A stretch of DNA of 33,543 bases from Thermodesulfovibrionales bacterium (GTDB lineage Bacteria; Nitrospirota; Thermodesulfovibrionia; Thermodesulfovibrionales; SM23-35), in the NCBI GenBank assembly GCA_030019415.1, contig JASEEX010000023.1, positions 1-33,543 of the forward strand. Direction: 5' to 3'. Shown here piece by piece: positions 1 through 33,543 of this stretch (position 1 is its first letter; the number at the start of each line of letters is the position of its first letter). A program made the position numbers and the translations under genes. Under the pieces are notes generated by a model. That model did no database searches, was not told the DNA's origin, and worked only from the letters and a program-made list of their open reading frames with translations.

Positions 1-1
1 C

Positions 2-277
2 TCAGGCAGGCTCCTTTCAGACCCGTGTTATAATGTAATGACAGGCGCAAGGATCTTGAGATTGTGCATCGACAAACATGGTTACACATGGGAAGCAGTA
101 GGGTGTTACAATGCAGTAAGCAGACAGAAAAGAATCGGCTATTCCTGGAAGGTGTATAAAGAACTGAAGGCTGAGGGCAGAAGGCTGAAAAGGGAAGACA
201 GAAGGGAAGCGCAGGGTGAACTCAGAACGAACTCACCCTTTTCATTCACTGTAAGGGATGAGGCCTCTGTTGAGTAG
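2..277 (+). CDS. Lytic transglycosylase (SLT/IagB-like), 3' end only
   Basis: The reading frame is open from base 2, so the start lies left of the window. The visible part reads SGRLLSDPCYNVMTGARILR and continues to GYTWEAVGCYNAVS and YSWKVYKELK. This is the C-terminal half of a family 1 lytic transglycosylase domain of the type that travels with pili and secretion systems (IagB/VirB1-like). Such enzymes cleave peptidoglycan glycan strands to open a path for envelope machines, which fits the adjoining pilus locus. After KVYKELK the last ~35 residues are basic and low-complexity. They are encoded by a degenerate 7-nt tandem repeat (160-208) and look like an added tail. The gene ends 5 bp before the TPR gene. 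The family call is good; the catalytic Glu is not in the window. Confidence 0.75.
   Translation, partial: SGRLLSDPCYNVMTGARILRLCIDKHGYTWEAVGCYNAVSRQKRIGYSWKVYKELKAEGRRLKREDRREAQGELRTNSPFSFTVRDEASVE
160..208 (+). repeat. Degenerate heptamer tandem repeat in the transglycosylase tail
   Basis: Consecutive 7-base units AAGGCTG, AGGGCAG, AAGGCTG, AAAAGGG, AAGACAG, AAGGGAA run from 167 to 208. They encode a basic tail that follows the last conserved transglycosylase residues. The same 7-nt periodicity, with different unit sequences, recurs elsewhere in the window. Confidence 0.5.
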
Positions 278-282
278 GATGT

Positions 283-1257
283 ATGAGCATTTTAGCAGAT
301 ATCCTGTCAAAGATAAAACATCCTGAGCCAAGGAGGGATATTCCTCCGGGGCTCAGAAGCACGGTCTCTGCCCTTAGAAAGAAGGAGTTAAATAAAAGGC
401 GAGTAATTATCCTTCTGATATTTGCCGCCATAGCATTAAGCTCGGGCTCTGTAACGGTTTATCTGATGCAGACATTTTTACCCCGCACCAACGGGTTGAC
501 ACCCGTGGTGCGGGGTTTACCCGGGGAGAGATTAAAAAGTGCTGGGGAATCCCGGGAAATCGCAAGATCAAAGGGGCCTACAGCAGTAGAGCAAACAAGT
601 AAACCCCGCACCTTTGAGATAGAACCTCATATCACCATAAAACAACCAGAGTACAAACCAGAGTATAAGAGAGAGGAAATTAAAAGAAAGCCGACAGTAA
701 GACCGGAGAGCATTGCTCAGAAAGAGAAGCCAAAGGTAGAAGAGAAGGGGGTAAAGGAGCAACCCGATGTAAGTTCCGAGGTTCGGACCTCAGAAACAAA
801 GGACCTTTATCTCTATATGGGTGGAAATTACGAAAAGAAAGGGGATTACTACAATGCCATATCCAGTTACAAAAAGGTTCTTGATATAGAACCCAAGAAT
901 TACAGGGTAATGAATAAGATAGCTTACATACTCATCCAGATAGCTTCAAATGAGGAGGCGTTGAAATATCTCGAGAATGCACTTAGCATCAAGCATGATC
1001 ATGTCCCTGCGTTAATTAATACAGGAATCGTATATGCAAAGGCAGAAAAATTCTCTGATGCAGAGAAACACCTCTTAAAGGCCCTGTCCCTCGAAGAGGC
1101 TAACCAACCGGCACTTTTTAACATCGCCACGCTTTATGAAAAACAGGGTAAATACGACCTTGCCAGACAACACTATTTAAAGCTAAAAAATCTGGGTAAT
1201 GATCAAGGACGCCTTGGCATCGAAAGGATAGAGGGGTTAACCACATCGAAAAAGTAA
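283..1257 (+). CDS. Membrane-anchored TPR protein, MshN-like pilus biogenesis protein
   Basis: A 324-residue protein with a cytoplasmic N-terminus (MSILADILSKIKHPEPRR), one membrane segment at about residues 40-62 (VIILLIFAAIALSSGSVTVY), and a Lys/Glu/Pro-rich linker (about 80-165). About four TPR repeats follow from ~170 to 310 (e.g. KKGDYYNAISSYKKVLDIEP). The architecture is that of MshN and GspB-like partners of the ExeA/MshM ATPase, which bridge the inner membrane and periplasm. It faces the mshM-like gene convergently. Two repeat insertions lie in the linker: a 39-nt hairpin element coding PRTNGLTPVVRG at residues 67-78, directly after the membrane segment, and a half element near residues 106-111. 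ATG start with a weak AGGA upstream. The TPR and membrane anchor are clear; MshN orthology rests on context. Confidence 0.75.
   Translation: MSILADILSKIKHPEPRRDIPPGLRSTVSALRKKELNKRRVIILLIFAAIALSSGSVTVYLMQTFLPRTNGLTPVVRGLPGERLKSAGESREIARSKGPTAVEQTSKPRTFEIEPHITIKQPEYKPEYKREEIKRKPTVRPESIAQKEKPKVEEKGVKEQPDVSSEVRTSETKDLYLYMGGNYEKKGDYYNAISSYKKVLDIEPKNYRVMNKIAYILIQIASNEEALKYLENALSIKHDHVPALINTGIVYAKAEKFSDAEKHLLKALSLEEANQPALFNIATLYEKQGKYDLARQHYLKLKNLGNDQGRLGIERIEGLTTSKK
477..520 (-). repeat. Hairpin element copy A (in frame, TPR gene)
   Basis: The hairpin spans 480-516. Arms ACCCCGCACC / GGTGCGGGGT plus ACGGGT / ACCCGT make 16 bp with one bulged A and a TGAC loop. It is flanked by identical direct repeats TTTAC at 477-481 and 516-520, 39 nt apart, so the net addition is 13 codons. 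In the consensus orientation (GTRAA-hairpin-GTRAA) it lies on the minus strand. Copy D at 8677-8720 is the same 37-nt sequence in another gene. Confidence 0.85.
601..614 (+). repeat. Half hairpin element (copy B)
   Basis: The sequence AAACCCCGCACCTT matches the left arm of copy C (6955-6968), but no right arm follows. It may be a decayed or incomplete copy in the TPR-protein linker, 84 bp after copy A. Confidence 0.45.
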
Positions 1258-1398
1258 AGGGACACATCCCATATTTCTTTTATTTACCTCTTTGAACAAT
1301 GTGATGCGGAAACCCTACTGCAACTGCTCTTGCTATCCTCGGCATGAAGGGATTTTACAGATTAACTGCCTTTATCAAGAAATATGGGATGTGTCCCT
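1258..1398. mobile_element. 141-bp miniature element with 22-bp perfect terminal inverted repeats
   Basis: Bases 1258-1279 (AGGGACACATCCCATATTTC plus TT) are repeated perfectly in inverse orientation at 1377-1398. The interior keeps the first 21 codons of a REP-associated (Y1/IS200-like) transposase on the minus strand, so this looks like an internally deleted, non-autonomous derivative. It fills the whole gap between two convergent genes. The plus-strand TPR stop (1255-1257) abuts its left end, and the minus-strand ATPase stop (1397-1399) uses two of its terminal bases. The inverted repeats could also act as a bidirectional terminator. No target duplication is evident. Confidence 0.8.
1280..1345 (-). 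pseudogene. N-terminal fossil of a REP-associated tyrosine transposase (Y1_Tnp)
   Basis: The minus strand from ATG at 1345 reads MPRIARAVAVGFPHHIVQRG then K and a TAA stop at 1280-1282. This is the signature N-terminus of TnpA-REP (RAYT) transposases, which usually begin M-R-A-R-V-x-G-x-P-H-H-V-x-Q-R-G-N. The real protein would continue ~150-200 residues to the catalytic HUH and Tyr motifs, which are absent here. The frame ends at the edge of the terminal inverted repeat, so the remnant cannot be functional. It identifies the parent of the surrounding miniature element. Confidence 0.85.
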
Positions 1399-2662
1399 AG
1401 TCTTTACTAACAACCTTATCTGCTATCCAGCCTTCCCTTCCATCCGGTACCTTTACCTTATACCATCTTTTACCAGTGGCTTCTTTAAATTCATCTATTA
1501 TTTCGAGGATGGCACCTTTCTGGGTCCATGCAACCCGTTCAGAATTGAGTGAGGGCCCTGATCTTAGATTGGCAGAGTTAGAAATAACGGTAGCAGTTTT
1601 TCTTTGTTCCTGTTTCTCTATAGTGCCCTTCTGTTCTGTTTCAGCGGGGCTGGGTCCCTCTGTAGCACTTTTTATTGCCTGAGTTGTATCTTTCGTATCA
1701 TGTGGCACCTGTACAGGGCTTTCGACCTTCGGGAGATTTGGGATACCTTTTTGTTCTACGAGATAGTAGTATCCTGCTGCTCCTGTGATGATAGATAAGA
1801 TAATCACTGACAGGGCATAGACCAGCTTCGAGCGCCTTTTTATCTCAACACCCATGACACCACCCTTAAGATGCCTGATGGCATATCTGACATGCTTCTT
1901 GGTAACGATGTTACTACCCTCGAGATATGCAGACATGATAGCCCTTGATGCGAGTATGTTGATGATTCGTGGTATCCCTGCAGAGAATTTATAAATGGGC
2001 TTCGATAGTCCGCCATCCAGCCTCAAGAACCCCTTTCCTGCCTTAATCAGTCTGTAGTTTATATATTCCAGTGTCTCATCACTCTGTAGCGGAGTCAGCC
2101 TTGCCCTTACTGTTATCCTCTGGCTCAATTGTCTGAGTTTATCTTTATTCAGCCTTTTCTCAAGCTCGGGCTGGGCAATCAGGATTATCTGTAAGAGTTT
2201 ATCTTTGTAAGTTTCAAGGTTTGAAAGCAGCCTTAACTCTTCAAGGGTCTCATCGGGCAGGTTCTGTGCCTCATCAACAATTATGATTACAGGCTTCCCG
2301 ATCTGGGATTTCTCTACAAGAAAGTCCCTGAATGCCTTTAATATGTCATTCTTGTTTGTCGTTGTGAGTTTTACATTCAGGTCCTCTAAGACAGACAGGA
2401 GAAATTCCTCGGGGGAAAGACGAGGGGTCAATACCAGGGCTGTCTCCGCCTTATCCCTCCAGCTTTCTTTGAATACATTAATAACGGTAGTCTTTCCTGT
2501 CCCCGGTTCCCCTGTCACAAGGCAGAAGCCTTCCTTTTGTTGCACCACATAATTCAGTGAAAGCAGGGCCTCACTATGGCTTGCTGATGGAAAGAAATAC
2601 ACAGGGTCAGGTGTCAATCTGAAGGGGTCTTCCTTTAATCCGTAAAACTCAAGGATGTCCAT
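1397..2662 (-). CDS. ExeA/MshM-like AAA+ ATPase with periplasmic SH3 domain
   Basis: A 421-residue protein. The N-terminal AAA domain is typical of ExeA/GspA/MshM (MDILEFYGLKEDPFRLTPDP), with Walker A GEPGTGKT at ~51-58 and Walker B VIIIVDEAQ at ~125-133. One membrane segment lies at ~280-300 (LVYALSVIILSIITGAAGYY). The C-terminal ~65 residues form a bacterial SH3 domain (NLRSGPSLNSERV, then GREGWIADKVV) likely to bind peptidoglycan. ExeA-type ATPases couple ATP hydrolysis to assembly of the secretin through the cell wall. It overlaps the upstream platform gene by one base (TAATG). Its stop codon is shared with the end of the miniature element, so the native C-terminus may have been clipped or set by that insertion. 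Confidence 0.88.
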   Translation of the reverse strand: MDILEFYGLKEDPFRLTPDPVYFFPSASHSEALLSLNYVVQQKEGFCLVTGEPGTGKTTVINVFKESWRDKAETALVLTPRLSPEEFLLSVLEDLNVKLTTTNKNDILKAFRDFLVEKSQIGKPVIIIVDEAQNLPDETLEELRLLSNLETYKDKLLQIILIAQPELEKRLNKDKLRQLSQRITVRARLTPLQSDETLEYINYRLIKAGKGFLRLDGGLSKPIYKFSAGIPRIINILASRAIMSAYLEGSNIVTKKHVRYAIRHLKGGVMGVEIKRRSKLVYALSVIILSIITGAAGYYYLVEQKGIPNLPKVESPVQVPHDTKDTTQAIKSATEGPSPAETEQKGTIEKQEQRKTATVISNSANLRSGPSLNSERVAWTQKGAILEIIDEFKEATGKRWYKVKVPDGREGWIADKVVSKD

Positions 2663-3876
2663 TATCTGCCCATCTTTGATACCAGCTCATATACCGGGAA
2701 TAAAAGACCGATTATGATAAGTGCAAACATCAGACCTATAACACTTATCACGATCGGCTCTATCATCTTGCCAAGCTTCTGTGATACATCATCGAGCCTC
2801 TTGAGGTAATACTCTGAGAGATAGGCAAATTGTTCATCAAGGGTGCCACTTGTTTCCCCTATGTCAATCATCCTTGTTGCAAGTGGAGGGAATACCTCAT
2901 GTTTTCTCAGGGCATCTGATATCCTGCTGCCTCCTGATATTGCCTGTTTCGAATCCTCAATAGCAGACTTAAAAACATCATTGCCTATGACGTCGGCTGT
3001 TATCTCAAATGACCTGTCTATGGTAATGCCTGCTGTGGTAAGTATCCTGAGCTGCTCTGAGAATAGTGCAAGGAGTTTGTTATAGATAACATGTTTCATT
3101 ACTGGAAACTTTATCTTTGCAAGGTCAATATAGTATCGGGTCTCTTTCTTTTGCCTCAGCACCTTTATCAATACAAACAATATCACGGGGCTCAACAGTA
3201 TCAGATACCAGTAAGACTGGGTAAAGTTGCTAATAGAGATGAGAATCCTTGTTGGCAGTGGAAGGACAATACCCATATCCTTAAAGACGGTTATTACCTT
3301 TGGAAGAACATATATCAGCCAGAAAAGCAATGCACCAGTTGTTGTAACAATTGCAAAGGCTGGATATATGAGTGCCCTCTTGATGGAAGCGGCTAAGTCC
3401 TCCATTCTCTGCAGGTGTCCTGCTACATCAGAGAGGCCCTTGTCAAGCCGGCCTGTCTCCTCTCCTACCATTACCAGACGCACAAAGATATCAGGAAAGA
3501 TGTGTTTTTGTACAGCCACCGCATCAGAGAATCTTGAGCCGAGTTCCACCGTACTTCGTATACTGTCTATCTTTTGCTTAAAATATCTGTTCTCGGTTGT
3601 CTCTGCTATATCAGAAAGGGCAGACAGTAGAGGAATGCCTGACTTCAACATCACAGAAAGGTTACTTGCAAACTCAATAATATCCCTTCTTTTTATCTTC
3701 TTTGCTAAAACCCTCCTTTTGATGGATACGATATACTCATTGGATTTTTTTATGTCTATTACATGCAGTCCTGCGGATGCAATACTGTCGTATGCGACGT
3801 CCATATTGGTGGTCTCTACTATTCCCTTTACAAGGGCACCGCTTCCGTCAATAGCCCTGTATGAAAAAAATGGCAT
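2662..3876 (-). CDS. Type II secretion/type IV pilus inner-membrane platform protein (PulF/MshG family)
   Basis: A 404-residue GspF/PilC-family protein. N-terminal MPFFSYRAIDGSGALVKGIV is the classic start of this family. Two T2SSF repeats follow at about 68-190 and 270-393, each ending in hydrophobic segments (IYPAFAIVTTTGALLFWLIY; VISVIGLMFALIIIGLLFPV). It forms the membrane platform against which the MshE ATPase drives pilin addition. It is joined to both neighbours by one-base stop/start overlaps, so translation is probably coupled across mshE-mshG-mshM. Length and motifs are intact. Assignment to the MSHA subtype comes from the gene order. Confidence 0.93.
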   Translation of the reverse strand: MPFFSYRAIDGSGALVKGIVETTNMDVAYDSIASAGLHVIDIKKSNEYIVSIKRRVLAKKIKRRDIIEFASNLSVMLKSGIPLLSALSDIAETTENRYFKQKIDSIRSTVELGSRFSDAVAVQKHIFPDIFVRLVMVGEETGRLDKGLSDVAGHLQRMEDLAASIKRALIYPAFAIVTTTGALLFWLIYVLPKVITVFKDMGIVLPLPTRILISISNFTQSYWYLILLSPVILFVLIKVLRQKKETRYYIDLAKIKFPVMKHVIYNKLLALFSEQLRILTTAGITIDRSFEITADVIGNDVFKSAIEDSKQAISGGSRISDALRKHEVFPPLATRMIDIGETSGTLDEQFAYLSEYYLKRLDDVSQKLGKMIEPIVISVIGLMFALIIIGLLFPVYELVSKMGR

Positions 3877-5528
3877 TATCCAGCAACCCTCAAGATTTCT
3901 CCGAATGTTGTTATGCCCTCAATAGCCTTTCTTATCCCATCATCCCTGATGGTCTTCATGCCATTCCTTATAGCAACCTCTTTTATCGTTCCTACAGATG
4001 CGCCAGAATAAATCAACTCCCTTATATCATCACTAACAATAAATATCTCGCCGATGACTGTCCTTCCGAGATAGCCTGTATTGCTGCAGACAGGGCAACC
4101 CATGCCTTTAAAGGCTGTCTTTACACTTTCTTCAAGCTCTGGTAGACCCATGGCCTTCAATTCACCCCCTTTAAGTTGATATTCAGTCTTACAATTCATA
4201 CATATCTTTCGCACAAGCCTTTGTGCTACAACAGCAAGGAGAGAAGACGAAAGCAGGTATCTATCAACGTTAAGGTCAATGAGTCTTGGAATAGCAGTAA
4301 CCGCATCTGCCGTATGGAGTGTTGTGAGGACCAGATGACCTGTAATGGATGACCTTATAGCAATCCTTGCAGTCTCCTCATCCCTTATCTCACCTAAGAG
4401 CATCACATCAGGGTCATGTCTCATAAAGTTTCTACCTGCAAGTGCAAAGTCATATCCTGCCTTTTCATTGACCTCTGTCTGCTTCACCATACTCAACCTG
4501 TATTCCACAGGGTCTTCCACTGTGAGGACATTCTTCTCGAGGAGATTTATCTCCCTCAAGGCAGCATAGAGGGTTGTTGTTTTACCACTTCCGGTGGGGC
4601 CTGTAAGGAGGATTATGCCATAAGGCTTTGAAAACAAAAGGCGCAATCTCTCTGCAGCGTACTCATCAAAGCCGAGACTTGAGAGTCGGAGTAGTGAAAT
4701 AGAGGCCCTCAGTATCCTTATCGCAACATTTTCTCCATATATCGTGGGAATGGTTGAGACACGCATGTCATATTTCTTGTTTAAGAAGGAAAAAGAGAAT
4801 GAACCATCCTGTGGCAACCTCTGTTCTGCTATATCGAGCTCTGAGAGTATCTTTATCCTTGATATAACCCCGCTCTGGATGACCTTTGGAAGACAATGGG
4901 CATGGTGCAAAACACCATCTATGCGGTAAAAGACATGGACTGTATCTGAGAGGGGGTTTATGTGAATATCCGTCGCATTCCTGCGGATACCATCCATGAT
5001 CAAGAGTTCTGTGAGTGAGGAGATCATAGTTGCTGATAGAGCCCCTATGGTCTTTATCTCATTAATAGCATTAGCAATACGATGAGGTATGGGGTTTTCT
5101 AAAAAATAATACGCCCTCTCCAATGCCTCATAAAAACTTTCAGTATCCACCATATAGACCTTTGGGGGGTTGCCGCTTATCCTGGTGGCTGTATCTATGG
5201 CAAGTATATTGCTGGGGTTGTTTATTCCAATAGTAAGAATCCCATTTTCAACATTGAGTGGCAGAAAACCCGTTCTTTCTGCAATCTCTCGAGATACGAG
5301 ACGCAGGGCATCCTCTGGTATGGTATAGCCGTCAAGATTTATGAACCCGATGCCTGCCTGCTCCGAAAGGGCCTCCGCCATTTCTCCGGGTGAGACAAAA
5401 CCGAGCTTTATCAGTATATCACCAATCAGGTCACCAGTTATAGTCTGCTGTGCCAGTGCAATACTTAGCTGTGCATCATTGAGAAACCCTTTTGTCTTTA
5501 GTAAGTCTCCAATTCTTAAGGTTGCCAT
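3876..5528 (-). CDS. mshE: Pilus assembly ATPase of the GspE/PulE family with MshEN domain
   Basis: A 550-residue GspE/PilB-type hexameric motor powering pilin polymerisation. Residues ~4-58 hold two tandem MshEN repeats (RIGDLLKTKGFLNDAQLSIA; then LIGDILIKLGFVSPGEMAEA), the fold that binds cyclic di-GMP in MshE. The second repeat lacks the leading Arg, so binding may be altered. The ATPase core has Walker A GPTGSGKTTT at ~310-319, the Asp-rich Walker B region DPDVMLLGEIRDEETA at ~372-387, and the His box LTTLHTAD. A zinc ribbon is formed by CMNC (~443-446) and CPVC (~478-481). A 1-nt gap separates it from the secretin gene, and it overlaps the platform gene by 1 nt. Extension is likely controlled by cyclic di-GMP. 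Confidence 0.93.
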   Translation of the reverse strand: MATLRIGDLLKTKGFLNDAQLSIALAQQTITGDLIGDILIKLGFVSPGEMAEALSEQAGIGFINLDGYTIPEDALRLVSREIAERTGFLPLNVENGILTIGINNPSNILAIDTATRISGNPPKVYMVDTESFYEALERAYYFLENPIPHRIANAINEIKTIGALSATMISSLTELLIMDGIRRNATDIHINPLSDTVHVFYRIDGVLHHAHCLPKVIQSGVISRIKILSELDIAEQRLPQDGSFSFSFLNKKYDMRVSTIPTIYGENVAIRILRASISLLRLSSLGFDEYAAERLRLLFSKPYGIILLTGPTGSGKTTTLYAALREINLLEKNVLTVEDPVEYRLSMVKQTEVNEKAGYDFALAGRNFMRHDPDVMLLGEIRDEETARIAIRSSITGHLVLTTLHTADAVTAIPRLIDLNVDRYLLSSSLLAVVAQRLVRKICMNCKTEYQLKGGELKAMGLPELEESVKTAFKGMGCPVCSNTGYLGRTVIGEIFIVSDDIRELIYSGASVGTIKEVAIRNGMKTIRDDGIRKAIEGITTFGEILRVAG

Positions 5529-5529
5529 A

Positions 5530-7032
5530 TCATGGTGTTACTATCGTTGGTTTCAACATTATAACAAGCTCTGTCTTTTCATCGAGCCTCTTCCGACTCT
5601 TAAATAGATACCCTATCAGTGGAATATCGCCGAGAAGGGGGACCTTACTGTCCTCTAATACCTCCTTTTTCTGCATAAGACCCCCGATTATGACCATCTC
5701 TCCATCCTTGACCCTGACAGTGGTGCTTAACTGCCTGAGATCAACTGTTGGCAGAGAAATCTGTATAATGTTTTCTCCAACCTTTCCGAGCGTCTTGTCC
5801 TCCAATCTTATGAGGTCAGAAACTATAGGTGTTATAGCCATAGTTATCTCTCCCGTATCACTTATATACGGGACGATTCCGATAATAATACCTGAAAGGA
5901 TGCCGCTGGTCTCGACTGTAAAGGTGGTAGTAGGCAAGACCCCTGTGGCTGCGGTTGTGGTGGTTGTCTCGACCCTCGATATGAAGTTTACATTTCTTCC
6001 GACATTCAAGAGTGAGGTCTGCCCATTCATGATATTCACCCTCGGATTTGAAAGCACCCTTACATTTCCCTGGGTCTGGAGGGCCTTTAACAAGGCGGTA
6101 AAGTCCCTTCCTGTAATGCCAATATGAAAATTGGACAGGGCCTCGGTCACAACAGTCGCAAACTCCTCTGTTCCCACTGTGACCCGACCCAGACCACTTT
6201 TCTCTAATACCGCTGTCCAGTCAATTCCATATCTCAGACTCTCGGACAGTTGCACCTCTACAATACGGGCCTCAATAATAACCTGCCTGTTGAGTGCCTT
6301 CTTGATCGCTGCGAGATAATTCTCCACCCTTTCCAGATCCTTCTTCGTGGCAGTAACAATTATAGTCCCTGTCATCCTGTTAACGCTAAAACTTGCAATA
6401 CCCGGCAGGCCCGCTATCGCCTTTTCTATGGAATCCCATAGTTTAAAAGAGGTTTTATCGCTCTCTAACTTTTGTGTCACACTACCTTTGATTCCTGTAG
6501 CGCCCGTTACACCTGCAGCACCACCCAATATGTCACCTCCGACATCAACAGCATAATCCTGAATAACCGGTGGCTGGCCGAATTCAAACACCCTTGTGTC
6601 CATTGCCTTCACAGTGAGGATGTTCTCTTTTACGGAATAGAAATAGTCCACAGAAGCGACGATTATATTCAGGGCATCCTCTGCACTGATATGCCTTAAT
6701 GTAACCGTCAGAGGTATTTCAGGATTCACCCCCTTCTCCATCACAAGGTTCAGCCCTGTAGCTTCGGCTATGACATGAAGGACATCCCTTAGCGGGGTAT
6801 CCCTTGCTGAGATGGAAACAATCCTTGTCTTTAATGGCAAAAGCTCCTCAGAGACAGGTATAAAATTAGGGGGACCCTGAACCGCTACTGGTTCAGGGGG
6901 ACCCTGAACCGCTACTGGTTCGGGGGGAGGCGGCTGAGAGGCGGCCACTGCAATAAACCCCGCACCTTCGTAAAGGTGCAGGGTTAAAATAACAAGGCAT
7001 AAGGAACAAAGAATGCAGGGCAACCTTATCAT
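5530..7032 (-). CDS. mshL: Secretin, MSHA-type (MshL/PilQ/GspD family)
   Basis: A 500-residue outer-membrane secretin through which the pilus exits. It has an N-terminal signal peptide (MIRLPCILCSLCLVI...), an STN/N0 domain at ~70-130 (DTPLRDVLHVIAEATGLNLV), an N1-like domain (~205-250), and the conserved secretin domain to the end. The family hallmark VPLLGDIPLIGYLF is at ~470. Two different repeat insertions lie near the N-terminus. A hairpin element codes TLHLYEGAGF inside the signal peptide (~17-26). A tandem pair of 27-nt units codes EPVAVQGPP twice (~38-55) in the linker. Both keep the frame. The start overlaps the PilP-like gene by 4 nt (ATGA). Function is certain at family level; the MSHA label follows from neighbours and size. 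Confidence 0.92.
   Translation of the reverse strand: MIRLPCILCSLCLVILTLHLYEGAGFIAVAASQPPPPEPVAVQGPPEPVAVQGPPNFIPVSEELLPLKTRIVSISARDTPLRDVLHVIAEATGLNLVMEKGVNPEIPLTVTLRHISAEDALNIIVASVDYFYSVKENILTVKAMDTRVFEFGQPPVIQDYAVDVGGDILGGAAGVTGATGIKGSVTQKLESDKTSFKLWDSIEKAIAGLPGIASFSVNRMTGTIIVTATKKDLERVENYLAAIKKALNRQVIIEARIVEVQLSESLRYGIDWTAVLEKSGLGRVTVGTEEFATVVTEALSNFHIGITGRDFTALLKALQTQGNVRVLSNPRVNIMNGQTSLLNVGRNVNFISRVETTTTTAATGVLPTTTFTVETSGILSGIIIGIVPYISDTGEITMAITPIVSDLIRLEDKTLGKVGENIIQISLPTVDLRQLSTTVRVKDGEMVIIGGLMQKKEVLEDSKVPLLGDIPLIGYLFKSRKRLDEKTELVIMLKPTIVTP
6875..6925 (-). repeat. Tandem pair of 27-nt palindromic units in the secretin linker
   Basis: Two copies of CCCTGAACC-gctact-GGTTC(A/G)GGG start at 6875 and 6902, exactly 27 nt (9 codons) apart. 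Short GGGGGACC-type sequences separate and flank them. Each codes EPVAVQGPP on the minus strand. The same palindrome, inverted, is in the PilO-like gene at 7585-7619. Confidence 0.85.
6953..6987 (+). repeat. Hairpin element copy C (in frame, secretin signal peptide)
   Basis: Arms ACCCCGCACCTT (6957-6968) and AAGGTGCAGGGT (6973-6984) pair at 11 of 12 positions around a CGTA loop. Flanking ATAAA and GTTAA are imperfect direct repeats 30 nt apart (10 codons). It codes TLHLYEGAGF in the signal peptide of the secretin. Confidence 0.75.
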
Positions 7033-7502
7033 TTAATCCCCTGCAGATACACCCATCTTGTTCTTTGTTCTGTGTTCTGTTCCCTGTGTTCTGTTAGCAA
7101 TATCCTGTTTCTCTCTATTTTTGTTATCCTCATCCTGCCTATACTATCTCCTTCGTTAACCACCAATCCATTCATAATAGCCATCCTGCGTCCCTCGCTA
7201 ACAACTATCATCGAGACCTTTAATTCAACAGGTTTTTCACCATTCTGAGGGGCCATCGCTGAAAGAGGTACAGGAGGGAAGCCCTGTGGAGGTACCTTAA
7301 CTATCTCTATCGGGCTTCTAAGGTCTTTGACAGCCGCAATCCGCCCTCTTTCAGGTAGTTCTATCCTTTCAGGGACAAATCCTGCCACCCGCATCTCCTC
7401 TAAGGTTAACGCAGGCTTAAAATTAATCAGTTTCATAGTAAGAAGACTGACAATAATTAATAAAAATGGCAGGGCTATTAATATTATTTTTGATCTCCCC
7501 AT
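7029..7502 (-). CDS. PilP/GspC-like periplasmic pilus protein (MshK position)
   Basis: A 157-residue protein with one N-terminal membrane segment (~5-25, IILIALPFLLIIVSLLTMKL), a Pro-rich linker, and a small C-terminal domain (PVELKVSMIVVSEGRRMAIM; NEGDSIGRMRITKIERNRIL). The domain resembles the HR/PilP fold that links the inner-membrane platform to the secretin. It sits between the PilO-like gene and the secretin, where MshK lies in MSHA clusters. The last ~20 residues contain EHREQNTEQRTR, encoded by a heptamer tract (7066-7093). This is probably an insertion just before the final strand (RWVYLQGI). The start codon lies 9 nt after the PilO stop, and it overlaps the secretin start by 4 nt. 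Function is inferred from topology and place. Confidence 0.65.
   Translation of the reverse strand: MGRSKIILIALPFLLIIVSLLTMKLINFKPALTLEEMRVAGFVPERIELPERGRIAAVKDLRSPIEIVKVPPQGFPPVPLSAMAPQNGEKPVELKVSMIVVSEGRRMAIMNGLVVNEGDSIGRMRITKIERNRILLTEHREQNTEQRTRWVYLQGIK
7066..7093 (+). repeat. Heptamer tract inside the PilP-like gene
   Basis: Four 7-nt units TGTTCTG, TGTTCTG, TTCCCTG, TGTTCTG are contiguous. The coding strand is minus, giving EHREQNTEQ-type low-complexity residues near the C-terminus. The reading frame is unbroken. Confidence 0.7.
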
Positions 7503-7530
7503 ATCTCAATTTCACAATCTCCCAATCTCT
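7503..7530 (+). repeat. Heptamer tract at the PilO-like stop / PilP-like start junction
   Basis: Degenerate units TCTCAAT, TTCACAA, TCTCCCA, ATCTCTT span the last codons of the PilO-like gene (KEIGRL) and the 9-nt gap before the PilP-like start. The PilO stop codon lies inside the tract. Confidence 0.5.
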
Positions 7531-8081
7531 TTGCCTGGCATCCTCAGCGAACCATCTATCTTACATATTATAATAGCACCAGATGGTCCCCCCGAACCAG
7601 TAGCGGTTCGGGGTCCCCCTGCCTTTGCAATTACAATGTTATTTATGGCAAGATATGGAAAATTCAGAGACTGCAGGTATCCAACGTTATTCACCAGCAC
7701 CGCATAGTCATCAACAGGGATACGGATATTTACAGGAAGGGTTATCTCACCTGCCTTATCACCGAAGTTTGTTACAGTTATGTCAGCACCCTTAATAGTC
7801 ATCTTTATGTCATCGAGTGCTAATAGTATGCTCTCTTTATGGCTTTTTGAATAATAGTAAGGTGGCAGTAGATTGTTTATCCCTTTTATCACCGAATCAA
7901 TATCCATTGCGGTCTGTTTCATCCTCAAGGCATTTATCCTTATAAGCTCGAACTTCCTTATTGTATCTAAGAGGCTGTTTTCATATTTAGTGAGTACAGT
8001 AACAGAGACAATGATTATACTCAGGGTTATTCCTGCAATGAGGTGAAGGGTAATGGTTCTTTTGAGTTCACTATAGATCAT
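7512..8081 (-). CDS. PilO-like inner-membrane pilus protein (MshJ position)
   Basis: A 189-residue bitopic protein: a short cytoplasmic N-terminus, a membrane helix at ~10-31 (TLHLIAGITLSIIIVSVTVL), a coiled-coil-like stretch (~33-70), then a ferredoxin-like periplasmic domain. This is the PilO/MshJ layout, in which the protein pairs with PilN/MshI to align the platform with the secretin. A 27-nt palindromic insertion codes GGPRTATGSGGP at ~155-166, in a turn between two strands (YLAINNIVIA and AIIICKIDGSL). It overlaps the upstream MshI-like gene by 4 nt (ATGA). No sequence motif alone identifies it; the call rests on topology and operon order. Confidence 0.7.
   Translation of the reverse strand: MIYSELKRTITLHLIAGITLSIIIVSVTVLTKYENSLLDTIRKFELIRINALRMKQTAMDIDSVIKGINNLLPPYYYSKSHKESILLALDDIKMTIKGADITVTNFGDKAGEITLPVNIRIPVDDYAVLVNNVGYLQSLNFPYLAINNIVIAKAGGPRTATGSGGPSGAIIICKIDGSLRMPGKEIGRL
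7585..7619 (+). repeat. 27-nt palindromic insertion in the PilO-like gene
   Basis: The palindrome CCCCGAACC-agtagc-GGTTCGGGG (7590-7613) is perfect in its arms and flanked by identical direct repeats GGTCCCCC at 7585-7592 and 7612-7619, 27 nt apart. It is the same unit as the tandem pair in the secretin gene, in inverse orientation, so a different peptide (GGPRTATGS) is read. Confidence 0.88.
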
Positions 8082-9454
8082 TGATATTCCATCTTTATAT
8101 GAAAACTTTTATCTTTAAAGTCAAGACCATGGCTCTTTATACTGACACCTTTTAGACCCGCAATCGAGTTAATGAGTTTCTGATAATCCATCTGCATACC
8201 TGCATAACCCTCTGTCTTTACTGACCCCTTCAGCTCTACATTCAAAATATTATTGCCTGTATTTATAGATATGTAATCTATCCTTATACTATCCACCTTC
8301 AGTTCAGAAAGTAAATACAGAAACCTTTGAATATCAGGAATTGATGCAGCATTCCTGAAGGATGTCACAAAAGGCATATACCCAGCAAGCTCGGCCTTTT
8401 TCATGTCGTATATGGTTAGTGTGTTATCAATATCGGGAAGGTTTCTTCTTATGGAGCTAAGTCTGTCCTTCGATTCCATAATATTTTTTACTATGAACCC
8501 TGTATAAACCATACCTATAATGGAAAGCGACAGGAACAGAGCAGTGGAATACCTCAAAAGCAGCCTTGTGCGGAAAAGATTCTTATACTCTATGGTTAAT
8601 AGGTTTATATCCCTATCCCTCGGGATAAAAAGTGCCGAGAGTGGAGATATAAAGTCAAGAAGTGCACTGCTCATCTGTGAACCCCGCACCACGGGTGTCA
8701 ACCCGTTGGTGCGGGGTGAACGAAAGGACTGGTGTGTGAGGCAGGCTATGGGTATTGATGTATCCACAGTTACATTGTAATTACTGCAGAGGCTTCCTAT
8801 AAGCATGATAAGATATGGATTTATCTTTAGAGCCTGTCTACAATAATTAATAGTCATCTTAATGCCCTGAATATCAACATCCCCGATTCCCTGTTCAAGG
8901 GATTGGGCTATCCTGATGAATTGCATCACACCATCTTTAATCAAAAATATATTTTTATTAAGACCTGTCTCTGAAACGCATAGCAACGGCATCGGTTCTG
9001 GCCTTATCAGACAGGCGAGAGAAAATATATCAGGATAAATCGCCTTTATGACCTTGCCCTTAAAAATAAATCTATTAACTATCTCTTTTATGTCCTCATT
9101 CCTGACAGCAAAGACAAAGACCTCTTTCATCCTCCTCTGTTGCACAATCTTTTCGCCTGTTGTTGTATAAATGAAGGAGAAATCTTTGAATTGAGACCTT
9201 TTCCTTATCTCTGCTTCAACCAGTATTTTGATTAATCTTGCTTTTGTCGGTGGGACAAGGATTGTATCCTGGAAAAAATCCTTAAAGCTGTTTACAACTA
9301 TGAATTCCTTCCTCTTTTCCTTAAGAAGAAAGTCATCAAACTGTTCATTCCTTAATATGAGGGCATCATCAACTACAATGTTTTTTCTCCTGAATGTGGC
9401 GTAAAGAACTCTTATGGTTTCATCTTCAAAACTTACTACTATAGCCCTTCCCAA
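8078..9454 (-). CDS. MshI-like protein: PilM-like domain joined to PilN-like membrane segment
   Basis: A 458-residue protein. Residues ~1-290 form an actin-fold PilM/GspL-like cytoplasmic domain (MGRAIVVSFEDETIRVLYAT; QGIKMTINYCRQALKINPYL). A membrane helix lies at ~301-323 (YSTALFLSLSIIGMVYTGFI). The rest (~330-458) is a PilN-like coiled coil and periplasmic domain. This single-chain PilM+PilN arrangement is that of MshI. A 39-nt hairpin element codes PRTNGLTPVVRG at ~247-258, probably on a surface loop. The start is TTG at 9454 with AGGGG five to six bases upstream, and a strong promoter lies just ahead. It probably heads the minus-strand operon through mshM. Confidence 0.78.
   Translation of the reverse strand: MGRAIVVSFEDETIRVLYATFRRKNIVVDDALILRNEQFDDFLLKEKRKEFIVVNSFKDFFQDTILVPPTKARLIKILVEAEIRKRSQFKDFSFIYTTTGEKIVQQRRMKEVFVFAVRNEDIKEIVNRFIFKGKVIKAIYPDIFSLACLIRPEPMPLLCVSETGLNKNIFLIKDGVMQFIRIAQSLEQGIGDVDIQGIKMTINYCRQALKINPYLIMLIGSLCSNYNVTVDTSIPIACLTHQSFRSPRTNGLTPVVRGSQMSSALLDFISPLSALFIPRDRDINLLTIEYKNLFRTRLLLRYSTALFLSLSIIGMVYTGFIVKNIMESKDRLSSIRRNLPDIDNTLTIYDMKKAELAGYMPFVTSFRNAASIPDIQRFLYLLSELKVDSIRIDYISINTGNNILNVELKGSVKTEGYAGMQMDYQKLINSIAGLKGVSIKSHGLDFKDKSFHIKMEYQ
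8677..8720 (+). repeat. Hairpin element copy D (in frame, MshI-like gene)
   Basis: The 37-nt hairpin at 8681-8717 is the exact reverse complement of copy A (480-516). It is flanked by identical direct repeats GTGAA (8677-8681 and 8716-8720), 39 nt apart. The host gene is on the minus strand, so the peptide read is again PRTNGLTPVVRG, in the same frame as in copy A. Confidence 0.9.
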
Positions 9455-9473
9455 TAAAATCCCCTATTTAGAT

Positions 9474-9502
9474 AATATATAAAATAAATAAAACAATATC
9501 AA
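9474..9502 (-). promoter_or_regulatory. Sigma-70-type promoter for the mshI-to-mshM operon
   Basis: On the minus strand, TTGATA (9502-9497) and TATATT (9479-9474) are separated by 17 bp of A/T-rich sequence. The TTG start of the MshI-like gene follows at 9454 with an AGGGG ribosome site. This would transcribe the pilus operon separately from the pilin-like gene upstream. Confidence 0.65.
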
Positions 9503-9568
9503 CTAAACCCTGTTGTTTGTTACAGAGAAATCAGTCCAGATATGCCAATTGCTGGGAAAAGAGGTGTT

Positions 9569-10615
9569 TTACTCGCCATATGGATTTATTGTCAGGGCAA
9601 GGGTTTTTTGAGCAACGTTATCATTATTCGCCACCGGATCATTATTATCCCTTACAAAAAAAGTGAGATTAAAGGTGCCAGAGTCTGTTGGTCTTCCTGA
9701 AATGGTAAGGTTATCAGCTTGACCCCATGATACCTCAGATAAGCCCGAACAATCTGTGGAGAAAGTATCGGGAGTGAAAGTTAATTCAGCAGGAGCTGTT
9801 CCCTGTCTGCACCACCTATATCTCCCACCGCTACTAAAAGGCACTCCACCATCAGCATATACAATTGCACTATATGAGCTTCCCTGAAAACCGTAAGGCA
9901 ACTCATTATTCAGAATCTTTAATTGTGCCCCCACGCACCCTGCCTTTATCCTCAATTCATTAAGGGTTACCCATTTGACAATGTCATCATACGGCTCTTC
10001 TACATTAATCATTTCAGCAGCAGGATAACCAGGGCAGTTTACTGCATCAGTACAGTCGTCAATATTTGGCGTATCAACCTCAAAAACCCTAACACAGGTT
10101 CCCGCAGGGCATGTTATTATTCCTGTTTGCACATTGTAATTACCACCTCCGCTTAAAACAACAAAGGCAACGTTGTTAATATTAGTTGTAACCGTACATG
10201 CTGCATCACGACAAATAGTTAAACCAGTCGTTTTTCTGCCACAAATGGCATCCGTACTTCCTGCAGGTATGCTCGTTAGGTCGGAATCCGCAATGTAATA
10301 TAATGTCTTTGTCCATGCATCTCTGGGATTCCTTACTATTTCTACGAACTCATCAATGGTGCCATCGGGGGTGAAGTCTCCCTGTAAAGGCAATTTTTTA
10401 TTTGATGCTCCATAGCTTATAACGGATTCAACTGCAGCATCAGCTATATCTTTTGTCTCATTGTATTTAGCCCTTTTTGTTAATGGCCCTATCAAGGCAG
10501 TACCAAGAGCAACAAGAATGCCTATTATTATCAACACGATCGCAAGTTCGATGAGGGTAAACCCCGCACCATCATGGTGCGGGGTGAAGACCTTGTTCTT
10601 GATGTCTGACACCAT
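9569..10615 (-). CDS. Type IV pilin-like protein with C-terminal Ig-like domain
   Basis: A prepilin with cleavage motif G/FTLIELAIVLIIIGILVAL, including the conserved Glu+5, followed by ~315 residues with several Cys. The C-terminus (~250-348) looks like a putative Ig-type domain (LPYGFQGSSYSAIVYADGGV; SGRPTDSGTFNLTFFVRD). Candidate starts are TTG 10666, ATG 10651 and ATG 10615. I chose 10615 because removing the 27-nt hairpin insertion from its leader (MVSDIKNKVFTPHHDGAG) leaves MVSDIKNKG-FTLIE, a typical short prepilin leader. The element therefore sits right at the prepilin peptidase site. No good ribosome site is visible for any start. It is probably a large or minor pilin or adhesin tip subunit of the MSHA-like pilus; a small major pilin is not in the window. 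Confidence 0.78.
   Translation of the reverse strand: MVSDIKNKVFTPHHDGAGFTLIELAIVLIIIGILVALGTALIGPLTKRAKYNETKDIADAAVESVISYGASNKKLPLQGDFTPDGTIDEFVEIVRNPRDAWTKTLYYIADSDLTSIPAGSTDAICGRKTTGLTICRDAACTVTTNINNVAFVVLSGGGNYNVQTGIITCPAGTCVRVFEVDTPNIDDCTDAVNCPGYPAAEMINVEEPYDDIVKWVTLNELRIKAGCVGAQLKILNNELPYGFQGSSYSAIVYADGGVPFSSGGRYRWCRQGTAPAELTFTPDTFSTDCSGLSEVSWGQADNLTISGRPTDSGTFNLTFFVRDNNDPVANNDNVAQKTLALTINPYGE
10557..10588 (+). repeat. Hairpin element copy E (in frame, prepilin leader)
   Basis: The 25-nt perfect hairpin at 10561-10585 (ACCCCGCACCAT / ATGGTGCGGGGT with one central base) is flanked by GTAAA (10557-10561) and GTGAA (10584-10588), 27 nt apart (9 codons). On the minus strand it codes TPHHDGAGF, providing or overlapping the Gly-1/Phe+1 pair cut by prepilin peptidase. 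Confidence 0.85.
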
Positions 10616-10652
10616 ACTTAAGTTTAACCTTAAAAAGTCTACCAATTCCATA

Positions 10653-10660
10653 GGGGGGGG
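10653..10660 (+). repeat. G8 homopolymer ahead of the pilin-like gene
   Basis: A run of eight G (C on the coding strand) lies 38 bp upstream of the chosen pilin start. It falls between a perfect TTGACA (10666-10661 on the minus strand) and TAGACT (10641-10636), spaced 19 bp. Such tracts slip during replication, so expression could vary with tract length. The promoter reading is tentative. Confidence 0.4.
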
Positions 10661-10680
10661 TGTCAATTCTTTTTTGTTAG

Positions 10681-10708
10681 TTGAAACAACCCAAGAACTT
10701 CTTATACA
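10681..10708 (+). promoter_or_regulatory. Candidate promoter for mqnA
   Basis: TTGAAA (10681-10686) and TATACA (10703-10708) are spaced 16 bp, about 45 bp before the mqnA ribosome site AAGGAAGG. This is a moderate sigma-70 match in the divergent pilin-mqnA gap. Confidence 0.4.
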
Positions 10709-10761
10709 CTATATCTTGTCTTACAGAAAGGCTAAGAAGAATTGAAGGAAGGTAAAAATAT

Positions 10762-11637
10762 TTGACAGGTGTAGAAGGGAAAAGGTCTCTCCTGAAAATA
10801 GGAAGGGTACCTTACTCAAATCTTTTTCCCATCTTTTATATACTCGCAAGGCAATGTGATTGTTCAGGGTATGAATTCATCGAGGGATTTCCTTCCACTC
10901 TCAACCGGCTTTTAAGATCCGGGCAGATAGATATAAGCCCGTCGTCGTCCATTGAATATCTCAGGTACAAGAATAAATACACCTTTATTGAAGGCCATTC
11001 AATAAGCTCAAAGGGTCCTGTGGGTAGCATATTGCTGTTGAGCAGGAGACCGATAGAGGAATTGGAGGGTAAGACAGTCCTTACATCATCACAGTCAGAG
11101 ACATCTGTTGTCCTGCTTGATGTTATCCTGAAGAAGTTTTATAAGATTGAGTGTCCTCTGAAACCAACTGATGAAAAAGTCGATCTCTTACTAAACAAGG
11201 CAGAGGCTTTTCTTTCTATCGGTGACGATGCCCTGAAGGCAAAACAGATAGTTACAAGTTATAAGTTACAAGTTGAAAGTAAAGACAAAGACCCATCCCC
11301 TATTTATATCTATGACCTCGGAGATTTATGGTACAGAAACACGGGTCTTCCTTTTGTCTTTGCATTATGGATTGTAAGGAAAGGCTGCTTTACAGAAAAG
11401 GCTGAACTCCTGAAAAGATTCATTCATGATCTTAATAAGGCTAAAGGACTTGCTATGGAAAATTTAGATAAAATTGCGCAGGCATTGAGGCCATTACTCC
11501 TCAGCCGCTATTCATTAATCATTACGGAGGAAGAGCTCATCCCCTACTGGAAGGGAATATCCTATGATTTTAGAGAGGAGCATGAAAGGGGGCTTGAGTT
11601 ATTCAGGCAATATTCAGAAGAATTAGGCTTGTTGTAG
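10762..11637 (+). CDS. mqnA: Chorismate dehydratase MqnA (futalosine menaquinone pathway)
   Basis: A 291-residue MqnA-family protein (periplasmic-binding fold, cytoplasmic) that dehydrates chorismate to 3-[(1-carboxyvinyl)oxy]benzoate, the first step of futalosine-type menaquinone synthesis. Family landmarks are LKIGRVPYSNLFPIFY, FPSTLNRLLRSGQIDISPSS, GPVGSILLLSRRPIEELEGK, and LGDLWYRNTGLPFVFALWIV near the ligand site. The start is TTG at 10762 with AAGGAAGG eight bases upstream; no nearer ATG exists before the conserved core. An in-frame heptamer tract (11251-11285) codes VTSYKLQVESK at ~163-173, just before the YDLGDLW strand. It stands alone, convergent with acs, with 14 bp between the stops. 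Its presence implies respiration via menaquinone. Confidence 0.88.
   Translation: MTGVEGKRSLLKIGRVPYSNLFPIFYILARQCDCSGYEFIEGFPSTLNRLLRSGQIDISPSSSIEYLRYKNKYTFIEGHSISSKGPVGSILLLSRRPIEELEGKTVLTSSQSETSVVLLDVILKKFYKIECPLKPTDEKVDLLLNKAEAFLSIGDDALKAKQIVTSYKLQVESKDKDPSPIYIYDLGDLWYRNTGLPFVFALWIVRKGCFTEKAELLKRFIHDLNKAKGLAMENLDKIAQALRPLLLSRYSLIITEEELIPYWKGISYDFREEHERGLELFRQYSEELGLL
11251..11285 (+). repeat. Heptamer tract inside mqnA
   Basis: Five contiguous 7-nt units GTTACAA, GTTATAA, GTTACAA, GTTGAAA, GTAAAGA are read as VTSYKLQVESK. The mqnA frame is preserved on both sides. Confidence 0.8.
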
Positions 11638-11651
11638 TGGAAGATTTTTAT

Positions 11652-13562
11652 TTATCCCTTCAGTATTCTCTTGAATTCCTCGTAGGCAACCTTTATTTCT
11701 TCTACAGAGGCTTCATCTTCTAAGGTCGTGATGTCTCCTATGGGCCTATCCTGAATTATAGCTTTTAATATCCTCCTCATGATCTTACCCGACCTTGTTT
11801 TTGGAAGTCTCGCCACAAAATATATCTCCCTGGGTGTTGCAATAGGACCTATCTGCATACGAATGCTATCAACTATCTTTTCTTTGATGCCTTCTTCAGG
11901 CTTATATTCTTCTTTGAGTATCACAAAGAGGACGATGGCCTCTCCCTTTATTGGGTCAGGTGCACCCACGACAGCAGCTTCGGCGGCAAAAGGGGTCGCA
12001 ACTGCAGAACTCTCTATCTCAGCTGTGCCTATTCTGTGCCCGGCCACCTTTAAGACCTCATCTGCCCTTCCCAGAAGCCAGAAATATCCCTCCTCATCTT
12101 TCATTGCATAATCGGCCGTGTAATACATCCCTTTGAATCTTGACCAGTATGTATCTGTGTAGCGAACTGGATCTTTATAAATATCCATTAACATTCCAGG
12201 CCAGGGCTTCCTTATTACTAAGTAACCCTTTGTCCCATGAGTTACGGGATTACCAGAATCATCTACCACCTCTGCATCAATTCCCGGTAAAGGCAGGGTA
12301 GCAGAACCAGGCTTGAGGGGAACGAGTTCTAAACCTGGAGCCGGGGATAGCATTATCCCTCCCGTTTCTGTCTGCCACCAGGTATCAACGATGGGGCATC
12401 TTTCGTTCCCAATGTATTTGTAGTACCATTCCCATACCTCCGGGTTAATAGCCTCACCGACAGTCCCGAGGATCTTCAGGCTACTTAAATCATGCTTCTT
12501 AATCCAGTCCTCTCCGTAGCGTATGAACATCCTTATTGCTGTTGGGGAAGTATAAGAAATTGTAACCCCATACTTTTCTATAATCTCCCACCACCTATCC
12601 AGATAAGGATAGTCAGGTGCCCCTTCATACACTATAATCGTTGCGCCATGAAGTAAGGGTGCATAAACTATTGCTGAGTGGCCTGTAACCCAGCCTACAT
12701 CTGCAGTACACCAGTAAATAGACTCATCGGATATATCAAAGACCCACCTGTATGTGGCGTAGTTGTAAACTAAGTACCCACCTGTGGAGTGAACAATCCC
12801 TTTGGGTTTCCCCGTGGTTCCTGATGTGTAAAGAATATACAGGGGATGAGTGGCTTCAACAGGTTCAGGTTCCACATGCCTATCGGCATCCTTCACCAAT
12901 TCATGATAAAGAAAGTCCCGTCCTTCCTCTATATTTACTTTCTCTTTTGTTCTTTTTACTAAAATCACCTTTTCAACTGTTGGGGTGAGCTTCAAGGCAT
13001 TATCAACGATCTCCTTAAGAGGGACAAATTTCCCTCTCCTTATCCCAAAGTCTGCTGTTATCAAGACCCTGGCACCTGTGTCGTTGATTCTGTCTGCTAA
13101 GGCCTGACTGCTAAATCCAGAGAAGACAACTGTATGGATAGCACCAATCCTTATGGTCGCCAGCATAGAAATCACAAGTTCTGGGATCATGGGCAGGTAC
13201 AAAACTACTATATCACCCTTCTTAACCCCGATATTCTTCAGGACAGAGGCAAATCTGTTCACCTCACCATGGAGCTGGGCATAGCTGAAGGATTTCGTGT
13301 TGCCCTGCTCATCCTCCCAGTATATTGCCACTTTATTCTTACGCCAGGAATGCAAATGAGCATCTACACACCCATAAGAGGCATTGAGCAACCCGCCTAC
13401 AAACCACCTTGCATAGGGCTCCTCCCATTGGAGAACTTTATCCCAGCGTTTAAACCAGGGAATCTTCTCTGCCTCTTTCTCCCAGAACTTCTCTAAGTTC
13501 GAAGTTGCATTCTGCTGAAATTCGAGATACCTTTTGGTTGGATAGAACTTCTTATCTTGCAT
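11652..13562 (-). CDS. acs: Acetyl-CoA synthetase (AMP-forming)
   Basis: A 636-residue ANL-superfamily enzyme making acetyl-CoA from acetate, ATP and CoA via acetyl-AMP. Motifs in order: WFVGGLLNASYGCVDAHL, VVFSGFSSQALADRI, the P-loop-like YTSGTTGKPKG, TADVGWVTGHS, WWQTETGG, the hinge region WLLGRADEVLKVAGHRIGTA, and the C-terminal PKTRSGKIMRRILK. The Lys in that last motif is the residue acetylated to switch the enzyme off in other bacteria. Length is normal. An in-frame GTG at 13571 would add three residues. I prefer ATG 13562 because GGGAG lies about eight bases upstream. It is monocistronic with its own promoter and supports growth on, or recapture of, acetate. Confidence 0.95.
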   Translation of the reverse strand: MQDKKFYPTKRYLEFQQNATSNLEKFWEKEAEKIPWFKRWDKVLQWEEPYARWFVGGLLNASYGCVDAHLHSWRKNKVAIYWEDEQGNTKSFSYAQLHGEVNRFASVLKNIGVKKGDIVVLYLPMIPELVISMLATIRIGAIHTVVFSGFSSQALADRINDTGARVLITADFGIRRGKFVPLKEIVDNALKLTPTVEKVILVKRTKEKVNIEEGRDFLYHELVKDADRHVEPEPVEATHPLYILYTSGTTGKPKGIVHSTGGYLVYNYATYRWVFDISDESIYWCTADVGWVTGHSAIVYAPLLHGATIIVYEGAPDYPYLDRWWEIIEKYGVTISYTSPTAIRMFIRYGEDWIKKHDLSSLKILGTVGEAINPEVWEWYYKYIGNERCPIVDTWWQTETGGIMLSPAPGLELVPLKPGSATLPLPGIDAEVVDDSGNPVTHGTKGYLVIRKPWPGMLMDIYKDPVRYTDTYWSRFKGMYYTADYAMKDEEGYFWLLGRADEVLKVAGHRIGTAEIESSAVATPFAAEAAVVGAPDPIKGEAIVLFVILKEEYKPEEGIKEKIVDSIRMQIGPIATPREIYFVARLPKTRSGKIMRRILKAIIQDRPIGDITTLEDEASVEEIKVAYEEFKRILKG

Positions 13563-13603
13563 AATCCTCACTCCCTCAATAATACGGAGTACTTTGTTTT
13601 TAT

Positions 13604-13630
13604 ATTATAGCATGTACCCTGCCTTGCCAA
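13604..13630 (-). promoter_or_regulatory. Promoter for acs
   Basis: On the minus strand, a perfect TATAAT (13609-13604) is preceded by TGC, an extended -10, with TTGGCA (13630-13625) 15 bp further up. It lies about 42 bp before the acs start, in the gap shared with the divergent radical SAM gene. Confidence 0.55.
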
Positions 13631-13658
13631 AGGTGTTTTCGGGGTGGTATCCTTAGCT

Positions 13659-16193
13659 ATGAACCTTTCATCTTTTCAGAAACCGAGTAGATATATAAAC
13701 AGTGAGATTAACTCTATTCACAAGGAAGCACCAGTAAAGGTGGCCCTTGCATTTCCTGATGTATACGAAATAGGGATGTCTCACCTCGGACTCAGAATAC
13801 TTTACAAGATAATAAATGACATCCCTTTTGCATCTGCAGAGAGGGTTTTCTATCCGTGGCTTGACCTTGAGGCTGAAATGAAGGCTAAGGGGATACCTCT
13901 TTCATCTTTAGAATCGAACCGTCCATTGAAAGACTTTGATATCCTTGGCTTCAGCCTCCAGTACGAGCTTTCATATACAACCGTCCTTAATATGCTATAT
14001 TTTGGGGGCATTCCGCTGAGGGCTGAAGAAAGAAATAATTCATCTTCTACCTATTATCCAATAGTTATCGCTGGTGGGCCTTGCACTGTTAATCCAGGGC
14101 CTCTTTCTCCTTTTATCGATGCCTTCTTGATCGGCGATGGTGAGGAGGCTATAAGGGATATACTTGATACATTTTACAGGTGGAAAATGGATGGAGACAG
14201 CAAAAGGGAATCCATCCTCCTGGCTCTATCTGAGATTGAAGGAATGTATGTGCCTTCTGTACAGCGATCAGCAGAAAACTCAAAGCTCAAAACTCAAAGC
14301 TCAAAGCTGATTAAGAGGCGCTTTATAAAATCCCTCGATGATACTACTTATCCTTACAGTCCAATCGTCCCTTATACCTCCATAGTCCATGACAGGGCAA
14401 ATATCGAGGTTTCGAGGGGGTGCTCGATGGGCTGCAGGTTCTGTCAGGCAGGTATAACATACAGGCCGGTCCGTGAGAGAAGTCCTGAAAAGGTCCTTGA
14501 GATTGCAGAAAACTCCCTGAGGAATACAGGATACGAAGAGGTTGCATTCACATCCCTGAGTGCAGGAGATTATAGCTGCCTTTTACAGGTTGTGAAGGAA
14601 TTCAATAAAAGATTTTCAAAGGACAAGATTGCCCTCTCACTCCCCTCCCTCAGGGTAGGATCTATAAACTGCGAACTCCTTAAAGAGATTCGGTCCGTAA
14701 GGAAGACGGGCTTTACCATTGCACCTGAGGCAGGCAGTGAGAGGCTGAGAAAGGTAATAAATAAAGGCTTCTCTGAAGATGAATACGAAAGAGCCCTGAA
14801 GGCACTCTTTGAAGAAGGATGGCATAACTTAAAACTCTATTTCATGATAGGGCTTCCAAGAGAGAGAGATGAAGATATAGAGGCGATCCCTGAAATGGTT
14901 ATGAAGGCGCTTAAGATCGCAAAACAACATACAAAAAGGTTTGTTAATATAAATGTTGGGGTTTCGCCATTCGTTCCAAAGCCTCATACACCTTTTCAAT
15001 GGTATGGTCAGGGCCCTCCCGATGAGCTTAAAAAGAAAATGAATTATCTTAGAGATGTCCTGACAAAAAAGGGCTTTAAGGTTAAAGGCCACGATGTGGA
15101 AATGAGCCTTCTCGAGGCTGCCTTCTCCCGAGGGGACGAAAGCCTTGCTCCCCTTATCGAGAAGGCCTGGTTATCAGGATGCAGACTTGATGGGTGGTCC
15201 AAGGTCTTCGACTCTGAAAAGTGGAAAAGGGCAATGGATCTTACCGGTATAGATGCAGCGGGTTTTGCAAAAAAGACTTATGAAGAATCAGATATCCTCC
15301 CCTGGAACAATATAGATATCGGCTTGACAAAAGAGTTCCTGTGGAGAGAAAAACAGAAGGCACTGTCAGGAGATATCACACCCGATTGCAGGAAGATCTG
15401 CCAGAACTGCGGACTTGGATGCGAAACATCAGTCACAAGTCATCAGTCATCAGTCATTAGTAATGAGCAGTCAGGAGTCAAAAAGAGATTCCAGACTCAT
15501 GACTTTACCCTTGACTATCGACTAAAGAAGCGCTTTAAGCCTGTAAGGATACGAGTTGAATTCTCAAAGACAGGCAGGCTGCGTTACCTTTCGCATCTCG
15601 AACTCATGGCCGTACTGCATCGGGCAATAAGGAGAGCAGGGGTCCCCCTCGTGTATTCAGAGGGCTATCATCCATCTCCAAAGATATCCTTCGGCCCTCC
15701 CCTTGGAGTAGGAATTGGAGGTCTTAGTGAATATTTTGATATGGAAATAGTTCCACCTTTTGATATAGTTATAAACAGAAGAAGGTTAAACAATACCCTT
15801 CCTGAAGGAATCTGTGTAAAAGACATGGCTGTTATTCCACCAAAGGCGAAATCTCTCAGTGGCTTTATAACAAGGTATGGATATGAAATAAAGGGCAGAG
15901 ATCTATCTCATATCAACAGGTTTTTATCGGAAGAAGAGATAAACATCCAGAGAGAAAGATATGTTATGAACCTCAGGGCTATGGTTGAAGAGGCAAGACA
16001 GATAGATGAGGAGACAATATATTTAGTAGTTGTGGATCAGGGAGATAAAAAGGTAAGGCTCGGTGAGCTTCTTCCAAAGATCTTTAATGTCCCCTTAGAA
16101 GAGTTAGACATAATGAGGGTGGCCCTTTATGGATGGGATGGCGGATGGGTCAAACCCCTTGAGCGTAGTTCACAATGGGCAGTGAAATCCTGA
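13659..16193 (+). CDS. Fused B12-binding radical SAM protein (TIGR03960) and DUF2344 (TIGR03936) protein
   Basis: An 844-residue fusion. Residues ~1-180 are a cobalamin-binding-like domain (ALAFPDVYEIGMSHLGLRIL; AGGPCTVNPGPLSPFIDAFL). The radical SAM core follows with the [4Fe-4S] motif CSMGCRFC at ~255-262 and APEAGSERLRKVINKGFSE. A Cys cluster (CRKICQNCGLGC) ends the first part, and from ~630 comes DUF2344 (FSKTGRLRYLSHLELMAVLH; YSEGYHPSPKISFGPPLG). The reaction is unknown; the pair habitually precedes rng, suggesting a link to RNA metabolism. Two heptamer tracts interrupt it in frame: ENSKLKTQSSKLIK at ~206-219 before the radical SAM core, and SVTSHQSSVISNEQ at ~591-604 in the linker. ATG 13659 is preferred over GTG 13644 because family members begin close to this point. 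It overlaps rng by 19 nt. Confidence 0.88.
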   Translation: MNLSSFQKPSRYINSEINSIHKEAPVKVALAFPDVYEIGMSHLGLRILYKIINDIPFASAERVFYPWLDLEAEMKAKGIPLSSLESNRPLKDFDILGFSLQYELSYTTVLNMLYFGGIPLRAEERNNSSSTYYPIVIAGGPCTVNPGPLSPFIDAFLIGDGEEAIRDILDTFYRWKMDGDSKRESILLALSEIEGMYVPSVQRSAENSKLKTQSSKLIKRRFIKSLDDTTYPYSPIVPYTSIVHDRANIEVSRGCSMGCRFCQAGITYRPVRERSPEKVLEIAENSLRNTGYEEVAFTSLSAGDYSCLLQVVKEFNKRFSKDKIALSLPSLRVGSINCELLKEIRSVRKTGFTIAPEAGSERLRKVINKGFSEDEYERALKALFEEGWHNLKLYFMIGLPRERDEDIEAIPEMVMKALKIAKQHTKRFVNINVGVSPFVPKPHTPFQWYGQGPPDELKKKMNYLRDVLTKKGFKVKGHDVEMSLLEAAFSRGDESLAPLIEKAWLSGCRLDGWSKVFDSEKWKRAMDLTGIDAAGFAKKTYEESDILPWNNIDIGLTKEFLWREKQKALSGDITPDCRKICQNCGLGCETSVTSHQSSVISNEQSGVKKRFQTHDFTLDYRLKKRFKPVRIRVEFSKTGRLRYLSHLELMAVLHRAIRRAGVPLVYSEGYHPSPKISFGPPLGVGIGGLSEYFDMEIVPPFDIVINRRRLNNTLPEGICVKDMAVIPPKAKSLSGFITRYGYEIKGRDLSHINRFLSEEEINIQRERYVMNLRAMVEEARQIDEETIYLVVVDQGDKKVRLGELLPKIFNVPLEELDIMRVALYGWDGGWVKPLERSSQWAVKS
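14278..14308 (+). repeat. Heptamer tract between the B12 and radical SAM domains
   Basis: Four contiguous units CTCAAAG, CTCAAAA, CTCAAAG, CTCAAAG (14279-14306) form a perfect 14-nt double repeat coding SKLKTQSSKL. The frame is maintained. Confidence 0.8.
15427..15468 (+). repeat. Heptamer tract at the radical SAM/DUF2344 junction
   Basis: Six 7-nt units CATCAGT, CACAAGT, CATCAGT, CATCAGT, CATTAGT, AATGAGC code for SVTSHQSSVISNEQ in the interdomain linker of the fused protein. Confidence 0.8.
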
Positions 16194-17674
16194 TTAATGC
16201 AACGCGTGAAGAAACCAGGGTTGCCCTCCTCGAAGGGGGTCAGGTTGTCGAGTTCTATATTGAGAGGAAGCAGGATGCAAGCCTTGTCGGAAATATCTAT
16301 AAAGGCAAGGTCGTCAAAGTTCTTCCCGGAATGCAGTCAGCCTTTGTTGATATAGGACTCGAGAAGGCAGCCTTCCTGTATATTACTGACATCCGTGCTG
16401 ATATAGAGGAATATGCACCCCTTGTCGAAGAAATGGACAATACCCTTGAATTGATTTCAAAGAGGGAGAAAGATGAGCTTACCATAGAAGAGCTTGTCCA
16501 GGAAGGGCAGGAAATCCTCGTACAGGTGTCAAAGGATCCTATCGGGAGCAAAGGTGCTCGCCTCACCTCATATATAACGCTACCTGGTAGATATCTTGTG
16601 CTTATGCCCAATGTGGAACACATAGGCATATCGAGGAGGATATCAGACGAGGCAGAGAGAATAAGGCTTAAAAGGATTGTCGAAGATATAAAACCAGAAG
16701 GTTGCGGACTTATCATACGAACAGCAAGCGAGGGTTCTACTGAGGAAGACATTAAAAAAGACCTTGAGTTCCTCCTTCTTTTATGGGAAACGATACTGAA
16801 GAAAAAAGACAAGGTTAACGCACCATCCCTTCTTTACAGTGACCTCGACCTTGTCTTCAGGAGTGTAAGGGATCTCATGAGCCAGGATGTCAAAAGGCTT
16901 GTTATAGATTCTGAGGTGGAGTACGAAAAGATCAAGGATTTTGTCAGGACCTACTTTGATAAGCTTTTGGGTAAGATAGAGCTTTATGAAGGCACAGAGC
17001 CCATATTCGATGCCTTTGGAATAGAGATCGACATTTCGAGGGCCCTCGGAAGAAAGGTATGGTTGAAATCTGGCGGCTACATAGTTATTGACCAGACAGA
17101 GGCGATGACCGTCATTGATGTGAATACAGGTAAGTTTGTCGGGAAAGAAGAGCTTGAAGACACAATATTTAAGACCAATCTCGAGGCAGTGAAGGAGATA
17201 GCATACCAGATAAGGCTCAGGAACCTTGGCGGGATCATAATAGTAGATTTCATAGATATGGAAAAACCTGAAAACAGGGAAAGGGTATTTAATGCATTTG
17301 TTGAGGCAATGAAGAAAGATAGAGCAAAAAATACAATATCCCATATATCGGAACTCGGGCTCATACAGATGACAAGGAAGCGCGTCAGGGAGAGCCTCGG
17401 CAGAATACTATGCGAGCCCTGCCCGTATTGCGAGGGCAAAGGCTTCGTTAAGTCACCCCGGACCCTCTGTTATGAGATATTCAGGAAGATAAAGAAAATT
17501 GCGAGACGTGGTGGAGAAAGGATTATTGTTACAGCCCATCCCTCGGTTGCGGAGCTTCTCTCTGATGAAGAGCGTTCGGGGCTGGAAGAAATAGAAAATT
17601 TGTATAACGTAAAGGTCACTATAAGAGAGAATCGCAACCTCCATCAGGAGAATTATGAGGTAAATGTTCTATGA
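16175..17674 (+). CDS. rng: Ribonuclease G (RNase E/G family)
   Basis: A 499-residue endoribonuclease that processes rRNA and mRNA 5' regions. It has an S1 domain at ~35-120 (GNIYKGKVVKVLPGMQSAFV), a 5' sensor region, and a DNase I-like domain with the two metal-binding Asp in VIDVNTGKF (~315) and IIIVDFIDM (~358). The Zn-link Cys follow in LCEPCPYC (~412-418), then the small domain. It lacks the long degradosome tail of RNase E, so RNase G is the better name. The ATG at 16175 lies inside the end of the radical SAM fusion gene (19-nt overlap), and its own stop overlaps the larE start (ATGA). The three are thus translationally coupled. Confidence 0.95.
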   Translation: MGSEILINATREETRVALLEGGQVVEFYIERKQDASLVGNIYKGKVVKVLPGMQSAFVDIGLEKAAFLYITDIRADIEEYAPLVEEMDNTLELISKREKDELTIEELVQEGQEILVQVSKDPIGSKGARLTSYITLPGRYLVLMPNVEHIGISRRISDEAERIRLKRIVEDIKPEGCGLIIRTASEGSTEEDIKKDLEFLLLLWETILKKKDKVNAPSLLYSDLDLVFRSVRDLMSQDVKRLVIDSEVEYEKIKDFVRTYFDKLLGKIELYEGTEPIFDAFGIEIDISRALGRKVWLKSGGYIVIDQTEAMTVIDVNTGKFVGKEELEDTIFKTNLEAVKEIAYQIRLRNLGGIIIVDFIDMEKPENRERVFNAFVEAMKKDRAKNTISHISELGLIQMTRKRVRESLGRILCEPCPYCEGKGFVKSPRTLCYEIFRKIKKIARRGGERIIVTAHPSVAELLSDEERSGLEEIENLYNVKVTIRENRNLHQENYEVNVL

Positions 17675-18615
17675 TAAAGTCTGGGCGTACAATAAATATA
17701 AAACGTCATTGCGAAGGACGGAGTCCTGAAGCAATCTCATCACAGACATGGGAAGGCACCGTAAGCCCCAAAAATGGGATTGCCACGCCTTCGGCTCGCA
17801 ATGACAGAAAAAAGATAGACGTCAAGTTTAAAAAACTCATAGAAATCCTTAAAGATATGCAGAGTGCGGTTCTTGCTTATTCCGGTGGTGTTGACAGCAC
17901 ATTTCTCCTTAAGGCACTGCAGATCTCTGGCATAAGGACCCTTGCTGTCACGGCCATTTCAGAAAAAATTCCCCATAACGACTTACTGACAGCGAAGGGG
18001 ATAGTAGCAGAACGGGGCATAGAGTACAGGATTATAAAAACAGATGAGCTTTCGATGGAGAAATTTGTGAGTAATACATCAGATAGATGTTTTTTCTGTA
18101 AGGATGAGCTCTTCAAGAAACTCACTGATATAGCCGCATCCGAAGGATACATGTTTTTGCTCGATGGAAGTAATATGGATGATACCCTGGACTACAGGCC
18201 TGGTAGAGAGGCAGCAACGAAATACAATGTGAGAAACCCGTTAATAGAGGCAGGCCTTTCAAAGAAGGAGATCAGAGAACTCTCAAGGCAACTTGGTCTT
18301 CCAACATGGGACAAACCCTCTTCCCCCTGCCTTGCCTCGAGGTTCCCATACGGCCAGAGGATAACAAAAGAGGCCCTGAGAAGGGTAGAAAAGGCAGAAG
18401 AATTCCTCAGGGAAATCGGATTCCATGAGGTACGAGTGAGAGACCATGACAGTATTGCGAGGATAGAGGTTGGGGAGAGGGAAATTGACCTGATGTTAAC
18501 CCCCAAAAGGAGAAGGCTTATTTCTGAAAGATTAAAATCCCTCGGTTATAGATTTATATCCCTTGACCTCGAAGGCTACAGAATGGGAAGCATGAACAGG
18601 ACGACAGAGGGCTGA
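17671..18615 (+). CDS. larE: LarE, ATP-dependent sacrificial sulfur transferase, with repeat-encoded N-terminus
   Basis: A PP-loop enzyme that adenylates and thiolates the nickel-pincer cofactor of lactate racemase and related enzymes, giving up its own Cys sulfur. PP-loop SGGVDSTFLL is at ~71-80; the sulfur-donor region PCLASRFPYG is at ~225. The normal LarE body starts near residue 47 (RKKIDVKFKKLIEILKDM). The first ~46 residues come from a CGTCATTGCGA-type repeat (17704-17805) read as KRHCEGRSPEAIS...GIATPSARND. The only in-frame starts are ATG 17671, overlapping the rng stop, and an internal ATG just before the PP-loop, which would remove the first helix. The extension is therefore probably translated. 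larB/larC are not in the window. Confidence 0.88.
   Translation: MIKSGRTINIKRHCEGRSPEAISSQTWEGTVSPKNGIATPSARNDRKKIDVKFKKLIEILKDMQSAVLAYSGGVDSTFLLKALQISGIRTLAVTAISEKIPHNDLLTAKGIVAERGIEYRIIKTDELSMEKFVSNTSDRCFFCKDELFKKLTDIAASEGYMFLLDGSNMDDTLDYRPGREAATKYNVRNPLIEAGLSKKEIRELSRQLGLPTWDKPSSPCLASRFPYGQRITKEALRRVEKAEEFLREIGFHEVRVRDHDSIARIEVGEREIDLMLTPKRRRLISERLKSLGYRFISLDLEGYRMGSMNRTTEG
17704..17805 (+). repeat. CGTCATTGCGA-type dispersed palindromic repeat
   Basis: The left arm CGTCATTGCGAAGGACGGAG with GAAGCAATCTC and the right arm GGGATTGCCACGCCTTCGG with CTCGCAATGACA form the inverted-repeat layout of a widespread bacterial repeat family. It lies entirely inside the larE frame and adds about 34 codons without a stop. 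Confidence 0.85.
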
Positions 18616-18626
18616 CTAGAAAGGCA

Positions 18627-19454
18627 ATGAAAAGGTTTAATTTTATAATGCAGAATAAAAAGTCTTCCCTTCTTCTTCTTTTTTTGATTCTTTTTATATT
18701 CTCTTGTTCAGGGAAACCAGCAGTTAAGCCTGAGGAGACTTTTGACCCTGAAAAGGCCTTTGCAAAGGCCAATGAGCGGCTGGAGAAAAAATATTATGAG
18801 GAGGCAAGGGCTTCCTTTCTTGAGATTAAAAATAGAGATATGTCAAAGAAATTTGCTCCCCTTGCTCAACTTAAGATTGCGGATTCCTATGTCAAGGAGG
18901 GAGAGCCTGAAGCAGCCATTGCTGAATATCGAAGGTTCCTTGAGGCCTATCCTGATCACAGATATGCCCCATATGCTCAATATCAGATTGCCTCAATCTA
19001 CTTCGACCAGATAGAGGGCCCTGAAAGGGGATATAGCGGGGCAGCCAGGGCCCTTGAAGAATTTGAGAAACTTAAGAGGATGTTTCCGAGAAACCCCTAT
19101 AAAGATATTATCGAGGTAAAAATCGAAAAATGCAAAAAAACAATAGCGGATTACGAATTCCTTGTCGGAGAGTTTTATTATAAGAAAGGCTCTTTCAGCG
19201 CAGCAATTGGCAGGTTTGAGGGATTGTTGAAAAACTATCCTGATTACAGTAGAGAGGCTGATGTACTATTTTATACAGGCATGTCTTATAAAAATCTCGG
19301 TCAGAAAGATAAGGCCTTAGAGTATCTTAACCGCCTTATCGAGAAATACCCGAATAACAAACTTACTACTGATGCTAAGAAAGAACTGGCCAAAGTATTA
19401 TCCTGCATTCCTGAACCTCAAAGGCAAAAGGGCTGTTGTTATAGGAGGTGGTAA
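18627..19454 (+). CDS. bamD: Outer-membrane assembly lipoprotein BamD
   Basis: A 275-residue TPR lipoprotein of the BAM complex that inserts beta-barrel proteins such as the secretin. The signal peptide ends in a lipobox (LLFLILFIFSC, lipidated Cys ~31). TPR-like repeats run from ~50 to 255 (AIAEYRRFLEAYPDHRYAPY; QKDKALEYLNRLIEKYPNNK). BamD proteins normally stop about at KKELAKVL. Here the frame runs on for 17 residues (SCIPEPQRQKGCCYRRW) in a different frame of the next gene, an 83-nt overlap. This suggests the original stop was lost. ATG 18627 is the listed start; ATG 18648 (MQNKKSSLLLL) would also give a good signal peptide. Confidence 0.85.
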   Translation: MKRFNFIMQNKKSSLLLLFLILFIFSCSGKPAVKPEETFDPEKAFAKANERLEKKYYEEARASFLEIKNRDMSKKFAPLAQLKIADSYVKEGEPEAAIAEYRRFLEAYPDHRYAPYAQYQIASIYFDQIEGPERGYSGAARALEEFEKLKRMFPRNPYKDIIEVKIEKCKKTIADYEFLVGEFYYKKGSFSAAIGRFEGLLKNYPDYSREADVLFYTGMSYKNLGQKDKALEYLNRLIEKYPNNKLTTDAKKELAKVLSCIPEPQRQKGCCYRRW

Positions 19455-20019
19455 GGTTGCGGAAAGAAAGGTCCTTACCCTCCTTAAGGCCGGTGCGGAT
19501 ATAACAGTTATAAGTCCCGAACTTACAAAGAGGATTGAGAGGGGGAAGTTAAAAGGCATGATAAAACATATCCCGAGACAATACAGAAAAGGTGACCTTA
19601 AAAATGCATTCCTTGTGATTGCTGCGACAGATTCTCGGGATATAAATAAAAAAGTTTCTAAAGATGCTTCCTGTCTTGTGAATGTTGTTGATTCTCCCTC
19701 TTTATGCAATTTCATAGTTCCCTCGGTCATAAAACGAGGGCCATTAACTATTGCTGTCTCAACCAGTGGCATCAGCCCTGCCCTTTCTAAGTCGATTCGC
19801 ATGGAGCTCCAAAAACTCTATGGTCCTGAATTTGTTGACTATGTGAAATCATTGGGAAAAATTCGCCAAAGGGCGATGAAAGAAATAAGGTATAAAAAGA
19901 AAAGGGCAGAGTTTTTAAAAGGCCTCGCATCAGAAGGGATGATAAAAATGCTTAGGCAGAAGGGATTTAAAGAGATTGCAAAAATTCTTTTGTCAGCTGA
20001 GAAGGATGTCTTGAAGTGA
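19372..20019 (+). CDS. Precorrin-2 dehydrogenase / siroheme synthase N-terminal-like protein
   Basis: A 215-residue protein of the SirC/Met8/CysG-N family, which oxidises precorrin-2 to sirohydrochlorin with NAD+ for siroheme or haem d1/alternative haem synthesis. It opens with KYYPAFLNLKGKRAVVIGGG, the NAD-binding Rossmann glycine motif, followed by KVAERK and ITVISPELT. The family motifs VNVVDSPSLCNFIVPSVIKR and GPLTIAVSTSGISPALSKSI are intact. The ATG at 19372 is seven codons before the conserved KYYP and lies within bamD, with no clear ribosome site, so it probably depends on translation of bamD. Whether it also chelates iron cannot be told. It overlaps cstA by 4 nt. Confidence 0.85.
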   Translation: MLRKNWPKYYPAFLNLKGKRAVVIGGGKVAERKVLTLLKAGADITVISPELTKRIERGKLKGMIKHIPRQYRKGDLKNAFLVIAATDSRDINKKVSKDASCLVNVVDSPSLCNFIVPSVIKRGPLTIAVSTSGISPALSKSIRMELQKLYGPEFVDYVKSLGKIRQRAMKEIRYKKKRAEFLKGLASEGMIKMLRQKGFKEIAKILLSAEKDVLK

Positions 20020-21926
20020 AAAGATTATCATTCCTCATATGGATTCCTCTGGCGATTCTCTTTTCTCTATCCTTTGCCATTGTTACAGGAATTTTTAATC
20101 CCCGGGAAAAGATAAACGCTATCTGGCTGATTACTGCAGCTGCATGCTTCTATATACTTGCCTATAGATTCTACGGAGCCTTCCTCGCTGCAAAGGTTGC
20201 TACCTTGAACGATCTGAGGGTGACTCCAGCGTATCGGTTAAATGATGGAAAGAACTTCTATCCAACCAATAAATGGGTTCTCTTCGGCCATCATTTTGCT
20301 GCCATAGCAGGGGCAGGTCCACTCATAGGTCCTGTTTTGGCATCCCAGTTTGGTTATCTACCTGGCTTCCTCTGGATTCTTGTGGGAGCAGCCCTTGCAG
20401 GTGGTGTGCATGACTTTGTAATCCTTACTGCCTCTATGAGGAGGGATGGGAAATCCCTTGCCCAGATGGCAAAGGAGGAGGTCGGCCTGATAACAGGAGG
20501 GGCAGCCCTCATTGCCATACTCTTTATCCTGATTGTTGCCATTGCAGGATTGGGTCTTGCTGTTATAAATTCCCTCTTCTATAATCCCTGGGGAACTTTC
20601 ATCATAGGTATGACCATCCCTATTGCCTTCTTCATGGGTATATATATGAAATCCATAAAACCCAATAAGGTTGCAAGCGTTTCTTTCATTGGTATTACCC
20701 TGCTTTTTCTCACCGTAATATTTGGAAGAACCATTCCTTCATCCCCTTTGGCCTCTCTATTTAATCTGGATAAAAATGCCTTATCCATCCTTCTTGCTTC
20801 CTATGGATTTGTAGCCTCGGTTCTTCCGGTATGGATGCTCCTTGCACCCAGGGACTATCTTTCCTCTTTCATGAAGATAGGCGTCATATTCCTCCTTGCC
20901 CTCGGTGTTTTATCAGTAGCCCCTGACCTCAATATGCCTCCCCTTACAAGATTCGTTCATGGTGGGGGGCCCATAATACCTGGAGCCCTTTTCCCCTTCG
21001 TTTTTACAACCATAGCCTGTGGGGCAATATCAGGATTCCATTCCCTCATCTCCTCAGGGACAACCCCTAAGATGATAGAAAGAGAAAGGTATGCAAGGCC
21101 CATAGGATATGGAGCCATGCTCATGGAGGGCTTTGTGGCAGTAATGGCATTGATAGCAGCCGCAGTTTTGATCCCAGGGGATTACTTTGCCATCAATACA
21201 AGGCTTTCCTTCTCAGAGCTTGCCTCCTTAGGGTTTCCTGTCTATGCGATAAGGGAACTATCATCCATGATTGGGGTGGAACTGGCAGGAAGGCCTGGTG
21301 GGGCTGTATCCCTGGCAGTCGGCATGGCATACATATTCTCATCTATTCCATTTCTAAAGCATCTAATGGCCTACTGGTATCAGTTTGCCCTTATGTTCGA
21401 GGCCCTTTTTATCCTTACCACCATTGATGCAGGGACAAGGGTTGCCCGATATGTGGTTCAGGAGCTTGGAGGCTATATCTATAAGCCCTTTGGTGATCTT
21501 AGATCCCTCTCTGGGAACATTGTAGCCAGTTTCATAGTTGTCTTTGCATGGGGGTACTTCATCTACACTGGTTCCATTTCAACTATCTGGCCAATGTTTG
21601 GAACTGCCAATCAACTCCTCGGAATGCTTGCCCTCTGCATTGGAACAACCTTGATAATAAAGATGGGAAAGGCTAAGTACATATGGGTAACATTGCTTCC
21701 CATGCTTTTCATGGCATCAATAACCTTTACGGCCTCTCTGAAGCTCATTCAGGATTTTACCCTGAAGGCCTCAACTTCTCCTGATCCCTTTACATTCAGG
21801 GTTAATGCCTTCTTGATGGGTGTTATGCTTATTCTTGCAGTGGTTATAGTTATTGATTCAGCAGTCAAATGGTATAGCTATCTCGTCAAGAAAAAGCCGC
21901 CTTTCTCACTCCATCAGAATCTCTAA
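20016..21926 (+). CDS. cstA: Carbon starvation protein CstA (peptide/pyruvate transporter family)
   Basis: A 636-residue polytopic membrane protein with roughly 16 hydrophobic segments. CstA landmarks include NDGKNFYPTNKWVLFGHHF, AIAGAGPLIGPVLASQFGYL, GGVHDFVIL, GAISGFHSLISSGTTPKMI and WPMFGTANQLLGMLAL. Characterised members import peptides or pyruvate during carbon limitation. GTG start at 20016 overlapping the preceding stop (GTGA). It is the last gene of the plus-strand run and overlaps the 3' end of parB tail-to-tail by 21 bp with no terminator visible between them. Substrate cannot be assigned from sequence. Confidence 0.93.
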   Translation: MKRLSFLIWIPLAILFSLSFAIVTGIFNPREKINAIWLITAAACFYILAYRFYGAFLAAKVATLNDLRVTPAYRLNDGKNFYPTNKWVLFGHHFAAIAGAGPLIGPVLASQFGYLPGFLWILVGAALAGGVHDFVILTASMRRDGKSLAQMAKEEVGLITGGAALIAILFILIVAIAGLGLAVINSLFYNPWGTFIIGMTIPIAFFMGIYMKSIKPNKVASVSFIGITLLFLTVIFGRTIPSSPLASLFNLDKNALSILLASYGFVASVLPVWMLLAPRDYLSSFMKIGVIFLLALGVLSVAPDLNMPPLTRFVHGGGPIIPGALFPFVFTTIACGAISGFHSLISSGTTPKMIERERYARPIGYGAMLMEGFVAVMALIAAAVLIPGDYFAINTRLSFSELASLGFPVYAIRELSSMIGVELAGRPGGAVSLAVGMAYIFSSIPFLKHLMAYWYQFALMFEALFILTTIDAGTRVARYVVQELGGYIYKPFGDLRSLSGNIVASFIVVFAWGYFIYTGSISTIWPMFGTANQLLGMLALCIGTTLIIKMGKAKYIWVTLLPMLFMASITFTASLKLIQDFTLKASTSPDPFTFRVNAFLMGVMLILAVVIVIDSAVKWYSYLVKKKPPFSLHQNL

Positions 21927-22724
21927 AAGCCTATCAAGCTCATCGAGGGAGTAATATTCTATCTCTATTTTCCCTTTTTTGCCTCTATGTAGTATCCTGA
22001 CTTTTGTTCCAAGGCTTTTGATTAATTCCTCCTCAAGGGATGAGATCTGAGGGTCTCTGATTAATGTTACCTTTTTAGGCCTGGAGACCTTTTTGGATAA
22101 TGCCTCTGCCTCTCTAACACTAAGGCCTTTTTTGATGATCTTACTTGCTGCCTCTATTTGATTACCCCTTCCCTCTATAGTAAGTATTGCCTTTGCATGT
22201 CCCATACTTAGAGAACCATTATAAATAAGGGATTTCACCTCTTCCGGAAGTTTTAAAAGCCTGAGGTAGTTGGCGATTGTTGCCCTGTCCTTTCCGACTT
22301 TATCAGAAAGCTCCTCCTGGGTCAGATTAAAATCTGTTATCAATCTGCTAAAGGCCTCAGCGGTCTCGATTGGATTCAGGTCTTCCCTCTGGATGTTTTC
22401 TATCAGGGCTATTTCGAGAGAATCCTTTGAGGCCACATTCCTTATAAGGGCAGGGATTTTTTTCAGTCCTGCCAGTGCCGCAGCCCTCAATCTGCGCTCA
22501 CCGGTAACAAGTCTGAAGGTGCCATCTCCTTCACGTGAGACGATCACAGGCTGTAGTACTCCTTTTTCTTTTATGGAAGCTGCGAGTTCCTGGAGCGATT
22601 CATCTCTGAAGGCCTTTCTCGGCTGCTGTTCTCCAGGGAAGATCCGGTCAATATCCAGATATACTACCTCTTCACCTTTTTCTGGTATTAAGGCTTCAAG
22701 ACCCTTACCTAAGGCCGTTTTCAT
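21906..22724 (-). CDS. parB: Chromosome partitioning protein ParB/Spo0J
   Basis: A 272-residue CTP-dependent DNA clamp that loads at parS. N-terminal [10 protein letters not shown] matches the ParA-stimulating peptide of chromosomal ParBs. The CTP-binding box GERRLRAA is at ~75-82, [12 protein letters not shown] at ~108-120, the helix-turn-helix at ~133-153 ([20 protein letters not shown]), then the linker and a dimerisation C-terminus ([18 protein letters not shown]). It overlaps parA by 20 nt. A parS-like half-perfect palindrome sits within the gene (22527-22542). It is not next to rnpA, gidA or dnaA genes here, so the window does not show the origin. Confidence 0.95.
22527..22542. promoter_or_regulatory. 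Candidate parS site inside parB
   Basis: TCCTTCACGTGAGACG matches the ParB-binding consensus TGTTTCACGTGAAACA at 12 of 16 positions, including the entire central TTCACGTGA. parS within parB is known in other bacteria. The mismatches in the outer arms make this a weak to moderate candidate. Confidence 0.4.
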
Positions 22725-23475
22725 TCAGTATCTCCTTTGCCAGGGATAGATAACTCTGTGCCCCTTTTGAGCGTATATCATACAAAAGTGCCGGTTTCCC
22801 AAAACTCGGGGCCTCTCCGAGCGTAACATTTCTCGGTACCACGGTATTGTAAACCTTATCCCCAAAATAGTCCCTGATCTCTCGGGCAACCTCATAAGAT
22901 AGATTATTTCTCGAGTCAAACATGGTGAGTACTATTCCCTCAATCCCAAGGTAAGGGTTAAAGGAGCTCCTCACATTGCGAAGTGTCCTCATCAAAAGAC
23001 CAAGTGCCTCAAGTGCGTAATACTCACATTGTACAGGTATTATCACAGAGTCAGCAGCAACGAGGGCATTTAATGTTAGAAGCCCGAGGGAAGGAGGGCA
23101 GTCAATGAATATAAAAAGATACCTTTCCCTTATTGAACTTATTGCCTTATGCAGAATTCTTTCCCACCCCTCTTTTCCTACAAGCTCAACCTCTGCACCC
23201 AGGAGGTCTATTGAGGAGGGTAAGATATTCAGATGTTCTATGAGTGTCATTTGCAAGGTCTCACCAATCTCACATTTGCCTGTATAAACATCATATAGAC
23301 TCTTATCAAGGCTATCCCTCGATATGCCGAGTCCGGATGTGGAATTTCCCTGGGGATCTGTATCGATGAGGAGTATGTCTTTTTCAGCGAGGGCAAAGGA
23401 TGCAGCAAGATTGATGGCTGTTGTGGTCTTCCCAACGCCACCCTTCTGGTTCACTATTGTTATAACCTTCCCCAT
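22705..23475 (-). CDS. parA: Chromosome partitioning ATPase ParA/Soj
   Basis: A 256-residue deviant-Walker ATPase. [18 protein letters not shown] holds the signature Lys plus P-loop at ~10-17. [14 protein letters not shown] is the A' motif, and [20 protein letters not shown] is Walker B. It binds DNA non-specifically as an ATP dimer and is released by ParB, segregating the origin. ATG start with a purine-rich TCGAGGGA leader region. It overlaps parB by 20 nt, the usual parAB operon. A TATAAT (23509-23504 on the minus strand) lies upstream without a good -35 element, so the pair may also be read from the 366-residue gene before it. Confidence 0.95.
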
Positions 23476-23511
23476 AGTATTTTCGAGGGAATAAAGCTAA
23501 ATTATTATAAC

Positions 23512-24603
23512 CTAAACTGAGTGCTTTATCCATTTTAATCTTGCTGCCCTTTCCTTGTTAATTACTACCATACCAAGGTCTTTTCCATAATCCTTTATAG
23601 CTTCCATAATTTGCATTTTTTGTATTATGACAGTCAATTTCTCATCCCAAATAGAAGATGTGCGAACCTTTTCATCTAATACAGCAATGTAATATTGAAT
23701 ACCCTCTTTATCCAGATCTGTAAAGTCCTCAAATAGTGTATCTAAAAGTTGGCTGTTTGTTTGCAGGCCGCTAAAAATTTGTCTTTTCAGGTAATGCTGA
23801 CTGAAGGCTCTACATAAAGACTCCAGCTGAAGTAAATCAAACCTTCTTTTAACTCCGTACGCAATAACAGGGTTAAGGTTTCCCAATAGATAGTCATGAG
23901 GTAAAAAGTTTTTAAGGTGGTCAAAATATTTTTTATAGATCTGAAACTCTAAGGTAGGTGGGATAGAATTGAAAACATAAGGTTCAACCTTACAGTGTTC
24001 AAGAAAGGTAAAATATTGTATGGTGTCATTTGCTTTAAACCCTCTTTCCGAAAAGTACCTTAATTTTTTTATTTGTTCCGGACTCAACTTATTCTCAAGG
24101 GCATATCTGGCCAGGGTCTCAGACAGCATTTTCTCTGGGTGGTTGTCAGATTTCAGTATGCCTGTCTTCTGGCCAGCAATCCATCCTGTTAAACTTATTC
24201 CCGTGAGCCCCGCTAAGCTCAAAAACACCCGTCTGGTAATCTTCTTATTGCCAAAAACTCCTCTTTTAGACGTCAGTTTTTCTTCTAAGGGCTGATCAGT
24301 CTCTAAAAGGGCCTTTTCATCATGCGAAGCTATATGAGTCTTATTTTGTCCTGCCTCTGTTTTATTGTTTATAAGATTTTGAAGCTCGCTTCTTAATAAG
24401 CCATCTTTCTCTCTGCTTAGATACCACGCTAATAGTTTAAGCCCATCTCTTAGAAGAGACTCTCCAACTTCAGCATCAATCTTTATCTTTATTCTCCCTC
24501 CAGGACTGAGGGCTTCATTAACATGCTGGCCTTTTGTTGCAAAATCGCCGGTATTTTGGACTGCCTTTTTGTCTTCCCTGTTGTCTTTCTCAGTACAATC
24601 CAT
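23512..24603 (-). CDS. Unrecognised protein with a single central membrane segment
   Basis: No family recognised. It has 363 residues from ATG 24603 (GTG 24612 adds three). The N-terminal ~120 residues are hydrophilic, with a patch like RIKIKIDAEVGESLLRDGLK. A membrane helix or twin-Arg-like anchor lies at ~122-145 (KITRRVFLSLAGLTGISLTG). The C-terminal ~215 residues are helical and charged, with aromatic-rich segments (ANDTIQYFTFLEHCKVEPYV; GLQTNSQLLDTLFEDFTDLD). The KITRRVFLSLAG stretch resembles a Tat motif but is internal, so it is more likely a signal anchor. It lies 36 bp before parA on the same strand and is divergent from an XRE regulator. A weak promoter (TTGACG, then TAGATT) is visible in the gap. 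It may be an accessory gene inserted next to parAB. Confidence 0.6.
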   Translation of the reverse strand: MDCTEKDNREDKKAVQNTGDFATKGQHVNEALSPGGRIKIKIDAEVGESLLRDGLKLLAWYLSREKDGLLRSELQNLINNKTEAGQNKTHIASHDEKALLETDQPLEEKLTSKRGVFGNKKITRRVFLSLAGLTGISLTGWIAGQKTGILKSDNHPEKMLSETLARYALENKLSPEQIKKLRYFSERGFKANDTIQYFTFLEHCKVEPYVFNSIPPTLEFQIYKKYFDHLKNFLPHDYLLGNLNPVIAYGVKRRFDLLQLESLCRAFSQHYLKRQIFSGLQTNSQLLDTLFEDFTDLDKEGIQYYIAVLDEKVRTSSIWDEKLTVIIQKMQIMEAIKDYGKDLGMVVINKERAARLKWIKHSV

Positions 24604-24693
24604 TTTGCTCACTTTACCAAAATCTACACCTTTTACATTGCATTCGTCAAGGATTTTTTACAATTCAAAACATTGTAGTAAGCCAAATGCAAG

Positions 24694-24710
24694 GGTTGTT
24701 ATAGTCAACC
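24694..24710. promoter_or_regulatory. Inverted repeat just before the XRE gene, possible operator
   Basis: GGTTG-ttatagt-CAACC lies 3 bp before the GTG start of the XRE-type gene in the 110-bp divergent gap. A second short palindrome (ACAAT...ATTGT, 24659-24675) is nearby. Their position fits autoregulation by the XRE protein, but nothing proves binding. Confidence 0.35.
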
Positions 24711-24713
24711 ACT

Positions 24714-25079
24714 GTGCAGAAAAAGATAAAAACGAGCAAGGAGATTGGGGAGAGGGTTAAAAAGAGGAGGAGAGAACTTGGGATTTCACAGGAGAAGCTG
24801 GCTGAGATATTAGGTGTTACATATCAACAGGTACAGAGATATGAAAGCGGAGTGAACAGGCTCAATGTGGAAAACATTCAGCTAATTGCAAATGCGCTAT
24901 CTACACCTGTGTCCTATTTCTTTGAACCTGATAAAAAATCTGTGGTGGCAGAGGAACTATCCATTTATTTACCTGGCGAGGAAAGTAAGCTTCTCAGATA
25001 TTTCAGAAAAATCAAAAATAGCAGTTCTAAAAACACAGTTATTCAGGTTGCCCGACTTGCTGCCAGAAATAAGACTTAG
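24714..25079 (+). CDS. XRE-family helix-turn-helix regulator
   Basis: A 121-residue cytoplasmic DNA-binding protein. HTH_3 spans ~9-68 (IGERVKKRRRELGISQEKLA; VTYQQVQRYESGVNRLNVEN; ALSTPVSYFFEPDK), closely matching the SinR/Cro type. The C-terminal ~45 residues (EESKLLRYFRKIKNSSSKNT) look like a short dimerisation tail. GTG start at 24714; no strong ribosome site, and no ATG before the domain. It is divergent from the 366-residue membrane protein, with short inverted repeats between them. It probably represses itself and perhaps that neighbour. No toxin partner or phage gene is adjacent. Confidence 0.85.
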   Translation: MQKKIKTSKEIGERVKKRRRELGISQEKLAEILGVTYQQVQRYESGVNRLNVENIQLIANALSTPVSYFFEPDKKSVVAEELSIYLPGEESKLLRYFRKIKNSSSKNTVIQVARLAARNKT

Positions 25080-25141
25080 TGCCCCCTGAGAAAAGTAGAT
25101 TTTTATGAGGCAATCCGTCTTATCGGGGCAGGGTTTAATTG

Positions 25142-25150
25142 TGGTATAAT
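25142..25150 (+). promoter_or_regulatory. Extended -10 promoter for the MBL-birA-coaX operon
   Basis: TGGTATAAT combines a consensus -10 hexamer (25145-25150) with an upstream TG, which can replace a -35 element; no good -35 is visible. Transcription would begin about 25157, leaving a short leader with GGGGGGTGG before the TTG start at 25174. Confidence 0.6.
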
Positions 25151-25173
25151 TCCCTAAAGGGGGGTGGAAAGCC

Positions 25174-25878
25174 TTGGTATCTGCTATTATTTCGATTGTA
25201 ATAACATTTTTAATAGCATTCCTGCCGAATCCTGCCACGGCAGAGGAAAGGGGGGTTAAGGCAATGGTAAAAGATATACACTGGCTTGGACATGATACAT
25301 TTAAGGTTGTTGGAGAAAAGGTCATATATACAGACCCATTCAAGATTAAAAAGAAAGATACAGCAGACATTATCTTGGTTACCCATGAGCATTTTGACCA
25401 CTGCTCTCCTGAGGATATTAAAAAGATTCAGGGGCCGAATAGTGTGATTGTTGCGACTGCTGATTGTGCAAAAAAGCTATCAGGAAAGATAAAGATTATT
25501 AAACCCGGCGGAAAGATTAATGTAGAAGGCATCGAGATTGAGGCTGTTCCTGCCTATAACACGAACAAACCGTTTCATCCAAAGGCCAATGGCTGGGTTG
25601 GATATATCTTTACTGTGAAGGGACATCGGATTTATGTTGCGGGAGATACGGATTACATCCCTGAGATGAAGGACCTTAAGGTAGATATAGCACTTCTTCC
25701 TGTTTCTGGAACATATGTAATGACAGCAGAGGAGGCCGTAAAGACAGCTCTTGATATTAAGCCGAAAATTGCAATACCAATGCACTACGGATCAATCGTT
25801 GGCTCAGAGGATGATGCAAGGAGATTTGCCGAGGGACTGAAGGGTAAGATCGAAGTGGTGATACTTCCAGAAGAATAG
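25174..25878 (+). CDS. MBL-fold metal-dependent hydrolase (UlaG/UPF0173-like), exported
   Basis: A 234-residue metallo-beta-lactamase-fold protein. Metal ligands are visible as THEHFDHCSPED (HxHxDH), the Asp in YVAGDTDYIPEM, and PMHYGS near the C-terminus. The order matches small UlaG/YtnP-like hydrolases (WLGHDTFKV near the start); substrate unknown. From the TTG at 25174 the protein begins with a signal peptide (VSAIISIVITFLIAFLPNPA then TAEE), suggesting export. Promoter spacing and GGGGGG upstream support this start. Alternatively, ATG 25264 with an AAGGGGGG ribosome site would give a cytoplasmic form (MVKDIHWLGHD). The stop is immediately followed by birA. Confidence 0.82.
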   Translation: MVSAIISIVITFLIAFLPNPATAEERGVKAMVKDIHWLGHDTFKVVGEKVIYTDPFKIKKKDTADIILVTHEHFDHCSPEDIKKIQGPNSVIVATADCAKKLSGKIKIIKPGGKINVEGIEIEAVPAYNTNKPFHPKANGWVGYIFTVKGHRIYVAGDTDYIPEMKDLKVDIALLPVSGTYVMTAEEAVKTALDIKPKIAIPMHYGSIVGSEDDARRFAEGLKGKIEVVILPEE

Positions 25879-26658
25879 GTGGTGATAGAAGATATAAAGG
25901 CAGGGATAAAAGGCGACATAGGGAGGGAGATTTTCTTTTATGAGACCGTTGGTTCTACAAACACGATTGCAGCAGGGCTTGCAGAAAAAGGCGAAGCAGA
26001 AGGCGTAGTTGTTATTGCTGACAGCCAGGAAAGGGGTAGAGGCAGACTCGGTAGATTCTGGGTGTCACCCCCTGGCGTAAACATTTACATGAGCATTATT
26101 TTGAGGCCAGAAATAGAACCTAAGGATGCGACGTTGATAACAATAATGGCTGCTGTTGGATGCACATCTGCCCTAAGGAGGTTAACAGGTCTAAATGTTA
26201 CAATAAAATGGCCAAATGACCTGATGGTCTCGGATAAAAAGATAGGAGGAATTCTTACAGAGACAAAAACAGCCCACAAAAGGATAATATATGCCATTAC
26301 AGGTATAGGCATTAATGTAAATATGGATCAGGACGCCTTTCCCGAGGATATAAAAGAAGTAGCAACATCCGTTAAAATGGAGACAGGCATTCCGCATTCA
26401 AGGACCGAGATAATTATAGAAATCTTGAATGCAATAGACTACTGGTACAGGATCCTTAAAGAGATGAGAAGGAGGATGCTCCTTTCCGAATGGCAGTACC
26501 TGACATCAACGCTCGGCAGAAAAGTTAGGGTTACTGTGGGTAAAGAAACATTTACAGGTTTAGCTGAGTCAATAGACGATGAAGGGATGTTGATTTTGAG
26601 GCTTCCATCAGGAGTGCTACAGAAGATAAGTGCAGGGGATCTGACGATATTGAGATAG
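25879..26658 (+). CDS. birA: Biotin-[acetyl-CoA-carboxylase] ligase, without repressor domain
   Basis: A 259-residue class I biotin protein ligase that forms biotinyl-AMP and attaches biotin to carboxyl-carrier proteins. Motifs: YETVGSTNTIAAGL, the biotinyl-AMP loop ERGRGRLGRFWVSP, LRPEIEP, IKWPNDLMVSDKKIGGILTE, and a C-terminal SH3-like domain (LGRKVRVTVGKETFTGLAES). The N-terminal helix-turn-helix of E. coli BirA is absent, so it should not regulate transcription. The start is GTG at 25879, directly after the MBL stop. It is followed without gap by coaX, a frequent birA-coaX pairing. Confidence 0.93.
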   Translation: MVIEDIKAGIKGDIGREIFFYETVGSTNTIAAGLAEKGEAEGVVVIADSQERGRGRLGRFWVSPPGVNIYMSIILRPEIEPKDATLITIMAAVGCTSALRRLTGLNVTIKWPNDLMVSDKKIGGILTETKTAHKRIIYAITGIGINVNMDQDAFPEDIKEVATSVKMETGIPHSRTEIIIEILNAIDYWYRILKEMRRRMLLSEWQYLTSTLGRKVRVTVGKETFTGLAESIDDEGMLILRLPSGVLQKISAGDLTILR

Positions 26659-27438
26659 ATGCTGATTGCCATAGATATAGGTAACTCTTTGATAAATATA
26701 GGTTTTTTTACAGACAAGGGCCTTCTTGTCCAAAAAATTGAGACCCATCCGATAAAGACTCCCGAAAGATACACATCAATTCTGAGGGACTTTTTATCAG
26801 ATCCTGAGATGGGTTCAGGATCTGCGGAAAAAAACACCTTAGGAGTTATAATATCTTCTGTGGTCACGGGCCATACCGAGGTTTTGGCAGAGGCATGTAA
26901 GGGTTTAATGCCAGAAGACCTTTTAATATTAAGCCCTGAAATTAAGACAGGTCTTGTCTTCGATGTACCCAGGCCTGAAGAACTGGGTTCAGATAGGATC
27001 GCGAATGCTGTGGCTGCATACGAGTTTTATAGGCGTCCTGTGGCAGTCGTAGATTTTGGTACTGCTACGACAATCAGCGTTGTCGGGAAGGATGCGAATT
27101 ATATCGGTGGCGCAATAATGCCGGGGGTCAGGCTGATGAATGAGTCCCTTGCAAAAGGCACCTCAAAATTGTCTGAGATTAATCTCAGCCTCCCTGGATC
27201 GGCCCTCGGCACCGACACACCTATGTGCATTCAGTCAGGCCTGTCCTATGGTATCGCAGGTGCTGTAGAAAGGCTTCTTCAGGAGATGGAAAAGGAGGTT
27301 GGCTTTTCTCTGAAGGTCATTGTAACAGGTGGATATGGAGGTATGGTTTCAAGATTCCTGAGAAGGGAGCATAGTCTAAAACCAAATCTGACACTTGAGG
27401 GTTTAAAGATAATATACATGCGGAACAAGGATGCATGA
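26659..27438 (+). CDS. coaX: Type III pantothenate kinase
   Basis: A 259-residue ASKHA-fold kinase catalysing the first step of coenzyme A synthesis with low ATP affinity and no CoA feedback. Phosphate-1 motif IAIDIGNSLINIGFF is at the N-terminus. ELGSDRIANAVAAYEFY, VVDFGTATTISVVGKDA and YIGGAIMPGVRLMNESLAKG carry pantothenate and metal-site residues, and VTGGYGGMVS lies near the C-terminus. ATG directly follows the birA stop. The end overlaps the GalT-like gene by 8 nt. CoA from this route feeds acs and biotin-dependent carboxylation indirectly. Confidence 0.95.
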   Translation: MLIAIDIGNSLINIGFFTDKGLLVQKIETHPIKTPERYTSILRDFLSDPEMGSGSAEKNTLGVIISSVVTGHTEVLAEACKGLMPEDLLILSPEIKTGLVFDVPRPEELGSDRIANAVAAYEFYRRPVAVVDFGTATTISVVGKDANYIGGAIMPGVRLMNESLAKGTSKLSEINLSLPGSALGTDTPMCIQSGLSYGIAGAVERLLQEMEKEVGFSLKVIVTGGYGGMVSRFLRREHSLKPNLTLEGLKIIYMRNKDA

Positions 27439-28450
27439 ACTAAGGAGAGACATCTTGCTCGGCAGATGGATCGCTGTCCTGTCTGAATCTAAGGAACCAT
27501 CAGAGTATTATCTGCCTCCGGATAAGGGCATAGCTGAAAGAAGCTGTGTCCTCTGTTCTGGCAGGGAACGTGAGACTCCATCTGAGATAACATCAATCAG
27601 GAGGCCGGGCACGCTGCCCAATACTCCGGGATGGTGGGTAAGGGCTATTCCGAGTTTTAAACCTGTCTTTCAGGTAGAAGGAGATCTGGGTAGAAGAGGG
27701 GTCGGGATTTATGATAGGATGAATAGTATTGGTGCAAACGAAATCCTTATCGAATCCCCTGAGCATAATGTGAAGCCTGAAGATATGGGTCTTGAGCAGA
27801 TGATAAGGGTAATAACGCTCTACAGAGACCGCATTGCTGACCTTAATAAGGATTTGAGATTGAGATATATACTCATATTCAAAAACTCGAAGCTGGATCC
27901 AGATGAGACCTTCTTTCATCCCACATCATCTTTAGTAGCAACACCTGTAATCCCTAAAAGGATCAAAGACGAACTTGAGAATGCAAAACAGTATTATGAT
28001 TACAAAGAAAGGTGTATATTCTGCGATATTATAAGGGAAGAACTGAGGGTAGGAGACAGGGTAATCCTCGAGACAAGAAACTTCCTTTGCTTCTGTCCCT
28101 ATTCATCTGCGTTCCCTTTCGAGTCATGGATAATCCCGAAGAGACATAGTTGTGACTTTCATGAGATCTCAAATGAGGAGATCGAAGACATGGGGTTTAC
28201 GCTCATGAGTGTGTTAAAAAATTTGAGAGGTCTATTTAAAGTAGAACCTCCTTTTAACTACTTTATACACACTGCCCCAAACAGGGTGCCAAGGAGAAAC
28301 CACTGGCATACGCTCGGTGAAGATTTTCACTGGCATATCGAGATAATTCCGAGGCTTATAAGGAGGAGCGGGTTTGAATGGGGTTCAGGATTTTTTATCC
28401 TGACTACATCGCCTGAAAAGGCGGCAAAATACCTAAGGGAGGTAGGATGA
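27431..28450 (+). CDS. galT: Galactose-1-phosphate uridylyltransferase-like protein with altered active site
   Basis: A 339-residue HIT-superfamily protein with the GalT layout: HELRRDILLGRWIAVLSES at the start, metal Cys pairs CVLC (~39-42) and CIFC (~194-197), IFKNSKLDPDETFFHPTSS, ATPVIPKRI, and FHWHIEIIPR near ~297. GalT enzymes use the second His of an HPHSQ motif as the uridylyl-carrying nucleophile. Here the aligned site reads HPTSS (163-167), so both that His and the Gln are missing. The protein may be a pseudoenzyme or use another mechanism. The frame is intact. It overlaps coaX by 8 nt and the Usp gene by 4 nt. No other Leloir gene is present. Confidence 0.82.
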   Translation: MHELRRDILLGRWIAVLSESKEPSEYYLPPDKGIAERSCVLCSGRERETPSEITSIRRPGTLPNTPGWWVRAIPSFKPVFQVEGDLGRRGVGIYDRMNSIGANEILIESPEHNVKPEDMGLEQMIRVITLYRDRIADLNKDLRLRYILIFKNSKLDPDETFFHPTSSLVATPVIPKRIKDELENAKQYYDYKERCIFCDIIREELRVGDRVILETRNFLCFCPYSSAFPFESWIIPKRHSCDFHEISNEEIEDMGFTLMSVLKNLRGLFKVEPPFNYFIHTAPNRVPRRNHWHTLGEDFHWHIEIIPRLIRRSGFEWGSGFFILTTSPEKAAKYLREVG

Positions 28451-28902
28451 TGGAGATTAAGAGGATGCTTTTTCCGACAGACTTTTCTGAGGGCTCATCA
28501 CATGCACTGGAGTATGCTATTGACATGGCTAAACGTTATGGAGCCAAGCTTTATCTTCTTCATGTTATTTACGACGTAGTAAAGGCAGGAGGTTTGTTTG
28601 TACCGCATGCCTCCTTGGATGAAATGTACAAGGACATAGAAAAGGCTGCAAAAAAGGAAATAGATAGATACGGCCTCGAGCAGCTGAGGGGCCAAAAGGA
28701 TGTAGAACGCACTGTCCTTAAAGGTACCCCTCATGAAGAGATAGTAAAATTTGCCAAAGACAACAGGATTGACCTCATTATTATGGGTTCAACTATTAAA
28801 AAAGGTGTAAGCAGGATACTCTTTGGAAGCACTGCGACACCGGTTGTAAGACATTCGCCATGCCCTGTCCTTATTGTGAGGCTTCCAATGTATCAGGAGT
28901 AG
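28447..28902 (+). CDS. Universal stress protein (UspA family)
   Basis: A 151-residue single-domain Usp: KRMLFPTDFSEGSSHALEYA at the start, a Rossmann-like alpha/beta core, and the ATP-binding C-terminal motif IIMGSTIKKGVSRILFGSTA followed by TPVVRHSPCPVLIVR. The G-2x-G-9x-G(S/T) pattern is present, so ATP-binding is expected. ATG start overlapping the GalT-like stop (ATGATGG). The next gene starts 5 nt after its stop. The role is general stress survival; no specific partner is shown. Confidence 0.93.
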   Translation: MMEIKRMLFPTDFSEGSSHALEYAIDMAKRYGAKLYLLHVIYDVVKAGGLFVPHASLDEMYKDIEKAAKKEIDRYGLEQLRGQKDVERTVLKGTPHEEIVKFAKDNRIDLIIMGSTIKKGVSRILFGSTATPVVRHSPCPVLIVRLPMYQE

Positions 28903-28907
28903 AGCTA

Positions 28908-29447
28908 TTGCGTGTATATCTCTCAGAGAATACCTTTATTGACCTCCTCCTGAGTTCGGCAGAGGTATACAAGAAAGAGTGTCTTGGTTTTCTCCTCGGA
29001 TACAAGCTTGAAGACCGGTTCATTGTAGAACACGCATTCACTGTACAGACTGCCAACAGGAGGCACAAAGGGGTTGTCTATAACAGAAAGAACCACAAGA
29101 AGATAGAGCCAATACTTGCGAGGTTCGATAAGTTACAGATAATAGGTGATTTTCATTCTCATACACAGTTCGGCCTAACGAAGGGGCTTCCGATACCGAG
29201 CACTGAGGATATCGAAGGGATGGCTCCTGACCATATATACCTGATAGTTGCGATAAACAATAACCAAAAGACCATGCCGTGGGGCGAAAACAGAGATGGT
29301 ACAATATCAGGCTCTGTTAGTGAATTCTTCTTCAAGATATCCGCTTATTTCCTTAATGGTGTTACCTCTGTAAACCCCGTTAGGAGAAAAATCTCTAACG
29401 GGGTAAAAAGGGCGAGGATACACTGTCCATTCCCGCCAGAGTTCTGA
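28908..29447 (+). CDS. JAB/JAMM-domain metalloprotease-like protein
   Basis: A 179-residue Mov34/MPN (JAMM) protein. The Glu in KKECLGFLLGY, HSH in IIGDFHSHTQFG, and the spaced SxxD in IPSTEDIEG give the zinc set E, HxHx10SxxD of deubiquitinase-like isopeptidases. Bacterial members process sulfur-carrier or ubiquitin-like proteins; none is adjacent. I chose the TTG at 28908, which has AGGAG eight bases upstream. The ATG at 28860 would overlap the Usp gene by 43 nt and add a Usp-shadow peptide. The C-terminus carries a 33-nt in-frame hairpin insertion (VNPVRRKISNGVK) followed by RARIHCPFPPEF. It is the last gene of the operon. Confidence 0.82.
   Translation: MRVYLSENTFIDLLLSSAEVYKKECLGFLLGYKLEDRFIVEHAFTVQTANRRHKGVVYNRKNHKKIEPILARFDKLQIIGDFHSHTQFGLTKGLPIPSTEDIEGMAPDHIYLIVAINNNQKTMPWGENRDGTISGSVSEFFFKISAYFLNGVTSVNPVRRKISNGVKRARIHCPFPPEF
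29370..29407 (+). repeat. Hairpin element copy G (in frame, JAMM gene C-terminus)
   Basis: ACCCCGTTAGGAGA and TCTCTAACGGGGT pair over 13 bp with one bulge. Identical direct repeats GTAAA (29370-29374, 29403-29407) are 33 nt apart (11 codons). It shares the outer GTRAA-CCCCG...CGGG-GTRAA frame with copies A, D and E but has a different inner stem. The peptide read is VNPVRRKISNGVK. Confidence 0.85.
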
Positions 29448-29473
29448 AATTTAAAAGATGAACAAGAGAATGG

Positions 29474-29525
29474 GGGAAACGGTGAAGATGAGGCTTCCTA
29501 AAAACCCTAATACCGTTTCCCTTTT
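29474..29525 (+). terminator. Terminator-like hairpin after the MBL-JAMM operon
   Basis: GGGAAACGGT (29474-29483) and ACCGTTTCCC (29512-29521) form a 10-bp stem over a 28-nt loop containing a nested GAAG/CTTC stem, followed by TTTT. The loop is long for an intrinsic terminator. It separates the operon from the A/T-rich insert. A TATAAT at 29532-29537 follows but has no good -35. Confidence 0.5.
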
Positions 29526-29593
29526 CGCTTCTATAATCATAAAATAAAAGAAGTAATGAGGCTAATCACTAAAGTCCTCATTTCCAATACTGT

Positions 29594-30619
29594 ATGCAAA
29601 ATTCCAAAGAAATTAAAATAATCGGGGCTGGCCCCGCAGGATTTGCAGCAGCAATCAATCTTGCCATGAATACTTACAAAGTGACTGTTTATGAAAAGGA
29701 TGCCGATGTCGGTATGCGATTTCATAATGATTTCCAAGGGTTAGAAAATTGGAGTACTGAAGAAGACGTTTTAGCTTCATTTAAGAAAATGTCAATAAGA
29801 ACTGATTTTTTTAACAAGCCGTTCTATGGAGGGTGGTTATACGGTCCCTCTGAAAAAGCTCAAATTGAATCAGCAGATCCAATGTTTTATTTAATTAAGA
29901 GGGGAAAAGATCCTGACAGTTTAGACAATTCTTTGAAAAAACAAGCATTAGATCTGGGGGTTAATATTGTTTTTAATACTCGTGCGGACATCAAAGACGG
30001 CGATATCATAGCAACAGGACCCAGAAGACCAGATGTATTTGCGTTTGGGATAGTTTTTGAGATAAATATAAAAGACACAGCTATAGTTATCCTAAGTGAC
30101 ACAATAGCACCCAAAGGTTACTCTTATCTCTTGGTTTCTGATAAAGAGGCTACACTTGCAACCGTAATTTTTAAACAATTTAAATTGGGCAATCAATATC
30201 TCGAAAAAACTATTGAAAAGTTTAGAGATATCCTAAACTTTGAGATAAATAATCCCAAAAAATTTGTGGGATTTGGAAACTTTTTTATACCAAGATCTGC
30301 AATTAAAGAAGGTAAAATATATGTAGGTGAAGCAGCTGGGTTTCAGGATTTTCTTTTCGGTTTCGGCATTAGGTATGCTATTACGTCAGGGTATCTGGCA
30401 GCAAAAAGCATAATAGAGAGAGTCAACTATGATACATTATGGCGAGACAAATTTGGTCAGCAGTTACGGGCCTCTAAGGCTAATAGAACATTTTATGAAT
30501 TGTTTGGTAAAACCGCCTATAATTTTTTAGTAAAAAAGACGGGTATCAGTAAAGATCCCAGAAAAGTATGGACAAAATTTTACAATACCTCAATTCTTCG
30601 AAGTTTGGTTAAATTATAG
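29594..30619 (+). CDS. FAD-dependent oxidoreductase, geranylgeranyl-reductase-like
   Basis: A 341-residue flavoprotein. N-terminal Rossmann motif IKIIGAGPAGFAAAINLA and VTVYEKDADVG bind FAD. A second FAD contact is IYVGEAAGFQDFLFGFGIRY, characteristic of the geranylgeranyl reductase/digeranylgeranylglycerophospholipid reductase group, with TSGYLAAKSI after it. Such enzymes reduce isoprenoid or other double bonds; the substrate is not predictable. The YxWxFP-like substrate motif of confirmed reductases is not evident. The gene and its surroundings are more A/T-rich than the rest of the window and lack a clear ribosome site, suggesting acquisition from elsewhere. Transcribed with the following membrane-protein gene, 40-odd bp away. 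Confidence 0.75.
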   Translation: MQNSKEIKIIGAGPAGFAAAINLAMNTYKVTVYEKDADVGMRFHNDFQGLENWSTEEDVLASFKKMSIRTDFFNKPFYGGWLYGPSEKAQIESADPMFYLIKRGKDPDSLDNSLKKQALDLGVNIVFNTRADIKDGDIIATGPRRPDVFAFGIVFEINIKDTAIVILSDTIAPKGYSYLLVSDKEATLATVIFKQFKLGNQYLEKTIEKFRDILNFEINNPKKFVGFGNFFIPRSAIKEGKIYVGEAAGFQDFLFGFGIRYAITSGYLAAKSIIERVNYDTLWRDKFGQQLRASKANRTFYELFGKTAYNFLVKKTGISKDPRKVWTKFYNTSILRSLVKL

Positions 30620-30665
30620 AGATTTTACTCTTGTAGAAAAACAATAAGAAAAATGCCGAGTGCCT

Positions 30666-31724
30666 ATGGATAATTATTCACCACATTCCGGCGATAACAG
30701 AAAGAAACAAGAAGTGGTTTCTCTTCGTCCCCCTCCTTTAATGTTATTTTTAAGCCCATCAAGAGTGCGATATCCATGTACTCTTTTGTCTGGTATCCTT
30801 ACGGTAATACTACTTGGCAGCATTGACTTATCTGTTATTGGATGGGAAAAAGCGATAGGAGCATTGTGTCAATGCATAGCTACTGGTTACATTGCATGGG
30901 CTGTTATATATTCTTATTCCACCCTTGAAAATCACAAGCAAATGTTTGCTGACTTGATTAAAGTCCCTGGAGCAACCAACCAAGGTGGAACTAAAGATAA
31001 AAAATATGAGTTGATAGAAGAAATTAACATTATTTATAGAAGCAAATCAGCTTATTTAATTTTTGTCGTATTCGCGATGGGTTTGTTTTTTACAGTGGTT
31101 TTCTTGATAGGCAATCCACTCTCGCACTCCTCAGTGATTCCATTTTATGTTACTTTTGCTATTTTCTCATTAGTTGCGGGTTTTGGCGGAAGCACTGTTT
31201 TTCTTGTCGGGCGTTTTATGGTTCGATATGCTAATCATTCAACATTATCCTTTTCAATTTTTCAATATCCATATTCTCAGTTTCGCTTTATTGGACAACT
31301 GCAACTTAAGTTTGCGTGGATAACAGCTATTGGATACTTTTTCGGAGCCTTGATGACTGTTCTTTATTGGGGTATTCAACCTTCAACTATTTTCTGGCTT
31401 TTTGTGGGTATAGCTTTCGTAATTGGGTTCTTTATTTATCCTCAATGAGGTTTTCATAAACAGCTTAGAGATGAAAAGCTAAAAGCAATTAAAGATATCT
31501 CAGATAAGATACAGCGTCTATTTGAAAAGTCGATTGAAGAACCACAAACTGAAAACCTTAAGAGACTTAAGGAGATGCACGAATTTGCTGATCTTGCTTC
31601 CAAGTTGCCAGAGTGGCCATTTGATATGAAATCTTTGCTTTATGCGGTAGCAACGGTAATTGTGCCAGTTGTCATTATGTTTCTCCAAACTCTAATCAGG
31701 TTTTTACTTGGAGGAAAAGGTTAG
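30666..31724 (+). pseudogene. Multi-pass membrane protein gene interrupted by an in-frame TGA
   Basis: Unrecognised protein. The first part (to TGA at 31446-31448) has about six hydrophobic segments (LLSGILTVILLGSIDLSVIG; YLIFVVFAMGLFFTVVFLIG; FAWITAIGYFFGALMTVLYW) and ends FFIYPQ. The same frame continues for 91 codons beyond the TGA: GFHKQLRDEKLKAIKDISDK, a charged helical stretch, then a membrane helix (SLLYAVATVIVPVVIMFLQT) and a TAG at 31722. The continuation is clearly coding, so a sense codon (TGG Trp is one step away) seems to have become TGA. GTG 30660 is an alternative start. It belongs to the A/T-rich insert. It may be a recent nonsense mutation, a sequence error, or two products; I favour the first two. 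Confidence 0.72.
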
Positions 31725-31740
31725 TTAAAGGGAAGTTCTT

Positions 31741-32505
31741 ATGTTAACCATAAAGAGATTTTTTGCCTATTCTCTACTATTACATATCGCCCTTTTAATT
31801 GCTGCCCTCTCATTTGTTCCGCCTGTTAAGGGTAAGAAGGGTGGAGAATTTTTTGCGAGCCTCGTATCCCCTGAAGAAATTTCTGCCCCAGCATCTCTCA
31901 TTTCTCCAATCCCTGATGTAAGACCTGTTCAGCCTGTCCGGCCCAAAACCTTTGAGTCTTCACCTCCCTCTCCCTCCCTTTCGCCTGACATCCCCTCTCC
32001 CCAGTCTCCTTCAGTTCTTGCTTCTGGCCGGGGGACAGAAGGCAGATCAGAAATTAAAGAGACCATGCAGAAGCCTGATGTGCCGATGCCTTCCATAAGA
32101 GAAAGACTCTTCGACAGAAGTATTATTGGCGAGCTCGCAAAGAGGGAGGTTAAAAAAGCAGAGAGGGAAGAGAGGACTTTTGCCTTTGACATGAAGGAGT
32201 TGCGGTATTCAGGATATTTGAGGAGGCTGAAGGAGAGGATAGAAAGTATCTGGATTTATCCTCCTGATGCAGCAGCAAGGGGAATCTACGGAGACCTAAT
32301 TATAAAATTTACCATAAAGAAAAATGGCAGGTTGGGGCCGGTTGAACTTATCAGGACATCAGGGCACAAAAACCTTGATGATGCTGCTTTGAGAGCACTT
32401 AGGGATGCTGAACCATTCTGGCCTCTGCCTGATGAATGGGATATGGAGGCCTATACAATAGAGGGTCATTTCATATACACTATTTATGGCTACTACGTAA
32501 GATAA
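31741..32505 (+). CDS. tonB: TonB-family energy transducer
   Basis: A 254-residue protein: N-terminal anchor (FAYSLLLHIALLIAALSFVP, with the His in the membrane typical of TonB), a Pro/Ser-rich periplasmic spacer (~45-105), a charged helical linker, and a C-terminal TonB domain. That domain shows LKERIESIWIYPPDAAARGI, LIIKFTIKKNGRLGPVELI, RTSGHKNLDDAALRALRDAE and FWPLP. It would pass proton-motive energy to outer-membrane receptors. ATG with GGGAAG upstream. No exbB/exbD or receptor gene is in the window, so its partners are elsewhere. Confidence 0.88.
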   Translation: MLTIKRFFAYSLLLHIALLIAALSFVPPVKGKKGGEFFASLVSPEEISAPASLISPIPDVRPVQPVRPKTFESSPPSPSLSPDIPSPQSPSVLASGRGTEGRSEIKETMQKPDVPMPSIRERLFDRSIIGELAKREVKKAEREERTFAFDMKELRYSGYLRRLKERIESIWIYPPDAAARGIYGDLIIKFTIKKNGRLGPVELIRTSGHKNLDDAALRALRDAEPFWPLPDEWDMEAYTIEGHFIYTIYGYYVR

Positions 32506-32556
32506 GTGGCTGGAGCTTGGCTATGTATTATTTATGCATTAAGATTGAGTCATGAC

Positions 32557-32802
32557 ATGAGACAGAGACTCTACCTTAAAGTAGGTGATGTTGTCAGGCA
32601 CATGCGTCACAGTGGATGGGGTAACGGGGAGGTTATCGAGGAGAAACATTCAAACCTACCGGGTGGGTTGTGCCTTGTAAGGGTGCTATTCGAGGACGGA
32701 ATAGAAAGGGCCTTCATAAATGACCTTAATAGTGAATGCTGCTGTTATTATGCAGGACTGAGATTGAGCGGCCCCTTTAAACTGCCCTTCCCTTTCCCGT
32801 AA
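32557..32802 (+). CDS. Small DUF3553-like protein
   Basis: An 81-residue protein from ATG 32557 (GTG 32506, directly after the tonB stop, would add 17 residues without support). The core LKVGDVVRHMRHSGWGNGEV, followed by LCLVRVLFEDGIERAFIND, matches the pattern of DUF3553, a small SH3-like beta-barrel module found alone or fused to helicases (usually VxHPxxPEWGxGxV). The tail has a Cys triplet (NSECCCYYAG) that could bind metal. No known function. It is followed by a 98-bp gap holding two GGGTTTACCC copies. Confidence 0.62.
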   Translation: MRQRLYLKVGDVVRHMRHSGWGNGEVIEEKHSNLPGGLCLVRVLFEDGIERAFINDLNSECCCYYAGLRLSGPFKLPFPFP

Positions 32803-32900
32803 TTACACTCTCCCCTCTTTATCAAAAGGGTGGTCAAAAGGTTGGGTTTACCCCAATCTCTGACAGGTCGAGCTTTCTAACGGGTTTACCCTGAGGAAGA

Positions 32901-33401
32901 ATGAGAAAGAAGAGGTCGAGCAGTACCGAGTCTTTCTATGATACTTTTGAAAGCCCTGTAGGGATACTATATCTCGTATTCACTGGGAAAACCCTCAGAG
33001 AGGTTTCTTTTAAAAAACCTGGCGAGGTAATCCGAAAAGGAGAAGCACCGTCCCTGATTAAAAAGGAGCTTAAGGAATATTTTGAAGATGGCAGAGAGGA
33101 GTTCACACAGAAGATAGGGTTTACTAAAGGCACAGAATTCGATAGGAAGGTCTGGCTTGCCCTGAAGGAGGTTCCCTATGGAGAAACAAGGACATATAAA
33201 TGGCTTGCTGAAAAGGTTGGAAAGCCCGCTGCCTATAGGGCGGTTGGCCGGGCTCTCAGCAGAAATCCGATACCTATTCTCCTTCCATGCCACCGCATTA
33301 TTGAATCTAACGGCTCAATCGGGGGGTACTCATCTGGCCTTGATATTAAAAGAAGACTGCTTGAGATTGAATACTATATAAAGTTAGCAAAGAAAGGGTA
33401 G
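32901..33401 (+). CDS. ogt: Methylated-DNA-[protein]-cysteine S-methyltransferase
   Basis: A 166-residue suicide DNA-repair protein that takes alkyl groups from O6-alkylguanine. It has an N-terminal ribonuclease-like domain (YDTFESPVGILYLVFTGKTL), a C-terminal DNA-binding domain with FDRKVWLALKEVPYGETRTY, the Arg finger helix AAYRAVGRALSRNPIPILLP, and the active-site motif PCHRI followed by GGYSSGLDIKRRLLEIE. It has no AraC or Ada domains, so it is the constitutive Ogt type. ATG with GAGGAA a few bases upstream. The stop lies in a region of weak 7-nt repetition. Confidence 0.93.
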   Translation: MRKKRSSSTESFYDTFESPVGILYLVFTGKTLREVSFKKPGEVIRKGEAPSLIKKELKEYFEDGREEFTQKIGFTKGTEFDRKVWLALKEVPYGETRTYKWLAEKVGKPAAYRAVGRALSRNPIPILLPCHRIIESNGSIGGYSSGLDIKRRLLEIEYYIKLAKKG

Positions 33402-33463
33402 CAAGTTATAAGGTAGCATCTCTTTTTCGTAAGGCAGGATATAGTCTCTTCGCTCATTCTCGT

Positions 33464-33487
33464 TCCGCACCATGTTATGGTGCGGGA
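33464..33487 (+). repeat. Hairpin element copy F (intergenic)
   Basis: CCGCACCAT-gtt-ATGGTGCGG with outer T/A forms a stem of the same ACCCCGCACC/GGTGCGGGGT type as the intragenic copies. It lies between ogt and the window end and has no clear flanking direct repeat. It shows that the family is not confined to coding sequence. Confidence 0.65.
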
Positions 33488-33491
33488 CTCC

Positions 33492-33512
33492 GAGGCTTTT
33501 GCCTCTTTATTA
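33492..33512 (+). terminator. Candidate terminator after ogt
   Basis: GAGGC-tttt-GCCTC followed by TTTATTAT forms a short 5-bp stem with a T-rich tail, about 90 bp after the ogt stop. A weak but plausible intrinsic terminator. Confidence 0.4.
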
Positions 33513-33543
33513 TAAAAATAAGCCTAAGGAATATCGGCAAAAG

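Follow-up and report, generated by a model that had tools for sequence, protein, structure and literature searches.

A 141-base stretch bounded by inverted repeats lies between two convergent genes of a Thermodesulfovibrionales bacterium, and the locus raises the question of what this stretch is, how it came to be there and whether elements of its kind move. An earlier note on this DNA had read it as a miniature element carrying the fossil start of a REP-associated transposase. We followed this reading up in the window (the whole stretch of DNA analysed, 33,543 nucleotides), in the source genome (G000; 1.94 Mb in 166 contigs) and in the other genomes of the comparison, all but a few of which are metagenome assemblies of different species. 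Handles beginning with G, C and L denote genomes, contigs and fetched loci, respectively.

Structure of the element

The features of the locus are collected in Table 1. The terminal repeats are perfect reverse complements over 22 bp, as the earlier note had described them. An unrestricted repeat search of the window returned the pair as I4 (29 nt at 90%, 97 nt apart); no other inverted repeat with closely spaced arms was longer. The 12-nt core GGGACACATCCC occurs at just two sites in the window, both of them element ends, against 0.15 expected with one mismatch allowed. The end pattern was found in 76 of the 176 genomes of the order, while the reversed control pattern gave 3 hits in all. Together with the presence of the same ends on intact elements, this refutes the view that repeat and remnant are a chance pattern, the probability of which we consider negligible.

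Table 1. Features of the element and its neighbours in the window, and terminal repeats of other Y1 genes of the source genome.
Feature	Position	Strand	Basis or sequence
Miniature (non-autonomous) TIRYT element core, repeat to repeat	1258-1398	- (transposase-remnant orientation)	22-bp perfect inverted repeats; ends as on intact elements of the same genome; missing in five relatives
Terminal inverted repeat, right end (transposase orientation)	1258-1279	+	AGGGACACATCCCATATTTCTT, perfect complement of 1377-1398
Terminal inverted repeat, left end, start-codon side of the transposase	1377-1398	-	AGGGACACATCCCATATTTCTT on the minus strand
First 21 codons of Y1 transposase and stop at the deletion joint (MPRIARAVAVGFPHHIVQRGK*)	1280-1345	-	Codon comparison with C121
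Putative 7-nt tail AAGTAAA (counted outward from GGG), containing last codon and stop of the TPR gene	1252-1258		Inferred from flank sharing in the family
Putative 7-nt tail TAGTCTT, other side, providing the end of the ATPase reading frame	1398-1404		Inferred from flank sharing in the family
TPR gene, convergent with the ATPase gene	283-1257	+	ORF; Pfam TPR_2 1.3e-16
AAA ATPase with SH3 domain; TAG stop completed by the element	1397-2662	-	Pfam AAA_22 9.2e-28, SH3_3
Y1 gene of C103			Repeat GGGGACACCATAC
Y1 gene of C122			Repeat GGGGTCAGGTCTTG
Y1 gene of C95			Repeat GGGTCAGGTCTACGC
Y1 gene of C132			Palindrome TTACACCTCCGAGGTGTAA

The element lacks an intact transposase gene. The 21 transposase codons and stop that had been noticed within it were confirmed codon by codon against the intact gene of contig C121: the frame consists of ATG, 20 codons and TAA, and the stop was created by the deletion joint (GGT AAA TAA). 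The 20 codons after the start differ from those of C121 at seven synonymous positions and one non-synonymous position. Since the differences are almost solely silent, the deletion is probably recent and the parent gene probably still worked before it. The nearest intact copy is a cousin of the remnant rather than its direct parent. An internal deletion very probably removed everything except the first 21 codons and the inverted ends.

When the source genome was searched for the ends, no second copy of the 141-bp version was found, and the window copy may therefore have arisen by deletion in situ. According to this alternative, a whole transposon inserted here and its middle was deleted afterwards, with no episode of movement as a miniature; this reading differs from the explanation that we prefer only in the history of the window copy. 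The near-silent differences from the intact copy are what it would predict if the parent gene worked until recently, but other miniatures of the window's family and of a sister family do multiply (see below), so that movement as a miniature is possible. We regard ruin in place as a serious, if tentative, alternative.

On both strands the element folds into a stem of 22 bp or more (z-scores of -5.8 and -6.4), and the element sits exactly between two stop codons. These two features would suit a hairpin that the host keeps to end transcription in both directions between the convergent genes. However, terminator and promoter scans at the element returned nothing, the junction is element-free in relatives, and the stem simply follows from the inverted repeats; a role as terminator is therefore improbable.

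Junction with the flanking genes

The TPR gene stops with TAA at 1255-1257 and the ATPase gene with TAG on the minus strand (1399-1397), the last two bases of which lie inside the element. The best NCBIfam model for the ATPase is TIGR03015, with 249 bits below a cut-off of 324.5. Neither of the convergent genes is disrupted. The statement that the element exactly fills the space between them stands for the two repeats, which abut the TPR stop and overlap the ATPase stop, but the mobile unit itself seems to be wider. Because copies of the family share 7 nt outside the repeat, the unit in the window is suggested to span about 1252-1404, a few nucleotides beyond the repeats on each side. In that case the final codons and stops of both neighbouring genes would be borne by the element. 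This agrees with the nearest ATPase orthologues (G015 and G001), which end at the same codon in other sequence and without the element.

A comparison with relatives for the empty site, which the earlier note had proposed, showed an element-free TPR/ATPase junction in five of them (G015, G001, G006, G041 and G030). In the family with GGGACAC ends more generally, the junction terminates a frame of 60 codons or more at 10 of 95 distinct ends, and the stop is mostly formed by TA and the first G of the element (TAG). Such frames were seen at window positions 1397-1399 and in L025, L044, L128, L138, L140, L151 and L028.

Intact relatives in the same genome

The earlier note had named the absence of further termini and of intact Y1 genes as the outcome that would speak against it; both were found. 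A 19-base end gave 14 matches in the source genome at up to 3 mismatches (reversed control, 0), and the genome holds seven Y1 transposase genes. Full-length copies with the ends of the window element and an open Y1 gene are located at C121:1458-2205 (748 bp) and C55:41946-42690 (745 bp), and a 54-bp copy with the same ends at C77:1609-1662. Further copies belong to a variant family with ends GGGACACTTCCC. Of the five remaining Y1 genes, at least four carry distinct repeats of their own, as inspection of the flanks showed (Table 1). In L028 (G000:C110), two GGGACACTTCCC ends at positions 47 and 1747, 1.7 kb apart, are followed by the same downstream sequence, which suggests a duplicated segment.

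The C121 protein matches Pfam Y1_Tnp (PF01797) above the cut-off (1.9e-20), and its best NCBIfam model is REP_Tyr_transpos, at 73 bits below the cut-off of 80. The NHVH and YIEQNP motifs are present in the sequence of the intact relatives. Pfam showed Y1_Tnp alone in the C121 protein and no C-terminal helix-turn-helix, a result compatible with a divergent domain below threshold.

Classification among Y1 elements

Y1 genes located between terminal inverted repeats (TIRs) have been named TIRYT, and the corresponding units TIRtrons (Di Nocera et al. 2013, PMC3733652). Some of these TIRs share the motif GGGGWSAS (PMC3733652), and TIRYTs are separated in the literature from the REP-flanked RAYTs (PMC3733652, PMC6006769). 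The intact relatives of the window element carry the HUH and tyrosine motifs of a Y1_Tnp enzyme, of which the window copy retains just 21 codons, and the C121 and C55 genes are both flanked by long terminal inverted repeats in place of REPs. The window sequence AGGGACAC fits GGGGWSAS at 7 of 8 positions, while GGGGACAC and GGGGTCAG, taken from other elements of the genome, match it completely; the published motif is itself shared by some TIRs only. As in the published TIRtrons, a Y1 gene lies between TIRs close to GGGGWSAS, and the repeats are also found as short dimers at other places in the genome (PMC3733652). Nitrospirota, empty sites and target sites go unmentioned in that study, and the present elements add to the published ones a remnant-bearing deletion derivative, empty orthologous sites, carried 7-nt tails and scars at the ends.

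On these grounds the element appears to be of the TIRYT/TIRtron kind and not a canonical RAYT/REP element. It would also count as a MITE, having its ends in common with an autonomous element of the same genome and no intact transposase; multiple transposed copies were seen for other miniatures, and for the 141-bp version there is the single copy. That the 141-base stretch is a TIRYT-derived miniature is near certain, and we consider it very probably a non-autonomous, MITE-like deletion derivative of a one-protein TIRYT transposon.

The label of REP-associated transposase can be kept for the enzyme superfamily (Y1, as in RAYTs) but not for the type of element. A canonical REPIN consists of two inverted REPs moved by a REP-associated RAYT that recognises GTAG-type hairpins. 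The window element resembles REPINs in its two inverted ends, which make one hairpin, in being non-autonomous and in its presumed mobilisation in trans by a Y1 enzyme (Bertels and Rainey 2011, PMC3116915), and the superfamily and the best NCBIfam model are likewise those that a REPIN would lead one to expect. Against this, the ends lie near the TIRYT consensus, and the GTAG/GTGG foot is missing, which already contradicts a REPIN. The transposase gene, moreover, lies inside the mobile unit and is present in multiple copies between its own ends, whereas RAYTs are single-copy. A REPIN is thus highly unlikely. Nor do the ends bear the GTRAA motif that the earlier note had described at the foot of the intragenic hairpins: the foot of the ends is ATTA in 45 of 95 ends, and neither GTAG nor GTGG is among the 28 foot tetranucleotides observed. 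ATTA could be a target preference or part of the end.

Most TIRYT genes have been placed in TnpAY1 subclass 2.1, described as low copy and without features of insertion sequences (Quentin et al. 2018, PMC6006769). With this subclass (RAYT group 1) the present enzymes share the NHVH HUH, W[EQ] and YIExNP tyrosine motifs, a length of ~220-240 amino acids and the lack of a REP nearby (PMC6006769). They differ from it in forming multicopy elements whose presence varies between relatives. As Pfam found in C121 none of the C-terminal helix-turn-helix domains of the subclass (Bac_DnaA_C, HTH_23 or HTH_28), we do not claim membership.

The IS200/IS605 elements (IS608, ISDra2) also have a Y1 HUH enzyme, lack target duplication and are cut outside structured ends. 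Elements of the IS608 type combine subterminal hairpins with fixed tetranucleotides for cleavage and target. In the present family, by contrast, the inverted repeats are long and the tails are largely free in sequence.

Spread and movement of the family

Paired ends enclose either 711-759 bp, mostly with an intact gene, or 47-405 bp in miniatures, with a few intermediate sizes; the full-length elements measure ~740-760 bp. The full-length transposase genes have a median pairwise dN/dS of 0.11, which points to purifying selection. The sister end families GGGGACACCATAC and GGGGTCAGGTCTTG are likewise spread over the order.

Several sites are occupied in one genome and empty in another. An element adjacent to tRNA-Arg in G005 is missing in five relatives, and the C120 element of G004 is missing in G016, with flanks 91% identical. 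The empty sites come from other species, and G004/G016 alone gives single-base resolution of the junction. The 'empty' site of G016 (L375 against L354) holds GGCATCAGGTCATT, which matches the repeat GGGGTCAGGTCTTG at 10 of 14 bases and may be an excision footprint. In the sister family with GGGGTCAGG ends, G078 contains four 175-bp miniatures that are 89-94% identical and lie at unrelated loci. For the window's own family, two near-identical 64-bp copies occupy two sites in G087, and a third relative occurs in G041. Judged from these copies and sites, the family moves between loci, and the miniatures of both families multiply as miniatures.

This G041 miniature lies in frame within mnmE (L067 525-590; G041:C8:153324-153389), where it adds ~22 residues to the GTPase domain, between the motifs NKSD and SAL; it is missing from G030 and G050. 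In G061 (query flank of L355), an element adjoins a repeat with ~40 genome copies that are ~81-95% identical. Among phage records, none encodes a close relative of the transposase, and of two pattern scans of viral contigs for sister-family ends, one returned a single locus and the other none.

Shared tails and probable cut position

We compared the flanks of end pairs that have at least 97% interior identity and lie at unrelated loci (24 pairs from three families). Flank identity was 0.91 at positions -7 to -1 and 0.26 at -14 to -8. The same step, with lower values, was seen in 78 older pairs (85-97% interior identity). Pairs of the GGGGTCAGG family with unrelated interiors were near background (0.26-0.38) at all seven positions, and a family motif alone therefore does not explain the step.

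The mobile unit thus most likely extends 7 nt past each repeat. Across 89 paired elements, target duplication showed no excess over permuted flanks, whether the repeat tips or the positions outside the 7-nt tails were compared; matches above permuted flanks were due to self-complementary ATTA/TAAT next to the repeats. The target site duplication typical of DDE-type MITEs was accordingly not seen in these elements. Because closely related copies at unrelated loci share exactly 7 nt and target duplication is absent, cleavage probably takes place 7 nt beyond the repeat, an assignment that we hold with moderate confidence. Tails and absent duplication fit the single-strand mechanism of Y1 enzymes, a chemistry presumed here from the enzyme family. 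Cleavage between C and T, as in E. coli TnpAREP, was considered and rejected, as no such dinucleotide is prominent at the -8/-7 step or at the borders of the scars described next.

Tandem scars at the ends

Exact head-to-tail duplications across the terminus were found at 33 of 193 ends of the window's family, 16 of 118 of the GGGGTCAGG family and 8 of 46 of the GGGGACACC family (14-17%). With a looser criterion (repeat of at least 9 nt), 43 of the 193 ends qualified, compared with 1% of the ATTA sites that served as controls in these loci. The scars peak at the junction and are gone 150 nt away. In nearly all cases they reach 7-16 nt outward from the repeat, and their inner border varies from 0 to 40 nt inside it. 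Most scars of the window's family begin 1-7 nt past the 7-nt boundary, a position that a simple model of cutting at -7 leaves unexplained. TIRYT loci with scars include L038, L042, L044, L054, L055, L137, L141, L188, L205, L372 and L408.

Two other causes were rejected. In a finished plasmid, pTHAF3_a of Pseudoalteromonas sp. THAF3, a distant TIRYT gene has a 30-bp unit in three copies at one of its ends, which speaks against an assembly artefact. Replication slippage by microhomology is not needed for most scars, since the run length equals the period in about half of them, which are exact, and exceeds it by 1-3 nt in nearly all others. Tandem repetition of REPs together with variable flanking DNA is known (PMC3733652), and by analogy the scars may be its TIRYT counterpart. 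In the open-access literature we found no description of the shared 7-nt tails or of the terminal tandem duplications.

Proposed mechanism

In the mechanism that we propose, the transposase would act on single-stranded DNA in which the two inverted repeats pair into one long stem. A cut about 7 nt outside each repeat would leave every copy with 7-nt tails, and the element would be joined to a new, usually AT-rich site without target duplication. The window element would have landed at the stop codons of the two convergent genes, and intact copies in the same genome could supply the enzyme for its mobilisation in trans. Occasional aberrant processing of an end would yield an exact tandem duplication reaching from ~7-16 nt outside to 0-40 nt inside the repeat. 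Such 'stutter' scars could perhaps arise if a nick outside the repeat were extended by limited strand-displacement synthesis and the tyrosine-bound 5' end were then re-ligated.

On balance we favour the view that TIRYT-type enzymes are working transposases that cut at -7, carry 7 nt along, make no target duplication, drive miniatures and leave stutter scars. Such enzymes have so far been regarded as domesticated or of unknown role, and a 2021 study of REP/RAYT systems stated that evidence for movement of tnpAREP genes is lacking and that their mechanism of dissemination is unknown (PMC8266576). The copies described here give evidence, at the level of sequence, for movement of the REP-free branch, and they bear on the question whether enzymes of this kind still move DNA. 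They also yield a predicted cut position, 7 nt outside the repeat, and a scar for which any mechanism would have to account.

Other repeats in the window

The earlier note had further suggested that a full-length relative could mobilise a set of intragenic hairpins of the CCCCG type. Full-length relatives do exist (C121 and C55), but their link to the hairpins found no support: the hairpins are unrelated in sequence to the element ends, their foot differs, and none flanks any of the seven Y1 genes of the source genome. The pattern CCCCGCACCNNNGGGT occurred, among 404 fetched loci, only in those that contain the window copy itself. The CCCCG hairpins were therefore not retained as cargo of the enzyme.

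Two other repeats were observed inside genes of the window. A 44-nt palindromic sequence occurs at 477-520 and 8677-8720, within two genes and with 95% complementarity between the sites; it reads PRTNGLTPVVRG in the same sense in both genes and has the appearance of a palindrome inserted in frame, with no relation to the element. The repeat AGGGGGACCCTGAACCGCTACTGGTTC (6868-6928 and 7585-7621), tandem in one gene and inverted in a nearby one, encodes PPEPVAVQGPP-like stretches.
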